Source of the DNA: Candidatus Poribacteria bacterium
Lineage (GTDB): Bacteria; Poribacteria; WGA-4E; PCPOR2b
Direction: 5' to 3'
Assembly: GCA_028819845.1 (NCBI GenBank)
Contig: JAPPKS010000034.1
Coordinates: forward strand, 112,217-176,216
Length of the DNA: 64,000 bases
How positions within the stretch are numbered: position 1 is the first letter of the stretch; the number at the start of each line of letters is the position of its first letter. This document shows positions 1-64,000 of the stretch, one piece after another. The notes below the pieces were generated by a model. That model was not told the origin of the DNA and made no database searches. It saw only the letters and a program-made list of their open reading frames with translations. The position numbers and the translations under genes were made by a program.

Positions 1-473
1 TAACCGCTGCCGGATGCACGAAAAATGTCTAATATCTCTTGTGCCGGCTGCGTTCTGTCGAGTACAACGCGCAATTCAGCTGAAGACGAGACGGAAGTGT
101 CCTCACCTGAATTTTCCTCATCTAGATTTTCCCGTACGGAAACTGCGGCGCGAAAAGCGTTGACATACGGTTCCTCTCTATCGGGCTGTCCGGTCGCGCC
201 TAACCTAAATACCCGACCGTTGTAGCAACGACGCGTGATCTGCCCTGTTTCGCCGGGCCCACAACCTGTCCGGTCAAGCATGTTTTTAGGTGTTCTTTCA
301 TCGGAAAAATGTACAATTTCGCCGTCAAACAGATAAAAATCGCCTTCACCTTCATTTCTACCGACTTTAATGTCAATATTGAGTTCGCCGCCAATTTCAA
401 AGTCCGTCGTATCAATCACAACAACGGTATAATCTTGATAACCGGCCTTTGGGGTACGAAAAACGTCCAACAC
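1..473 (-). CDS. Unrecognised protein, partial (runs off left edge), start unclear
   Basis: An open frame on the minus strand leaves the window at its left edge. Its readable product includes DVFRTPKAGYQDYTVVVID and LFDGEIVHFSDERTPKN, acidic and fairly hydrophilic, with no family I recognise. The frame stays open upstream to a TAA at 564-566 but holds no ATG. The GTG at 471-473 is the first usable start, and the AGGAG before it sits too close to be a good ribosome site. The gene may therefore be a 5'-truncated remnant, or it may begin with an unusual codon. Plus-strand frames over the same bases look like shadows. Confidence 0.5.
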   Translation of the reverse strand, partial: MLDVFRTPKAGYQDYTVVVIDTTDFEIGGELNIDIKVGRNEGEGDFYLFDGEIVHFSDERTPKNMLDRTGCGPGETGQITRRCYNGRVFRLGATGQPDREEPYVNAFRAAVSVRENLDEENSGEDTSVSSSAELRVVLDRTQPAQEILDIFRASGSG

Positions 474-612
474 CTCCTGCGAAGGAGACGCTCGAGTGAG
501 GATGAGGTCCCCAACCCGGGTTGTTTTCCGGCTATGGCTTCCTTGAGGGTTGTGAGAAAATATTTATGCGGCGGGGGTCCTCGACGATTACACCGCGGCG
601 AAAACTGTGCGG

Positions 613-1452
613 TTACACGTTAGGCACCTTCCTGCAATCCATAGAGAACATGATGGGTAAGTTATGGTTCGGAATCTCCCAATAGCTGTCGGAGCGTTGA
701 ACCATGCACGGGAACTTGCGAAAATGGCAATAGGGGTACTCCGTTAAGGAATGGACCATGAGACCAGCGGATGCAGCCGCCGTGGCAAATTCACCCATGT
801 GGTGATACCACTGGTAGGTCGTAGAATTCACCAGACTGCCGCCTTCCCCGGTGTAAGACTCCTTGACAGTGCATAGTTCGGGGGCTTCCTCGTGGAAATA
901 GTTCCCGTTGAACGAAAATCTGTCGTCCGCGGCATCATAGTTAAGCATGTCGAGCACCGGATGCCCATCGATCACGAAAATTCTGCCATCAGGTTGCAAC
1001 ATTGCACTCGCAACCGCAAACCAGTGATAGAGATCCCGTATCCAGCAAAACACGCCGTAAGAGGCAAAGACGAGATCGAATGAACCGCAATCCAGCACAT
1101 CCCACACAGAGTGGACATCCGTGCAATAGAACTCGGCACTCAGCTCGGTCATTTCGCTAAGTTCGCGTGCTTTCTGAATTGCTGCCTCGGAAAAGTCTAC
1201 ACCCGCCACAATACCGCCCATTCTGCGAAGTGAAAGCGTATCGAGGCCGAAGTGGCATTGCAGATGGAGAATTCGCTTACCGGTTACATCACCAAGCGCT
1301 TTGAGCTCGACCGGCCTTAACGTGCATCTGCCAGAGAGAAACCCTTGAACATCGTAATACTTGGTGCCAAAGTGGTGTACGACCCGTTCATTCCAATTCT
1401 CGCGGTTGGCTCGAAGGTAGGTTTCATCGTGGGACGGACTGTTGGTCTTCAT
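613..1452 (-). CDS. Class I SAM-dependent methyltransferase
   Basis: This is a likely cytosolic methyltransferase of unknown substrate. From the chosen ATG (MKTNSPSHDE) the product has 279 residues. An N-terminal segment with RANRENWNERV is followed by the Rossmann motif I region KRILHLQCHFGLDTLSL, the acidic motif GVDFSE that contacts the SAM ribose, and FDLVFASYGVFCWI as motif IV. The longer frame to 1545 adds 31 residues with no match to the fold, so the inner ATG is preferred. Motif I has the less common LQCHFG form instead of DxGxG, which is common in a WGxNxR-type subgroup of uncharacterised methyltransferases. It lies 14 bp downstream of map on the same strand. Confidence 0.8.
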   Translation of the reverse strand: MKTNSPSHDETYLRANRENWNERVVHHFGTKYYDVQGFLSGRCTLRPVELKALGDVTGKRILHLQCHFGLDTLSLRRMGGIVAGVDFSEAAIQKARELSEMTELSAEFYCTDVHSVWDVLDCGSFDLVFASYGVFCWIRDLYHWFAVASAMLQPDGRIFVIDGHPVLDMLNYDAADDRFSFNGNYFHEEAPELCTVKESYTGEGGSLVNSTTYQWYHHMGEFATAAASAGLMVHSLTEYPYCHFRKFPCMVQRSDSYWEIPNHNLPIMFSMDCRKVPNV

Positions 1453-1559
1453 TTTGAAGCCTTTTGTGCGCCATTTCTCAAGTGACTCCTGCCGTAATCT
1501 GAAAGGCGAAAGCGCATTTTTTCCACAGCAAGAAACGAGCGTCAACAGAACATTAACCG

Positions 1560-2303
1560 CTACGCCGCCGTTAGTAAAATTGGCTGACCTTCCCTAATCA
1601 AAACGGTGTGTTCATAATGGGCAGATAGACCGCCATCGACTGTTCGAATTGTCCAGCCATCATCGTCCTCAAAGATTTTCCCCAAACCTTCGGCAATCAG
1701 CGGTTCAATCGTGATTACCAAACCGTCCGTCAACGGCTGCGTATCGGTTGGATGGAAAAAGTTGGCAACGAACGGACTTTCATGGATGTGTCTGCCAACA
1801 CCGTGGCCTCCTAACTCCTCAATCACGGAGAATCTATCTCTCCCCACCTCTCGTTCAACGGCTTTTCCAATACAATGGATAGGCCTTCCGGCGCGGGCAA
1901 CCGTCGCCGCCTTTTCAAAGGCTGTTTTCGCACACCAGCACAACTTCGCGGCTTTTCTAGAATACGGTGGGAGCGGAATGGTTGTAGCCGCATCCGCGAT
2001 GTACCCATCCAGCTCTGCGGTAACGTCAAGGCTTACCAAATCCCCAGATCGCAATAGGCGGTCGCCGGGAACACCGTGAACGACCTCATCGTTGACGCTA
2101 ATCAGATTGACACCTGGAAAATCATAGATAAGTTGAGGTGCCGACCGCGCACCGTGCTGCCTGAGAACTTGCGCGCCAACACAATCTACTTCTGCAGTCG
2201 AAACCCCTGGATGAACGTAGTCCGACATTGCCTTCAACGTTGCCGCAACAGCTTTTCCGACCCGCGTCATGCCTTCAAAGTCGGCTAAAGATTCAATCGA
2301 CAT
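1560..2303 (-). CDS. map: Methionine aminopeptidase, type I
   Basis: This enzyme removes the initiator methionine from nascent proteins in the cytosol, using two metal ions. At 247 residues it has the length of a type I enzyme without an N-terminal extension. The five metal ligands are all visible: D93 in SLDVTAELDG, D104 in IADAATT, H167 in GGHGVGRHIHE, E200 in TIEPL and E231 in HYEHTVL. The substrate-site histidines at H76 (HGVPGD) and H174 (HESP) are also present. It lies outside the usual rpl-secY-map ribosomal cluster. Assignment by family motifs is secure. Confidence 0.95.
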   Translation of the reverse strand: MSIESLADFEGMTRVGKAVAATLKAMSDYVHPGVSTAEVDCVGAQVLRQHGARSAPQLIYDFPGVNLISVNDEVVHGVPGDRLLRSGDLVSLDVTAELDGYIADAATTIPLPPYSRKAAKLCWCAKTAFEKAATVARAGRPIHCIGKAVEREVGRDRFSVIEELGGHGVGRHIHESPFVANFFHPTDTQPLTDGLVITIEPLIAEGLGKIFEDDDGWTIRTVDGGLSAHYEHTVLIREGQPILLTAA

Positions 2304-2437
2304 GAAACCTCCCTGAGGGAATCTCTACTAAAATCGTGTGCCGCATAGAGTCTCTGGAGTGGTAAGAAATTGCGTCAGCCCAATCCTCCGAAACCGATCA
2401 TGGTGCACGCCGGTTCAACAATCACCGAAAGCCCCTA

Positions 2438-3136
2438 TTACGTCGCGCCCTGTGCCTCCAAAAAATCCAGACATAACTTAAATCGGCTGTCGGCGTCCGC
2501 ATACTGTCTTAACCATTCAACGACTGTTTTTCCATCGCTAAGTCTAGCCCGTAAATCCGCACCATTTTCTACTAAATATTGGGTGGTTTCTAAGTGTCCA
2601 TGTCCGGCTGCACAGTACAACGGAAAATGCTCGTGATCTGATCGTGCATTAACGTCCGCGCCATAAGAAACCAACTGTTCTACAACTTTAATGTCACCGT
2701 TTCGAGCGGCATGGTGCAAAGCCGTATCACCTCGGGCGTAGCGCTCCTGTGCTAACTCTGGATGATCGCCGAGCATGGATTTTACCCGCGTCACATTAGC
2801 TAAAAACACGGCATATATAAACTGCCGAGCGGGCTCGGATGATGGTTTGGTGTGTGCGTCCAACCCGCCATAGGAAACGAGCAACGATACGACATCCTTA
2901 TTGTCCGGTACTTCACCCGCATAGTGCAGGACATAGCCATCATGAGCTGCCAAATCGGCGCCGGAGTCTATCAGATATTTGACAATATCATAATGGCGTC
3001 TTAGTCCGGCGTGGAAAATCGGACGCCATTCATATTCGTCATCTTGATTGGCCAACTGCGGGTCTTGTTCAACGAATCGCTTCACTGCGTCCAAATCGCC
3101 GCTTGCTGCCGCGTTATGAATTGAACCGATTTCCAT
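2438..3136 (-). CDS. Ankyrin-repeat protein
   Basis: This 232-residue protein is built almost wholly of ankyrin repeats, probably a protein-binding scaffold. Repeat cores are visible as IHNAAASGDLDAVKRFVEQ near residue 6, HYDIVKYLIDSGADLAAHD near 48, DTALHHAARNGDIKVVEQL near 136 and YCAAGHGHLETTQYLVENG near 174, spaced about 33 residues as usual. There is no signal peptide or catalytic domain. A second, longer ankyrin protein lies at 6836-8569. Partner and role cannot be read from the sequence. Confidence 0.85.
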   Translation of the reverse strand: MEIGSIHNAAASGDLDAVKRFVEQDPQLANQDDEYEWRPIFHAGLRRHYDIVKYLIDSGADLAAHDGYVLHYAGEVPDNKDVVSLLVSYGGLDAHTKPSSEPARQFIYAVFLANVTRVKSMLGDHPELAQERYARGDTALHHAARNGDIKVVEQLVSYGADVNARSDHEHFPLYCAAGHGHLETTQYLVENGADLRARLSDGKTVVEWLRQYADADSRFKLCLDFLEAQGAT

Positions 3137-3308
3137 TACAGTTCTCCATGTGTTCGGCTGACTGATTCATTTCGTGGGAAAAACCAAGGTTACAATCTAA
3201 AATCAAGGCGCTATTGGTTGGCATGTTGCTCTTAAGCGAATTCAAAACCAGTCGAGGGATTGTCCGAAGGAAACAACTGCACCAATAGCATTGCACTAAA
3301 CCGCAATG

Positions 3309-3770
3309 TTACGCGATGCTATTCTTAAGTGCTTCTATCAAGGGCACAGAAATCCGTCTCAGATTTTCTACCGGTTCAATTCGCAGTCTGCCGGCGGTGC
3401 CCCCAGGATAAACCACAAGATGCCCATCGTTCGTGTATCGCGGAAATACGTGCCAATGAACGTGCGGCACCTCCTGATTTGCCGCCGCGCCGTTCGACTG
3501 CCAAATGGATAAGCCTTCCGGTTCATAGACATGGCGCACAGCACGCGCCACCTTCTGCACCGTTTTCGCAAGCGCCGATGCAGTGTCATCGTCTACGTCA
3601 TAGATCTGTTCATAATGACTTTTTGGCACAACCAAGACGTGCCCCTCGTTGCTTTGGCGGCGGTCCAAGAATGCCAACGTCACATCGTCTTCAAATACCG
3701 TTGCAGAATCCGCCTCGCCACTTACGATTCTGCAAAAAACACAATCACGATTTTCAGTTTTCATCTTCAT
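3309..3770 (-). CDS. HIT-family nucleotide hydrolase/transferase
   Basis: This is a histidine-triad protein, a family that hydrolyses or transfers nucleotidyl groups through a nucleotide-His intermediate. The 153-residue product has the family order: CVFCRI near the start, NEGHVLVVPKSHYE (residues 41-54), and the triad HVHWHVFPRY with H103, H105 and H107. The double Cys pair at residues 10 and 13 fits the zinc-binding HINT/FHIT-like branch. Its start overlaps the 3' end of the upstream PhyH gene by 17 bp, which suggests co-transcription. The precise substrate is unknown. Confidence 0.88.
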   Translation of the reverse strand: MKMKTENRDCVFCRIVSGEADSATVFEDDVTLAFLDRRQSNEGHVLVVPKSHYEQIYDVDDDTASALAKTVQKVARAVRHVYEPEGLSIWQSNGAAANQEVPHVHWHVFPRYTNDGHLVVYPGGTAGRLRIEPVENLRRISVPLIEALKNSIA

Positions 3771-4584
3771 GGCGTGAGATTTTCGGTGCCGTGGTAGAAT
3801 ATATCTTGGCTTTTTCAGGAAGCAGATGCAGTCTGTCGGATGGCACGTGATTCTTCAACTCCTGTAGGTATTTTCTGCTGCGCTCCTCCAACTGTGCGTA
3901 CAACGGAAAATCGGTACCTTTCGCTCTAAACTCAATCACGAGAAGTCTACGCTCCCGATGCCCTGGCGTTACAGAACCGCCGTGGACCAATGTCCCTGAA
4001 AGCGTGGACACTTGTCCACTCTGCGCAAATACTGGAACCGCGGGCGCGTACTGGAGATTGGGCGGCGCTTGTTGGATCTCATGATTATTGTCGTCCGGAT
4101 GATTGTCCATGTAGTGCATCACCTGTAAATGACTGCCGGGGCGGTAATACAAAGGGAAATTATCCGCTTGGACATCCGTCAACCACACGAAAAAGCCACA
4201 GGGCATCGCAACGGGTGTGCTTCCGGCAGAGGCTGTTCCACACTTAAAATCAACGTGTTGCGGTTCAAGTGCCGCTGCCGCGTTGGGCTTGGGTTTCGTC
4301 ACTCGCAGAGACACAAGCGTTAATTCGACTGCGTCTGCACGCAAGACTCTCTTGGCAGCGTCCTCGAAGAATCGATCATAGACCAGCTTGAGTAATTGAG
4401 GTTGCACGACGCCGCCCATATACCAACCGGCTAATCCTCTCCCACCCTCAGGGTTAAATTCGGTTTCGTCAAGCGTATTGATAGCTTCATTTGCAGATTG
4501 GAGCCATCCTCGAGGAAAATTCGGCGACAAAGTCACGATGCCGTCCGTATGAAATCTCTCCATGTCCGCTTCGTTGATGCTCAT
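3754..4584 (-). CDS. PhyH-family Fe(II)/2-oxoglutarate-dependent dioxygenase
   Basis: This is a phytanoyl-CoA-dioxygenase-like oxygenase, likely to hydroxylate a small organic substrate. In the 276-residue product the iron facial triad reads H110-x-D112 (QHVDFKCG) and H201 (LVHGGSV). R210 or R212 (GHRERRL) is placed to bind 2-oxoglutarate. The N-terminal MERFHTDGIVTL matches the family's FxxDGFV opening. It overlaps the HIT gene by 17 bp. A second PhyH protein at 19814-20644 is only distantly similar. Substrate cannot be inferred; the gene class is expanded in Poribacteria. Confidence 0.85.
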   Translation of the reverse strand: MSINEADMERFHTDGIVTLSPNFPRGWLQSANEAINTLDETEFNPEGGRGLAGWYMGGVVQPQLLKLVYDRFFEDAAKRVLRADAVELTLVSLRVTKPKPNAAAALEPQHVDFKCGTASAGSTPVAMPCGFFVWLTDVQADNFPLYYRPGSHLQVMHYMDNHPDDNNHEIQQAPPNLQYAPAVPVFAQSGQVSTLSGTLVHGGSVTPGHRERRLLVIEFRAKGTDFPLYAQLEERSRKYLQELKNHVPSDRLHLLPEKAKIYSTTAPKISRHEDEN

Positions 4585-4664
4585 GCCTTACTCCTGCCGT
4601 GACATCCGATGGGAAATGTCCTTTCCTAACATGTTACGTTCTCACTGTCTCGAAGCATTCGATT

Positions 4665-4698
4665 GGGCGGACGAACACATACACCAAACCGTCCGCCC
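4665..4698. repeat. Perfect 9-bp inverted repeat in an intergenic region
   Basis: GGGCGGACG at 4665-4673 and its exact complement CGTCCGCCC at 4690-4698 are separated by 16 bases. They lie between the PhyH gene and the upstream Nudix gene. No T-run follows on either strand, so a simple intrinsic terminator is not supported. It may be a mobile palindromic repeat or an RNA hairpin in the 5' leader of the PhyH gene. Confidence 0.6.
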
Positions 4699-4852
4699 GT
4701 TGTAACGTGTTTGAAGAATAAGTGTCTAAGCCATCTAATCGCGTGAGAAGAGGCTTTTTGACGTTTTTGTCATCGCCTGCTATCTGTTAATATTCCTGCG
4801 AAATCTCTGTGCACTGAAATCCCCAATGCGCTCGCCATTCACTCGTTCAACC

Positions 4853-5302
4853 CTATTCGGTCGTTTCATCCCAGCCGAAACTTTCAAAATACTTGCCCTT
4901 TTGATAATTTTCGAGTGCCTGTCTTACATAGGGCACCATATTGACGGGCAAATCGTGGACAGAATGCCAGGATAGATCGTCACATTTGGCGGGCTCTGCA
5001 TTGACGATGCCCCCGTTCCATCTGGCGGCAGCAAGAAAAAAATCCACCCGTTCATCCTCTCCCTTCCTATGCATAACCCCAACCACGGTGATGTCCGATG
5101 GCTGAATCTCGATTCCCGCCTCTTCCTTCGCTTCTCGGATTGCCGCTGCCTTAATCTCCTCGTTACCGTTGATGTGCCCGGCAATCACGCTGTAATTGCC
5201 GTCTTCGTACCCTGTATTGAAACGCCTCAAGAGCAAAATTTCGCTGTCATTTTTCGTTAGAAAGACATGGACGGTTGCAATAAGCTTAAATCTATTAGAC
5301 AT
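4853..5302 (-). CDS. Nudix hydrolase
   Basis: This is a pyrophosphohydrolase of the Nudix family, acting on a nucleoside diphosphate linked to some moiety. The 149-residue protein holds a complete Nudix box at residues 42-64. It starts GHINGNE and ends REAKEEAGI, with the metal-binding glutamates E57, E60 and E61. The N-terminal HVFLTKNDSEILLLRR fits the MutT-like beta-strand that precedes the box. It stands alone, 165 bp from the upstream GNAT gene. The box does not tell the substrate. Confidence 0.9.
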   Translation of the reverse strand: MSNRFKLIATVHVFLTKNDSEILLLRRFNTGYEDGNYSVIAGHINGNEEIKAAAIREAKEEAGIEIQPSDITVVGVMHRKGEDERVDFFLAAARWNGGIVNAEPAKCDDLSWHSVHDLPVNMVPYVRQALENYQKGKYFESFGWDETTE

Positions 5303-5467
5303 CTATGTGCCTCGTAGAGAAAGCACCTGAACAGGACACGCAAGCGGTGTAGCACCTCAATACCTGAGTGTAATTCATCTTTCGTCAGCCAATTCCCTCA
5401 CCGTCGTCATCCAACGTTCTCGCCGCCCCGACTTATGTAGTAATTAAATGCAGAATAACAATCCCGC

Positions 5468-5920
5468 TTAATCAGGGTTTCTCACCATGCGAACATGTGT
5501 AAAATTTTTACCAGCAATTTTGAATCCCAATCTTTGGTAGAAGGCTATGGCACGGGTGTAAATCTTTAATACCTGAAGCATCACGGGCTTTTGTTCCATC
5601 TTAGCTTCGTTGACAATCCGTGTCATGCACGCCGACCCAATTCCTCTCCCTTGATATTCGGGACGGATAAACAACTGATGCAGCGTGAGCCTTTCAGAAG
5701 TATTGGACGTTGCAAAGTAACCCACGTTAGTGCCACGAAACCCGATAATGCTGAAATCATGTGAAGCAAACCGGGCATTGTGTAATTCTCTCTGATGGCT
5801 TTCGTCCCAGCCCCAAACCCGATCCACATATTCGCGGAATGCTTCCTTTTTTGTTGTAAAAACAAATTCGCTGTCGGCTGCCTGCGCTTGGCGGATACTT
5901 AACCCTTCCATCCCAATCAC
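5468..5920 (-). CDS. GNAT-family N-acetyltransferase
   Basis: A 150-residue acetyl-CoA-dependent acetyltransferase. Motif A, the acetyl-CoA pyrophosphate loop, is visible as FIRPEYQGRGIGSACM (about residues 84-99). Motif B appears near the C-terminus as AIAFYQRLGFKIAG. The start used is a GTG with AGGGA upstream; an ATG three codons in is equally possible. Substrate unknown. It is unrelated in detail to the RimJ-like GNAT at 14073-14645. Confidence 0.85.
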   Translation of the reverse strand: MIGMEGLSIRQAQAADSEFVFTTKKEAFREYVDRVWGWDESHQRELHNARFASHDFSIIGFRGTNVGYFATSNTSERLTLHQLFIRPEYQGRGIGSACMTRIVNEAKMEQKPVMLQVLKIYTRAIAFYQRLGFKIAGKNFTHVRMVRNPD

Positions 5921-6032
5921 CTATTTCCCTGCTCACAAAAATTTTATCACAGGATTAAAGACATACAAACATAGCTTCAGACGAGGATTTCCTCTCTTGC
6001 TTACCGAAGCGATGTTAAAAACAGGTGAAAAT

Positions 6033-6386
6033 CTATTCCGTTGCAGGCTTCTCAACAAATGAAATCACGTGGGAATCGAAAAAGCGCTCTTGGAATTCGG
6101 TCAGCGCCCTAATCTCATCTTCTCCGTATCGGTCCACATATCGAGAGACAACTAACTTATTCTCGGCGTCGTCATTGCGGACGATAAGCCCAATGACGTT
6201 CCCCTCGAACGAATCCAGCGGTTCAAATTCGCCTAGAATGTAGGCGTCAAGCTCCTCTCCATCCCCGGCGAGTGTTCCGGGAACATACCCGTAGTTAACC
6301 GGATAGATAAAGCCGTGTTCGGGATGCCGGGATCCCATCGGTCTGTCAATTATCACCTTGACTATCGAGTCTATTCTATAGCACAT
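6033..6386 (-). CDS. Short inorganic pyrophosphatase-like protein
   Basis: The product resembles the short (about 115-residue) inorganic diphosphatase-like family, expected to hydrolyse pyrophosphate to phosphate in the cytosol. From the chosen ATG (MCYRIDSIVKVIIDRPMG) it has 117 residues. Visible motifs are HPEHGFIYPVNYGYVPG and DGEELDAYILG, which stands where classical soluble pyrophosphatases have the metal-binding DGDPLD. The open frame extends 33 codons further, to 6485. That extension does not look like the family and is low complexity, so I excluded it. Activity is inferred; these short homologues are less studied than the classical enzymes. Confidence 0.75.
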   Translation of the reverse strand: MCYRIDSIVKVIIDRPMGSRHPEHGFIYPVNYGYVPGTLAGDGEELDAYILGEFEPLDSFEGNVIGLIVRNDDAENKLVVSRYVDRYGEDEIRALTEFQERFFDSHVISFVEKPATE

Positions 6387-6835
6387 TACCAATTGTAATA
6401 GCCGTGGGATCACTTTTTTATGGCCGAGCCGTGAGCCGTTGAACGAAGGGCTAATGTTTACCGGAGCAGGAAACGCAGTGTTCACACCGTTTGCGATCGC
6501 CTAGCGCCGAAAAATCATATTCCGGCGCGCTTCCCGATGACGTAGTTAATTCTAGGGAACATCAGTGGGAGTCGGATTTAAAACCTGTTTGAAAATTCAT
6601 TTTCTCTGCACCGGTTTCCTTTAACCAAAGCACCAGAGGGGAACTTCAATCGTCAAATCGAAGATAGCTTTAAATTCGATTTATAGAATCTCCAAATCAC
6701 CATATAACAAGAGCCCCAGAGGGGCGACAGGTCATTACGACTCAAACGCTCAAGAATGGCTTTGCTGCCGATTTTTCAAACAGCCGCTTAGTCAATCGAT
6801 ATTCCGCAAACGATTCTGCAAAATCTTTGGGCGCG
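6387..6835. other. Intergenic region with no gene seen
   Basis: About 450 bases lie between the pyrophosphatase and the long ankyrin gene. I see no convincing coding frame, apart from the possible N-terminal extension of the pyrophosphatase up to 6485. The stretch holds one copy of a GCCCC/GGGGC palindromic repeat at 6712-6732, described separately. Confidence 0.6.
6712..6732 (+). repeat. GCCCC-GGGGC palindromic repeat, copy 1
   Basis: The 21-base sequence AGCCCCAGAGGGGCGACAGGT recurs with two mismatches on the minus strand at 30715-30735. Its first half can fold (GCCCC...GGGGC). The repeat is intergenic here, while the second copy sits inside a decayed radical-SAM gene. It looks like a small dispersed palindromic element. 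Confidence 0.55.
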
Positions 6836-8569
6836 CTATGCTGCGCCATGTTCATGGAGAATTTTGGCAATTTCGGCATGTCCCTCTCTCTTCGCCCAAG
6901 CCGTTGGTGCCGCCCACGGCGCGTCGGCTAGATTGGGGTCTGCGCCGCGGTCAAGCAGGAACTCGGCCAACTTCTGGCAACCGAAACGGGCTGCCCAACC
7001 CAGCGGGGTTGACTTGAGTTTGTTTTCTATGGCATTGACATCGGCGCCGTTGTCAAGCAGCAGACGAGCGAATTCAACGACCTCGTCCTCCGTATGCCCG
7101 TATGTTCGGGAGTTGCAGCTTTTGCCCGCGAGATGATGCAAAATTGTAAAATTGAACCGTTCATCCCGCGGGTTTCTCAGATTCGGGTTCACACCATGTT
7201 CAAGTAACATACCTAAAATAGTGACGGCATTGCGGCGGTCGAATCCCTCGTTGCTGATTTTCAGATCGCCCAGCCGCCAGCCGCGAACCGCTGCTTCTAA
7301 CAGCTTGAATCCGTTTGATTCATCATGCGGTGGGTTATCGCGCAGCGCCATCGCAACTACATCGACATTGCCTGCCAGAATTGCGTCCCACAGTATCCCA
7401 TCGCGCGCTGATGTATCCCGATGAAGAATCTCCGAGATGGCAGGAAGGTTGTTTGTTAGGCAATAACTCAACAGATCCGCGACCGCACCGTGCTGAAACA
7501 TCAAATCGGCAACGCGCTTGTGCCCGTATTGATATGCCCAACAAACAGCGTTACCGGCGGCATAGACTGCCGTGTTCGGGTTTGCGCCCCGTTCAAGCAG
7601 CAATTTTACAACATCGTAATGCCCGCGGTTCGCCGCAATCCAGAGCGGATGGCCCCATTGCTTTACCTTCTCGCCGGCGACGTCGATTTCAAATGGCGAA
7701 TCTGGATCCACACCCGCGTCAATGAGCAACTGGACGACTGCTGCATGTCCTTGAAAACAGGCAACGACAAGCGGGTTCTCATAGTCGCTCCAAAACGGCT
7801 CACGACTCTTGCACAATGAGCTTTTGTCTTCGCACGCGTCCAATTTTCGTTTAACGCCTTCAACATCGCCAACGCCGCAGGCGACCCAGAGGGTATACGC
7901 TGCGCCTCGGGCAATCAAGGCGCCCGCAAGAAGCACATAGGTTTTGTACATCTCGTCAGGCACCTTCCAACTGTGCGCGAGGCAATGGTGAATCGGCCGG
8001 CTCCCGTCCGCTGCACGATAGTCTACGTCGGCACCACGGTCTAGCAACTCAAGGACAAGCGGCAAATCGGCCCGATGAATCGCTCTAAAAAGCGCAGTTC
8101 CCCCGCCCATGTCAGTTGCATTGATTAGCTCGGCATCCTCATCGTGCATCAATCGGACACGTTCAATATCGCCGCGCGCCGCAGCCTGGGTAAAGGCTTC
8201 ACCCTTTGGCGTCGTTCCATGCTGTTCATTGAGCCACTCCTCAATGACCGTAACGACGGAGGTGTGCCCGCGGTCTGTCGCCATTGTCAGCGCACTCGTC
8301 GCCTCACGGTGAGGATAAATGCCATTGTGCGGATCGGCGCCGGCTTCCAGTAGCACGCGCACGATTCCAGCGTGACCTTCTTCCGCCGCAAAGTGGATGG
8401 GCTGGTGCTCATTATTTGAGGCGAGATCCTGCGTGGCCAATTCGGGTCTGACAGCGAGAATCTCCTTAACCCGCTGAAGGTCACCCGCCTGCGCTGCTTG
8501 GCAGATACTTTCCGCGTCCATCAGCGAATCGCCGCTGGAAGAATCTTTTCCCCGTAGAGTTTCTTTCAA
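6836..8569 (-). CDS. Long ankyrin-repeat protein
   Basis: A 577-residue protein composed of about a dozen ankyrin repeats. Clear repeat cores are QPIHFAAEEGHAGIVRVLLE near residue 57, GTALFRAIHRADLPLVLELL near 157, GHPLWIAANRGHYDVVKLLL near 310 and TPLGWAARFGCQKLAEFLLD near 526. The consensus GADPN or GADVN follows most of them. There is no signal peptide, membrane segment or enzymatic domain. An ATG at residue 17 (MDAESICQAAQ) is an alternative start and fits the onset of the first repeat. It probably mediates protein-protein contact; the partner is unknown. It is divergent from the smaller ankyrin protein at 2438-3136. Confidence 0.87.
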   Translation of the reverse strand: MKETLRGKDSSSGDSLMDAESICQAAQAGDLQRVKEILAVRPELATQDLASNNEHQPIHFAAEEGHAGIVRVLLEAGADPHNGIYPHREATSALTMATDRGHTSVVTVIEEWLNEQHGTTPKGEAFTQAAARGDIERVRLMHDEDAELINATDMGGGTALFRAIHRADLPLVLELLDRGADVDYRAADGSRPIHHCLAHSWKVPDEMYKTYVLLAGALIARGAAYTLWVACGVGDVEGVKRKLDACEDKSSLCKSREPFWSDYENPLVVACFQGHAAVVQLLIDAGVDPDSPFEIDVAGEKVKQWGHPLWIAANRGHYDVVKLLLERGANPNTAVYAAGNAVCWAYQYGHKRVADLMFQHGAVADLLSYCLTNNLPAISEILHRDTSARDGILWDAILAGNVDVVAMALRDNPPHDESNGFKLLEAAVRGWRLGDLKISNEGFDRRNAVTILGMLLEHGVNPNLRNPRDERFNFTILHHLAGKSCNSRTYGHTEDEVVEFARLLLDNGADVNAIENKLKSTPLGWAARFGCQKLAEFLLDRGADPNLADAPWAAPTAWAKREGHAEIAKILHEHGAA

Positions 8570-8692
8570 AGTCGTTATCCCCTTCTGAACCTATACTTCG
8601 CGGGATAGGTGAACCATCCCCCAACCTCGGATGGCTACGATCAAATCCGAGAATCTGCTTGATAGAATGCCGCATTCAAATGATTCATTCAT

Positions 8693-9415
8693 TTAGCGAA
8701 AAAACTCCGCCAGTGCCACAGCCGTAGCAACTCCCGCATTCAAACTTTCAATGCCATGCTGTCCGCCCGGGATACGCACAAGTTCGTCGCAAAACTTCTT
8801 TGTTCGGAGACGAAGTCCTTCTCCCTCTGCGCCGACGACAAATACTGTTTTTTCATCGAAATCTGTCTCCGCCAGAGTTTTCTGTCCGCTTTCGTCCAAG
8901 CCGTACACCCAAAATCCGATTTTTTTTAGCGCGTCCAAACTTCTCGCTAGGTTTATCACCTTGAAAATCTTCACGAATTCCGCAGCGCCAACCGCGACTC
9001 GCGTTACGGTCGGAGTAATATCTGTTGAGCGATTCCGTAACAATAAAACCGCGTCTGCACCGAAAAATGCCGCGTTCCGAAGCATTGTGCCTAAGTTTTG
9101 AGGGTTGGAAACTTGGTCAAGCGCAAGAATAACCCGACCTTCTCGAAGGATTTCCAAATCTTTCTCGCCGTAAATCGTCCTGGGCTCCGTAAATATGCAA
9201 ATACCTTGGTGTTTGTCGTCTTCAGTTAATTCTGTAGCGCGCAAGAATTTTTCCCGCGGCAATATCTCAGGTTGAATTTTGTGCCGGTGTGCATGTTCTA
9301 AATACTCTTCGTTGAGCGAGGACTTTCTACCTGCTAGAAGAATGATGCGTCGAACAGCGCGGGGGCGTGTACGGAAAACCGCATTAACTGAATGTTTGCC
9401 GTAGATTTTCTCCAT
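8693..9415 (-). CDS. rlmB: 23S rRNA 2'-O-methyltransferase, SpoU/TrmH family (RlmB-like)
   Basis: This SPOUT-class enzyme methylates a ribose 2'-OH, most likely on 23S rRNA. The 240-residue product has an N-terminal substrate-binding domain starting MEKIYGKHSVNAVF. The three SpoU motifs follow: DQVSNPQNLGTMLRNA (100-115), VFVVGAEGEGL (191-201) and IPGGQHGIESLNAGVATAVA (215-234). The last two form the knotted SAM site. The G-x-H-x-V opening is typical of RlmB, but a tRNA-modifying relative cannot be excluded. It stands about 125 bp from the ankyrin gene and is probably its own unit. Confidence 0.88.
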   Translation of the reverse strand: MEKIYGKHSVNAVFRTRPRAVRRIILLAGRKSSLNEEYLEHAHRHKIQPEILPREKFLRATELTEDDKHQGICIFTEPRTIYGEKDLEILREGRVILALDQVSNPQNLGTMLRNAAFFGADAVLLLRNRSTDITPTVTRVAVGAAEFVKIFKVINLARSLDALKKIGFWVYGLDESGQKTLAETDFDEKTVFVVGAEGEGLRLRTKKFCDELVRIPGGQHGIESLNAGVATAVALAEFFR

Positions 9416-9492
9416 AATAGCCTAATATTACAGCTCAAGCAAGTCAGTCACGGTGAACGAACCCCAATTAAAGCCCGCATGAGAATCTCTAC

Positions 9493-10221
9493 TTAACGTG
9501 CTTTTCTTGAATCCATGATCTTCAGAAATTCTCGCGAGACAGCATCCGCTCTCTCAAACTTTTCAACTTTCAACTTCTCCCATGCGCCATCATTTTCGAT
9601 AAATTCGTTGAACACCACGCTGGCCGCTTGCGTGATTGGAGTTCCATGACCAAAACACAATTTCTCGAATGAGAATTCACTCAGCTTCCGAAGAGAGTTC
9701 CGCGCGTTCTTAAGGTCCAAGCTATACTCAGGCCCATGTATCCAAACTTCACCGTCAGGAACACCTCTATCTTTTCTTCCACCGCAGAGCAAATCCCCGA
9801 CAATCATGGTATTTCCATCACCCTTAACCAGAAACGCAACTTCCTCCGCCCAACCGACATCCGGAACATGAATCACTTGCATCTGATTCCACAACAACTC
9901 CCTATCCTGCAATGTTCCGTCTATAGGCACCTCTGAGTCCACCAATCCGTCTTCGTGCAGGCGAACTTCACAACCCCACTTTCCCTTGAACACATGCGAT
10001 TCACGATAGTGCCAGTTGCATGTAAGCAGAATGTGAGTGGGCGCACCGATTTTTTCAACTTCTCGAATTTCTTCATCGGAAAGCGGAAGTGGATCCACGA
10101 GGACTAAAACGCCCCGATCCTTCACCTGAATCAGATAGCTGTTCCAAATATACGGTTCATTTCTAGCCGCCCCATGAACCTCGGACCACATATATACATT
10201 AGAAGAAATCCGCTTTAACAT
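9493..10221 (-). CDS. Metallo-beta-lactamase-fold protein with degenerate metal site
   Basis: The product (242 residues from the ATG at 10221, which has GCGGAG upstream) has the layout of an MBL-fold hydrolase. It has LVLVDPLPLSDEEIREVEKIG, then THILLTCNWHYRESH, IVGDLLCGG and LCFGHGTPI in order. The signature HxHxDH is changed: aligned on NWHYRESH the second His is Arg and the Asp is Ser. The Asp of GDLL and the His of GHGTP remain. It is probably either a non-metal or altered-metal member, or a non-catalytic one. The longer frame to 10251 adds ten residues without support. Confidence 0.7.
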   Translation of the reverse strand: MLKRISSNVYMWSEVHGAARNEPYIWNSYLIQVKDRGVLVLVDPLPLSDEEIREVEKIGAPTHILLTCNWHYRESHVFKGKWGCEVRLHEDGLVDSEVPIDGTLQDRELLWNQMQVIHVPDVGWAEEVAFLVKGDGNTMIVGDLLCGGRKDRGVPDGEVWIHGPEYSLDLKNARNSLRKLSEFSFEKLCFGHGTPITQAASVVFNEFIENDGAWEKLKVEKFERADAVSREFLKIMDSRKAR

Positions 10222-10365
10222 CCGAAACTCCGCTTTGGCAGGAGTTATCACCCTTCAAACAAGTTAAACTTTACGCAGGTGGTCCCCCGCTTACTTGGAA
10301 TTGGAAACCATTACGCGAATTGAATCATGAGTGGGAATAGAGTTCAATAAAACCCTAAATCTTGC

Positions 10366-11214
10366 CTACTCCTTTCTCCCAACCACAATGATGTGGGAGC
10401 CCATGCCCAAACACCCCTCTTCGCTGCACGCTGCAAGCTCCATTCTTAGGAGTTCCTGCCACTTTTCTCGATCTGCCATTACGTCAATGAGTAGATTATC
10501 CCAACAGTTTGAAACACAGTTTGAAGCGGATATCGCAACTAGCGCCAATTCCGCTTGGCGCACCATCCGCCGCACTTCGTCGGGGCGAAACATGTGGCAC
10601 CGATGGCGTACATCACTCCAATTCTCCGGCGTTAAGTCGCCGGTCTCAGTAATCTTCTGGTTATTTTCCGACGGTACCGAAAGCACCATCTCCAAGTTCC
10701 GATGAGCCGCGCCCCAAAGAGACATGACGCTGGCTAGAACGTGGCCGCCTTTCCGGCAAACCCGAGCGCATTCGGACATTGCAGTTGACGCACGGTCGAA
10801 GACATAGCTTAAAGGGCCGCCGTAACAGATAACGGCATCAAACGAATCGCTGGACAGACAACTCAAATCGCAAATGTCTAGTTGCAGGCGTTCCTCCACG
10901 GCACTTTCAAAACCCAGCGCTTCCGCAGATTTTCGATGTAAATCGAGTTGTACGTGGGATATATCTGCCGCCACAACCCGGCAACCCATATCAGCCAAAA
11001 TTTGGGTGAAACGCCCAGGGCCGGCGCCTACATCCAAAACTCGCGACCCGGGTTTTACGAATTTTTTCAGATAATGCGTGTGGAGGAATAAACTGACTTC
11101 ATTCGCGGGTCTCCGATCATATCGTTCGCATTCCTGTTCGCCGTATTCATCGTAGTAATCGGCTACCCACGCCGGACTGTAGTAACTGTGATTTGAACTC
11201 ATCCGTCCATTCAA
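10366..11214 (-). CDS. Class I SAM-dependent methyltransferase
   Basis: A 282-residue methyltransferase of unknown substrate. Motif I is canonical, RVLDVGAGPGRFTQIL (58-73). It is followed by the acidic motif VVAADISHVQ (D84), FDAVICYGGPLSYVFD as motif IV, and GGHVLASVMSLWG as the post-motif strand. The C-terminal half carries HRCHMFRPDEVRRMVRQAEL, a common element of small-molecule methyltransferases. Start: ATG at MNGRMSSNHS, with another ATG at residue 5. It lies between the MBL-fold gene and the APH-like gene, with intergenic gaps near 100 bp, so operon membership is uncertain. Confidence 0.85.
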   Translation of the reverse strand: MNGRMSSNHSYYSPAWVADYYDEYGEQECERYDRRPANEVSLFLHTHYLKKFVKPGSRVLDVGAGPGRFTQILADMGCRVVAADISHVQLDLHRKSAEALGFESAVEERLQLDICDLSCLSSDSFDAVICYGGPLSYVFDRASTAMSECARVCRKGGHVLASVMSLWGAAHRNLEMVLSVPSENNQKITETGDLTPENWSDVRHRCHMFRPDEVRRMVRQAELALVAISASNCVSNCWDNLLIDVMADREKWQELLRMELAACSEEGCLGMGSHIIVVGRKE

Positions 11215-11319
11215 GCAAGTTCGGTTGATGGTTTCGCTAATTCATGCGGTAGGTACAGGCGTCAATTGTAGGTCCCCCGCTATCACCACGTGTCGAGAAA
11301 ACTAGTCTGGCAGCTTCCC

Positions 11320-12261
11320 TTACAGCATCTCCATGACCGCTTTAAATCTGCTGTGAATCTCCCCCGTTTTTACAAGTTCGAGAGGCGCCCCCGCCCAAGA
11401 AGGGAATTTGCGACGGCGGAAGGCTACCACGAGAGCATACAAAGGCGCCATCAAGTCGTCCAAAACTTTCTCCCTCCGATCGGTCTCACCGTATTCAGAA
11501 CGGAATGCAGCCGCAGCATTTTGCCCAAGAGAACATAGCACGTTTCTGTAATCCGAATATCGCAATCCTAGACCCAAAAGATGATAGTCAAACACAATAG
11601 CCCTGATTGGCTTCTCGGCGCGGGACAGTGCCAAATTGGTCCAATGAAAGTCATTGTAGGTCAACGTCTCAGCAGATGCCATCGCGGCGTTTTTGATTCT
11701 GTCAATGCTGTCAGTTAGAGTAATCCACTCTGACCGATCTGAGCTGCCAATCTTCGCGGCTAAATCCAAAATCGACGTAGGAGTCAAATCCTCAATCTCA
11801 CGGCGCAAGAATGTAGTCTCAGTGAGGCATATCCGTAGCCTTGAGCCTGTGTCGTGAAGAGTACGATACCAGCGCGCTAGTGCAGCGCCAACTTCAGGCT
11901 TTTCGACATCACCCTCGCTCGCAAGTCTGAAATCGCTGCTGACTTCAAGATCTTCAAGTAGAAGCGCATCATCTGTGGCCGCAATGGCGCGAAGAGTCGG
12001 AACACCAAGGTTTCTCAGGAGGTCATACGCCCTTATCTCACTTGAGGTCTCCGGATTCCCGAATACCTTTAATACATAAGAGGAACTTCCAAGCGCAATC
12101 CTAAAGAGGCGATTACCATGTTTTGCCCGAATATGCTCGACCGTCCCTAGATGAGCGGTGTCAAGCCCCATCTTTGCCAGGACAGCGCGTACATCATCCG
12201 CGCGATTCATCACAGCGTCGATAACCAAGTTGAAATGCTCGCTCGTGTATGAACTTCGCAT
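11320..12261 (-). CDS. Aminoglycoside-phosphotransferase-like small-molecule kinase
   Basis: A 313-residue protein of the APH/choline-kinase fold, which moves the ATP gamma-phosphate to a hydroxyl on a small substrate. Visible motifs are YVLKVFGN with the ATP-binding K65, and LTYNDFHWTNLALSR, where D204 is the catalytic base and N209 binds Mg. IVFDYHLLGLGLRYSDYRN supplies the second Mg aspartate, D225. HxD is written NDFH here, an accepted variant. The substrate cannot be read from the sequence; antibiotic resistance should not be assumed. It lies on the same strand as two methyltransferases. Confidence 0.8.
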   Translation of the reverse strand: MRSSYTSEHFNLVIDAVMNRADDVRAVLAKMGLDTAHLGTVEHIRAKHGNRLFRIALGSSSYVLKVFGNPETSSEIRAYDLLRNLGVPTLRAIAATDDALLLEDLEVSSDFRLASEGDVEKPEVGAALARWYRTLHDTGSRLRICLTETTFLRREIEDLTPTSILDLAAKIGSSDRSEWITLTDSIDRIKNAAMASAETLTYNDFHWTNLALSRAEKPIRAIVFDYHLLGLGLRYSDYRNVLCSLGQNAAAAFRSEYGETDRREKVLDDLMAPLYALVVAFRRRKFPSWAGAPLELVKTGEIHSRFKAVMEML

Positions 12262-12400
12262 GTCGCAGGTCTACATTACAACCATCGCTTTCACTGTCTA
12301 CGTGTCGAATTCGTCGCCGTAATGCCGAAGAACGAACCGTTGCAGCGTGGCGTTGCGGCAGGCGGACGGCGTATTCTTGCGATTGAATTGTTCAAATCCG

Positions 12401-13210
12401 TTAGACGCGTCGAACCGCCACAATTGGCCGATTAATCTCACCCGTTACCTGTGATAATGGTTGGTTCAAGTCCCAATCGTTCCACCAACCCACAAACTCG
12501 AACTCTTCCATAGCATCAATTAACAGGTGAAATTCCTGCGGATAAATCACCCTACGTAGGTCGCAATTAGATATCGTTAAGGTTTGTCCGCGGTCTGACA
12601 CATTTAAGGTCGTCTCTTCCTGAACAATCTGCTCAACAGGATCTACATCTCTCAATATGACGTTCACTTTGACTGCAATGCCATCCCTCTCCATCCGCCA
12701 CGACTGGCTATCCTCTATAATTGCAGGCGATTGACCAAACTGCACACACCAGTCCAACAAGTAGAGTCCACCAGGTTCAAGGGCGCGTGCCACTGATTGG
12801 AAATGAGTAGACAGTTCTTCTGTGTTTCGTGCGTATAGCGAACCAAGCGCCACGAATGCAAACTGGTACGTTGTGTGCAGGTTGAAATCTATCATAGAGG
12901 CTCTGTGAAAGACTGCCCTCCATGCACACTCAGAAACCTTTTTTCGACCGGCGGCTAACATGTTTTCGCTAAGGTCTAGTCCGTGATATTCGTAGCCCCT
13001 TCGACAAAGTTCTTGAAGGTGCGGGCTGGGACCACAGGCTAACTCCAACACTCGCAGCACTGACGCCTTGGCGTACCGCTCAATCAGTTGCTCTATACAA
13101 GTTACTTCCTGCGAGATGTCACGAAATGAAAATGCTAACTCGTAGTAATCTGGATAATCGTAGAGGGCGGTATTGCTGCTTTCAGACCGACTTTTGACAC
13201 AGTCTTTCAT
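12401..13210 (-). CDS. Class I SAM-dependent methyltransferase
   Basis: A 269-residue methyltransferase. It has a YDYPDYYELAFSFRD opening, motif I VLRVLELACGPSPHLQEL (51-68), and acidic motif YHGLDLSENML (D79). These are followed by FAFVALGSLYARNTEEL and LEPGGLYLLDWCVQ. The C-terminal half reads as a beta-rich lid. It is not closely similar to the methyltransferases at 613 or 10366. Substrate unknown. Confidence 0.83.
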   Translation of the reverse strand: MKDCVKSRSESSNTALYDYPDYYELAFSFRDISQEVTCIEQLIERYAKASVLRVLELACGPSPHLQELCRRGYEYHGLDLSENMLAAGRKKVSECAWRAVFHRASMIDFNLHTTYQFAFVALGSLYARNTEELSTHFQSVARALEPGGLYLLDWCVQFGQSPAIIEDSQSWRMERDGIAVKVNVILRDVDPVEQIVQEETTLNVSDRGQTLTISNCDLRRVIYPQEFHLLIDAMEEFEFVGWWNDWDLNQPLSQVTGEINRPIVAVRRV

Positions 13211-13355
13211 AGATTTGGACCATTTTTTTGATGAAATAGTGCTGGCTTAAAGTCCTCTGCGATTTTCGAGGTGTTGCCAAAGATTAAACGTCCGCAGACA
13301 GCATAACGCAAACCTATGGACTAGGGTGCGCCCGGGTTAGGAGTCAGGCGGGGTT

Positions 13356-13856
13356 TTATCGATTGCCCTCGTGGCTAGCCAGCCCCGGAAAGACATCCAC
13401 TGGACTGCTACGATCCAAATACGACATGGGCGTTTCGTTCAAGAGCAACCCAACTTCAAAGAGAGATAGATCGTCGTCTGTTAAATGGTACTTCGCCTGC
13501 CAAATGAAGTCGTTCATTGAGCCGATTACCGATCGGTTTAACGCCTTCGAAAAACGGACGGTATCCGACGATGGAACGATGAAATTCTCAACTATCGATT
13601 CATGTCCCGCAGTACGAATGAATTCGCTCATATAGTCTGTAACCCGCTCCCGGAACGATTGCTCGTCCTTCAGTCCTCGTCCGAACATGACCATGGAATA
13701 GAGTGAGATTGTATTCGTGATGAGCACGAATTGAATCCGGTCGACAGTGAACAAATGAGCCGACCAATCCGCAAATGGATTGCGGTCAACCGGCAATATC
13801 TCGTCCGGAGTCAGGTGTATCTTCTTGCCTATTTTTGTTGAAATTCGAAAAATCAC
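13356..13856 (-). CDS. DUF6933-type protein of unknown function
   Basis: This 166-residue protein resembles the DUF6933 family. Features are MIFRISTKIGKKI at the start, FADWSAHLFTVDRIQFVLITNT and LYSMVMFGRG in the middle, and FSKALNRSVIGSMNDFIWQAK. No function is established for the family. No membrane segment or signal peptide is present, and no classical catalytic motif stands out. It starts with GTG, and this codon overlaps the stop of a 30-codon reading frame upstream (GTGA), which suggests translational coupling. Family recognition is from memory of the motif pattern, not a search. Confidence 0.7.
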   Translation of the reverse strand: MIFRISTKIGKKIHLTPDEILPVDRNPFADWSAHLFTVDRIQFVLITNTISLYSMVMFGRGLKDEQSFRERVTDYMSEFIRTAGHESIVENFIVPSSDTVRFSKALNRSVIGSMNDFIWQAKYHLTDDDLSLFEVGLLLNETPMSYLDRSSPVDVFPGLASHEGNR

Positions 13857-13945
13857 GCTTTTGCTCCTTTGCGCAGTTCATTCACTGAAAACGTTGATCC
13901 GAATCTATTTCCCTCGGCTTTTTTCTCCTTTTTGTTCGTCTCCAT
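13853..13945 (-). CDS. Possible small protein (30 aa) coupled to the DUF6933 gene
   Basis: A short frame begins with ATG at 13943-13945 and encodes a very basic and polar peptide opening METNKKEKKAEGNRFG and ending ELRKGAKA. Its TGA overlaps the GTG start of the DUF6933 gene by four bases (GTGA), the classic coupling layout. There is no strong ribosome-binding site. It could be a real small protein or a chance leader frame. Confidence 0.35.
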   Translation of the reverse strand: METNKKEKKAEGNRFGSTFSVNELRKGAKA

Positions 13946-14072
13946 GTCTAACCGTTGCGCTTCTAAAGAGACTAAATTGATTTTATTACATGGCGAATAT
14001 TGCTCCAAATCTAGCGATGCCTATATAAATGAATTGCCAATCTATCAGAGGTATGCATGCGTCGTTGCCGAC

Positions 14073-14645
14073 TCAGGCATTATCAAAACTGTGCTCCATA
14101 GGATTATTCGCAAACCACTCCTGCTTTGTCAGTTGAAATGCGCGAGATGGCTCATCCTTGAATTTGGGTAAATTAGACGCAAAATCCCCGGTTTCCCGAA
14201 AACCATTCTTTTCGAGTACACGCGCCGATGCGGGGTTTCGCTTCAAGCAGTGTGCAAAAACAATATCCACTCTGAGTTCGCAAAACGCGCAGCGGAGTGC
14301 GAGCGCAACGGCTCTGGTGGCAATTCCCTTACCCCAGTGAGAAGCGGCAATTGCATAACCACATTCGACGGTACGATTTTCGCACTCAATTGAACGAAGG
14401 TCAATAGCTCCAATCAGTTCGCCGTCAGCAAGGATGCCAAAGTAGAACGCTTCCTCATTTGCGTGCGCTTCCACTGCCTGCTTGACAAACATCTCACCCC
14501 CATCTTCGGGATAGGGTTGGGGGATTGTCGTCGTACCGGCTACGCTCTCATCCGAAGCGTAACGCTGGACTGCTTCGGCGTCGCTAAGCTGCAATGGACG
14601 TATCGTGACATTTGGCTCTGCTATGACGGTTTGTGTTTCGTACAC
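14073..14645 (-). CDS. RimJ/RimL-type GNAT acetyltransferase
   Basis: A 190-residue acetyl-CoA-dependent N-acetyltransferase. The RimJ-like pattern is clear: VTIRPLQLSDAEAVQRYASD at the start, FGILADGELIGAIDL, then ECGYAIAASHWGKGIATRAV (95-113) with the acetyl-CoA loop GKGIAT. KRNPASARVLEKNGFRETG follows near 130-150. Members acetylate protein N-termini or small amines such as aminoglycosides; which applies here is unknown. A plus-strand frame that partly overlaps it looks like a shadow. Confidence 0.85.
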   Translation of the reverse strand: MYETQTVIAEPNVTIRPLQLSDAEAVQRYASDESVAGTTTIPQPYPEDGGEMFVKQAVEAHANEEAFYFGILADGELIGAIDLRSIECENRTVECGYAIAASHWGKGIATRAVALALRCAFCELRVDIVFAHCLKRNPASARVLEKNGFRETGDFASNLPKFKDEPSRAFQLTKQEWFANNPMEHSFDNA

Positions 14646-14723
14646 CGTCGGATTCTCCTGCCCACGGGCTTATGTCGTTTACAATTCACATTTATTACAC
14701 TAAACAGAAGGCCTATCAAAGTC

Positions 14724-15095
14724 CTATACATGTTGATCAACAAGAATGGGGTTGCCGTCCGGATCAACCACGACAAAACTTGCCGGACCTGAAGTTTCTT
14801 CGTTTGCTTCAGTCTCTATTTTGATGCAATTTGCCTTAAGCTGCCGTTGGAGTTCCCTTACGTCAATAAATGAATCTAGTTTAGAGGCGTTTTCATCCCA
14901 ACCTGGATTGAAAGTGAGAATGTTCTTATCGAACATGCCTTGAAACAACCCAATAGTGCAACTACGATTTTTCATAATCAGCCAATTCTGGGATACATCG
15001 CCGCCAAAAACCTTAAATCCAAATTTCTCATAGAATGACTTTGAAGTCTGGATGTCTTTGACATTCAGACTTACTGAAAATGCACCTAATTCCAT
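14724..15095 (-). CDS. VOC-superfamily (glyoxalase-like) protein
   Basis: A 123-residue single-domain vicinal-oxygen-chelate protein. It opens MELGAFSVSLNVKDIQTSKSF, has FYEKFGFKVFGGD and ends FVVVDPDGNPILVDQH, the usual two beta-alpha-beta-beta-beta modules. Metal-ligand positions are only partly kept, so it may bind rather than transform its ligand. Small proteins like this act in antibiotic binding, glyoxalase or dioxygenase chemistry; the sequence does not decide. Confidence 0.8.
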   Translation of the reverse strand: MELGAFSVSLNVKDIQTSKSFYEKFGFKVFGGDVSQNWLIMKNRSCTIGLFQGMFDKNILTFNPGWDENASKLDSFIDVRELQRQLKANCIKIETEANEETSGPASFVVVDPDGNPILVDQHV

Positions 15096-15308
15096 ATTTC
15101 TCCCTTACGATTGACCGCCTCTAATGGCAGTCGCTGTACGTATTTCACGATGATGGACAATGGCATGCAACGCATCGTAGGTGAGTCAACCTGCCCCGCC
15201 CGCTGAGGCCATTGATGTGAGTTGAGACGCCGCTGAAGACCAAGGCACGATATTGCTAAAATCTGACAGCACAATGTATTTTCCTTTTACAATCAATAGA
15301 CAAACAGC

Positions 15309-16238
15309 TTATTTCCATCTAGATTTCAGGTCCGCCTCAATTTCTGCCCAGGGAATTTGTAGTTTTGCTGCCGCAACCATCAACGCATACACAACATCGT
15401 TAAACTCTTCGGGCATTCCCGCCTCCTGCGTAAATGCTCTCACAAACTCGGCGGATTCCTCACCAAATTTCTTACAAACCTCATTTTTGTCCCTTAAAAG
15501 CTTTGATGTAGACGAACCCGTTGGGTTCTCAGCAACCGCGGCAATTCTACGGTACTCCTCCTCCCACGGATTGATGATTTTCCGTCCAATCAACGAGATA
15601 TCGCTGAACCGCACAACTTCGGCTACTTTGAGACCTGCTCTTGACATCGCGCTATCGGGTGATTTATCGCCGCGATACACGACCTCAACACACCAGTCGT
15701 GAGTGCCTTCTACCACAGTGTTCTCAGTGTCTCCAGCATATGCGGCGACACTGAACTGAATTCCTCTTGATTGTAGCCGCTGCGACAGGAATAGGCGTGA
15801 CGAGCGTTCATATTTCCTGTTTACGGCAATGGACACAGGCGGCGAAGAATCAGGAATCAATCCCGAGCGATTCAACAAGCACAAGGCAGGCCGATTAAAC
15901 TGAGCACTTGAATCGAACCAATCATACGTATTCAGGACTCCAAGTGGGGAATTACTTGCGCCCAACATGTATTCATCAAACAGATCGTCTCCGGTGAGGC
16001 CATAGGCGGTTTCTCCACGCCGGATGCAATCATCGACGCGTTGCGGCACATCTTCTCCGCGAGCTGACACAATGTTGATGACTCCCTTGCTCATATCTGT
16101 CCGATCAAACTCACCTGCATCACGGACACCTATTTCTCTGAGGAGCCTGTTCACATATTCATTTAGCCCCTTGTTTTTTGGTACATACAGCGCCGCCCAC
16201 TGTTCGGGGATGAATTGACCGATACTCTCTCGAAACAC
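15309..16238 (-). CDS. HisG-like phosphoribosyltransferase fused to a HisE-like domain
   Basis: A 309-residue two-domain protein. Residues about 30-225 follow the HisG (ATP phosphoribosyltransferase) plan: RLLREIGV, then DDCIRRGETAYGLTGDDLF matching the DIPxYVExGxADLGITGxD region. VEGTHDWCVEVVYRGDKS and a terminal DISLIGRKI match the late HisG motifs. Residues about 240-309 resemble HisE/MazG-type phosphoribosyl-ATP pyrophosphohydrolase: SSTSKLLRDKNEVCKKFGEE, then SAEFVRAF and EEFNDVVYALMVAAAKL, including the EExxE-like acidic helix. No other his gene is nearby. It could be a specialised nucleotide enzyme rather than a histidine-pathway enzyme. Confidence 0.6.
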   Translation of the reverse strand: MFRESIGQFIPEQWAALYVPKNKGLNEYVNRLLREIGVRDAGEFDRTDMSKGVINIVSARGEDVPQRVDDCIRRGETAYGLTGDDLFDEYMLGASNSPLGVLNTYDWFDSSAQFNRPALCLLNRSGLIPDSSPPVSIAVNRKYERSSRLFLSQRLQSRGIQFSVAAYAGDTENTVVEGTHDWCVEVVYRGDKSPDSAMSRAGLKVAEVVRFSDISLIGRKIINPWEEEYRRIAAVAENPTGSSTSKLLRDKNEVCKKFGEESAEFVRAFTQEAGMPEEFNDVVYALMVAAAKLQIPWAEIEADLKSRWK

Positions 16239-16374
16239 TTACATCTCCTTGATTGCGAATAGCTGATAAATCAATGCCAGCGTAGGAAGTTTACATTTCA
16301 ATATCCGCCAAATACCAACGTGCCCCACAATCATTCGCTTAATTTCTTATGGCAGATACGCCCGCCGCAGCGAA

Positions 16375-17745
16375 CTAAATTTTAGACTTCGCCTTGAGTT
16401 CCAAGTATTTATTTACGACCGTCATCGTCAACTGATGTGCGGGAACATCAACCGCGATAATACCACCCCTGCGAAGGATTTGCAAGGTCGCTTGTTTCTC
16501 CTGCAATAACTTTGCCGCAATCGCCCTTTGATAGACAATTTTGGAGTTTGTCAATTTCTGTGCGGCGAGCGCAACAATGCTGGAGTCGGTCAAGGTTACA
16601 CATGCGATAAGGTGATGTCTGGCTAGTTTCGCTGTATAACGGACAAACCCTTCCGCTGCGTCCTTATCTAAGATATCCGTAAAAATGATAACTAATGCCC
16701 GTTTACGCTGTTTTGATGCCAAGAATTTGAATGCAGTCTCGAAGTCCGGTTCGACCGCATGTACCTGCAAGGCGTAAGTAGCCTCTAGCATTGCGAGGAA
16801 CTGTTTTTTTCCTGGTTTCGGGTCTAGGTATCGGTGCACGGAGTCTGAAAACGCGATTAAACCAACTTTGTCCCCTTTGAGTGATGCGACGTACGTTGTC
16901 ATAAGGGTGGTGTTTATAGCATAATCGAGTTTAATCATCGTCAACTGCTGAATTGACTCGGTGTTGAACGCGTCCTCTGTCCCATCTTCGTTTGGTTCGG
17001 TCAAAATGGGGGAGGCCATCAATCTGCCAGCGTCCAACATAATCATCAAGTCCTGGCTCCGTTCCGTTTCAAACTCCCGCACAATCGGTTTTTGGCGTCT
17101 CGAAGTCGCCTTCCAGTCAACGCGGCGGGTATCATCATCAGGAGCATAATCGCGAAGACGCTCAAATTCTGTTCCCTCGCCGAACTGCCGAGAATTTTTT
17201 AGTCCAAGTTGGCTGAGCATCCCGCGCCTAGCCAATACCTCGTACTGTCGAATGGCGTGGAGATTGGGATACACCTTCACTTCCGCGGCCGCCTCGACCC
17301 GGCGTTGCCGGATAATCAGCCCAAGAATCCCCCAACTCTGTACGTGGATGTCCGCAAAATGGTAAACCCCTCGGCGCAGCGGCGTGAGTTGGTAAGTTAG
17401 GAGTTCTTGGGTTGCTGCACCGATGTAAACCTCGTGAATAACGCGATTAAACCGAAACGTTGGGGGGAAATCATCCTTCAGCCGCAACCTCAACCTGAAT
17501 CGAGAACGATTCACAACCCGCAGCGTCACCGCGTTTTCCGCACCCAACGAAAACTTGGAGTTCATCTCGCGGCTCACATCAACCCTTGCAAATAGCGGTG
17601 TTTTTACGTAATCTATGACGCAGACAACCAACAGCAACAGCAGATAAACGGCATCAACGAACAACAGGCTTGGGGAGACATTGTAAAGGACAATTGGAAT
17701 CGCTGACGCGAGTAATAAGCCGAGTAGTTTATTGCTCAATCGCAT
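16375..17745 (-). CDS. DUF58-domain membrane protein
   Basis: This is the DUF58 partner of a MoxR ATPase, thought to act at the cell surface in assembly or stress-linked complexes. From the ATG at 17745, which has a strong GGGAGGA site, the product has 456 residues. Two N-terminal transmembrane segments cover about residues 6-45, then comes a beta-rich periplasmic or cytosolic region. The DUF58 signature FERLRDYAPDDDTRRVDWKA and FETERSQDLMIMLDAGRLM lie near 195-245, leading into a von Willebrand A-like fold. It is 49 bp downstream of moxR and clearly in the same unit. Confidence 0.87.
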   Translation of the reverse strand: MRLSNKLLGLLLASAIPIVLYNVSPSLLFVDAVYLLLLLVVCVIDYVKTPLFARVDVSREMNSKFSLGAENAVTLRVVNRSRFRLRLRLKDDFPPTFRFNRVIHEVYIGAATQELLTYQLTPLRRGVYHFADIHVQSWGILGLIIRQRRVEAAAEVKVYPNLHAIRQYEVLARRGMLSQLGLKNSRQFGEGTEFERLRDYAPDDDTRRVDWKATSRRQKPIVREFETERSQDLMIMLDAGRLMASPILTEPNEDGTEDAFNTESIQQLTMIKLDYAINTTLMTTYVASLKGDKVGLIAFSDSVHRYLDPKPGKKQFLAMLEATYALQVHAVEPDFETAFKFLASKQRKRALVIIFTDILDKDAAEGFVRYTAKLARHHLIACVTLTDSSIVALAAQKLTNSKIVYQRAIAAKLLQEKQATLQILRRGGIIAVDVPAHQLTMTVVNKYLELKAKSKI

Positions 17746-17794
17746 CGCGTGTCCTCCCGCTTGCCTCAACCACGGATTAAACTAGGCACACCGA

Positions 17795-18748
17795 CTAACG
17801 TGGAATTTCCAACTCGGCGAGTAATCTACCAATCACATCGTCTGCGGTTAGCCCTTCAATTTCCGCTTCCGGTTTCAAAATAATCCGATGGCGATAGACG
17901 TGCGCGGCTAACCGCTTGACATCATCCGGTAAGATGTAATCTCGCCCCTGTATCGCCGCGTAAGTTTTGCTTCCCAACAACAGCGAAATGGATGCCCGTG
18001 GACTCCCGCCCAAAATGAGGTCATTAGAACTGCGTGACGCTTCGGCTATACCGACAATATAATCGAAAATAGATTCTTCAACCGTTACCGCCTGAATGGC
18101 TGCTTGGCATTGTCCGAGTAAATCGTTGTCGATGACTCCTTCAACGCCTGCTTCAGCGAGTTGCGAAACATTAAAGCCGTTGTGATAGTTAATCAAAACC
18201 TGTTGCTCCACCTCCCGTCCCGGATAATCGACTCGAAGTTTGAATAAAAACCGGTCTAGTTGGGCTTCGGGGAGCGGATAGGTACCTTCGTATTCCACAG
18301 GGTTCTGTGTCGCCAATACCATAAAAGGGGCAGCCAGTTCGTGGCGGACGCCGTCAATGCTAACCTGCCGCTCCTCCATACATTCTAGGAGCGCCGATTG
18401 CGTCTTCGCCGGGGCGCGGTTGATTTCATCGGCGAGCAAAACGTTAGTGAAAACCGGCCCCCGCTTGAGGCTGAATTGATGCGTTGCTAAATCGTACACG
18501 CTAGTTCCCACAATGTCGGACGGCATTAGATCGGGCGTGAATTGGACGCGGCTGAAATCGCCGGACACTACCATCGCCAATGTTTTCGCTACGAGCGTTT
18601 TTGCAGTGCCGGGAACGCCTTCGAGCAAAACGTGCCCCCCGGATAGGAATCCCACCACCACCAGTTCAAACAATTCGTCTTGCCCAACAATCACTTTTTG
18701 GGCTTCCTGTTTCATCTTTTCAAAGACGCTCTGAATTAAATTGGACAT
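17795..18748 (-). CDS. MoxR-family AAA+ ATPase
   Basis: A 317-residue AAA+ chaperone-like ATPase of the MoxR branch. Walker A is GVPGTAKTL (44-52), Walker [11 protein letters not shown] (104-113), sensor 1 [20 protein letters not shown] (near 150) and sensor 2 [15 protein letters not shown] (near 250). The protein is soluble. MoxR proteins usually work with a DUF58/vWA partner on membrane or periplasmic complexes, and the DUF58 gene follows 49 bp downstream. DUF4350 and DUF4129 genes lie further upstream with two unrelated genes between. Confidence 0.93.
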
Positions 18749-18941
18749 AACTCTCCTATTCAGAAACCGGATTAAATCAGCGGCAACCGCATTTCATCCA
18801 CACCCTGCCGTTAGACCAATTTCCCGAACCGGAAAATTTACGATTAAAACCGTTGCTATCGGCAATTCCAATCTGCGGATCTGCGGAAAAAAGCATTGAT
18901 TCCCTGTTCCCCGTCCACTGTGGTGGATACGCATAACGCCT

Positions 18942-19712
18942 TCAAAACATCTGGAGTAGACTTGATATACTATCAACTTCCCACGTAGGCTTTACGGTTG
19001 AACGCGCCACCTGATTGGGTTGGAACTTCCCAGTCCTAACTAAAACGCTTCTCAGTCCCATTCTTTCAGCTCCCAAGATGTCGGTGGCGATATCATCGCC
19101 TACAACAACGACTTCGCTTGGGGAAAGTTGTAGGTCATCAAGTGCGATTTTGAAAAATAACTCACTCGGCTTGCCCATCAGTGCCGCTGTCTTATTTGAA
19201 GCATATTCGAGAAGTGCCGAAAATGCGCCGTAATCCAAGAACATCCCTTCCGGCGAAATCCAATACGGTGATTTTTGAAGCGCAATGAGTTCGGCGCCAC
19301 GCATCAACAACCGAAACGCACGATTCAAAGAGTTATAATCAAACCTGTGTCCATAGTCGCCAACGACGACAAAATCGGGAGAATTACAGTCTGTCGGTAT
19401 CTCTTGGAAATACGCTTTAACGGCATCATCCACCATAAAGTAGCAGCGTGCGCGGGGTTGTGACCGCAGATAAAGGAGGCAAGCGTAGCTCGCATTAAAA
19501 ATTTCACGCTCACGTACGTCAAACCCCATATCGCACATCTGTCTATACAGCATTTTCGGGGTTTTGGCGGTGATGTTCGTAAGAAATCGAATCTGATACC
19601 CTTCCTGTCGCAAATACCTTACGGTTTGAACTGCCTTAGGGTAGGGTTCATTCTTGAAATACAGCGTACCATCCAAATCGATCAAAAACGCCTTGGGACT
19701 CGTCGTTGCCAT
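18942..19712 (-). CDS. HAD-IIA family sugar phosphatase-like hydrolase
   Basis: A NagD/4-nitrophenylphosphatase-like HAD hydrolase, with 256 residues from the chosen ATG (MATTSPKAFLIDLDGTLY). The nucleophile motif DLDGTLYF, motif II RFLTNIT, the C2-type cap and the late GKPSELFFKIALDDL and VVVGDDIATDILGAERMG motifs are all present. These dephosphorylate small sugar or nucleotide phosphates. The ORF extends to 19739, but the extra nine residues are not family-like. It sits between the PhyH gene and moxR on the same strand, an odd guest in a MoxR/DUF58 locus. Confidence 0.87.
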   Translation of the reverse strand: MATTSPKAFLIDLDGTLYFKNEPYPKAVQTVRYLRQEGYQIRFLTNITAKTPKMLYRQMCDMGFDVREREIFNASYACLLYLRSQPRARCYFMVDDAVKAYFQEIPTDCNSPDFVVVGDYGHRFDYNSLNRAFRLLMRGAELIALQKSPYWISPEGMFLDYGAFSALLEYASNKTAALMGKPSELFFKIALDDLQLSPSEVVVVGDDIATDILGAERMGLRSVLVRTGKFQPNQVARSTVKPTWEVDSISSLLQMF

Positions 19713-19813
19713 ACTCTTCTTAACATTCTGTGCTAACAATCGTAATCTATCCTACCGGAGCAGGCAGTAAAGCTATCAGGTAGATTGATTCCCAGAGCCT
19801 ACCCATTAACGCA

Positions 19814-20644
19814 TCATGAAGCCCAGCAACCCTCCGTGTACGCCTCGCGGGTAAACAGCTTCCTACGAGTCGCGTTGGCGCGCACCATCCATTCTGGTGG
19901 AATCTCTTGGGTGTAACGGTGCGGCGGCCCAGCTTCCTTGAAGATATCAATATTGAAGATTCGGTAAGGTTGAGGCGAATCTAACGGCTTCGCCTCAACT
20001 GCATGAAAAATTCGGGCGTTAATATAGACCATGCTACCGGGCGGTAGCGATAGCCGTTTCTCGCCTAGCTGGCGTCCAGCCTCAACGTCGAATTCGCCCG
20101 CTAACATCCGTTCCGGTGTCGCGGTTTCGGTCGGCGCAACACGGTGACTACCAGGGATAACCTTCAGATTGCGGTCGCCGAGCGTGAACCCGTTCGGATA
20201 ATACAAAATCTGCACATAATATCTGTCGCGTTCAGCCAGGTTAATTGGATTTTCATGCCTCCAATGGTGATGATCTTGATGATACGGTATCGCGCCGGTG
20301 CCGCGCGGTGCGATATTCAGGGCAGAATGACAAAAATGATAATCTTCCCCGATAGTGGATCGTAACAACGAGGTTATAAAGGGGTCGTCAATCAACCGGT
20401 CGCTACAAATTTTGCGTTCGTTCCACGGGCGAATGAAATACGAGTTCGGTTCTACGAAATTTGGCGCCATCGCATTGAGGTAATGCTGCACAGGCTCGTA
20501 TCCCGTTATTTCCGAAATTAGGTTTTTTCTCGCATCGTCAGAAAGGATGTCCGGGTACACAATGTAACCGTCATAATGAAAGGAATCAATGTCCGCTTTG
20601 GTCGGGGCTGGCAATCGAAATAAAGATTTTATCTTAGTTGCCAC
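19814..20644 (-). CDS. PhyH-family Fe(II)/2-oxoglutarate-dependent dioxygenase
   Basis: This 276-residue phytanoyl-CoA-dioxygenase-like oxygenase opens with IDSFHYDGYIVYPDIL. The iron ligands are H122 and D124 (YHQDHHHWRH) and H214 (RIFHAVEAKP). R228 (QPYRIFN) fits 2-oxoglutarate binding. KVIPGSHRVAPTETATPERM is the usual loop after the cofactor strand. It lies between the DUF4350 gene (150 bp upstream) and the HAD gene (about 100 bp downstream). It may simply be inserted in the MoxR locus. Substrate unknown. Confidence 0.88.
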   Translation of the reverse strand: MATKIKSLFRLPAPTKADIDSFHYDGYIVYPDILSDDARKNLISEITGYEPVQHYLNAMAPNFVEPNSYFIRPWNERKICSDRLIDDPFITSLLRSTIGEDYHFCHSALNIAPRGTGAIPYHQDHHHWRHENPINLAERDRYYVQILYYPNGFTLGDRNLKVIPGSHRVAPTETATPERMLAGEFDVEAGRQLGEKRLSLPPGSMVYINARIFHAVEAKPLDSPQPYRIFNIDIFKEAGPPHRYTQEIPPEWMVRANATRRKLFTREAYTEGCWAS

Positions 20645-20794
20645 GAGTTGTAATCCTTTCGTTCATATTTGCGCCCGTTCTGAAAACCTTTAATTCCATG
20701 GTTAAAAGCAGAACGCAAGTAATTATGCTAAATCGAGAGATTACCCGACCCCCTCTAAGCAGCCTTAACTGCTCGTGATATAGACTAAATTCAT

Positions 20795-21961
20795 TCAACG
20801 CTGCATTAGAAGTGTACGCCCGATTTTCTCCTTATCATAAAAGGCTTCAACCTGTTTGGCGAGTGAGAGAAGATGCGCCTCGGATATTTCTTCATGCGGC
20901 TCAAGTCTTTTCAGAAGCTCTCGAAGCTCGTCAGCATCTATCGGCTTCCGTTTGGCAATCTCCTCCACGAAGCTAGCGGTCTCTAGTTTCGGGTTAATAT
21001 CCCACCGTGCAGCGAGGTCTGTTCGAAAAGCGTCGCGAATTTGCTTCAAAACAGCCAATTGGGTGTTGCCTTTCTGATAAAGGGCGGTAATAGCGAGGAC
21101 ATATTCTGAACCGAAACGCCTGTGTGCCTCCTCAACCGCTAGAGGCTTCCCGAATCTCTTCCCACGGAGAACCAAAAACAGGAAGATAATTAGCCCAACA
21201 TAAACAATGCCCAGACCGACCGGCGTTTTGAACAGTAGGTGGATTAGCGGATCAGCGGCGTCTGTTGAGCCAAAAGCGTAGTAGCGCGATTCAGCTAGCC
21301 CGATTCGCGCACGGCGGGGCAACGTCGTCATGAGGTTGTAGAGGAACGTCGCATTCCGATCATCTCCTAAACCGAAATCGTCGAAAATAAAGGGGCATGA
21401 TATGAAATAGGCACGTCCGTCCCCTTCACGAAACGTCACTACCGAATAATCCGTTCCCCGTCCGAAGAGCGGCGTAATGTCCCGTTCGATTGACCTGAAA
21501 GCATATTCGGTTTTCGAGAAAATTTCATCGACAGGACGATCTGAAAAGACCGGGGCAACCGGGATTCGCTGCGAGGTCTCCAGCGTTTTCAATGTCTCGT
21601 GCATCTCTAATCCATAATCGAATAACAAGGAATCGAGGGTTGACGTGTCCCCCGCGGCAATCAGAGTGCCGCCTTCTGCAACGAACTTGTGTATCTCCTC
21701 TATTTCCCCTTCCTCTAAGGCTTTATTTAGTTGCTGTAGAAATAGTACATCTAATCGATTCAGCCGGGCGGGTTCATCTATGCTAATTTCCGTCACACGG
21801 AATCCTAACGCCCGCAAGACTTCGTAGAGTGTACTGCCTTGATAAAGTTGATCGCACGAAACTCCAAAAAATGAGAGTATAATCAGCGAAATACTGAAGT
21901 GGCAAATTCTGATGACTGTCATCCGTGGACGCTCTTTGTCAAAGGAGCACGGTTGATTCAT
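20795..21961 (-). CDS. DUF4350-domain membrane protein
   Basis: A 388-residue protein from the ATG at 21961. That ATG overlaps the TGA of the DUF4129 gene (ATGA), so translation is probably coupled. A hydrophobic N-terminal segment, ICHFSISLIILSFFGVSCD, may be a lipoprotein or signal-anchor sequence. The DUF4350 region follows, with STLYEVLRALGFRVTEIS and EGGTLIAAGDTSTLDSLLF. A second transmembrane helix, VGLGIVYVGLIIFLFLVL, lies near residue 245, and a cytosolic tail ends near the DKEKIGRTLLM terminus. It belongs to the MoxR-DUF58-type system. The open frame extends to 22024, but that would overlap the upstream gene by 67 bp. Confidence 0.83.
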   Translation of the reverse strand: MNQPCSFDKERPRMTVIRICHFSISLIILSFFGVSCDQLYQGSTLYEVLRALGFRVTEISIDEPARLNRLDVLFLQQLNKALEEGEIEEIHKFVAEGGTLIAAGDTSTLDSLLFDYGLEMHETLKTLETSQRIPVAPVFSDRPVDEIFSKTEYAFRSIERDITPLFGRGTDYSVVTFREGDGRAYFISCPFIFDDFGLGDDRNATFLYNLMTTLPRRARIGLAESRYYAFGSTDAADPLIHLLFKTPVGLGIVYVGLIIFLFLVLRGKRFGKPLAVEEAHRRFGSEYVLAITALYQKGNTQLAVLKQIRDAFRTDLAARWDINPKLETASFVEEIAKRKPIDADELRELLKRLEPHEEISEAHLLSLAKQVEAFYDKEKIGRTLLMQR

Positions 21962-22590
21962 CCGCTCAATAAATACACCTTTTGTAACAGCACTCGGTAA
22001 TTTCCGATGGTATCCGCGTCGCACGGTTTGCAGCCATACCAGACATCATCAAAAACCTGTACCGCCGGTCGCAGTGCGTCTTGCAACTCAGCATGCATCT
22101 GCAATGATTGGAGATTTTCGAGATTGGTCAGGCTTTTATCGTAAACCAGTATGCCCTTTTCATGGAGGTGCAAAATCGCCGATATATAGAGAAATCGGAG
22201 CGCATCCCTAAAGTTATGTGACGCCGCTGCTGCATTAGATTTGATAATCGCTGCGCGCTCCGTGAGCCTCCCGTCCATTGAGGATTCATCCGCCGCATCT
22301 CGCACTTCAATAATCAGATTCCTGCGAATCTGCCGAACAAAAAAGACGGCCGCAATACTTAGTACCAGGACGCCAAGCCCGAACAGCGCATACTTGAAGT
22401 TGATGTCCCAAGGTACGGCTGGCGAGAGGAGTTTGGATAATATTTCTTGGTATTCCTCGAACGAAATATCGAACTCGCCTCGGTTCGCGTTCACGTGTTT
22501 TCTGAAGGGTTCTTCCTCGGCTGCTGCTGCGGACAACATTGTGGAACTCGCCGATAGGAGTATCGTACAGATGAACGCTATTTCCCTCAT
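21958..22590 (-). CDS. DUF4129-domain protein
   Basis: From the ATG at 22590 the 210-residue product begins with a clear signal peptide (MREIAFICTILLSASSTML, then AAAAEEEP). A transmembrane helix lies near residues 50-75 (YALFGLGVLVLSIAAVFFV). The DUF4129 motif FRDALRFLYISAILHLHE with KGILVYDKSLTNLENL lies near 135-170. A GTG at 22714-22716 gives a longer frame that overlaps the upstream gene by four bases, but it adds no family sequence. The stop overlaps the start of DUF4350 (ATGA). DUF4129 proteins accompany MoxR/DUF58 loci. Confidence 0.85.
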   Translation of the reverse strand: MREIAFICTILLSASSTMLSAAAAEEEPFRKHVNANRGEFDISFEEYQEILSKLLSPAVPWDINFKYALFGLGVLVLSIAAVFFVRQIRRNLIIEVRDAADESSMDGRLTERAAIIKSNAAAASHNFRDALRFLYISAILHLHEKGILVYDKSLTNLENLQSLQMHAELQDALRPAVQVFDDVWYGCKPCDADTIGNYRVLLQKVYLLSG

Positions 22591-22712
22591 GCGAATCTCG
22601 CCTGTCTCAAGTTGACATGATTGAGTAAAATCGCCCAAATCCGAAAAATGCTGAAGCACGTCCGATTCGCCGCAGGGTTGCCGAGATGTTCCATCCTCTA
22701 AGCGTCCGGCCG

Positions 22713-23645
22713 TCACACCACGTCGTTGCTCACACGCATCTCAATGTCGAACCCTTCTTTGCGAATGCGGGAGTCATAGTAGAGCAGCACGGCACCGATA
22801 AGATAAACTGGAAGCATCAGGCTAGCGACGAGATTGTTAATGACATTTTGAACCGCGAACCTTACCAAGCCTGCCCACGCGGTGAGTTCCGGAAGGAACA
22901 TCTGCTTTAATGTCGTCAACAAATCACCTTCACCGCTCGTGGACTGTGATACACCGAACACAAACAACAGTGAGAACTGAAGTATGGATTGAATCATGAA
23001 AGCGAGCAGAAGAATCCCTAACATGATTCCAAACACGCGCCACCACGTGCCTTTGACCAATTCACCACTGCGTCTCAGCGCATTGGTAACCGAGTGTTCT
23101 TCAACCAGAATAGCTAGGCTCCAGAAAACCCAGCGTGTGCCAAAATAGATCGCGAACGGGATTCCAATGATAGTTACCGCTAATGCACCGACAACCAACA
23201 GCCAGAGTAAATTGCCGCCTAAGAACGGCCAAAAACGGCGTTTGACTTGCCTGAATGCCGTGCGCGCGCTGATATGTCTGCCCAAATAGGTTTGAGCGCT
23301 GGCGAAGGTAAGTCCGCCAACAGCAAATAGTGTAACTACAAAAGAAGCCAAAATTCCTAATACCAATACTACTAACACCAATATTGCGAATACCAATCCC
23401 AATATCGCTTCCATCATGCTCGGTTCGCTTGAACTGAGCAAAAGTAATGGAACAATACCTGCCATTAGGCTAAGCACGCAGTTGAACACGAAATAAACAG
23501 CACAGATGCGCAAAAACAGTTGAAAATTGTTGCGATAGAGACTGAAGATTGAGTCCAAAATATCCGTGAACCCCATCGGTTGTAACGACGTTGTTGCGGG
23601 GGTTTCGCTGTTGCTTGCTTTTGATGGATCGTTCGGATTTAACAT
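22713..23645 (-). CDS. Multi-pass membrane protein (GDPD-membrane-domain-like), paralogue 1
   Basis: A 310-residue protein with about six transmembrane segments and a cytosolic N-terminus. After a polar start, the conserved PMGFTDILDSIFSLYRNNF (about 23-41) leads into hydrophobic stretches such as CVLSLMAGIVPLLLLS and VVLVLGILASFVVTLFAVG. It contains RRSGELVKGTWWRVFGIMLG and ends SRIRKEGFDIEMR, both shared with the next gene upstream. The sequence resembles the membrane domain linked to glycerophosphodiester phosphodiesterases. That is family resemblance only, and no phosphodiesterase domain is attached. Confidence 0.75.
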   Translation of the reverse strand: MLNPNDPSKASNSETPATTSLQPMGFTDILDSIFSLYRNNFQLFLRICAVYFVFNCVLSLMAGIVPLLLLSSSEPSMMEAILGLVFAILVLVVLVLGILASFVVTLFAVGGLTFASAQTYLGRHISARTAFRQVKRRFWPFLGGNLLWLLVVGALAVTIIGIPFAIYFGTRWVFWSLAILVEEHSVTNALRRSGELVKGTWWRVFGIMLGILLLAFMIQSILQFSLLFVFGVSQSTSGEGDLLTTLKQMFLPELTAWAGLVRFAVQNVINNLVASLMLPVYLIGAVLLYYDSRIRKEGFDIEMRVSNDVV

Positions 23646-23730
23646 TTTTCCTCCGTGCAGCAGTAAGGTTTATAAGGCGGTAATTCTATCGCATTGCGCC
23701 ACTGCGAGTCAATCCAAAAGAGTCATTGTG

Positions 23731-24561
23731 TCACATCTCCTCTCTTGCCAACATTATCTCAATATCGAATCCTTCCTTCCGAATTCGTAGGTCAAAGTAG
23801 AGCAGCGTGAAACCGATTGCCGTAATCGGCATCGTAAGCGCGCTAATTGCGGTTTGAATCGCATGCAATAAATGCAAGATTCCCTCAAGTTGGACATGGG
23901 GCTCCCACAACGTCTGTCGAATTATCTCCCATAGGTCAACCTCGCTAGCAATCCCTGACGAGGCGAAGATAAGTGTTGCAGAGGTAATAAGTATCACGTC
24001 AATCATGAAATAAATCAGCCAAATTGCGATTATAATACCAAACACACGCCACCATGCGCCTTTGACCAGTTCACTGCTGCGCTTCAACGTGTTCGTCGCC
24101 GAGGGCTTTTCAACCATAGCTGCTTGAATGTAAAAACTCCACCGCGTCAAAAAGTAAATGGCAAACGGAATGCCGATGATGGACACACTCAAAAACACAA
24201 CAACGATCCAATAGAGTAAACTGCTGCCGATGAAGCGCCAAAACCGGTATTTGACTTGATTGAATGCAACCCGGGCAGTAATGTGTTTACCCAGGTATGC
24301 CTGCGCACTAGCGAACGTAAGCGCAGCGTAACACAAAAACGGTAGAACCAGTTCACAGAAAGATATTATCCAATGTGTGAAAGTAGAAAGGACAATATGC
24401 GAAAAAAAATACACGGCAGATATGCATAAAAACAGTCGAAATCGGTTCCGATAGAGGCTAAACGTTGTATCCAGAATGTCCGCGAACCCCATCGGTCGAA
24501 GCGATATCCCTGCGGCCGCTTCACCATCGCTTTTTTGTAATGTATCGTTGAGGTGTAACAT
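23731..24561 (-). CDS. Multi-pass membrane protein (GDPD-membrane-domain-like), paralogue 2
   Basis: A 276-residue paralogue of the neighbouring downstream protein. It shares RPMGFADILDTTFSLYRNRF near the start, SSELVKGAWWRVFGI in the middle, and LRIRKEGFDIEIML at the end. About six hydrophobic segments are visible. The open frame extends to 24618, but the start at 24561 (MLHLNDTLQ) aligns with MLNPNDPSK of the paralogue and leaves room for a promoter upstream. Tandem duplication at the head of the MoxR/DUF58 locus is likely. Confidence 0.75.
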   Translation of the reverse strand: MLHLNDTLQKSDGEAAAGISLRPMGFADILDTTFSLYRNRFRLFLCISAVYFFSHIVLSTFTHWIISFCELVLPFLCYAALTFASAQAYLGKHITARVAFNQVKYRFWRFIGSSLLYWIVVVFLSVSIIGIPFAIYFLTRWSFYIQAAMVEKPSATNTLKRSSELVKGAWWRVFGIIIAIWLIYFMIDVILITSATLIFASSGIASEVDLWEIIRQTLWEPHVQLEGILHLLHAIQTAISALTMPITAIGFTLLYFDLRIRKEGFDIEIMLAREEM

Positions 24562-24608
24562 TTTCCCGTCCATGTGCTGAAAAGTCATCGCCATATTTTT
24601 ATTTTGCA

Positions 24609-24638
24609 ATAATAGCATAGCTGGATGTTATTTGTAAA
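24609..24638 (-). promoter_or_regulatory. Likely sigma-70 promoter for the MoxR/DUF58 locus
   Basis: TTTACA (24633-24638) and TATTAT (24609-24614) are separated by 18 bases on the minus strand. They lie about 50 bases before the chosen start of the first membrane-protein gene. Four to five matches per hexamer; inferred by eye. Confidence 0.5.
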
Positions 24639-24674
24639 GAAGGGACACAAGTCTTTGCCAGCGCTAGTTTTCTG

Positions 24675-24703
24675 TTGACCCAGATTTGAAATGGGCTTAG
24701 AAT
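24675..24703 (+). promoter_or_regulatory. Sigma-70-type promoter for the lipoprotein gene
   Basis: TTGACC (24675-24680), a 17-base spacer and TAGAAT (24698-24703) precede the lipoprotein ATG at 24751. GGGAGGAA sits just before the start as a strong ribosome-binding site. Confidence 0.65.
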
Positions 24704-24750
24704 GCTCATGATCGCAAAAGCTTTTTTGCTCGACGCGGGAGGAATCGAAA

Positions 24751-25461
24751 ATGTACAAGCTTTTGAAGCTGTTGAGTCTGCTAACTACTGTCTTTTTTGC
24801 CGCGTGCGGCCGTGACGAAGAAGTTGCGCCTTCGCCAGTTAAAACAGAGCCGCCCGCCGTGGTCTACGGGCTTCACGGTGATACGTATCAGCATCAACGG
24901 TACGTATTCAGAGTGACCAACCTACCTGTTGATGATTGGACTGTCTTGGAAATATCCAATGTAGCGAGGCGGGAGATTGATAAGATTTGGAAAGTGGCTT
25001 GGATCGCGGCGGCTGGTGGACAAGTCCAATTTAACGCAGTCGACTCCTTCCTGCTATTGCAGTTAACTACAGAACAGGAATTTGCGAGTACCATTTTAGA
25101 AGCAGTTGAAAAACAAATTCCTTTTATCTACATTTTCATTGAAAAGCAAAAAATCTCAGAAATAAGCTCCCCGAGAAAGTACATTGAAACCATGATAGAA
25201 CTGCTGGAGCTTGTTTTGCCCCCGGACAGTTTCGAAGTGACTCAGCAAGGAAGCCACTTCTCTAAAGACGGCAGACCTGCACACTATTTTGAGATGAGAC
25301 TCGTCGATGGCAGTCGAATCAAGCGGACGGCATTCTTCAGAAATGTTAGCAGCGAATCTGACGTTTACCAAATCAGCTTTTGGTGCCCTGGCGGTCGATA
25401 TGAAGAACTGGTGCCGGTCTACGATAACATTGCCGCATCTGTCGAGTTTCGACTCTATTGA
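24751..25461 (+). CDS. Putative lipoprotein of unknown function
   Basis: A 236-residue secreted protein. The start MYKLLKLLSLLTTVFFAACG is a signal peptide ending in a lipobox (FAAC), so Cys19 should be lipidated and the protein membrane-anchored in the periplasm or outer membrane. The mature part begins RDEEVAPSPVKTEPP, a flexible linker, and continues as a mixed alpha/beta region with FRVTNLPVDDWTVLEISN and a second half ending YDNIAASVEFRLY. No named domain recognised. It has its own promoter and strong ribosome site. Confidence 0.75.
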   Translation: MYKLLKLLSLLTTVFFAACGRDEEVAPSPVKTEPPAVVYGLHGDTYQHQRYVFRVTNLPVDDWTVLEISNVARREIDKIWKVAWIAAAGGQVQFNAVDSFLLLQLTTEQEFASTILEAVEKQIPFIYIFIEKQKISEISSPRKYIETMIELLELVLPPDSFEVTQQGSHFSKDGRPAHYFEMRLVDGSRIKRTAFFRNVSSESDVYQISFWCPGGRYEELVPVYDNIAASVEFRLY

Positions 25462-25673
25462 ACTTTCCATTGATTTGAGGCGAATATCCTGACAATCAAT
25501 ACATTGCGTACAGTCCCTAATCTAGCTAACGACGTTACAATTTCGCCCCCCGCTTATTCCAGAAAAATAATTCCGTCCGAATCTGATCTCTTGCCCGCCA
25601 TGTGCATCATTATATGATAGAAGGCAATGACGCTGGAGTCTTTGCCACCTAAAGCCGCACAACATCGGGAGCG

Positions 25674-26030
25674 ATGAAAATGGCAAACAGCGATGCCGAA
25701 CTCATCCAACGCACTTTGGATGGCGATGATACCGCGTTCGGGTTCCTGGTCGACAAATACAAAGGCGCAGTCCACGCACTCGCTTACCGTAAAACCGGGA
25801 ATTTCCACACCGCCGAAGACATTACGCAGGACACCTTTCTCCGAGCCTACCAAAAACTTCACACGCTCAAGGATTGGCGGTATTTCCCCGGCTGGCTCTA
25901 CAGAATAGCGTCGCGGCTCTGCTTGATGTGGCATCGCAATCGGCGGGTCGTACCGCAACCGCTCGAAACGGTTGACAGCGGTCACATGGATGCCCTGGCG
26001 TGGGTGAAGCACACCGACCAACGAGGGTAA
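25674..26030 (+). pseudogene. Truncated ECF sigma factor (region 2 only)
   Basis: The 118-residue product matches the first half of an ECF sigma factor. DTAFGFLVDKYKGAVHALAY and TAEDITQDTFLRAYQKLHTL form region 2, and WLYRIASRLCLMWHRNRR ends it. A TAA then stops the frame after KHTDQRG. No region 4 is seen in any frame of the 130 bases up to the nucleotidase gene. Without region 4 it should not bind a -35 element in the usual way. A short regulatory fragment cannot be excluded, but a remnant is more likely. Confidence 0.7.
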
Positions 26031-26159
26031 ATTCAGATGAAGCCATTTCGGTCAAAGATGTAAGCGTGAACGAGAAAGGACCTGCTTGTGAAGTCCTCCT
26101 TTATCCACGCGAAGTATTAGGTTACAATTAATCCAACATGACTAAAGGAAGAATCTTTA

Positions 26160-29006
26160 ATGTATAGCAAGAGACGCCTCTTTTCAAGTTCTGTTTTCAT
26201 TGTTCTTATTGTCTTAATTTTAGGCATCTTCAGGCCTGCCTTCTCTCAAAACTTCACACTTCAACTGCTTCACGCGGCAGACATGGAAGGCGGTATTGAA
26301 GCGCTCGACAATGCCCCTCGGTTTTCATCAGTGCTCAACGCACTCAGCGCCGAGTTTGAAAATACTGTTATTATTGGAGCCGGCGATAGCTACATCCCTG
26401 GACCGTTTTTCGCAGCAGGTAACGATCGAAGCCTTCGCAGTGTTTTGGGGCGTGAAGGATCAGGACGCGCGGATATTCTGATTCTCAATGCCATGGGCTT
26501 TATGGCGTCCGCACTCGGCAATCACGAATTTGACGCGGGCACGGGAACACTGGCAGGGTTGATTCGGAACGATGGCAGAGGATACGTCGGCACTGCATTC
26601 CCGATTCTGAGCGCAAACTTGGATTTCAGTCTTGATAGCAACCTTGCCGATCTTGTTGTTGATGCCGGCCAGGAGGCAAGCACTATTCCGAACAGTATCA
26701 GTAAGAGTGCAGTAATTACGACGCAATCGGGCGAAAAGATTGGCGTTGTAGGTGTCACTACGCCACGGGTCGCCAGCATTTCTTCACCGGGAACCATCGG
26801 GATTTCACCTGAAGATCCGGATAATGTTGCGGCATTGGCGGCAATCGTCCAAGAATCCGTTGATGCGTTGACGGCAACCGGAGTAAACAAGGTCATTATC
26901 GCTAGCCATCTTCAGCAAATTCGCCTTGACGAGATGATGGCTGCCCGGTTGCGCGATGTTGACATCATCATCACCGGCGGTTCGAACACACTTCTGGCAG
27001 ATGATACAGATCGGCTGCGAGACGGCGATGTCCACGGCGGCGCCTATCCGATTCTGACCAGTTCCGCAGCAAATCAACCGGTCGCAATTGTCGGCACAGA
27101 CGGCAATTATAGGTACGTCGGCCGGTTAGTTGTCGGTTTTGACGAGGCGGGTCTACTGTTGCCGAGTTCAATTGACGCTGAGGTAAGCGGCACCTACGCG
27201 GCGGACCAACGTGGTGTCGTGGATACCGGCAACGCCGCACCAACCCCGCAGGTCGTGGAAATTATCGAAGCGGTTCGAAACGTGGTTGTCGAAAAGGATG
27301 GCAACATTTTTGGACACACGAGCGTTTATCTGAATGGGAACCGCGCTTCTGTACGCACTGAAGAAACGAATCTCGGCAACTTAAGCGCCGACGCCAACCT
27401 GTACGCGGCACGGCAGGTTGACCCCACGGTGGTTGCTTCACTGAAAAACGGCGGGGGCATCCGAGCGCCTATCGGCGTCTCCGTAGGCGGCGTTACACTG
27501 CCGCCGCCCGGGAACCCGTTGGTCGGGAAAGCAGCCGGTCAGATTTCGCAGATTGACATAGAAAATACACTCCGCTTCAACAACGAATTGAGTCTATTAA
27601 CACTCACGGCAGCACAACTGCTAACGGTTATCGAACACGCTGTCGCTCGGTCCCAGCCGGGTTCGACGCCCGGGCAATTCGCCCAAGTCGCTGGACTCGC
27701 CTTCAGTTTCGACATCTCGCAGCCGTTGGGTTCAAGAGTCAGGTCGCTCGTGCTCACAAGTGCCAATGGGAACCCCACAGACATCGTTGCACAAAATGGT
27801 GAGTTGGTCGGCGATACAGAACGAACATTCCACATTGTCACACTTAATTTCCTTGCGAGTGGCGGCGACGACTATCCCTTTCCGAATTTTCCAAAATCGA
27901 ATCGTGTAGACCTTCCCACAGTGTTGACGGATGAACAATCAGGTGGACAAGCGTCCTTTGCCGCGCCCGGTACGGAGCAGGATGCGCTCGCAGAATACCT
28001 TGCGACGAACTACTCGGAAACACCGTTTTCAATTGCCGATGTTGGTCCTGAAAGTGATGAACGCATTCAGAATCTCGCCTTTCGGACGGACAGCCTGATT
28101 TTAACACCTCAAGCCGCAACCACATTCGACATACACCTCAGTGCGGGTTTGAACATGATTAGTTTACCCTTGATGCCCGATAAACCTTACACCGCGCGTT
28201 CCTTCATTGAAAAACTCGACGCGACAATCGTTATTGAGTATAATCCATCTGTTAGCGGGTTCATCGGATTCACCACAAATTCCTCCGGCGTCGGTTTCCC
28301 CATTGAAGGCGGGAGAGGTTACATTGTCAATGTTAACCAATCGAAGATTGTTAGCTTCACCGGACGCGCCTGGGAAAACTCTCCGGCGGCAGCCGCATCC
28401 GCTCCGACACCGGCTCAGACTGCCGGCGTGTGGGCGTTTGTTTTTCGCGCCCGGTTCGAAGGGGTCGAAGTTTTTACACTCGCTGTTCATAACGAACGTA
28501 CCGGACTCACCCGATTGGTTGACGTGAACCAACCACACGCCGTCTGGGCAGACATGAGCCGCCGAACTGTTGCTGCAGTCGGCGATAGGCTGACGGTCGA
28601 AGTATTTGACACAAATGGCGAACTAATTCGCACGCTTCGGCACGAAATTTACGCGACGGACACCGGTCGGGCGTTCGCAGAATTACAACTGACACCAGAC
28701 GATATCATGCCGAGGCATACCGCGCTGCTCGCCAATTACCCGAACCCGTTCAATCCGGAAACGTGGATGCCGTACCAGTTAGCGAATGGCACCGACGCCG
28801 CCATCCATATCTATAGCCCAACGGGAAATATTGTTCGGCATCTTGACCTTGGCTTTAAGGCCGCGGGATATTACATTGGACGGTCACGCGCTGCCTATTG
28901 GGACGGCCGCAACGATTTTGGCGAACGGTTGGCTTCAGGCGTTTATTTCTACCGGCTAATCACCCGGGAACCAACACCGCCTCGGAGGCTGGTTATCGTG
29001 AAATAG
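26160..29006 (+). CDS. Secreted 5'-nucleotidase-like metallophosphoesterase with C-terminal FlgD-Ig-like domain
   Basis: A 948-residue exported enzyme. A signal peptide covers about residues 1-29 (ending PAFS). A calcineurin-like domain follows, with LLHAADMEGG (D41), IIGAGDSYI (D76) and ALGNHEFDAG (N121, H122). HLQQIRLDE and TGGSNTLLAD replace the usual GGHxH region. The 5-nucleotidase C-terminal domain has RTEETNLGNLSADA and LKNGGGIRAP. A linker domain lies near 640-770. The last 90 residues, beginning NYPNPFNPETWMPYQLANG, form an FlgD-Ig-like sorting or surface domain common in Poribacteria. It would dephosphorylate extracellular nucleotides or related esters. Confidence 0.88.
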   Translation: MYSKRRLFSSSVFIVLIVLILGIFRPAFSQNFTLQLLHAADMEGGIEALDNAPRFSSVLNALSAEFENTVIIGAGDSYIPGPFFAAGNDRSLRSVLGREGSGRADILILNAMGFMASALGNHEFDAGTGTLAGLIRNDGRGYVGTAFPILSANLDFSLDSNLADLVVDAGQEASTIPNSISKSAVITTQSGEKIGVVGVTTPRVASISSPGTIGISPEDPDNVAALAAIVQESVDALTATGVNKVIIASHLQQIRLDEMMAARLRDVDIIITGGSNTLLADDTDRLRDGDVHGGAYPILTSSAANQPVAIVGTDGNYRYVGRLVVGFDEAGLLLPSSIDAEVSGTYAADQRGVVDTGNAAPTPQVVEIIEAVRNVVVEKDGNIFGHTSVYLNGNRASVRTEETNLGNLSADANLYAARQVDPTVVASLKNGGGIRAPIGVSVGGVTLPPPGNPLVGKAAGQISQIDIENTLRFNNELSLLTLTAAQLLTVIEHAVARSQPGSTPGQFAQVAGLAFSFDISQPLGSRVRSLVLTSANGNPTDIVAQNGELVGDTERTFHIVTLNFLASGGDDYPFPNFPKSNRVDLPTVLTDEQSGGQASFAAPGTEQDALAEYLATNYSETPFSIADVGPESDERIQNLAFRTDSLILTPQAATTFDIHLSAGLNMISLPLMPDKPYTARSFIEKLDATIVIEYNPSVSGFIGFTTNSSGVGFPIEGGRGYIVNVNQSKIVSFTGRAWENSPAAAASAPTPAQTAGVWAFVFRARFEGVEVFTLAVHNERTGLTRLVDVNQPHAVWADMSRRTVAAVGDRLTVEVFDTNGELIRTLRHEIYATDTGRAFAELQLTPDDIMPRHTALLANYPNPFNPETWMPYQLANGTDAAIHIYSPTGNIVRHLDLGFKAAGYYIGRSRAAYWDGRNDFGERLASGVYFYRLITREPTPPRRLVIVK

Positions 29007-29025
29007 CACGACAAGGAGCAGAGAA

Positions 29026-29679
29026 TTGACGAGCATAGTGACCGCCGACTTTGCGGGAGCGAAATTTCCGCCGGGGACAAACGTGTCATTTACGAATAAG
29101 ACGCACACTCTGCAAGGCACCGTACAAAAACTGTTACGCCGCCACGCACTGGTGGCAACACAGGGCGAAACTCTTTGGAACGTGCCATATAACGCTCTGA
29201 CGGTCAGAGAACCTAAAAACAATTCCGCAATGACGCTCAACGAAATTGAAATGTTGGGTGTGCGCCTTATCCAAGAACATGAAGCCAAAAGCGGTCTAAA
29301 AACAGGATGGCAGTTCGCATTTGACCTCGCGCCCGTGCGCGGCGGTATATGCCGGTACGCGACAAAGCAGATAACGCTCTCTGTCACGTTCTGCCTGAAA
29401 GCACCAAAAGAAGACATTGTTGATACGATTCTACATGAAATCGCACACGCCATTGTTGGACCGAATCACGGACACGATGATACATGGAAAACAGCGGCAC
29501 GGCGGATTGGATGTACAGCCAAGCGGTGCCACCAAGTCGATCATACTCCGCCGCTATGGCGCGGAACGTGTGAGTGCGGCCGAAAATGGAAGCGGCAACG
29601 CCTGAGTCGACGTTCGAGAACCGGACAGTGCGCAAAGTGCAGCAGTAAGATAGAGTGGAAAAGAGAAGGGTTAAAATAG
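29026..29679 (+). CDS. SprT-like zinc metalloprotease-fold protein
   Basis: A 217-residue protein starting at TTG, with AAGGAG eight bases upstream. Residues 1-65 form a small beta-rich N-terminal extension. The SprT-like core follows, with the zincin motif DTILHEIAHAIVG (H137, E138, H141) and a further histidine in HGHDDTWK (H150). The C-terminus is a zinc ribbon with Cys182, Cys184, Cys202 and Cys205. The family includes SprT and the DNA-protein crosslink protease SPRTN; here only the fold is certain. It follows the nucleotidase gene by 20 bp. Confidence 0.82.
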   Translation: MTSIVTADFAGAKFPPGTNVSFTNKTHTLQGTVQKLLRRHALVATQGETLWNVPYNALTVREPKNNSAMTLNEIEMLGVRLIQEHEAKSGLKTGWQFAFDLAPVRGGICRYATKQITLSVTFCLKAPKEDIVDTILHEIAHAIVGPNHGHDDTWKTAARRIGCTAKRCHQVDHTPPLWRGTCECGRKWKRQRLSRRSRTGQCAKCSSKIEWKREGLK

Positions 29680-30654
29680 TGAAAAACGGACACGCCAACT
29701 CCGGTTACGAAAATCAATTATTCCATGATTATGGACAAGTTGACGCCAAAGGCAATGAGGTATTTACGCTTTCAAGGCGACTTTTTCGGGAAGAGGCTAT
29801 TCTGAAACAAATCTCCGGTGTAAATTGCGTTTGGCAGAACTTCGCACTCCGCCCAACACTCCGGGCATTTGCCTACCCAGCCGCGTCGTTTCTGAATTCT
29901 GGCGCTCGGCCACGGGTCGGCGAAATCGCTCTCCCGTAGATTGCCGACGCTGATTGTATTGAACTGACAGGTCGGCACGCGCCCGTCAGGAAGCAACCGA
30001 AGCTGCGAATTCAGCGCGGCACAATTGGGATTGGGAGCGCCCTCACCTTGGAGCAACCGATTGCGGATGCCGAGCGGAAAGTACCGTTTGGCAAGCCTAT
30101 CAAGCAGTGGATAATTCGCAAAATCTTTTCCAATTTCGCCGAATAAAGAATGGAGATGGGCTACGGGGAATTCGCTGAAGGTTGTGAACTGACCAACTTG
30201 TCTCGGCGCAGCGTCCATCTCGTCTTTCAGGTAATAAGCCGCGCCGAGGTCATATGCCGTCACGACATTATTCTGTATCCCCAACGGCTTGAGAAAATCG
30301 CACAGCCGTTTATAGTGTTCGACCCCCTCCGCATCAACAATCGTATGGTTCACTGACAGACTAAGGCGCAGTATATGCTGGCGTTGCTCAAGGGCCTTGA
30401 GTGTCTCCACGATGAAATCCCACCCCTTGTCATGGCCTCACACTGTGTTATGCTTCTCTCCCATTCAGTCCACCGAAACGAGCAAACTCAATGGCACATC
30501 CTGTCGGCGACCTTCGCAGAATTTAACAATTGGATTAGTAAGAATCCCGTTTGTGGCGTCCCAATGGACGAAGTCTATCCTGCTCTAGATGTGCATTGTC
30601 CAATAGACATCTTTCCTAATTAACTCAATGTGGTTGACAAAACCAAAGCGTTAC

Positions 30655-30675
30655 GGGCAACCACAAGGGTTGCCC
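30655..30675. repeat. 8-bp perfect hairpin inside the radical-SAM pseudogene
   Basis: GGGCAACC (30655-30662) and GGTTGCCC (30668-30675) flank a five-base loop, followed by CTACAG. GGGCAACCC-type palindromes are common small repeats in bacteria. It is part of the material that interrupts the radical-SAM frame. Confidence 0.7.
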
Positions 30676-30714
30676 CTACAGCGTATTAGCCCAACGTGAG
30701 GGTAGTCGTTTTAC

Positions 30715-30735
30715 ACCTGCCGCCCCGCTGGGGCT
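30715..30735 (-). repeat. GCCCC-GGGGC palindromic repeat, copy 2
   Basis: Read on the minus strand, AGCCCCAGCGGGGCGGCAGGT matches 19 of 21 bases of the plus-strand copy at 6712-6732. It ends the first open part of the radical-SAM pseudogene (translated as PIAPAGRQV and stop). Confidence 0.6.
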
Positions 30736-31154
30736 ATCGGGCGGTGGAATTGTTTTGGAAAGATGTCTAATAAATCTCGTCGAACAAACGGTGCCCCGCC
30801 AGTCAGCCGCACGGCATCCATGCCTGGAAGTTTGTTGAATATGATTGCAACTGTTTCAAAGCTTAGATCGTTGGGAGAGGGTTTGCGCCACGAGTCGCAC
30901 ATAATGGAGCGTGCCTTGCACGAACAGGTCACGATGTACGTCAAGAAGCGGGGTAGTGTCACCTTACGGCGGCGGGCACGCCAGTTTGTATTGGGATTTA
31001 CGCTGTTGAACCTTCAAAACCTTGCCATTCGACAACGAATCGCCGGCCAACACAACGGTTGTCGCTTGATGAATCCGGCAACAATTTTTAATCGTTAGGT
31101 TTGGTAGCGCCGCAGCAGTGTACAAAACTAATTTTTTAAGCGCATAAATTCTAC

Positions 31155-32279
31155 GTGTTGTATTTGAGGATGCGAACTCGATCAATGCAAAAACAGATTC
31201 CCCAACGACCTCAACCCAATATTGACAAGGTTTTCCGGTGGATTTTCCTTCTCGCCGCCACTGGCGTTACGGGAAATCTTCTATTCTCGCTATGGACGAT
31301 TGACCGAGCCTCACTCCAAAACTTGGTGCGTTTTGACCCTCGCTATCTCATCCTCGCTGCGATGTTGAGTCTGGTCCCTTGGGCTGGTCACACCCTTCGA
31401 TGCGCCGTCTGGACGCGATTCCTAGGTTACCGCATTCGCGCCATCGAATTCTTTAAAGTCGCAATCAGCACAGAATTAGTAGCTTCGGTTACGCCCACAG
31501 CCATTGGCGGAGGTCCGCTCAAAGTTGCAATGCTGGTCCAGAATAGGTTGAGCCCAGGCGCCGCGGCGTGCTTGACGACACTTTCGACATTTGAGGATGT
31601 AGTCTTCTTTCTCATCAGCGTCCCGATCGCCGTCGGCATTTCATCAGCGTGGAGCGACATGCCTATTTTTGATGCGCTGCACAACCCACTCCATGCACTG
31701 AATTGGACGTGGGTCATTCTCACCGCCATATTGGTCGGCGCAACGGGTATCATTCTTGTTCAAGGCCAACTTCTGCGTAAAATTCCGGGGTTTCAGCGCT
31801 TCAGAATGCGGTTGTTGGAATTCTGGTCAGATTTTAAAAATGTCTATGCAATGATAGGTCGGCGGGGCAAATCACGTTTCATGCTGTGCTTGTGCATTTC
31901 GGGAATTCAGTGGACGTGCCGGTATTCAGTAGCCGCTGCATTAGTGGCGAGTTTAGGTCTTTCAGTTGAACCTGTGCGCTTCTTCGCGCTCCAATGGCTA
32001 GTTGACGTGTTGGCAATGTTTGTTCCTACTCCCGGCGCCATTGGTAGCAGTGAAACCCTGTTTTACCTTCTGTTTCAATCTGTTCTGCCGAAGGAGGTTC
32101 TCGGTATCGTCATCGCTGGCTGGCGATTCCTGACTTTCTACTTTGTTCTCATCTTGGATGGAATTCTCCTGTACATTCTGACACAATTTGGAAAGCCAAA
32201 AAGTTTAAGCCGCGTGGGGGATTTAGACTTGGATAGCGGCTCCGGAACCGTGCGACTGAATCCGAGTGAAGTTTGCTAA
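31155..32279 (+). CDS. Flippase-like integral membrane protein (UPF0104/LPG-synthase TM domain)
   Basis: A 374-residue inner-membrane protein with about eight transmembrane segments. Examples are VFRWIFLLAATGVTGNLLFSL, LILAAMLSLVPWAGHTL and YFVLILDGILLYIL. The pattern TPTAIGGGPLKVAML and the late PTPGAIGSSETLFYLLF match the lysylphosphatidylglycerol-synthase transmembrane or YbhN family, often called flippase-like. It lacks the soluble MprF synthase domain. Start choice is uncertain: GTG at 31155, or ATG at 31170 or 31185, none with a good ribosome site. The lipid substrate is unknown. Confidence 0.83.
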   Translation: MLYLRMRTRSMQKQIPQRPQPNIDKVFRWIFLLAATGVTGNLLFSLWTIDRASLQNLVRFDPRYLILAAMLSLVPWAGHTLRCAVWTRFLGYRIRAIEFFKVAISTELVASVTPTAIGGGPLKVAMLVQNRLSPGAAACLTTLSTFEDVVFFLISVPIAVGISSAWSDMPIFDALHNPLHALNWTWVILTAILVGATGIILVQGQLLRKIPGFQRFRMRLLEFWSDFKNVYAMIGRRGKSRFMLCLCISGIQWTCRYSVAAALVASLGLSVEPVRFFALQWLVDVLAMFVPTPGAIGSSETLFYLLFQSVLPKEVLGIVIAGWRFLTFYFVLILDGILLYILTQFGKPKSLSRVGDLDLDSGSGTVRLNPSEVC

Positions 32280-32354
32280 CTCGATAACCCATAATAATTT
32301 TGGAACATCAAACTAGGTCGATAAGATTTAAGTGTAGGTAACATAGAGATAGAT

Positions 32355-33410
32355 ATGATTAAGCCCCAAATGCTGCGTAGCGGCAGCCGCGTTGCCGCAA
32401 TTTCACTGTCTTGGGGCGGACCGGGAACATTCCGATACCGCTATGAGATTGGGAAGCGGCAATTCGAGGAAGAATTTGGCGTAACTGTTATCGAAACCGA
32501 GCACGCCTTGCGTCACCCCGATTGGCTATCCAAGAATCCAAAAGCGCGCGCAGACGATTTGATGGTTGCCTTCGCCGATGATTTAATTGACGGAATCTTC
32601 TCTACTATCGGCGGAGAAGATTCTATCCGCATCCTTCCACACTTGGATTTGGACGCAATCCGGGCTAACCCAAAGGTATTTATGGGCTATTCAGACACAA
32701 CTATCTCGCACGCTGCCTGTTTTAAGGCGGGGCTTGTTTCATTCTACGGCCCCGCGTTAATGACCGGATTCGCCGAAAACGGGGGGATGTTTCCTTATAC
32801 CATTGATTCAGTCCGCAAGTCAATTTTTTCGGCGCAACCGATTGGGCTTATCGAACCGAACCAGACGGGATGGACTGTCGAGCATTTGGACTGGTCAGCC
32901 CCGGAAAATCAGTCTATAAAACGAAAACTGAACCCATCTACAGGTTGGGAATTTCACCAAGATTACGGTGAGGTCAAAGGGAGATTGTTTGGCGGGTGCC
33001 TTGAAGTCTTGGACTGGCTTCGCGGCTCGCCGTATTGGCCGCCGCTAGAATCGCTTATCGGCGCAGTTCTTTTCCTCGAAACATCCGAAGAAACGCCGCC
33101 ACCGTCTCTGATTACTGAGTTCATTCGATCTCTTGCGGCGATGGGCGTTCTTGAAAAGCTGGGCGGTATCTTATTCGGGAGACCCGGCGGACTGATTTCA
33201 CCAGAGTTATTTCAAAGCTACGACGATGCAATTTGCAACGCGGTCAGAGTAGAGCATGGGTTAGATGAGTTGCCAATTGTCACCAATATGGACTTTGGAC
33301 ATACTGACCCCGTGTTTGTTATCCCTTATGGATTACAGGTTCGAATCAATTCTGCCTCGCGCCGCATCTCAATTGACGAAGCCGCTGTAGTAAACGTTCA
33401 ATGTCTTTGA
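32355..33410 (+). CDS. S66-family LD-carboxypeptidase/MccF-like serine peptidase
   Basis: A 351-residue cytosolic serine peptidase of the S66 family, which trims tetrapeptides from recycled murein or hydrolyses microcin C-type conjugates. N-terminal RVAAISLSWGGPGTFRYRYE leads to the nucleophile region KVFMGYSDTTISHA with Ser113. The Glu region is AVLFLETSEETPPPSL and the late His sits in NMDFGHTDPVFV. The insert between Ser and Glu and the overall length fit the MccF branch more than LdcA. It stands alone behind a purine-rich leader. Confidence 0.85.
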   Translation: MIKPQMLRSGSRVAAISLSWGGPGTFRYRYEIGKRQFEEEFGVTVIETEHALRHPDWLSKNPKARADDLMVAFADDLIDGIFSTIGGEDSIRILPHLDLDAIRANPKVFMGYSDTTISHAACFKAGLVSFYGPALMTGFAENGGMFPYTIDSVRKSIFSAQPIGLIEPNQTGWTVEHLDWSAPENQSIKRKLNPSTGWEFHQDYGEVKGRLFGGCLEVLDWLRGSPYWPPLESLIGAVLFLETSEETPPPSLITEFIRSLAAMGVLEKLGGILFGRPGGLISPELFQSYDDAICNAVRVEHGLDELPIVTNMDFGHTDPVFVIPYGLQVRINSASRRISIDEAAVVNVQCL

Positions 33411-33578
33411 GGGCAGTTACCAGTCATGGCGGCAAGTAACCGAGTTTTTGCCAAAATCTCGGTTTCTAGATGCTGTAGCGGGGTATTGCGACACCAGTGA
33501 AAGTCATGGATGAATCCGATTCGCGTTCTTTTCGGCATACACTAAATCTTTGATTCAGACAAGAGTTATGGGACTCTC

Positions 33579-35738
33579 TCATTTACTTTCCGAAACTGCC
33601 GCCTCCGGCACATAATTCCTCCCATTCCAAACGTACGCTGTTTGACCGGTTAGCAGATCGTCCGGTTTGACGTTTTCCGCCAGAAGCTCCCTTGCCAGAC
33701 GGCTTCGATTGCGGTAATTTTCAAGTGCCCGTTCCGCCTCACGTTTGACCGCCGCATCTGAACTTAACGCCCAATTGCCCAAGATTTCCGACGATTCCGG
33801 CGTGTCAATTTGGTCGAGCACCAGAATCGCAGCGAGGCGTATGCCGGCATCCTCGATTTGCGAGATAGGCGCTATCCACCGATGCAGCTGAGGAAAGTAA
33901 TTCGGTTCGTCATGCTTCATAGCCGATAACAGAGTAATCCTGTTGATGTCATTGGCATTCCACATTTCATCCAAGAATGCATGCATGCGCGGTGTACTGC
34001 AGAGTATCATGGCGCGAAGCAATGAGGGAGGGGCGTTAATCGCGGAAACCTCCGAAGCAGCTTGTAATGTTTCGATAAGAAAACGATCCAACGATGGGTT
34101 TGCGTATTCTGTCAGAGTCTGTAAAACTGTCTCTTGGTAGGACGGATGGCGGCGGAGGATATCCCGGACATATCGCTGTGTGCGGGTGGAATTAAGACGA
34201 ACCAAGAATTTTAGTTTTTCGTCTTCAGCAAGTGGGACCGCTTCAGCCACCCACTCGGCGAGTGAATCTGCCTCCCCATCGGCCAGAAGGCGTTTCAATC
34301 TCGCATCAATAAACATCCGGAGTTCGTGGTCAAACTCATTCGGATGAGCCTTCACGAGATTCAGAACAAAATCACGTAGCTCTGGTTCAACAAGCGGATT
34401 CTGCAACTGCACGGCGGTGATCAGTGCCTCAGACTGGCGCTGTCTGAGATTTGCAGTACCGGCGAAGCCCTTAGCCGGTTGATCGATATTGACATCGCGA
34501 AAATACCGTCTGACAAGCCGCAAGGCTTCCGGACGCGAATAGTTGCCTGCCATGACCAAAAACTGCCCGCCGTTTCGGGAATCGTAAACGAATCGTTTGA
34601 ACAGTGCCGGCGGCTGACTCTTCAAGGCAACGTGCTCCCAAGTACTCGGGGATAGCCGTTCGAAAAAATGGGTTTCAATCAGTTTCGTGTTGCCTTGTAC
34701 GATTAGGTCCATCGCCATGGACTCCAGTGAGGGCGTCCGAAACGCATGCCGCTGCCTTACTCTTAACATGATCTTATTCAAGACCTCCTCCCACTCGTGA
34801 GCGAGCATTCCGTCGTGTATACCGAACTCCGCACGAACTACCGCGTCAAGCGCTCGCATTACACGTGAATCGCGTTGACCCGCCTCGTACAGATGTTGAA
34901 ATAGTAGACCTGAAGATTCGGCGACGTGCCTTATCCATTCGAGGGAAGGCTGGTAGTTTAACCGTGCCAAGTCGTGCAGCAGATGTTTCAGATACGGATC
35001 GAGGGCGGGGTATTGCAACGCCGGAGATGACCAGATGCTAAAATATTGTCTAAAGCCATGAGCAAACCAGACCATATCCCCAATTTTAGCGAACCCTGTG
35101 CATCCGTCTCTCTCGAAACGCCACCAGTAGCCGGATTTCACCGCCTTGTCATAACTGAAGGACCTCGGACTACTGAATTCGTAGGGTTGGTCGAAATAGT
35201 CGTAAGGAATGAAGAACCATCCTAGCTCAGATTCGTAACGTTTTGATTTCACCTTCTCAAGCAGTGTCTCTCCAATTACCGTCTTTTGACGGGGCGGTGT
35301 ATCCCACGGTTTCACCTTCTCGTGAAATCTGGATTCCGATAACCGGAGAGGTGATTTTCCTAGATACACATCATTGCAATAAACGTCGATTCCAGCTGTA
35401 CTTTCAAATAATTCGAGTTGACGCGGAAAATCGGCACCTCTATCTAAATGCACCAAGAACGAACCTGCGAGCACACAAATAGCGGTGAACGCGGTAAGAA
35501 GCGCTAGGCGCAGGCGGCCTTTCCAAATCACGAAGATGATTGTTGCCAAATAGAGAATAATGATGACGACAGCCAATGATAGACCCATCCAATGTCCGCC
35601 CTCAATTAACGACTTAATGTAACCCGGTGTGATGGACAAGTTTAATTCCGGATGTAGCAGCACCGGCAAAAAGATTACAAACGCCGCCGTATTCAACACC
35701 CACCGATTTGCTCGATTATCATGTCTCATCACGCTCAT
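33579..35738 (-). CDS. Large membrane-anchored protein with HEAT-like repeats
   Basis: A 719-residue protein. Three transmembrane helices open it (about residues 14-30, 50-72 and 78-98). A small PEGA-like surface domain is visible as IDVYCNDVYLGKSPLRL (about 116-132). The rest is alpha-helical with HEAT-like repeats, clearest toward the end (IEDAGIRLAAILVLDQIDTP, and SSDAAVKREAERALENYRN near 675). I do not recognise a catalytic motif. It lies immediately downstream of the ABC permease and GntR genes on the same strand (about 11 bp gap) and may belong to that unit. Function unknown. Confidence 0.7.
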   Translation of the reverse strand: MSVMRHDNRANRWVLNTAAFVIFLPVLLHPELNLSITPGYIKSLIEGGHWMGLSLAVVIIILYLATIIFVIWKGRLRLALLTAFTAICVLAGSFLVHLDRGADFPRQLELFESTAGIDVYCNDVYLGKSPLRLSESRFHEKVKPWDTPPRQKTVIGETLLEKVKSKRYESELGWFFIPYDYFDQPYEFSSPRSFSYDKAVKSGYWWRFERDGCTGFAKIGDMVWFAHGFRQYFSIWSSPALQYPALDPYLKHLLHDLARLNYQPSLEWIRHVAESSGLLFQHLYEAGQRDSRVMRALDAVVRAEFGIHDGMLAHEWEEVLNKIMLRVRQRHAFRTPSLESMAMDLIVQGNTKLIETHFFERLSPSTWEHVALKSQPPALFKRFVYDSRNGGQFLVMAGNYSRPEALRLVRRYFRDVNIDQPAKGFAGTANLRQRQSEALITAVQLQNPLVEPELRDFVLNLVKAHPNEFDHELRMFIDARLKRLLADGEADSLAEWVAEAVPLAEDEKLKFLVRLNSTRTQRYVRDILRRHPSYQETVLQTLTEYANPSLDRFLIETLQAASEVSAINAPPSLLRAMILCSTPRMHAFLDEMWNANDINRITLLSAMKHDEPNYFPQLHRWIAPISQIEDAGIRLAAILVLDQIDTPESSEILGNWALSSDAAVKREAERALENYRNRSRLARELLAENVKPDDLLTGQTAYVWNGRNYVPEAAVSESK

Positions 35739-35749
35739 CCCAACACGGC

Positions 35750-36511
35750 TTAAGACTCAATCTCCATGTTTTGATAACAGTGGAGCGATGCCAATGTACC
35801 CACAATTGTCACGAGCACAACGTAAATCAGTAGATTGTGAATTGGTCCCAAGATTGCAAAGAAACTAACTAACACTAACTTTGCCATTAGTGCCCAGGAC
35901 ATCATCTGATAGGCTATTGGTCCAATGTTTGAAAAGAGACCTGTTAAAATTATCCCTATGAGGACGCAAATTAATACAACCCAGATGTAATCGCGCCACG
36001 TCAATGGGCCCACACTCACAACACGATGGCGCAGCTTTAAGAACATGACAATTTCGTAGCTCAAAATTGAATACAGTGCAATCGAACTCAATATAGACAG
36101 TTCATACCATTTGACCATCGGCTGATAAGGCGAGTTCATCAGCACCTGAATTTCGCTTCGCAACCCTATGGCAACCGTGAAGAATACCACGGAAATCGTC
36201 AGCAACTGAAACGAAATGCCGAACGCCCAGCGTGTGAAAAACAACCGCACGCGGGATAATGGGCGTGAAAAGACGAACACTTCAGTCCCTGCTGAATCGT
36301 TGAAAAGCACCCAAGCGATTACCATACCCTGTAGACAGGCGATCAAGTTCAATTTCCAATCGGTACGCGCTAACGGCATTTCCTGAAAGAGAACGTAACC
36401 AACGGTTAGTAACAAAACGGGTACATAGAAAGGCAAGACTTTCCGTGCGTCCATTTTTAGAAATTCGATGGACACATACTTCTCTCGTTGATTCATCTGA
36501 TGGTGATACAT
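35750..36511 (-). CDS. ABC transporter permease-like membrane protein
   Basis: From the ATG at 36511, which has AGGAA upstream, the product has 253 residues and six transmembrane segments. Examples are LPFYVPVLLLTVGYVLFQ, WAFGISFQLLTISVVFF and LLIYVVLVTIVGTL. It resembles ABC-2 permeases of the YtrC/YtrF type, with a conserved FVFSRPLSRVRLFFTRW loop in the first third. The frame from 36577 overlaps the ATPase stop and adds no family sequence. Its ATPase lies directly upstream and its GntR regulator one gene further. Confidence 0.8.
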   Translation of the reverse strand: MYHHQMNQREKYVSIEFLKMDARKVLPFYVPVLLLTVGYVLFQEMPLARTDWKLNLIACLQGMVIAWVLFNDSAGTEVFVFSRPLSRVRLFFTRWAFGISFQLLTISVVFFTVAIGLRSEIQVLMNSPYQPMVKWYELSILSSIALYSILSYEIVMFLKLRHRVVSVGPLTWRDYIWVVLICVLIGIILTGLFSNIGPIAYQMMSWALMAKLVLVSFFAILGPIHNLLIYVVLVTIVGTLASLHCYQNMEIES

Positions 36512-36576
36512 AATGGATTCCTGAATTTGTGCAGGTTGGGCACTCCAACTTTTCCGTGGACGCAACCTCCTCCACA

Positions 36577-37521
36577 CTAAGCGATAAGGTGTTTTGATTT
36601 GCGCTTTTGGCGATTCCGACGGTTTCTGTTTCCTTCAGTACCGACGAGCTTCACAAATAGGTCTTCCAAGTTGAAACCGTTAACTTGAACGATTTCGTCC
36701 ACATTGAATTGCTGGCAAAATGCTCGAAAACGCGCATCCTCGAAGTTTCGAATAATGACGACCGTCCCTTGTTCATTTGACTCATAATGTAAAATTTCGA
36801 AGTAGGAATCAAGCGATTCACGGGGTATGTCGTGCGGCAAGCGGAGTTCTCGAACCTCCGTTTTTAAATCATCAAGTGTACCCGACAGATGCAATTGACC
36901 GCGATGGATAATCACCAGCCTATCAATGATACGTTCTAAGTCACTTAAAAGATGCGAAGATAGAAAAACGGTTCGCCGCCCATCGTACACCCGCTCAAGG
37001 ATGAGATCCAAGAATTTGTGCCGAGCGACCACATCAAGCCCCGACGCGGGTTCGTCAAGAATTAGGACATCGGCGTTCTGGCAAATCGCAAGCAGCAGGC
37101 AGAGCCGCCGTTTCTCGCCTTTCGAGAACGACCGGTATTTTTTCCATCGGTTCAAATTCAGATCGAAAAGTAGACGCTCCGCGAGCGCGCTGTCCCAGCT
37201 TGGATAAAGAGACGCGTTGAGTCGTATTGCCTGCTTCGGCGTCATCCAGCCCGGTAAGTGCATGTTGTCTGAAACATAAGCCACACGGTGCCGTTCAACT
37301 TCGGTATGTTTCCACGGATTCTTACCGAGTAGCTCGACCTCCCCTTTGGTGGGATACAGATGTCCCATTATCATCCGAACTGTCGTTGTTTTTCCAGCAC
37401 CGTTGACCCCCAAGAACCCGAAGACCGAGCCCTGCGGCACCGCCAAACTCAGTGAATCCACGGCTCTTTCGCGCTCGAAATCCTTTGTGAGATTGTGTGT
37501 TTGAATGACGTCCTCGCTCAT
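36577..37521 (-). CDS. ABC transporter ATP-binding protein (YtrB-type)
   Basis: A 314-residue ABC ATPase. Walker A is GVNGAGKTTT (39-48), the Q-loop follows, the signature is SFSKGEKRRLC (near 134-144, with SKGE for the usual SGGQ), and Walker B is VLILDEPASGLD. The switch His is in FLSSHLLSDLE. The C-terminal tail carries a small regulatory-type domain. Its start overlaps the GntR stop by four bases (ATGA). With the downstream permease it forms the YtrA-YtrB-YtrC arrangement known from Gram-positive cell-envelope stress systems. Confidence 0.92.
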   Translation of the reverse strand: MSEDVIQTHNLTKDFERERAVDSLSLAVPQGSVFGFLGVNGAGKTTTVRMIMGHLYPTKGEVELLGKNPWKHTEVERHRVAYVSDNMHLPGWMTPKQAIRLNASLYPSWDSALAERLLFDLNLNRWKKYRSFSKGEKRRLCLLLAICQNADVLILDEPASGLDVVARHKFLDLILERVYDGRRTVFLSSHLLSDLERIIDRLVIIHRGQLHLSGTLDDLKTEVRELRLPHDIPRESLDSYFEILHYESNEQGTVVIIRNFEDARFRAFCQQFNVDEIVQVNGFNLEDLFVKLVGTEGNRNRRNRQKRKSKHLIA

Positions 37522-37913
37522 TGCTCCCCTTTCCTGATACTTTGATACTCCGCATCAATAATTAAGTCAATCTCCTCGCGTGTCAACCCAAACCGCAACC
37601 CTTCAACCAAAATTTTCCGGGCATGTTCCGCGACGATTCGGTGAATCTCTTCACTCGCAAGCGAAACCACTTTTGGGGCGACGAACGCACCCTTGCCCTG
37701 ACGCAGTACGAGCACCCCTTGGTGCGCCAACTCATTGTAGATTTTCGCCACGGTAGTTGGATTTATCTTCAGCGTTTTCGCCAACTCGCGTATAGAAGGC
37801 ATACGCTCTCCGGGCTTTAACCCGCCATTGACAATCGTGAGCTTAATCTGCTCAATGACCTGCTGATAAATTGGTTGGCTGCTGTTATAATCAATGTGGA
37901 AAAACATCGGCAC
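37518..37913 (-). CDS. GntR-family (YtrA-type) transcriptional regulator
   Basis: A 131-residue winged-helix regulator. The DNA-binding domain PIYQQVIEQIKLTIVNGGLK and GERMPSIRELAKTLKINPTT is typical. The short C-terminal part (MVAEHARKILVEGLRFGLTRE-type helices) marks the YtrA subfamily, which lacks a large effector domain. It is the first gene of the ABC unit and overlaps the ATPase by four bases. It is likely an autorepressor of the ABC operon; a palindrome overlaps its promoter. Confidence 0.92.
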   Translation of the reverse strand: MPMFFHIDYNSSQPIYQQVIEQIKLTIVNGGLKPGERMPSIRELAKTLKINPTTVAKIYNELAHQGVLVLRQGKGAFVAPKVVSLASEEIHRIVAEHARKILVEGLRFGLTREEIDLIIDAEYQSIRKGEQ

Positions 37914-37936
37914 CTCATCTGTACGGTCTGTATGAT

Positions 37937-37965
37937 AATGTATAATACAATTTTTCCTGTGTCAA
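37937..37965 (-). promoter_or_regulatory. Promoter and palindromic operator of the GntR-ABC unit
   Basis: On the minus strand TTGACA (37960-37965) is followed by -10-like sequence around 37937-37950. The 11-base palindrome TGTATTATACA (37939-37949) overlaps that -10 region. YtrA-type repressors often bind such short palindromes; binding here is inferred. Confidence 0.6.
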
Positions 37966-38410
37966 GTAAATGCTAAAACACTGATTTTTTTCCATTCGCA
38001 CGTTATTTGTGATATACTAAACATTGTACACCGACCTGCAGCAAGGCGGCGATTAACTGCCTGTCAACCGCTATCCTTCACGTCGTATGTCTCGCAAACG
38101 ATAAAGAAATGATGGGAAAATCATCCGCGGAATACCCTTGAAGTTACTGAAAATCCGCCAAAAACGTTCGTCAATCTACTTACCCAAACCGTCTAACGCC
38201 CCGCACTGAAGCCAAACACAACGATTTACGTTTACTCAGATAGAACATGTCTGTGTATATAGGCGGCATCGTTTATCTTTTCATCCCAAATCCTGGTATT
38301 GATGCCACCGAAGTGGCGGCAAAATAGCCAAATATCTGTGGTTTTAACCAAATTTTTCAACCTTGAGGCAACCTTTTTTCATTTTAAGTGTAGAAATTTA
38401 GGTAGAAAAC
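37966..38410. other. Long region upstream of rpoB with no gene seen
   Basis: The 445 bases between the GntR promoter and the rpoB promoter hold no convincing frame. I see a small GCCAC-CGAA-GTGGC hairpin near 38300 but no T-run, and no rplJ/rplL-like coding sequence. A short AT-rich stretch lies just before the promoter. Confidence 0.55.
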
Positions 38411-38439
38411 TTGACATAGGGAAAATCTTTCTGTATAAT
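38411..38439 (+). promoter_or_regulatory. Consensus sigma-70 promoter for rpoB-rpoC
   Basis: TTGACA (38411-38416) and TATAAT (38434-38439) are both perfect and 17 bases apart. They lie about 75 bases before the rpoB ATG. Perfect hexamers at perfect spacing are rare by chance, so confidence is high. Confidence 0.85.
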
Positions 38440-38513
38440 ATTAGGTTTGCGTGGTTTACAAATTGAGTCATTACGCCATCCCCCTTTAACCTTCTAAGCA
38501 TAAAGGTGAAAGT

Positions 38514-41500
38514 ATGCCCCACCGCATCGAATTTGGTAAGCGTGAACGAAAACCCTTCGCAAAAATTCCAGAGATTATGAATCTCCCCGATCTGATTGAG
38601 GTCCAAAAGTACTCCTACGACAAGTTCTTACAGCGAAATGTAGAACCCGATGAACGTGAAGAAATTGGGTTGCAAGCCATCTTCAGCGAAATTTTCCCAA
38701 TTTCGGATTTCAGCGAAACGTCCAGCCTCGAATTTGTTAATTACACCCTTAGTCCGCCAAAATACGATATTAACGAATGCCAATCTCGCGGATTTACATA
38801 TGCCGTTCCGCTCAAGATTCGCGTCCGTTTGGTTTTTCGAGAGCAGGATAAAGACACTGGTGACAAGAACACGATTGACATTAAAGAAAATGAAGTCTAC
38901 ATGGGTGAACTTCCGCTAATGACGGAAAACGGCACATTCGTAATCAACGGTGCGGAACGGGTGATTGTCAGCCAGCTTCACCGATCTCCAGGAGCAACTT
39001 TTAGCGAAGATACCCATACCAGCGGTCAAAAACTTTTCACGGCAAGGATTATTCCGTACCGCGGTGAATGGATCGAGTTTGAATGCGACATCAAAGATTT
39101 GATTCATGTCCGTCTGGCGCGGCGTAAAAAAATGCTCGTTACGGTGCTGCTCCGTGCACTCGGTTGGGAAACCGATGAGCAGATTCTCAAGCTATTTGCA
39201 AATGTCGATAGCTGCGCAATTGTGAACGACCCCGCTACAATTGAAGCACTAGAAGGGCGTATCACAGCCAGTCCGGTAGTCAATCCGGAAACTGGAGAGG
39301 TACTGTTGGAGGCGAATACAGAACTGACAAATGATTGCGTGACTGCGTGCATTGAATCGGGAGTCGATGAGGTTGAAGTATTGGCTGAGAAGGATGCGGA
39401 AGAAATTCGATTGTTAAGGAATACTCTCGAACGTGACCGCCAATCTGATTACAAAGCCGGGCACATTCAAGATCAGGCTTTGGTGGAAATTTTTCGCAAA
39501 CTCCAACCGGGCGACCCCCCAACGATAGAGAGCGCACGCAACCGTTTTGAAAAGATGGTCTTTGACCCGGTCCGATATGACCTGTCTCGAGTCGGACGTT
39601 ACAAGCTCAATGAAAAACTGGGCGGACTCTCCATTTACCACAATGGAAACGGAAAGGTTGATGAGGGTAAACGTACCCTACGGAGAGAAGATATTGCGGC
39701 AGCACTCAAATACCTGATTGACCTCCAAAACGGCGATGGAGTAACAGACGATATCGACCACCTAGGCAATCGACGTGTGCGAGCGGTCGGGGAGTTGCTC
39801 CAAAACCAGGTGCGGATGGGAATAATGCGTGTCACGCGGGCGACACGTGAACGCATGACAATCCAAGAGCTTGAAAACGCCACCGCGACGGATTTAATTA
39901 ACCCCAAACCGCTAGCAGCGGCAATTAAAGATTTCTTTGGTTCTAGCCAGCTTTCTCAATTCATGCAGCAGACTAACCCGCTAGACGAATTGACCCACAA
40001 ACGTCGACTCAGCGCGCTTGGTCCGGGCGGATTGCACCGCGAACGCGCAACTTTCGAGGTCCGCGATGTTCACCGCACTCACTACGGCAGAGTGTGTCCA
40101 ATCGAGACACCAGAAGGCCCATCCGTCGGCTTGATTGTCTCATTGAGCACATATGCACGGGTAAACACCTACGGTTTTCTGGAGACCCCGTACCGCAAGG
40201 TGGTCAAAGGACGAGCTACGGACCAGATTGACTATCTGACAGCGGACAAAGAGGATGATTTTGCGATTGCACAAGCAAATACATTGCTTGACAAACGCGG
40301 GAAACTGGTTGGGGATGGGTTGGTCACACGATATCAGGGGGATTTTCCTCGGAAATCTCCCAAAGAAATTGATTACATTGATGTGTCCCCCAAGCAGATT
40401 GTGGGCGTATCTGCGGCGCTCATTCCATTCCTTGAACATGACGATGCAAACCGGGCATTAATGGGGAGTAACATGCAGCGTCAAGCTGTGCCGCTGATCA
40501 GCCCTGAGGCGCCTCGAATCGGCACTGGCATGGAATCCAAAGCTGCTCGAGATTCGGGCGCAGTGGTGTTGGCGAAGCGCGACGGGACTGTCGAAAGCAT
40601 TTCTGCATCCGAGATTATTATCCGCACGGAAGACGCCTTTCATGTTGACGGCGGGGAACAATCCTTTTCGGAAATGGGGTACGATGTTTACCGACTAATG
40701 AACTTTAGGCGATCGAACAACGGGACATGCATCCATCAACGCCCGTGTGTAGATGTCGGCGAAAAGGTCGAAGCCAGGCAGGTAATTGCGGATGGCACGG
40801 CCACCGATAACGGCGAACTCGCACTGGGCAGCAATGTACTCGTAGCGTTTATGCCGTGGGAAGGCTATAACTTTGAGGACGCCATCTTAATCAGTGAATC
40901 ACTGGTGACTGATGATACTTTTACCTCTATCCACATCGACGAGTTTGAAGTTGAAGCACGAGATACAAAGATGGGGCGAGAAGAAATCACCCGTGATATT
41001 CCCAACCTCCCTGAAGATGCACTTAGCCAGCTCGACGATGAGGGGATTATCCGAGTCGGATCGATTGTCAGACCCGGCAGTATTCTTGTCGGAAAGGTCA
41101 CTCCGAAGGGGGAAAGCGATCTCGGGCCTGAAGAGAAACTGCTGCGCGCAATCTTCGGAGAAAAAGTGGGAGAAGTCCGCGACGCTTCGACGTATGCCAG
41201 GACGGGTGTTGAAGGCGTAGTTATTGATGTCAGGGTGTTCTCTCGAAGAGATAGGGACAAGGATCGCCAAGCTCAGCTTCGGGAAGCCGCCAAAGAGAAA
41301 GAAGTGGAAAAAGAGTGGGAGTCCAAATGTGCACTAATTCAGCAGCGGGAACATACAGAGATTCGAAACGCACTATTGGGCGGGACGCTCGCTAACGAAC
41401 TTCGTACATCCGCAGCAGAAGGTTCGGAAGAAGTGATTGCGGCGAAGCCTGGTGACTTGGTTACTGAAGAGATTATTGACAGCGGCGTTCCCCTTGAGGA

Positions 41501-42431
41501 TATTCGAGTGACGGATTCTGAAGCCATGGAACGCATCGCCCGCATTCGTTATTTGGCCCAAGGACGGGTCGAAGCCTTAACAACGGAAAAGGAGGCGAAT
41601 ATTGAGAAGATTCGCAAGGGTGACGAACTCAAGCCGGGCGTAATTAAACTTGTCAAGGTCTACGTTGCCAATCGCCGAAAAATTGCAGTTGGCGATAAGA
41701 TAGCTGGGCGGCACGGAAACAAGGGGGTAGTCGCAAAAATTCTTCCCCAGGAAGATATGCCGTATTTGGAAGATGGCACCCCTGTGGAAATTGTGTTAAA
41801 CCCATTGGGCGTCCCCTCTCGCATGAACGTTGGACAGATTCTGGAAACACATCTCGGCTGGGCGGTTGAAAAATTAGGTTTATACATCGCAACACCTGTT
41901 TTTGACGGCGCCACAGAAAACGAGATACAAGAATTGCTGAATGATGCCGGTCTCCCGCCAACAGGAAAAGCAAAACTCTTCGACGGTAGAACCGGTGCTC
42001 ATTTCGAGCAGGAAACCACTGTCGGTTATGCCTACATTCTTAAGTTGAACCACTTGGTAGACGATAAGATTCATGCCCGCAGCACAGGGCCTTATTCATT
42101 GGTGACGCAGCAGCCGTTGGGCGGAAAGGCTCAACAAGGCGGACAACGATTTGGCGAGATGGAAGTTTGGGCTTTGGAAGCTTATGGCGCTGCCTACACA
42201 CTTCAAGAGTTGTTGACTATCAAATCGGATGATGTCGCCGGTAGAAGTAAGATATATGAGGCCATTGTCAAGGGCGAAAATGCCCCGGCACCCGGCACAC
42301 CGGAGTCCTTTAACGTGCTAGTTAAGGAGCTACAGAGTTTGTGTCTTGATGTTGACCTTGAGGAAATCGGTGATGTCCCCGAAGAACTAGAGTTTGATGC
42401 GGATGCGACGAATTGGGAGGATAAGAATTGA
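38514..42431 (+). CDS. rpoB: DNA-directed RNA polymerase beta subunit
   Basis: The catalytic beta subunit of RNA polymerase, 1305 residues. The rifampicin-region core [20 protein letters not shown] and [16 protein letters not shown] is intact and wild type at the usual positions. The late [17 protein letters not shown] and the C-terminal [20 protein letters not shown], both near the active centre, are also present. Start: ATGCCCCACCGC after AAAGGTGAAAGT. There is no rplJ or rplL upstream; it has its own consensus promoter. rpoC follows 79 bp later. Confidence 0.97.
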
Positions 42432-42510
42432 GCGAAGGAATTGTGCCAGATTTTAAAGCATTGAGAAATTAGCAACTGCCCATATACCCCTATGTATAAG
42501 GAGAAGCACC

Positions 42511-45500
42511 TTGGATACAAAGAATTTGAACAATTTTGATGCAATCTCCATCCGAATTGCCTCACCAGACCAAATTAAGAGTTGGGCAAAACAGGCTTCT
42601 TGCAAGAAACGAGCGAGCAAAGTATGGCCTTGTCCGATGATGGGGGAGTGCAACTGCGCCGAGGTTCGTAAACCTGAAACCATTAACTATCGGACGTTTC
42701 GTCCGGAACGGGAGGGTTTATTTTGTGAGGCGATATTTGGTCCCCAGAAGGACTGGGAATGTGCGTGCGGAAAGTACAAACGAATTAAGCATAAAGGGGT
42801 GATTTGTGATCGCTGCGGCGTTGAGGTAACTCAACAAAAGGTGCGCCGGGAAAGAATGGGATATATCCAGTTGGCGGCGCCGGTCTCACATGTATGGTAC
42901 TTTAAAGGGCTGCCATCCCGAATCGGCCTCTTTTTGGATTTGTCTTTTCGTGACATTGAGCGAATACTATACTTTGAAGCGTATGTTGTGCTTGATGTCA
43001 ATGATTCGGAATGCCCTCTGGCGGTTAAGCAGCTTCTGTCAGAAGAGGAGTACAATAAACTCAAAGTTCAGTATGATTTCCGAGCTGAGATGGGGGCTGA
43101 AGCTATCCGCGAACTGCTTGAACGGATAGATTTAGAGCAAGAATCCCAAACACTGCGTGCTGAATTGGACGAAACCGGGAGTAAACAGAAAGCGCGGAAA
43201 CTTTCAAAACGGTTGAAATCGGTGCTCGGCTTTTTGAAATCTGGCAACAAACCGCACTGGATGATTCTTACCGAGGTTCCGGTGATTCCACCGGATTTAC
43301 GTCCACTAGTCGCACTTGACGGCGGGCGTTTCGCAACCAGCGACCTCAATGACTTGTACCGACGGGTAATCAACCGGAATAATCGACTAAAACGATTGAT
43401 GGAGCTACGTGCGCCAGAAGTAATCATTCGGAATGAGAAGCGAATGCTTCAGGAAGCTGTTGATGCGTTGTTGGACAATGGCCGGCATGGACGGGTAGTG
43501 CGTGGACCGGGGAATCGCCCGTTGAAGTCTTTGAGCGACATGCTCAAAGGTAAGGTGGGACGCTTTCGACAGAACTTGCTTGGTAAACGGGTTGATTATT
43601 CAGGCAGATCTGTCATAGTAGTGGGACCTGAACTTAAGTTGCATCAATGCGGCTTGCCTAAGGCAATGGCGCTGGAATTGTTCAAGCCGTTCATCATCCG
43701 AAAGCTGCAGGAAAAGGGATATGCTCACACCATCAAACGCGCCAAAAATATGGCAGAAAAGGTTTCTCCCGAGGTGTGGGAAGTCCTTGAAGAGGTGATT
43801 GACGAACATCCTGTATTGCTCAACCGCCCTCCGACTCTCCACCGCCTTGGGATTCAGGCGTTTCAACCCTCATTGGTTGAAGGCAAGGCAATCCGAATCA
43901 ACCCGCTGGTTTGCACCGCCTTCAACGCTGACTTTGATGGAGACCAGATGGCGGTGCATGTGCCTTTGAGTGTTGAAGCACAGGTTGAATCGAAGTTACT
44001 CATGATGGCTACTCGAAACATCTTGAAGCCCGCTCACGGTGAGGCCACGGCAGTGCCGAATCTTGATGTTGTACTGGGTTGTAGTTTCCTCACGAAATCT
44101 ATTCCTCAAGCAAATCGGGAAAACTCTTGTCAGATTGCAATACCACGGCACTATCAGAATCAACAGGAAGTGATTATTGCCCATGAGTGCGGGATTTTGG
44201 GTCTGCATGACCCGGTATTGCTCCACATTGATGATGCGATACCGCCGGTTGAGACAACAGTGGGTCGGGTAATCTTTAACCAAATAATTCCAAACGACCT
44301 GATGTTCACCAATCCCAGAGTTGAACGCCAAATCCCATTTATCAATTGGGAAATGCAGGGGAAAGATCTTTCACGTCTAGTGTCACGTTGTTTTGATGAG
44401 CTCGGAAACCGGCGTACCGTGGAATTTATTGATGAACTCAAACAGCTCGGATTTCATTATGCGACTGTGGCTGGAATCTCGATTGGCATTGGAGATTTGA
44501 TTGTTCCATCAAAAAAACAGGAATCTATCCAAGCAGCGCGAGAACAAGTGACAGAGATTGACAAGGAATATGCGAGCGGCGGAATGAGCCCAGGAGAAAG
44601 ATATAACAAAGTTATCGATGTTTGGCACCAACTAATTGATGACATCGAAACTGCATTGTTTGAAGAACTAGAACAGGGACGTGACGATGAGATAAAGGGA
44701 TTTAATCCGGTTCATATCATGGTGGATTCCGGGGCACGATCCAGAAAAGAATCGATTCGCCAGATTAGCGGCATGCGAGGACTAATGACCAAGCCATCCG
44801 GGGAAATCATCGAACAACCGATTGAATCGTCTTTCCGAGAGGGATTATCCGTGCTCGAATACTTCATCTCTACACACGGTGCGCGAAAAGGGCTGGCAGA
44901 CACAGCGATTAAGACCGCCAGCAGTGGTTATTTGACCCGCAAATTAGTCGACGTAGCGCAAGACATGATGATTACCACAAAGAACTGCGGGACATTAAAT
45001 GGCATTACCAAGGTGGCTAGCGAGGATGAAGATGACACCTTCTCGGAACGCATCACTGGCCGAACAGTTGCAGATGACATTACAGATCCAAACACAAATG
45101 AAGTCATTATTGCTAGAGATATGCTTATCAGCCGTCAAATAGCGGAGCAGATTGAAGCAGTCGGCGTAACAAGCCTCCGCATTCGGTCAGCACTTACTTG
45201 TGAGGCTGCGCATGGCGTGTGTGCGCTCTGCTATGGTACAGACTTGACAACAGGGCAGTTGGTTGATATCGGGGAAGCAATTGGCATTATTGCTGCGCAG
45301 TCAATCGGCGAACCCGGAACCCAGTTGACGATGCGGACGTTTCATACCGGTGGAACTGTAAGCGGTGGAGGATTCCAATCCCGAATTGAAGCGCGGCATG
45401 ACGGTGTGGTCAAGTACCACAGTGTCAGATTTGTTGAACATCCGGTTCAGGTTGATGATACCTCTTTGGACAAATCAACAACCAAAGGCCCGCCGGAGAT

Positions 45501-46758
45501 TGAAAAGATTGTGCTTTCTCGAAACGCTCAACTACGTATTGTTGATGAAAATGGACGGGTGATTGAGCGGCACGATGCGCAAATTGGTGCTCGACTATGT
45601 GTCGATGAAGGACAGAGGGTGACCAAAGGTGACCCGCATGCCGAGGAGCAGACACCATCACTTCTTCTTGAATGGGATCCGTATCGAGTGCCAATTCTGA
45701 CAGAATATCAAGGGAAAACAGTGTTCCAAGATATTGTTGAAGGCAGGACCATGCGGGAAGATAAAGCTACTGGATTGGCAGAACGGGTGATCATCGAATA
45801 TAAGGGAGAGGATCAACCACGAATCGAAATCTATTCTGACAATGAGGAACTTTTGGCCAGTTACCTTATGCCAACTGGAGCCCACCTCTCCGTGACTGAT
45901 GAGGAAATGGTCACTCCTGGCACCGTTTTGGCGCGGCTTCCACGGGAAACAGCAAAAAGTCGAGACATTGTCACCGGTCTCCCTCGCGTAACCGAACTCT
46001 TTGAAGCCCGTCGCCCTAGGGATGCAGCAATAATCGCCGAAATCGAGGGGCATGTGAAGTTGGAAGGCATCAACCGTGGAATGCGGCAGTTACGGATTGT
46101 GCATACCGATGTATCGAGCAGGCCTTACCGCATTCCGATGGGAAAACACCTAATCGTACACGATGGGGATTTAGTTGAAGCCGGGGAACGCGTGACAGAC
46201 GGTCCGATTAACCCCCATGACATTTTAGAGGTCAAAGGCGAAGAAGCTGTTCAGTCCTATTTGGTGAATGAGGTGCAGGAAGTTTACCGCACACAAGGGG
46301 AACGGATAAATGATAAACATATTGAGGTCATTATTCGCCGGATGCTGAATAAGGTGCGGATTACGTCGCCTGGGAGTACGGAATTCCTTGAGGATGATGA
46401 GGTGGATCGTTCAACGTTTAACCGAGTCAATCGCCACGCCATAAGTGAAGGCGGGCAACCGGCGATGGCGGAGCCAATTCTACAAGGAATTACTAAAGCG
46501 GCGTTAAGTACAGAAAGTTTCATTTCCGCCGCATCGTTTCAGCAGACTACGAATGTGCTGACAAAAGCTACTGTTGTAGGGAAACGGGATTATCTCAAGG
46601 GACTGAAGGAAAATGTAATCATGGGGCGTTTAATCCCAGCGGGAACAGGCGTATCGCAATTCAGGAAAATCGAGATTTTACCGCGAACAGAACCCGAATC
46701 TCCTATGCCGAAAACCGAGTTGCCGATACTGTCCCTTGATGAACAGGCCGCGGACTGA
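42511..46758 (+). CDS. rpoC: DNA-directed RNA polymerase beta' subunit
   Basis: The catalytic beta' subunit, 1415 residues, starting at TTG after AAGGAG. The N-terminal zinc site shows [20 protein letters not shown]. The active-site magnesium loop is [12 protein letters not shown] (near residue 472). The second zinc site reads [13 protein letters not shown], with [16 protein letters not shown] nearby for the trigger-loop region. No large lineage insertions are evident. It is co-transcribed with rpoB. Confidence 0.97.
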
Positions 46759-47063
46759 TATTTGGTAAAATCATGATGGCAACCGAAATCGTTTAGTCGC
46801 CGTCCGCTTTTTCTGTCTTTTGGTAGTTTTCTGCACTTTCTAGATATACCCAATTCTATGCAGTTCTATGCAGTTCTTCATCGTTGTTGAACTTTCCTTT
46901 CACAAGGTATCCTATTCTACAGCTTAGCGAAATTGCACAATATTCAACTTCGTTGCCTTCGAAAAATTAGCCTTCATGGTTGGAAAATGGTTAAAACTCC
47001 CATTTTCGCTAATGCGTAAGCCACCCGTGCACTCTTCAACCCGAAAAAAAGATTGGTAGCGCA
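46759..47063. other. Intergenic region after rpoC
   Basis: No gene seen in 305 bases. A 10-base direct repeat (TTCTATGCAG) occurs twice in tandem at 46854-46873, followed by the start of a third copy. No clear intrinsic terminator for rpoC was found by eye. Confidence 0.5.
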
Positions 47064-48569
47064 ATGAGGTCAATTGGTTTGCTCAACTGCTTTCTACTTG
47101 TTCTATTTGTTCAATTTAGCGAAGGGAAAGTCGTAAAGATTGACCCGATGGAGCTAGAAAAAATGGTACAGTTACCTCAAGAGGATTGGTTAACCTTGAC
47201 GGTGATGGGCGAAAAGATTGGGTATGCTCACATCTACACTGAAAAATCACAGTATCAGGGCGAGGAAGCCATTCGCACTCGCATGGATGTAATGATGGAG
47301 TTTAAACGTTCCGGCACCGGGCTACGGCTGGAAACGACAAAAATTCACTATGTAGGTATGGATTTCGTTCCGCGGTACTTCATTTCGACTTCAAAGGAAT
47401 CCGGTCATGAAAAACGTGTTGAAGGCGAAATTAAAGATGGCAGCATCTACTTGAAAACCACTCTCGCCGGAGAAACAACGCAGTCACAGAATTTAATTCC
47501 GCCCGATACTATTTTTGAGGAAACGCTCGGTTATTTGATGCTTCAACGGGGCATCAGCGTCGGGGATGAATACACATTGTCTGTGTTCAATACGGAACTT
47601 ATGCGACCCGTGGAGACCCAAGTCAGTGTTGTTCGGGAGGATACGGTCGAATTTGGAGGAGAATCTAAGCCCGCCATTGTCATTGATTACTTGATGGACA
47701 TTTTCGGAGGCTTTAGAGCGACTGCCTGGTTAGGACACGACGGTACAACATATCGTATGGAAACCGGCATACCGGGAATGAAGATAGTTCTATCGAAAGT
47801 AGACATGGAGACAGCGCTCGGCAAACACGGTGAACTAGACGTCATCATCAATACGAAGATTTTCTCTCGGGGCATACAGCCGATTCAAAATGCCCGATAT
47901 TTTAAGGCGCGGTTGCGACTCAATGGTGGAAACTTGGACGAAGTAATCGTAAATAACGGCCGTCAGAAACTCCACCTTGATGAACACCCGGACAGCGGAA
48001 CCGTGGAAATCGAAGTGCCTGCCGTTAATCCTTCAAAAGTGCTAAACCTACCGATTCAAGCCGATGCGAATCAAGACCTTGAAGAATTCCTAAAGTCTAC
48101 GGTATACATTCAAGCCAATCAGCCAACACTTAAAGCAAAAGCGATCGAGATTATAAATGGAGAAATTGATGCTTGGAAAGCATCTAAAAAACTGTGCCGC
48201 TGGGTGCACACCAATATTTACGACAAGAACCTCAGAATTGGATTTGGATCGGCATTGCAGACCCTAGAATCACTGGAAGGAGATTGCACGGAGCACACAG
48301 TTTTGTTAATCGCGTTGGCGCGTTCGGTTGATATTCCGGCCAGAGCGTGTATGGGGCTTGTATTCCAGCGAGATGCCTTCTACTACCATTTTTGGCCAGA
48401 GTTGTATGTAGGTGAATGGGTTGCGATGGAACCGACACTCGGACAGATTCAAGCCGATGCGAATCGTATTCAACTCACAGGCGGTCAAATAGAATCAAAC
48501 TCCCTGATTGAATTCGGTGAAGGGGTTATGCGAACGTTGAATCAACTTGAGATTGAGGTAATTCAATAA
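47064..48569 (+). CDS. Exported transglutaminase-like protein
   Basis: A 501-residue protein. A signal peptide (MRSIGLLNCFLLVLFVQFSEG) suggests export. A long beta-rich N-terminal region contains WLTLTVMGEKIGYAHIYTEK. A transglutaminase-like core lies near residues 375-475, with SLEGDCTEHTVLLIALARSV (the Cys nucleophile) and FYYHFWPELYVGEWVAMEPT (the His). The expected acidic residue of the triad is E, in MEPT, where the family has DPT. The core is cysteine-protease-like, and its substrate is unknown. No operon partner; the neighbour is convergent. Confidence 0.8.
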   Translation: MRSIGLLNCFLLVLFVQFSEGKVVKIDPMELEKMVQLPQEDWLTLTVMGEKIGYAHIYTEKSQYQGEEAIRTRMDVMMEFKRSGTGLRLETTKIHYVGMDFVPRYFISTSKESGHEKRVEGEIKDGSIYLKTTLAGETTQSQNLIPPDTIFEETLGYLMLQRGISVGDEYTLSVFNTELMRPVETQVSVVREDTVEFGGESKPAIVIDYLMDIFGGFRATAWLGHDGTTYRMETGIPGMKIVLSKVDMETALGKHGELDVIINTKIFSRGIQPIQNARYFKARLRLNGGNLDEVIVNNGRQKLHLDEHPDSGTVEIEVPAVNPSKVLNLPIQADANQDLEEFLKSTVYIQANQPTLKAKAIEIINGEIDAWKASKKLCRWVHTNIYDKNLRIGFGSALQTLESLEGDCTEHTVLLIALARSVDIPARACMGLVFQRDAFYYHFWPELYVGEWVAMEPTLGQIQADANRIQLTGGQIESNSLIEFGEGVMRTLNQLEIEVIQ

Positions 48570-48608
48570 TCTGAGCTAGTAAACCAGAATTACAATGAAG
48601 TCAATCTT

Positions 48609-49250
48609 TCACATCGCAGCGAGCCATTGGCGCATCTCGTGCGGATCTCCACCGAACATCAGCGAACCCGGAACGATATAGTCCGCACCAGCGGCATGAA
48701 TCAAGGGTACCGTCTCGCGCCGAATCCCGCCGTCGGCTTCAATTTTAATCTTTCCCCCACGCTTAGCAGCGATTTCTCTGCACCGTCGAATTTTACCTGG
48801 GATTGAGGCATCCATTGATGCACCTTTAATTCCCATAGCGGTACCGACAATAGTGACGAGGTCTAAGTCATCCCAATAAGGTTCAAGCAAATCGACGGAC
48901 TCCGTGATGAGCAGCGAAATCCCCGCCTCTTTACCGCAAGATTTAATGGTTTCAAGTACTTTGCCCGGATTGCTAGGAGCGTCTAGACAGAAAATAATGC
49001 TGTCCGCACCCGCTTCAACGAAAGGTTCAATCCATCCTATGGGGTCAGTGGTCATTAAATGCACTTCAAACGGGAGATTGGTATGCTTCCGCAAAGCCTT
49101 GACCATGTCTGGGAAGAACAGCAGGTTTTTTACATAATGCCCGTCAGCCACATCTAGGTGAAAACGCTCCGAGAATGGTTCAATACGTTTAATCTCCGAC
49201 GCTAGATTTGCCAAATCGGCCGACCAGAGAGATGTAGAACATTTTAGCAT
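48609..49250 (-). CDS. Ribulose-phosphate 3-epimerase-like protein
   Basis: From the ATG at 49250, which has a strong AAGGAG, the product has 213 residues with a TIM-barrel plan. FHLDVADGHYVKN carries the D and H metal ligands, EVHLMTTDP follows, and IEADGGIRRETV carries the later acid. The pentose-phosphate epimerase is the best match. SLWSADLANLASEI replaces the usual SxLSADFAxL, and the late GSLMFGGD replaces GSAIF, so a related sugar epimerase is possible. It overlaps the hydrolase gene by 7 bp. Confidence 0.78.
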   Translation of the reverse strand: MLKCSTSLWSADLANLASEIKRIEPFSERFHLDVADGHYVKNLLFFPDMVKALRKHTNLPFEVHLMTTDPIGWIEPFVEAGADSIIFCLDAPSNPGKVLETIKSCGKEAGISLLITESVDLLEPYWDDLDLVTIVGTAMGIKGASMDASIPGKIRRCREIAAKRGGKIKIEADGGIRRETVPLIHAAGADYIVPGSLMFGGDPHEMRQWLAAM

Positions 49251-50071
49251 GTTGCGCTCCTTGCGCGGCAAAAGTGGCCGCACAAAAACGACTCAATAAA
49301 TTTCTGGATTTCTGCTTCGTGTCGTTCCTGGCTTACAGATTTCGACGTTAATTCCTTGAACTCAGCTTTCGGAATCTCTCGCGCCAAAACCTCACCATAG
49401 TCGAAGGGATGGATAGGATCCCGTCGGTTGGCGAGCACCAGCGTAGGAACCGCGATTGCTGCCAATTCCCGTAGGTCATAAACCGGTGCGTCGCTTGAAA
49501 TGCCTTCAAGCCTCGCCACAGTTTCCGACGCGCGTAATGTTTCAAACTGCCCTATCAGCGAATTAGCGGCGGCTGGAGATTGGCGCAGTGTTTCAATGTA
49601 GTATTCAGATTGCTTGAAAAGTTCCAAACCACGCTCCTGGCCGTGTTGGCGAATCAATTGTGCGATATGCAAATAGATTTCTGCATTTCGCAGCATGGGA
49701 CCAATCAGCCAGGCCGGACGAGATAGGATTAAGCCAAGCACACGCTTCGAATACCGAAGCGTGAAGTTGAGCGCGACGGCAGCTCCCATTGAGATGCCGC
49801 CAATTACAGCACGAGATATGCTCAGACTATCCATGAGTGCAGCTAAATCATCAGCAAAAACAGCAATTCTGATTTTCTCCACATTGCCTAGTGGACGCGT
49901 TTCTCCGTGTCCGCGACAGTCGAAAGACAGCAATCGGAATCCTGTACGGGGTTTGAAAAGTCCAGTAGGTTGGTTGACATCACCACCGAGTCCATGCTGG
50001 AAAAAGAAGGGTACCCCTTCTCCTATGTCACGGTAATGAAAATTCAGCCCATCGTTATTAAAAAAAGGCAT
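49244..50071 (-). CDS. Alpha/beta-hydrolase
   Basis: A 275-residue alpha/beta-hydrolase. The oxyanion motif is FFFQHGLGGD, the strand-4 region DCRGHGETRPLG, and the nucleophile elbow GGISMGAAVA with Ser94. The acid lies in ANRRDPIHPFDY and the His in SQERHEAEIQKF. Small enol-lactone or haloperoxidase-like esterases look like this; the substrate is unknown. It overlaps the epimerase start by 7 bp. Confidence 0.83.
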   Translation of the reverse strand: MPFFNNDGLNFHYRDIGEGVPFFFQHGLGGDVNQPTGLFKPRTGFRLLSFDCRGHGETRPLGNVEKIRIAVFADDLAALMDSLSISRAVIGGISMGAAVALNFTLRYSKRVLGLILSRPAWLIGPMLRNAEIYLHIAQLIRQHGQERGLELFKQSEYYIETLRQSPAAANSLIGQFETLRASETVARLEGISSDAPVYDLRELAAIAVPTLVLANRRDPIHPFDYGEVLAREIPKAEFKELTSKSVSQERHEAEIQKFIESFLCGHFCRARSATC

Positions 50072-50212
50072 CGGCGGCTTCTCTAATCTACATCAGATAC
50101 TGAACGTTTTACGGTCATCAAATCTAAGAATGTTAGAAAGACATAATTTTATCGAACTTTTCGCTTGCGACATGATTAAGAGTTGCCAACGAATCTTGGA
50201 TGCAGATTGTTT

Positions 50213-50581
50213 TTACTCGTCAAAAACGACAAGTTGTGCTAGCAGCGTACCTGCTTGGTTGTTATGCGACGGACTCTCGTTCATCGCCAGAAAAATTACT
50301 CCTTCAGCCGGAGCGTCATTGTCGTAGCGCGAACCAACGGTAAAAACAACGTCACCAATCTTTGCAATCAATGCGCCAACGTTGGTGCCTGGACAAAGAT
50401 AGTCTTCTCCTGCGATGGTATTTGCAACCCCATCAGCACCACACCAGCCGATGCGATCCCGTAAATCTGGCGACCATGCGCCTTCGGCATCAATGACTAA
50501 ACGCTGTCCTTTTTCTACATTAACATAAGTTTCCTGCCAAACAGGACTTGGGCGTGCTGTTCGAATAACTGTTAATGGCAT
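50213..50581 (-). CDS. PA-IL-like (LecA-type) galactose-lectin domain protein
   Basis: A 122-residue single-domain protein beginning after a strong GGAGGT site. The pattern VEKGQRLVIDAEGAWSPD, then GALIAKIGDVVFTVGSRYD and EGVIFLAMNESPSHNNQAG, resembles the LecA/PA-IL beta-sandwich of calcium-dependent galactose lectins. The terminal NESPSHNN lies where the calcium loop would be. It has no signal peptide. Ligand and role are inferred from fold only. Confidence 0.6.
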   Translation of the reverse strand: MPLTVIRTARPSPVWQETYVNVEKGQRLVIDAEGAWSPDLRDRIGWCGADGVANTIAGEDYLCPGTNVGALIAKIGDVVFTVGSRYDNDAPAEGVIFLAMNESPSHNNQAGTLLAQLVVFDE

Positions 50582-50628
50582 CGTACCTCCTCGTAAGAAC
50601 TAAAATCACAATAATTTTTTTTACTCGC

Positions 50629-52668
50629 CTATTTTCTACCCAACCGATTACTGAGATTGTCAAGGCGTTTGATGACAGCCTTTGTATCCGTTCCCTGAAA
50701 TCCAAGATTATTGGCTTCGTCAATTACCATTTTCGCCTGGATTGAATTCTCGATTATCAGGCTCCTCGCCTGTTTATAAGTTTCAACGGCCTCGCCAGGC
50801 AATCCACGATCTTCACTGATACGCGCGAGATAAACGTATGCAGCCGCACGACGGGGGGACTGCAAGCGGCTCGCAATAAATTCGTTGAAAGCTGAGACAG
50901 CGTCATCATAACGTCCATCTTCGTAATGCACTCGTCCAATTCGAAACTGAGCACTATCAGCAAAACTATCTTTATAGCCATTGGCAAGGTACCGGTCTTG
51001 CTCGGGGAAAGCGATGGTTGTCTGGTAAGCTTTCAAAGCCTTATCGTATTGGTTGAGCGAATGATAGATTTTTCCAAGCTGAAAATTTGCCATAATCGTA
51101 TGTGTCGAAGTCTGGTATTGTCGAATCAGGGTTGTGTAGTGCCCGATTGCATTCTGGAGGTCGTCAAGCTGGTTGGCATAAATTAAACCGCTTCGATACA
51201 TCGCTTCAGCAGCCCAAGGCGAGTCTGGATGTTCATCAATTAACTGACGATATGCGATGATTGCCTTTTCGTAGTCTTGTAGTCCACGTTCGTGGATTTT
51301 GCCAATCCGAAATAGAGTCTGAGCAACTGTAGCTGAGCCAAGATTCTTCCGCATCTGCATCCGTAATTGCTGGATGGCTGCTTGTTTTTGAATCGACCGC
51401 AGTTTCGACTGTGCACGTTGTAAGTATGCCGCATCGGGTGCATCGGCGATTAGTTGTCGTACTAAGCGCAGTGCGGATATGTAATTCTCTTCCGCAAGAT
51501 ACTTCTCAATCTTGGCCCACTCGATTTTGGGTAGATCGGATTCAAGTTGCCGGATCTTCGCTTTCAATTCTGCTTCGATTTTCGAGGCGTTTTGATTGTA
51601 TTTGCCAATAGCTCCAAAGTGGGCAGAATCCAAATTCGGCAAGTAAGCAAGCAGAAAGGTTCTATAGGCATGAATTGAACGATGGTAATTTTGTAAATTT
51701 TCATAACCAACCCCCATCCAATAGTAGACGGCATGCATATTCCAATAATCGAGATACCTCTTCTCAAGTTGTCCAAAAACCTGCACGGCGTGTTCATACT
51801 GCTTTTGTTCATTATGGATTAACGCGGTTCGAAAGAGAGCATCCGCCGCAAAGTTGCTTGATGGGTAGTTTTCAACCACTTTATTATACGCCTCAATTGC
51901 TTTTTCCGGTTGATTCAGTACATCATTCAGCAATTTTCCGATACGCCACTGTGCCTCAGGGGAAAGTTTTGTGTCCCCATGTCGCTTAAGCATGGTTTTA
52001 TACTCGGAAATCGCTTTTTCTGGCTGGTTCAGTTGATATAGGTTGCGATACAGTTCCGCGATTTGAAACCGAGCTTCGACAGCCAGAGGTGTTCCCTCAT
52101 AAACGCTGATTACGCGACGTTGATTTTGTAAGTCCTCACGCGCCGACCGAATGTTTCTTATCTTCTGTAAAGCTGTTTGATGGGCAAAATTGTTCGGCAT
52201 TGATTGATTGACAACAATCTGATATGTCGAAATTGCGTCCCCGTATTCACCCAAGCGACAATACACATCTCCTTTCTTAATGTAGCTAAGAAACTGATCA
52301 TCCAGCCCTTTTTCACTGAGCTGAACAACCTTGTCGTAAGCCCCTAGTGCTTTCAAATATTCATGAGTATAAGTGTAATAAATCTCACCCAACCGATAGA
52401 AAATGTCGCCAAGTTTTTCCACGTTTTTCGTGGATTCGGCGAGATTTTGAAGCGCTTCAGCGGCTTCTTCGTATTCCTTCGCTTCAATAAGTGAAACGAT
52501 TGTATTGGCGTGTAATTGAGTCGTCTTCAGGACTATAACGCTCGCCAAAACGGCGCAAACCAGCAACTTCAGGCGTAAGGCGTACTGCGTGAAATTCAAA
52601 GCGCGGCGGCCTACTTTATTTGCGGTGCCAACTATTCCGTTCGATTCCATTTTGGTTGAGAAAATCAT
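50629..52668 (-). CDS. Large TPR-repeat protein, probably exported
   Basis: A 679-residue protein made almost wholly of tetratricopeptide repeats. A hydrophobic segment near residues 32-53 (LKLLVCAVLASVIVLKTTQL) is a signal anchor. Repeats such as AAEAMYRSGLIYANQLDDL, PEAQWRIGKLLNDVLNQPEK and PRRAAAYVYLARISEDRGL recur at about 34 to 40 residues. It resembles BamD/YbgF-type periplasmic scaffolds. A basic linker with many Gln and Lys lies near residues 350-440. No catalytic domain. Confidence 0.8.
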   Translation of the reverse strand: MIFSTKMESNGIVGTANKVGRRALNFTQYALRLKLLVCAVLASVIVLKTTQLHANTIVSLIEAKEYEEAAEALQNLAESTKNVEKLGDIFYRLGEIYYTYTHEYLKALGAYDKVVQLSEKGLDDQFLSYIKKGDVYCRLGEYGDAISTYQIVVNQSMPNNFAHQTALQKIRNIRSAREDLQNQRRVISVYEGTPLAVEARFQIAELYRNLYQLNQPEKAISEYKTMLKRHGDTKLSPEAQWRIGKLLNDVLNQPEKAIEAYNKVVENYPSSNFAADALFRTALIHNEQKQYEHAVQVFGQLEKRYLDYWNMHAVYYWMGVGYENLQNYHRSIHAYRTFLLAYLPNLDSAHFGAIGKYNQNASKIEAELKAKIRQLESDLPKIEWAKIEKYLAEENYISALRLVRQLIADAPDAAYLQRAQSKLRSIQKQAAIQQLRMQMRKNLGSATVAQTLFRIGKIHERGLQDYEKAIIAYRQLIDEHPDSPWAAEAMYRSGLIYANQLDDLQNAIGHYTTLIRQYQTSTHTIMANFQLGKIYHSLNQYDKALKAYQTTIAFPEQDRYLANGYKDSFADSAQFRIGRVHYEDGRYDDAVSAFNEFIASRLQSPRRAAAYVYLARISEDRGLPGEAVETYKQARSLIIENSIQAKMVIDEANNLGFQGTDTKAVIKRLDNLSNRLGRK

Positions 52669-52780
52669 TGATACTGCCCAGTAGTTTTATTACATTCGAT
52701 AGGGGCACAGGCGAAGATGCAGAAATTCTGACGCCAATCTACGCACTGTCAAAAGAGGTCAGCGGCACCAGATCTAGGTA

Positions 52781-53401
52781 CTAAATTCCGCCGTTTGGGG
52801 CTAGGCCTCTAGGATGAAGCCGTTCGTCCGGGAACGATTCCCAAAGATGACCCTTCCCCTGTTCTTTCATTTTTTGAAACGCTCCAACCGAAGCCCAATC
52901 ATCGTCTCTCAGATACACGGTCTCCAACGCATTATCCAAGTCAGCTTGATACTGTTGTCGTTTATATTGTTCGACCCGTTCATGCGGGGATTGAATGTCA
53001 TTCGAACTTAGGGGTGCAACCACCGACCGACTTTGGTAATAGACAATACTAGCGACAGGGACACTTAAAATCAGTATACAGCAAGCAGCCGCGATTCGCC
53101 AATTCCCTGTAGAACGAATTACGCCGAAGATCCGAGACAAGAAAGATACCGGTGCGGATTGCGATGATTCTATCACAAGGCGTTTGTATACCTTTACCTC
53201 AAGATTATTAAGGATAGGCTCCGGAATTGATATCGTACCTGCTTCGCCAGTCAGACACAGAACATTTTTCAATGCGCCAACCGCGTGTACGCATGAAGGG
53301 CAATGTTGTAGATGTTCCTCCATGAGATTCATTCGTTCATCGTCGAGGAGGTCACAAATATATTCGGTGTGTAATTCCTTCAGTTGTTTACACGTTTTCA
53401 T
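52781..53401 (-). CDS. Zinc-finger anti-sigma factor
   Basis: A 206-residue membrane protein paired with the ECF sigma gene 17 bp upstream. The N-terminal zinc-binding anti-sigma motif HLQHCPSC gives H30, C34 and C37. One transmembrane helix (WRIAAACCILILSVPVASIVY, near residue 96) divides a cytosolic sensor from a periplasmic tail. The tail is polar. It would bind and hold the sigma factor until an envelope signal releases it. Confidence 0.83.
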   Translation of the reverse strand: MKTCKQLKELHTEYICDLLDDERMNLMEEHLQHCPSCVHAVGALKNVLCLTGEAGTISIPEPILNNLEVKVYKRLVIESSQSAPVSFLSRIFGVIRSTGNWRIAAACCILILSVPVASIVYYQSRSVVAPLSSNDIQSPHERVEQYKRQQYQADLDNALETVYLRDDDWASVGAFQKMKEQGKGHLWESFPDERLHPRGLAPNGGI

Positions 53402-53418
53402 GAAACAAGCTCCTTAGA

Positions 53419-54000
53419 TTAAATTTCATTCTTTTCCCACAACGGTTCTAGTGTTGTTTTTAGCTTTTTCATTGCCCGATGGAGGTGAATTTTTACCGTG
53501 CCTTCCGCTATACCAAGCACTTCAGCAATTTCATTGAGTTGCAAACCGTCATATCGATTCAACATAAAGACCGCTTTCTGGTTTGGCGAAAGCCGATCTA
53601 CTGCGTCACGAATAATTCGATGCCGATCTTTTTCTTCAACTTGCCATTCGGGGTTGCTTCTCAAATCGTTCGCCATTGGTTCGTCAAGCGGAAGTTCTTC
53701 GTCATCAAGTGAGTATGTCATTCGCCGCGATTTTGAGCGGTGGTGATCGATTGACAGGTTATAGGCGATTCGATAAAGCCAAGTCGAAAAACGCGCTTGA
53801 GGACGCCAGTCTTCAAGCGCACGGTAAACCTTGACAAACACCTCTATGGTCAATTCTTCAGCATCTTCAAAATTCTTGACAGACCTGAGCAAATAGGAGA
53901 AGATTTTGTGCTTGTACCGCTTCATTAGTTCATCGAATGCATCTTGCCCACCAGCTTGAAAGTGTGCAACCAATATTTCATCTTCAACCATTGTGTCCAT
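53419..54000 (-). CDS. ECF-type RNA polymerase sigma factor
   Basis: A 193-residue ECF sigma factor. Region 2 is AFDELMKRYKHKIFSYLLRS and FEDAEELTIEVFVKVYRALE, and FSTWLYRIAYNLSIDHHR ends it. Region 4 holds LSPNQKAVFMLNRYDGLQLN and GIAEGTVKIHLHRAMKKLK. The target promoters are not known. The downstream neighbour is its likely anti-sigma, so the pair is probably autoregulated. This copy is complete, unlike the truncated one at 25674. Confidence 0.93.
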   Translation of the reverse strand: MDTMVEDEILVAHFQAGGQDAFDELMKRYKHKIFSYLLRSVKNFEDAEELTIEVFVKVYRALEDWRPQARFSTWLYRIAYNLSIDHHRSKSRRMTYSLDDEELPLDEPMANDLRSNPEWQVEEKDRHRIIRDAVDRLSPNQKAVFMLNRYDGLQLNEIAEVLGIAEGTVKIHLHRAMKKLKTTLEPLWEKNEI

Positions 54001-54204
54001 AAGGCGTTAATTAATTTGCCAAAAAATGAAAATACCGTTAGGAAAGCAATTGGGAACAGGACATTTTCTCTAAACGAGTTACAACTTGGGGAGGTTTACG
54101 ATTTTTTTGTACTGTTTATTAAAATGAAGCTTCTCATCTTTGTAGCGTCAATCTAGCACAATTGCTGCCAGTTGTCAATCGAAAGGCAATTAACCTGCTT
54201 TGGG

Positions 54205-54873
54205 TTAGAACTCCCACTTTAACAAAGTCGCGCGATGATGCATGATTAGCACGCCCGCAACTGTCCCAACGGCAGCACCGCCAAACACATCCGATGCATA
54301 ATGTCTCCCCAAATAAATGCGAGAAAGGCCTACCAATCCAGCACCGATGTAGAATGGAATTCGGAGTTTGGGATATCGATTGCTTAGAACAGTTGCGGCG
54401 GCAAATGCATAAGCCGTATGCCCCGATGGAAAGGCAGGATTTCCAAGTCGATTATCTAGTGGGCGTTTACGGCGAACAATTTCCTTCACGCCAAAAACAA
54501 CCACGCCAGTGCCAATGAATGCTGATGACATCAACCTACCGGTCTCGCGATGTAATTCATCGCCGTAAGCCATGAGAACAATCGATAGTCCCATCATCGT
54601 TCTCGCATCGCCGAGGTCGGTAATTCTCTCCATAACTGTACCGATGGGTTCGCGCCGGGGCGGGGTGTCGTAGATTGCATCAAATATTTCTCGATCCACC
54701 CGTGTCAGAAAATTATCCGCATCAGAGGTTTCCGCGATGGGCATGCAACAGATATTCAGGAGAAAAAGCATACGAGATAGCGGGATGGCGAGTTTCTGTT
54801 TTCTCGTTTTCTTGCCTTGACGCAGCTTACGCCAGAAAAGTCTAACTTCGCTTCCTCGTTTCAACATTTTCAA
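54205..54873 (-). CDS. PAP2-family phosphatase
   Basis: A 222-residue membrane-associated phosphatase of the PAP2 superfamily. The three signature motifs are complete: K130-x6-RP (KEIVRRKRP), PSGH (149-152) and SR-x5-H-x3-D (SRIYLGRHYASD, 184-195). Hydrophobic segments around them fit a membrane core. It would remove phosphate from lipid phosphates such as phosphatidate or undecaprenyl pyrophosphate. An N-terminal extension of about 50 residues with KRGSEV and KKTRKQK is basic. Confidence 0.88.
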   Translation of the reverse strand: MKMLKRGSEVRLFWRKLRQGKKTRKQKLAIPLSRMLFLLNICCMPIAETSDADNFLTRVDREIFDAIYDTPPRREPIGTVMERITDLGDARTMMGLSIVLMAYGDELHRETGRLMSSAFIGTGVVVFGVKEIVRRKRPLDNRLGNPAFPSGHTAYAFAAATVLSNRYPKLRIPFYIGAGLVGLSRIYLGRHYASDVFGGAAVGTVAGVLIMHHRATLLKWEF

Positions 54874-54982
54874 CTAATTCCCTTGAGATTTTTGAATTTC
54901 CACTGATGGTTTGGTGCATCATTTCGGCGGCGTTTGTAAATCCATCCAAAGATTTTGGTCTCTTGATTACTGGCGGCGTACA

Positions 54983-56056
54983 CTAATCCGGCAATTGATA
55001 GACGGTTGTTTCAGGATGGTAACGTCCCCATGCAAACCAATAGATATTCATCGCCGGAATTCGGTCAAGAGTCTTACCTTTGAGTTTTCCTTCGGTAGCC
55101 TTGCCAGCGACCAAATTCCAGCGCGTGCCAGTCGTGGTATCTATGGCAACATTTCCGCCGCACGGCTCAAAAGTGAGAATCTTCCCTTCCAGTGCACGCA
55201 TAAACACAGCGGCCGCGCCGGACACATTGTCGTGAAACGCTAAGACCGGCACACCGTCAATGACATCGTTTATAACGGATGTCCTGTCAAACGCTGTAAG
55301 AGGATAGGCACTGAAACGGGCATTGACTCGCACACCGATAACGACTGATTTATTCGGTAAACGGTTATCGTTATATTGTGTAGAACTTATTCCTGCATTG
55401 GGTCCAGCTCGATATCTTGCATAACTATCGAACTTCGGCTCTTCGATTTTCAGATTCGGATGACGGGAATCGAACTGAACAGAGAGCACTTTTGTGTTCG
55501 GGTAGTTTAATCGCCACTCTTTCCAAGTGATTTGCGGCATTGCAGCCATCATTGACAACTGTTTTCCTTTGAGTTGCCCTGTTACTGCTTTCCCCGTGAT
55601 ATGTGACCAAAGGGAACGCGTTTGATGGTCATACATCAGAAGTGCATCGTAAAGCAGTTTGCCTGAGACTCCAAAGGTATACGTTTTTCCTTCGAGTTCG
55701 CGGCTATACACGATTGCCGTTCGACAGAGTGGTCACCAGGTAATCGCTACTTCCACGCCGCCAACAACATCGTTGACAATTTCGTGCCCATTAAGCAGAT
55801 AGATAGAGTAGGCATGGCTTTCACCGTTGAAACTGACTCCAATCATCGGTGAATCGTCTCGCAATTTTGCCTCGCGGGCAGAGACAAACCGCGGATCCTT
55901 GATTGCGGGGATTGCATCGAAGGGCAATACTGTGATGATGTGGTCTTCTGAGAATCTTTTGCCCGCATTAGGCGCGCCGATTTTCTCCGAAGCTGACACA
56001 TTACTAACCAGTAAAATTAACACGGCGGCTGATAATATAATGGATTGTCTAACCAC
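54983..56056 (-). CDS. DUF3179-family protein with in-frame UGA, probable selenoprotein
   Basis: A 357-residue exported protein if UGA is read as selenocysteine. The GTG at 56054-56056, after AAAGGA, gives VVRQSIILSAAVLILLVSN as a signal peptide. Then comes the DUF3179 core: DPRFVSAREAKL, HEIVNDVVGGVEVAITW, [UGA], PLCRTAIVYSRELEGKTYTF and GVSGKLLYDALLMYDHQTRS. The family norm is TYCPLCGTA, so UGA (codon 108) stands for the first Cys of a CxxC pair. A second similar half follows (SVVIGVRVNARFSAYPLTAF). The frame is open for about 250 codons after the UGA. It could instead be a nonsense mutation, but the placement argues against that. Function of DUF3179 unknown. Confidence 0.85.
55698..55724 (-). 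promoter_or_regulatory. SECIS-like stem-loop downstream of the DUF3179 UGA
   Basis: The 27 bases fold by eye as TCG, bulge AA, CGGC, A-A mismatch, AT, a five-base loop CGTGT, then AT, GCCG and CGA. The loop starts 20 nt after the UGA and has G as its second base. Both fit the general bacterial SECIS pattern. Stem length is short; pairing was not computed. Confidence 0.6.
55733..55735 (-). other. In-frame UGA, probable selenocysteine codon (Sec108 of DUF3179 protein)
   Basis: TGG-TGA-CCA-CTC-TGT on the minus strand gives W-U-P-L-C. The upstream and downstream reading frames are the same frame, and both encode DUF3179 sequence. Confidence 0.8.
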
Positions 56057-56605
56057 ATTTTTTTCCTTTTCTACCGATTTTTCCTCTAAAATGTGAACAT
56101 CCCCCTCGTACAAAGTGTACCACAGCAGCAAATGGAGTTGCAAATGAAGAATCATCCCTGCGATTAAATGCATTAAGGCTTTCTTTGACCAACATCTACA
56201 GAACAAAAGCCGACAGAATTTTATCAAAGTTAATCTCGTAGTCGGCGCTAGATTTCTCGAGCGCATGGATAAATCCTCATCATTTTCAATCACAGGCGAT
56301 GGTTGTTGAAAAATGCCTCTTTCGGGACACATCGCCTTCTGCAAATCCGGGGAATTCACGGTTTTTAGTCTATTGCCTAAATAAGGACAATCGGCGCAAC
56401 CATGTTTAAGTTCGTCGGATGGATTGCAGTTTGGAATTTAGTTTATTGCCCCATTCCAAATTATCTGCTGATGGGCCGTTGGGATAAACACATTGACGGT
56501 CAGCGTTACAATTTGATACAATTTCCGATGTGGTGTAGGTTTGATTGCGCAGGCATAGGCGAATCCGAGCGACCATGGGTTAACACCGGTTCAAAGGGGA
56601 AATCA
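56057..56605. other. Divergent intergenic region
   Basis: 549 bases lie between the DUF3179 gene and the oxidoreductase gene. Longer open frames reach into it from both sides, but their translations do not fit either family, so I treat it as non-coding. It holds a promoter-like pair at 56493-56522. Confidence 0.5.
56493..56522 (+). promoter_or_regulatory. Likely sigma-70 promoter for the oxidoreductase gene
   Basis: TTGACG (56493-56498) and TACAAT (56517-56522) are 18 bases apart, about 85 bases before the chosen GTG start. This supports starting the gene at 56606 rather than 56402. Confidence 0.55.
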
Positions 56606-57571
56606 GTGGAAGAAGTTAAACTTGGCTTTATCGGTTGCGGCGGAAATGCCAGTGGACACCTGCAACAGTTGTCCAACATGGAAAACGTCCGGATTGTTGC
56701 CACCTGTGACATTGATGGAGTTCGTGCTACCAGTTCCGCTGCGAGCTATAACGCGAATCCTTATACCGACCACAAAACAATGCTAGATAGAGAATTTCTT
56801 GATGCTGTTTATGTCAGTCTTCCCGTGTTCGCCCATGGACAGCCAGAGCTAGATATCATCGAACGCAAACTTCCGTTTTTTGTCGAAAAACCAGTTGCAA
56901 TAAACATGGAGACAGCGAAACAGATTGAGGAGGCAGTAGTTGCTGCCGGGGTAATTTCCTGCGTTGGTTACCAACTGCGGTACCTGGGATCGACACAGCT
57001 TGCGCGTCAAATTCTTGATGGCGAAATCGTAAATATGGCCGTTGGAAAATACTGGAGCGGCACGGGACGCGGCACTCCAGGCAGTTGGCTTCATCAGATG
57101 AGTCGGTCGGGTGGACAGTTGGTAGAGCAGACCACGCACACAATTGATATGATGCGCTATCTCGTTGGTGAAGTAGAGGAGGTCTATGCCGTGCAAACAA
57201 ATCGTATTCTGAAGGATATAGATTGCCCTGACAACAACTGCGTGACGTTAAAATTCAAGAATGGCGCTATTGGATCACTGACGGCATCTTGGTCGTATGA
57301 TCCGAACGATTGGTCACATGCTAACGTTCTGGACATTCTGTATGACGACCGGTTTATCCATTGGGAAGCTGACCGCGTGCAGGTGAAGGAAAATGGGCAA
57401 AAGGTCTCCAAACAAGCACCTGGGCCAAGTATTGATGAAGTGTTTGTTGATGCGGTTTTCCGATGCGATGAATCTCAAATTCTCAGCTCATATAGTGACG
57501 CGGTCAAAAGCCTTGCCATTTCGCTGGCTGCAAACCAGTCGGCACAAGAAGGTATTCCAATTTCCGTATAA
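56606..57571 (+). CDS. Gfo/Idh/MocA-family NAD(P)-dependent oxidoreductase
   Basis: From the GTG at 56606, after AAGGGGAAA, the product has 321 residues. It has an N-terminal Rossmann domain (VKLGFIGCGGNASGHLQQL), the motif FFVEKPVAINMETAKQIEEA (K of EKP) and the C-terminal substrate domain with GGQLVEQTTHTIDMMRYLVG. These enzymes oxidise or reduce sugars and inositols. The open frame from 56402 adds 68 residues unlike the family and passes through the promoter. Substrate unknown. Confidence 0.88.
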   Translation: MEEVKLGFIGCGGNASGHLQQLSNMENVRIVATCDIDGVRATSSAASYNANPYTDHKTMLDREFLDAVYVSLPVFAHGQPELDIIERKLPFFVEKPVAINMETAKQIEEAVVAAGVISCVGYQLRYLGSTQLARQILDGEIVNMAVGKYWSGTGRGTPGSWLHQMSRSGGQLVEQTTHTIDMMRYLVGEVEEVYAVQTNRILKDIDCPDNNCVTLKFKNGAIGSLTASWSYDPNDWSHANVLDILYDDRFIHWEADRVQVKENGQKVSKQAPGPSIDEVFVDAVFRCDESQILSSYSDAVKSLAISLAANQSAQEGIPISV

Positions 57572-57729
57572 ACGCATAATCCTAGGGTGAATTGAGCCTT
57601 TAAGGTGTACTGGAATTTCACCTGATTCGAAACAACAGGGAATTAGCCTATATTACATTTAGCGGTAAGGGATGTTTTGTAAGAGACATAATCTCTCAGT
57701 CTCAACGGTTTTGAAAAGGCAAAAGACCT

Positions 57730-58848
57730 ATGGAATATTTATCACCAATCGGCAATCGAAAACCCACGCGGCAAATACATGTTGGGAATGTGTTAATCGG
57801 TAACGGAAACCCGATTACGATACAAACGATGACGACTACCCTGACGTATGATAGAGACGCTACCTTACGCCAAGTCGAACGGTGCGTGGAAGCCGGAGCA
57901 CAAATCGTGCGAGTAGCAGTTCCTGAAGAAAGAGATGCGAGGGCTCTCTCCACAATCGTCAAGCGCGCTTCTGTACCGATTGTCGCAGATATTCACTTTA
58001 ACTATCGGTACGCCCTCGCGGCTATTGACGCGAACGTCGCCAAAGTTCGAATCAACCCTGGGAACATCGGAAATGAACCGCGAATCGCCCAAGTGCTCTC
58101 AGCAGCGAACGCTGCGCGAATCCCAATCCGCATTGGGGTCAACGAGGGATCGTTGGAAAAAGACTTGCTTGACAAATATCCCTCGCCTACGGCGGAAGCG
58201 CTTGTAGAAAGCGCGATGCGTCACGTTAAAATTTGCGAAGACCACGGATTTACGAATATCGCTATCTCTGTTAAATCGAGTGATCCACGGAGAATGATAA
58301 AGGCGAACCGGCTGCTCTCCGCAAAAGTGGAGTATCCACTGCATCTCGGTGTGACGGAAGCTGGAACGCCTCGCCGCGCACATGTCAAATCCACGCTCGG
58401 CATCGGCACGCTGTTATTGGATGGTATTGGCGATACTATTCGAATTTCGATAACGGGCGACCCCGTCGAGGAAATTCTAACGGCGAAGGAATTACTTCGC
58501 ACATTGGGTTTAGCGGATAATATATTGGATGTAGTCTCGTGCCCGTTTTGTGGAAGGGGTGATCCACTCGCAGATTATGAAGGGATAGTCGCTGCCGCTG
58601 AGGCGTTATTGGAAACTCACGGCATAAAGATTCCGGTTGCCGTCATGGGATGTGAAGTCAATGGCCCCGGAGAGACGCGTAATGCAGAAGCTGGAATTCA
58701 CTTAGGCGGCAAAGAACTCGCAGTACTTAAGATTCGCGGCGAGAAAGTAAGGACATTTCGCGGAAAGGCTGAGGTTAATCCTCAGTTTTTAGCGGCCGCG
58801 TTGTTAGAGGCTGCACAACAAATTCAGGACGAGAAGCGTGATGCTTAA
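57730..58848 (+). CDS. ispG: 4-hydroxy-3-methylbut-2-enyl-diphosphate synthase
   Basis: The 372-residue IspG (GcpE) enzyme converts MEcPP to HMBPP in the MEP isoprenoid pathway, using a [4Fe-4S] cluster. The N-terminal barrel begins RQIHVGNVLIGNGNPITIQT. The three cluster cysteines are in SCPFCGRGDPL and VAVMGCEVNGPGE (about 270, 273 and 306), with the usual Glu following. Length fits the bacterial short form without the plant insert. No other MEP gene lies in the window. Confidence 0.95.
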   Translation: MEYLSPIGNRKPTRQIHVGNVLIGNGNPITIQTMTTTLTYDRDATLRQVERCVEAGAQIVRVAVPEERDARALSTIVKRASVPIVADIHFNYRYALAAIDANVAKVRINPGNIGNEPRIAQVLSAANAARIPIRIGVNEGSLEKDLLDKYPSPTAEALVESAMRHVKICEDHGFTNIAISVKSSDPRRMIKANRLLSAKVEYPLHLGVTEAGTPRRAHVKSTLGIGTLLLDGIGDTIRISITGDPVEEILTAKELLRTLGLADNILDVVSCPFCGRGDPLADYEGIVAAAEALLETHGIKIPVAVMGCEVNGPGETRNAEAGIHLGGKELAVLKIRGEKVRTFRGKAEVNPQFLAAALLEAAQQIQDEKRDA

Positions 58849-58885
58849 TGCACCGTAGCTACGAGCGCACAACGCCGACAGGCAA

Positions 58886-60031
58886 TTGTCTAAATTTGAA
58901 CCTGCGATGGAATACCTCTGCAACCGATGCGGCAAAACATATCCAATTGACGCTATTCTGTACAGATGCGATTGCGGGCAACCACTTGAATTAAGAAATA
59001 GTGGAGTTTCATTCCCGATCAACAAAATTTCCCAGCGTGATAACACGCTCTGGCGTTATCGTGAGGCAATTCCAATTGATTGTGATACGTCGGTCGTCTC
59101 GTTCGGTGAAGGAATGACGCCGCTTGTAGCGTTAAATCAATCGCCCTATAATCATTACCTAAAATTGGACTTCGTATTTCCGACGGGTTCGTACAAAGAT
59201 AGGGGAGCATCGGTCCTATTGTCTAAAATCAGAGAACTCGGTGTAGGAAAAATCGTGGAGGATTCTTCGGGTAACGCCGGTGCGGCGATAGCCGCCTATA
59301 GCGCGCGCGCCGGAATCGACTGTACCATCCACTGTCCCGCGTCGACATCAATAGGAAAGCTATCACAAATTGCACTGTACGGTGCAAAGTTGAAACTGAT
59401 TGAGGGAAACCGACTGGCAACAACGAAAGCTGCGCTTCAAGCGGCAAGGACAACTTTCTATGCTTCGCATAACTGGAATCCCTTCTTCCTAGAAGGGACA
59501 AAGACAGTTGCCTTTGAGATTGTCGAACAACTTGGTTGGAAAGCGCCCAACCAGGTCATTTGTCCGGTGGGATTTGGAAGCATTTACTTGGGCTTGTACA
59601 TTGGTTTCCGTGAGCTATACGATCAGAAAATCATTTCCAGATTACCAAGTTTGCTCGGCGTACAATCTGCTGCCTGCCATCCGATTTACAAGGCTTACGT
59701 TGAAAATAAAGATCAAATTGAAAGGTTTCCGCAGACACAAGAGACACTCGCCGAAGGCATTACATCAGAGTTACCAATTCGAATACAAAGGATTTTGAAG
59801 GCAATCAGTGAGACAAATGGCGCATTTACGATTGTCGACGATGAAGAAATAATTGACGGGATTAAAGTCCTTGCCGCAGAAGGCATCCTTGTTGAACCTA
59901 CTTCAGCTGTCGTCGTCGCGGCCTTCAAAAAATTTGTGGAAAGCGGAATTATCAGCGAAAGAGACCTAACTGTATCAATTCTCACAGGCACCGGCTTGAA
60001 GGCAATTGACAAACTGATGTACCTGCGGTGA
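58886..60031 (+). CDS. thrC: Threonine synthase-like PLP enzyme
   Basis: A 381-residue fold-type II PLP enzyme that would make threonine from O-phosphohomoserine. The N-terminal Cys motif YLCNRCGKTYP and YRCDCGQPLE suggests a rubredoxin-like zinc knuckle common in archaeal-type threonine synthases. The PLP lysine is K104 in FPTGSYKDRGAS, and DSSGNAGAAIAAYSA and ILTGTGLKAID match the cofactor phosphate and late motifs. Start: TTG at 58886 or ATG at 58907. It follows ispG by 37 bp. A cysteate-synthase-like or other PLP activity is possible. Confidence 0.85.
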   Translation: MSKFEPAMEYLCNRCGKTYPIDAILYRCDCGQPLELRNSGVSFPINKISQRDNTLWRYREAIPIDCDTSVVSFGEGMTPLVALNQSPYNHYLKLDFVFPTGSYKDRGASVLLSKIRELGVGKIVEDSSGNAGAAIAAYSARAGIDCTIHCPASTSIGKLSQIALYGAKLKLIEGNRLATTKAALQAARTTFYASHNWNPFFLEGTKTVAFEIVEQLGWKAPNQVICPVGFGSIYLGLYIGFRELYDQKIISRLPSLLGVQSAACHPIYKAYVENKDQIERFPQTQETLAEGITSELPIRIQRILKAISETNGAFTIVDDEEIIDGIKVLAAEGILVEPTSAVVVAAFKKFVESGIISERDLTVSILTGTGLKAIDKLMYLR

Positions 60032-60111
60032 TGCGGCAAATTTTCTGGGGAGGATGGAAATTACGACCACATTCACGGAGGCTGGTTTAGAGATGATGGA
60101 GGCAATAGCGG

Positions 60112-60852
60112 ATGATTAACTTGAGTGTAAATGTAAATAAATTTGCGACATTAAGAAATGCTAGAGGCGGGGATATCCCAAATTTGATTGAAGCCGTCCA
60201 AACCTGCATTAGGGCTGGTGCGCAAGGAATCACGGTTCACCCAAGAGCCGACAAGCGGCATATAACACCGCATGATGTTTGCGAGATTGCTGAGACGGTC
60301 ACGGTTGAATACAATATTGAAGGTGACCCAAGACCAGATTTGCTTGATATGGCCATGGAACTTCGTCCCGATCAGTTCACACTCGTACCTGTCGTACCGG
60401 GAGAAATTACAAGCCATAATGTCTGGGATTTGGCGAAAGATGGAGAGCAACTCAGACCGGTAATCCGACGCCTGAAAGGTGTAGGGATTCGCGTAAGTTT
60501 ATTCAGCGGTACAAATCTGAAGCAGATTGATTTAGCGAAGGAAGTCGGCGCTGACCGAATCGAGTTGTACACTGCACCTTACGCATCGGCAGCGTCTGAG
60601 CAGGAGATTGAAGCTGAGTTTAACCTGTTGGCTAAATCTGCGGAAAAGGCAGCTAGTTTGGGGCTAGGTATTAATGCCGGCCACGATCTCAATTTAGACA
60701 ATCTGCCACGGATGCGGAAATTACCGGGCTTGTTAGAGGTTTCTATCGGTCACCATCTAGTCTCTCATGCCCTTTACGTCGGCATCCAACAAGCAGTTAA
60801 AGACTACCGAGCAGCATTGGGGCAGTTAGAAGCCTCATGCACTTTAGACTGA
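60112..60852 (+). CDS. pdxJ: Pyridoxine 5'-phosphate synthase
   Basis: This 246-residue TIM-barrel enzyme closes the pyridoxine ring from deoxyxylulose 5-phosphate and aminoacetone phosphate in vitamin B6 synthesis. Motifs: LSVNVNKFATLRNARGG, TVHPRADKRHITPHDV, EYNIEGDPRPDLLDM and LGINAGHDLNLDNLP. Length matches PdxJ. It is the natural partner of PLP-using enzymes and follows threonine synthase on the same strand by 80 bp. Confidence 0.93.
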   Translation: MINLSVNVNKFATLRNARGGDIPNLIEAVQTCIRAGAQGITVHPRADKRHITPHDVCEIAETVTVEYNIEGDPRPDLLDMAMELRPDQFTLVPVVPGEITSHNVWDLAKDGEQLRPVIRRLKGVGIRVSLFSGTNLKQIDLAKEVGADRIELYTAPYASAASEQEIEAEFNLLAKSAEKAASLGLGINAGHDLNLDNLPRMRKLPGLLEVSIGHHLVSHALYVGIQQAVKDYRAALGQLEASCTLD

Positions 60853-60940
60853 TGGGTGCAACGCTGACACATCATCATCATTTGAAATTTACATATACAC
60901 AATCATATAACGCCCAGCGTCTATTTTGCGAGTTATTTCC

Positions 60941-61600
60941 ATGCGTACTTGTGCCATTTTCGATTTAGACGGGACTATCATCAATCGCTCTTCTGAGAGG
61001 GTTTTCCTTAATTACCTGTTGTCTAATGGAGAAATTCCGCTGGGTAATTTGTTGCGTTGGACTGCCTATTTCATCAAGTCGAGAAATTTACGCGAATCGA
61101 AAGCCAACAAAGTCTATTTGCGAGGACTGGAATACGAACACATTTGTGCAATGGCGCAGCTTTGCGTTGCTGAACGTCTCATCAATAGCATCTCTCCCCG
61201 AGTTTTTGAGCACATTGAATTTCATAGGGCGGAGGGACGAACGGTAATTATCTTATCCGGATCGCTAGAGATTTTAATCAGATTGTTTCATAATCACTTA
61301 AAGACGGATATGATGATTGGGAATGTGTTGGAGGTTGTAAACGGGACTGTCACTGGCCGTCGAATCGGGAGGAATTGTTATGGCGAAAACAAGGCGATTT
61401 TGGTTCAACAGATTGCGACGGAGCACGGATTCGACTTGAGCCAATCCTATGCGTACGGGAACCACTACTCCGACGCACACAAACTTCACCTGGTCGGTCA
61501 TCCAGTCGCCGTCAATCCCGATGGGAAATTGCGCCGAATTGCTGCTGCTAATGGCTGGCGAATTGAACAGTTTCACGATAAATTAGGCTTTACTCGTTAG
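60941..61600 (+). CDS. HAD-IB family phosphatase (SerB-like)
   Basis: From the ATG at 60941 the product has 219 residues and opens CAIFDLDGTIINRSSERVF, where the first Asp is the nucleophile. VIILSGSLEILIRLFHNHLK is motif II. NCYGENKAILVQQIATEHGF carries motif III lysine and QSYAYGNHYSDAHKLHLVG the late acids. The Asn in GNHYSD replaces the common GDGxND. The family includes phosphoserine phosphatase and lipid-linked phosphatases; the exact substrate is undecided. The frame from 60926 adds five residues. Confidence 0.82.
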   Translation: MRTCAIFDLDGTIINRSSERVFLNYLLSNGEIPLGNLLRWTAYFIKSRNLRESKANKVYLRGLEYEHICAMAQLCVAERLINSISPRVFEHIEFHRAEGRTVIILSGSLEILIRLFHNHLKTDMMIGNVLEVVNGTVTGRRIGRNCYGENKAILVQQIATEHGFDLSQSYAYGNHYSDAHKLHLVGHPVAVNPDGKLRRIAAANGWRIEQFHDKLGFTR

Positions 61601-61648
61601 GCAACATCTCCAATCCCTCAATCCATTCAATGGCATTTGTGCATGTCC

Positions 61649-62398
61649 ATGCGTCTTGAAAAATTCCTTGCTGAATGCGGCATAGCTTCTCGACGCAGCT
61701 CGAAAAAGTACATTCAAGCGGGGCGGGTAACGGTCAACGATGAGTGTGTCCGAGTTCCGGGTAGACATATAGTTGCGGATCGGGACACGATTAAGTTTGA
61801 TGGCAGCCGGGTAGAGGGAAACCCACAAAGGGTTTACTTGATGCTTAATAAACCCACGGGGTACCTAACAACCCGCAGCGATGAACGGGGCCGTCCAATT
61901 GTCATGGAACTTGTGCGCGGCAGTTCGCAAGACATATATCCGGTGGGACGGTTGGACTTAGATACATCAGGCCTCCTACTCATGACCAATGACGGCGCGT
62001 TCGCATATAGGTTGACTCATCCTAGCCATGAGGTGAAGAAAACGTATATCGCACAAGTTGAGCGCCAACCAAGCCAACAAGCAATTCAGCAATTACGAGA
62101 TGGGATTGAAATTGTAGGGGGTTGCACTGCACCTGCGATTGTAGTTCAAATTGGGCGCAAAGGAGAATTAGCACAATTCAAACTTGTTATTCATGAAGGA
62201 AAAAAACGGCAAATTCGCCGAATGTTTAAAGCTGTGGGGCATAACGTGATTGAACTGAAACGGGTGCAGATAGGAAGCCTCAAACTCGGGCGACTCGCAC
62301 TTGGAGAGTACCGAATGCTAACGCCAGCTGAAGTTCAGTCGCTGCAGAACGACATTAATCCCGCATCACAACCTACACGGGATCATCAGGGGACTTAG
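61649..62398 (+). CDS. rluB: RsuA/RluB-family pseudouridine synthase
   Basis: A 249-residue rRNA pseudouridine synthase. An N-terminal S4 RNA-binding domain (MRLEKFLAECGIASRRSSKK) is followed by the catalytic domain: LMLNKPTGYLTTRSDERGRP, then YPVGRLDLDTSGLLLMTNDG with the catalytic Asp in GRLD, and KLVIHEGKKRQIRRMFKAVG late. This is the RluB/RsuA type that isomerises one uridine of 23S or 16S rRNA. Its target is inferred only. An upstream TTG at 61637 is an alternative start. Confidence 0.9.
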   Translation: MRLEKFLAECGIASRRSSKKYIQAGRVTVNDECVRVPGRHIVADRDTIKFDGSRVEGNPQRVYLMLNKPTGYLTTRSDERGRPIVMELVRGSSQDIYPVGRLDLDTSGLLLMTNDGAFAYRLTHPSHEVKKTYIAQVERQPSQQAIQQLRDGIEIVGGCTAPAIVVQIGRKGELAQFKLVIHEGKKRQIRRMFKAVGHNVIELKRVQIGSLKLGRLALGEYRMLTPAEVQSLQNDINPASQPTRDHQGT

Positions 62399-62418
62399 GA
62401 TTGTGACGTTAGTGCAGG

Positions 62419-63318
62419 CTAATCGTCAATGAACGTTTTGATGCGATCTAGCAAAACACCAGCGTTTGCCTTAATTTCTTCGTTCTTAGAATCGCTCAAT
62501 GTCTCAAGAAGTTCGATTGCCTGTTGATACTTTTTTTGAAGTGCATAGGTTAAGCTCAGGTGATACTTAGCCTGCTCATAAACTGTGCTTTGTGCGTACT
62601 TTTCGATGACCGTTTGAAAGTGCGTCTCCGCCTTTCGATAAAAATCTTCCGCGTTGTCTTCATCAGCATGCGTTGCGTAATGTAATCCTAGGTTGAGGTG
62701 GATATCCGGCAACAAACCGGTTTTGTTCATTGGATCTAGTTTAAGAACTTTATCGGCGATAGGTTTGCCATTCTCAATGTCCCCCCGCTTGACATAGATG
62801 ATTGCAATTTCAGCATTAATCATCGGGGCATCTGGATTTTCTTTGATTTCAATTTTTAGTTGCTGAAACCGTTCTTCCTCCTTGAGAGTCCCCTCCATAA
62901 GCACGGCAAATTCCTTTGCATCTCTGTAACCAACAATAACACTGATTGGATTCCCTTCAGTGTCAACGAATGCAATTGTTGGGACTGCGCCTGATCCATC
63001 TCCGTATGTCCTGTAAGCTTCAGCGTGCTCATCGCTTGACTCCGGATTTAACTTCAAGGTAACGAATTTTTTTGATAGTTCAACAACTTTTGAATCACTA
63101 AACGTAGTGGCATCCAGCCGCTTACAGGAACCTCACCATTCTGTGTAAAAGTCCATCATAATGGGTTTACCTGTTTCTTGGGCTTCCATCATTCCCTTCT
63201 CAATTGACTTCTCCCACTTAATCTCGGTTGATGCAAAGGCCAGCGGATAGGCAGCGGCAGTAAACATCAGGATAACCAACACCGATAGCTGATTCCGCTT
63301 CCAAGTACGATTGAACAT
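62419..63318 (-). CDS. Exported thioredoxin-fold/TPR protein with in-frame UGA, probable selenoprotein
   Basis: A 299-residue protein if UGA is selenocysteine. Start: ATG at 63318 after AAAGGAGAA. A signal peptide (SVLVILMFTAAAYPLAFAS) is followed by a thioredoxin-like domain: IEKGMMEAQETGKPIMMDFYTEW, [UGA at codon 62], GSCKRLDATTFSDSKVVELS, with the cis-Pro in GAVPTIAFVDTEG. The CxxC of thioredoxins (WCGxC) thus reads U-G-S-C. The second half is TPR-like, with ETHFQTVIEKYAQS and LSLTYALQKKYQQAIELLE. Such proteins act as periplasmic thiol-disulfide reductases. UGA as nonsense mutation is the alternative. Confidence 0.85.
63104..63125 (-). promoter_or_regulatory. SECIS-like stem-loop downstream of the thioredoxin UGA
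   Basis: By eye: GT, bulged A, AG, a C-A mismatch, GGC, five-base loop TGGAT, then GCC, A, CT and AC. The loop begins 16 nt after the UGA, and its second base is G. This matches the general bacterial SECIS pattern and parallels the element at 55698-55724. Confidence 0.6.
63133..63135 (-). other. In-frame UGA, probable selenocysteine codon (Sec62 of thioredoxin-fold protein)
   Basis: GAA-TGG-TGA-GGT-TCC-TGT on the minus strand gives E-W-U-G-S-C, in the place of the thioredoxin active site WCGxC. The reading frame continues unbroken for 237 codons. Confidence 0.8.
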
Positions 63319-63629
63319 CTGTATTCTCCTTTGATATTGGAATTGGTACTTATAGAATTAAACGTATCATTATTTACCTAGTCCACACGATGTGAGCAAA
63401 TTTCCAAGTTTGGCGTCGGTACGAGAAACTAGTTCCATATTGAATTTATCGCAAATTCGACACGACGAGATTTGAAAACTATTGGGTTTAGTCTGCATTC
63501 TACTTAGGTGCAAAATTGGCTAATTGCTGGAGGCTAATCTGGGATCTGGGTACGGATTGAATAAACCCTTAAACCTCCTCTGATACCTCATAATCACGTT
63601 TGGAATTCCAATTGCCTGTGGTCAATTGG
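63319..63629. other. Intergenic region, no gene seen
   Basis: About 310 AT-rich bases between the zinc-ribbon protein and the thioredoxin-like gene. Nothing beyond a ribosome-binding site at its left end was recognised. Confidence 0.5.
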
Positions 63630-63881
63630 TCAAGACTCATTCCCGTTTTTCTCAGTTTCCTCCCGTTCTGAATCACTTGGCATTTGCTCTGTAACCGCTT
63701 TGGCTTGAATCTGTTCAACCACCTGAATGCTTGTAGTCTTACTGCTCAAAGTTGTCCGACATCTTCCACAAGTCGTGACAATTTTTACTAATTTGGCATG
63801 TCTTCCCGCTTTATTTTGCTTTTGTTTCGTGTCCACGTACCGCTTGCAGCGAGGACACCACAACTGCTGCGGTCCCAACAT
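63630..63881 (-). CDS. Small zinc-ribbon protein
   Basis: An 83-residue protein. Two Cys pairs, CPRCKRYV near residue 9 and CGRCRTTL near 38, form a likely zinc ribbon. A basic linker (KQKQNKAGRHAKLVK) lies between them, and the tail is acidic (DSEREETEKNGNES). No named family recognised. It follows mnmE by 16 bp on the same strand, so co-transcription is likely. Confidence 0.65.
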   Translation of the reverse strand: MLGPQQLWCPRCKRYVDTKQKQNKAGRHAKLVKIVTTCGRCRTTLSSKTTSIQVVEQIQAKAVTEQMPSDSEREETEKNGNES

Positions 63882-63897
63882 TTATACACCCTCCGTG

Positions 63898-64000
63898 CTA
63901 TTTTCCGATGCAGAATTGCGAGAAAATGCGGTCTAGAATGTCTTCGGCTGTTATTTTGCCAACAATCTCACCAAGACAATCTAAACTAGTCCGCAAGTCT
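63898..64000 (-). CDS. mnmE: tRNA uridine-5-carboxymethylaminomethyl GTPase, C-terminus
   Basis: The last 33 residues of MnmE (TrmE) enter from the right edge. The readable end includes [20 protein letters not shown] followed by IFSQFCIGK and TAG. The terminal CIGK with its cysteine is the family signature; it is needed for the tRNA U34 modification. The GTPase domain lies outside the window. Confidence 0.9.

Follow-up and report, generated by a model that had tools for sequence, protein, structure and literature searches.

A DUF3179 gene in the genome of an uncultured Candidatus Poribacteria bacterium carries an in-frame UGA that is very probably decoded as selenocysteine (Sec), judging by its orthologues, by the Sec machinery of the genome and by a hairpin just downstream. 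Confidence that the gene is both decoded in this way and a member of DUF3179 is a little lower, and still high. Across the genomes compared, nearly all Poribacteria with the family have the Sec form, which is also common among Acidobacteriota. This breadth provides a usable lead to the role of DUF3179.

A DUF3179 gene with a single in-frame UGA

The window, meaning the whole stretch of 64,000 nucleotides that was analysed, contains the gene with the following features:

54983..56056, minus strand: putative DUF3179 selenoprotein gene of 357 codons plus stop, with a single in-frame TGA and a full-length PF11376 match
55733..55735, minus strand: predicted Sec codon UGA, residue 108 (W-U-P-L-C), matched by TGA at the corresponding position of orthologues from 69 Poribacteria genomes
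55984..56056, minus strand: probable export signal as read from the translation, consisting of MVRQ, the hydrophobic SIILSAAVLILLVSNV and SASE

The gene reads along the minus strand; its GTG start at 56056 is preceded by the Shine-Dalgarno-like AAAAGGAAAAAAAT, and its stop is at 54983. A previous sequence-only reading had located the gene correctly and had left its strand unstated; the plus strand of 54983-56056 is non-coding. That reading had described an otherwise complete DUF3179 gene split by one in-frame TGA, and the translation agrees. A single internal stop, TGA 55735-55733, interrupts the frame at residue 108 of 357, and the minus-strand context ...AITW-U-PLCRTAIVY... contains the residue order W-U-P-L-C that had been proposed. 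With the UGA read through, the PF11376 match spans both sides in one frame (E 8e-80, profile positions 2-292 of 292, 268.8 bits against a curated cut-off of 27). A plain gene caller reports two separate proteins, as had been anticipated, namely a 242-aa piece from GTG 55711 to 54983 and, upstream, an ORF that ends at 55733. Searching NCBIfam with the window protein returned no family.

Coding constraint on the gene persists past the UGA. Amino-acid identity between the window protein and its relatives is 0.66 before the UGA and 0.61 after it, with third-base identities of 0.41 and 0.40, respectively. The UGA is aligned with the Cys of homologues, and no other lesions were seen in the window copy. 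The in-frame TGA is not a chance event, because the same site carries TGA in 69 genomes of the phylum and coding is conserved beyond it. The product is probably exported, given the look of its N-terminus. Some orthologues in the alignment have lipobox-like ends (LLGC, LFGC).

Selenocysteine machinery and distribution of UGA forms

The genes selA, selB and selD and a tRNA-Sec all occur in the genome that carries the window. The tRNA-Sec gene (77.5 bits, anticodon tca) is located on contig C21 together with selB and selA, and selD on contig C10 itself has a UGA in CAGUASK. Together with the TGA found at the same site in close relatives, this upholds the earlier proposal of a selenocysteine member of DUF3179. 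Neither of the two situations named beforehand as contrary to the proposal was encountered. The genome does not lack selB and tRNA-Sec, and close relatives carry TGA rather than TGT or TGC, next to a window copy free of further damage.

DUF3179 was found in 75 of 85 Poribacteria genomes and tRNA-Sec in 73 of the 85. Counted from the listed rows, 69 of the 75 genomes have a DUF3179 copy with one in-frame TGA. The search for TGA at the aligned position in homologues, which the sequence-only reading had recommended, recovered an identical site in every such Poribacteria copy read (66 with WUPLC and 3 with the divergent WUHLC). Divergent DUF3179 proteins from other Poribacteria families (L102, L103 and L104) have the motif W-U-H-L-C-H-N-G and their own covarying hairpin. 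The Poribacteria orthologues L087-L100 contain a long insert between the repeats described below; their profile match is split at ~195 and their open frames reach 380-470 aa. One Poribacteria genome without DUF3179 (G011) has two tRNA-Sec genes of equal score, on contigs C41 and C76.

A covarying hairpin downstream of the UGA

55701..55719, minus strand: putative SECIS hairpin CGGCAAU-CGUGU-AUAGCCG, a stem of 7 positions with one A·A mismatch and with covariation in the family

The hairpin starts 13 nt after the UGA, and its 5-nt loop CGUGU starts 20 nt after the UGA. The consensus in Poribacteria is CGGCUAU-CGUGU-AUAGYCG, and in members from Acidobacteriota as well as in the WUHLC members the hairpin recurs in an unchanged register, built from other bases. 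Two-sided compensatory changes were detected at 5 of the 7 stem pairs among 22 distinct stems of Poribacteria and Acidobacteriota. In this set, 91.6% of stem cells are paired versus 72.2% in shuffled data, 26 stem cells are two-sided versus 8.0 in shuffles, and stem covariation is 0.536 versus 0.211. None of 500 shuffles reached the observed pairing or covariation, a count that is not a probability since the rows are related and each distinct stem is represented by one sequence. A control sliding the register, which keeps relatedness, lowered pairing from 91.6% to at most 43.5%, with every slid register collapsing. A second group of Acidobacteriota (UTLCHTGLVW) has another hairpin, CCACACC-GGUCU-GGUGUGG, closer to the UGA. 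An Rfam scan of the window and the hairpin region produced no match to a SECIS family and only a chance sRNA match.

Synonymous variation is lowest in the hairpin. By codon fixation across 55 sequences, the hairpin codons ACG, GCT, ATC, GTG and TAT take the first five places among 148 conserved columns, and synonymous fixation of the stem-loop codons yields a Mann-Whitney p of 2e-5. The corresponding residues T112, A113, I114, V115 and Y116, all within the hairpin, are given in a numbering that is one below the 357-residue count. In synonymous-codon shuffles with codon usage taken from the rest of the genes rather than from the hairpin region, Sec members of both phyla exceed the shuffles (0 of 200 sets as high), whereas Cys members show no excess. 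A version using codon usage of the hairpin region itself was underpowered and was set aside. Of the 68 Sec forms, 66 retain Val116, the codon of which contributes bases to the loop, as opposed to 24 of the 56 Cys forms (p 3e-12); at this residue the protein sequence seems to be under constraint from the SECIS loop.

The window hairpin was compared with the bacterial SECIS loop model of PMC13188914 and a stem criterion of at most -7.5 kcal/mol. The loop is alike in being 5 nt long, with G in second position, 20 nt from the UGA. The stem differs, as the 19-nt hairpin alone has just -4.0 kcal/mol because of the one mismatch, compared with -7.9 kcal/mol for the consensus hairpin. In 54 of 55 sequences the codon is GCT; the window copy has GCA, so that one U-A pair becomes A·A. 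Over 44 nt the energy is -7.1 kcal/mol, no better than shuffles (z +0.66), and the synonymous-shuffle p for the window copy alone is 0.13. We read the mismatch as a tolerated or unfixed change.

Exchange of selenocysteine and cysteine

The Sec/Cys label requires 7 changes on a tree of 124 sequences built with the trait column masked, and at least 5 of these are forced by supported branches; the direction of each change depends on where the root is placed. The 124 rows were chosen for having the motif, leaving out a few sequences without a recognisable one (e.g. L101 and L265). A Cys clade (CTLCHTG) is nested among the Sec forms of Acidobacteriota, and selA was found in 0 of its 10 genomes versus 13 of 14 Sec-form Acidobacteriota genomes tested (Fisher p 5.6e-6, which overstates independence because the genomes are related). 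The nested clade offers a clear example of Sec/Cys exchange going along with the presence or absence of the pathway. Of 80 Acidobacteriota genomes, 40 have a UGA copy, and 35 of these give a strong tRNA-Sec match (at least 55 bits); the figure is 25 for the 40 in which no UGA copy is listed (p 0.019). Genomes with a Cys form and Sec machinery presumably retained the machinery for other proteins. As many Cys-form genomes do so, only the direction from UGA copy to machinery is expected to be strict. A lone Cys sequence from Acidobacteria (L168) sits beside Sec forms and keeps a near-hairpin in a genome without a tRNA-Sec match. Together with L255-L263, it belongs to Cys forms in or beside Sec clades from genomes without tRNA-Sec or selA, some having hairpin-like remnants. 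These sequences are candidate Sec-to-Cys reversions.

With its A·A mismatch and weak folding, the window copy might have arisen by a recent nonsense mutation or be in the process of losing Sec decoding. Yet UGA at the same site is shared throughout the order and is therefore not a fresh mutation, the rest of the frame is unbroken and stays conserved beyond the UGA, the Sec machinery of the genome is complete, and the hairpin keeps its loop, its spacing and six of the seven positions in its stem. Such a decay is thus very unlikely. The UGA might instead be read as Trp or Cys, or by plain readthrough, in the absence of selenium. Nothing specific favors such a decoding, while the UGA falls exactly at the Cys site of the family, tracks selA and tRNA-Sec, and is accompanied by the covarying hairpin, which makes a selenium-free decoding extremely improbable. 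Decoding as Sec remains the preferred explanation. SelB with Sec-tRNA would read UGA108 as selenocysteine, directed by the hairpin.

Residue 108 and its conserved surroundings

Position 108 is Cys or Sec in 124 of 124 rows, which were selected for the motif. The second motif position is Cys in 53 of 56 Cys forms and in 46 of 68 Sec forms, with Ala, Thr, Val, Ser or Asp in the other 22 of 68; the window protein itself has UxxC. The role given earlier to a conserved CxxC, as pointing to thiol redox or metal chemistry, is thus overstated: the first position is always kept, and conservation of both positions, as expected of a CxxC redox pair, is not seen across the family. Because the second position is variable, a strict CxxC redox pair is ruled out as the general mechanism. 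With a dispensable second Cys, one selenol would do the work and a resolving Cys would be optional. Nearly invariant neighbors of Sec108 are His91, Asp96, Asp143, Trp150 and Gly160. About seven exchanges of Sec and Cys in a family without an assigned function point to residue 108 as the site of chemistry. The function becomes directly testable, since residue 108 is Cys or Sec throughout the motif-bearing set while its CxxC partner is sometimes lost.

Domain architecture and proposed function

55478..55864, minus strand: domain (repeat) 1, carrying Sec108 and an HE[IV]xND motif, with a single-domain model at pLDDT 92.3
54998..55351, minus strand: domain (repeat) 2, of common ancestry with repeat 1 (hhalign), without the Sec/Cys site

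The two repeats match each other in hhalign with a probability of 99.8 (E 3.8e-28, 35% identity), and the structure models are confident, with a pLDDT of 87 for the whole protein. Profile comparison shows that the DUF3179 protein is composed of tandem copies of one beta-rich domain, the second of which lost the reactive site. A PDB sequence search for a relative gave no match at E up to 1. A viral structure library contained one significant match, an uncharacterized Indivirus protein (E 3e-8, TM 0.40-0.57), which is functionally uninformative.

We suggest an exported protein of two such domains with the reactive position in the first copy only. Sec108 would most likely act there as the sole catalytic selenol in redox chemistry of the thiol or peroxide type, an assignment made with middling confidence. 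Sec108 could pair with Cys111 where present (46 of 68 Sec forms) and would not need it. His91, Asp96, Asp143, Trp150 and Gly160 might complete the active site, given their conservation. The exchange of Sec and Cys taken by itself leaves the chances of a redox function about evenly balanced. The gene neighborhood across DUF3179 loci shows no co-directional partner and no conserved redox partner adjoining. A convergent short-chain dehydrogenase is encoded downstream on the opposite strand in most loci (44 loci, L111-L165) and is not found in the window.

The coherent Foldseek matches of both models among solved structures are Rieske [2Fe-2S] ferredoxins and NirD (probability up to 1.00), with TM 0.50-0.59 for the Sec-bearing domain. 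DUF3179 might hence be a Rieske-type fold minus its cluster, in which the Cys that was the first cluster ligand would now serve as a free catalytic Cys or Sec. However, the Foldseek E-values of 0.017 and 0.045 render the likeness not significant, the C-x-H ... C-x-x-H cluster ligands are absent from the DUF3179 alignment, and eight Rieske domains encoded in the genome matched DUF3179 at a probability below 1% in profile comparison, by which homology at the profile level was rejected. In its predicted fold DUF3179 is similar to Rieske ferredoxins but lacks the cluster ligands, with homology unproven, and descent from a Rieske-type fold is possible, if rather unlikely. The fuller proposal of a cluster-less Rieske-fold class, with a single catalytic Cys or Sec at the position of the first cluster Cys and no resolving Cys, is more doubtful. 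If true, DUF3179 would be a selenoenzyme built on a scaffold from which selenium chemistry is not known. Residue 108 could alternatively serve as a ligand for a soft metal (Hg, Cu or Cd) or iron in an exported metal-binding or detoxification protein rather than a redox enzyme. The second Cys and a neighboring His are frequent (UxxCH in many forms), and the selenoprotein families tabulated in PMC9312934 and PMC13188914 include the metal-handling MerT and P-type ATPase. Against this, 22 of 68 Sec forms have Ala, Thr, Val, Ser or Asp at the second ligand position, and the conserved neighbors of DUF3179 include no recognized metal-resistance gene, so that a metal-binding role seems improbable. Redox catalysis by Sec108 is the function we favor.

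Relation to known selenoproteins

Sec DUF3179 as such is already on record. Whether Sec forms had been recorded was left undecided by the sequence-only reading, and the selenoprotein tables of PMC9312934 and PMC13188914 list the family as pfam11376 with the motif UxxC/T, crediting Zhang and Gladyshev 2007 and the delta symbiont of Olavius algarvensis. According to the table description, which is the basis of comparison here rather than sequence, the 2007 entry is one representative of the same Pfam family, with Sec in a UxxC motif of the same kind. Beyond that entry, the present set covers nearly all Poribacteria with the family and frequent cases in Acidobacteriota, the variants UxxA, UxxV, UxxS and UxxD, and a covarying hairpin. 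The breadth, the motif variants with a dispensable second Cys, the hairpin covariation and the tandem-domain architecture are additions, and no open-access record was found for the first three. The open-access passages that mention the family give no function for it, and the open-access papers found to pair Poribacteria with selenocysteine do not mention DUF3179. As a selenoprotein family, DUF3179 is much more widely distributed in the genomes compared than the tables would imply, and many DUF3179 genes are therefore probably annotated in truncated form.

Thiol oxidoreductases of the UxxC type (thioredoxin-like, DsbG-like) share with DUF3179 the replacement of the N-terminal Cys of CxxC by Sec. 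They differ by their thioredoxin fold, whereas DUF3179 is predicted to be a tandem beta-rich domain with a dispensable second Cys. The window also encodes a second likely selenoprotein at 62422-63357 on the minus strand, with TGA at 63135-63133. This thioredoxin-like protein (Thioredoxin_7, E 2.7e-18) has the motif E-W-U-G-S-C and a TPR tail, and represents a known kind of selenoprotein.
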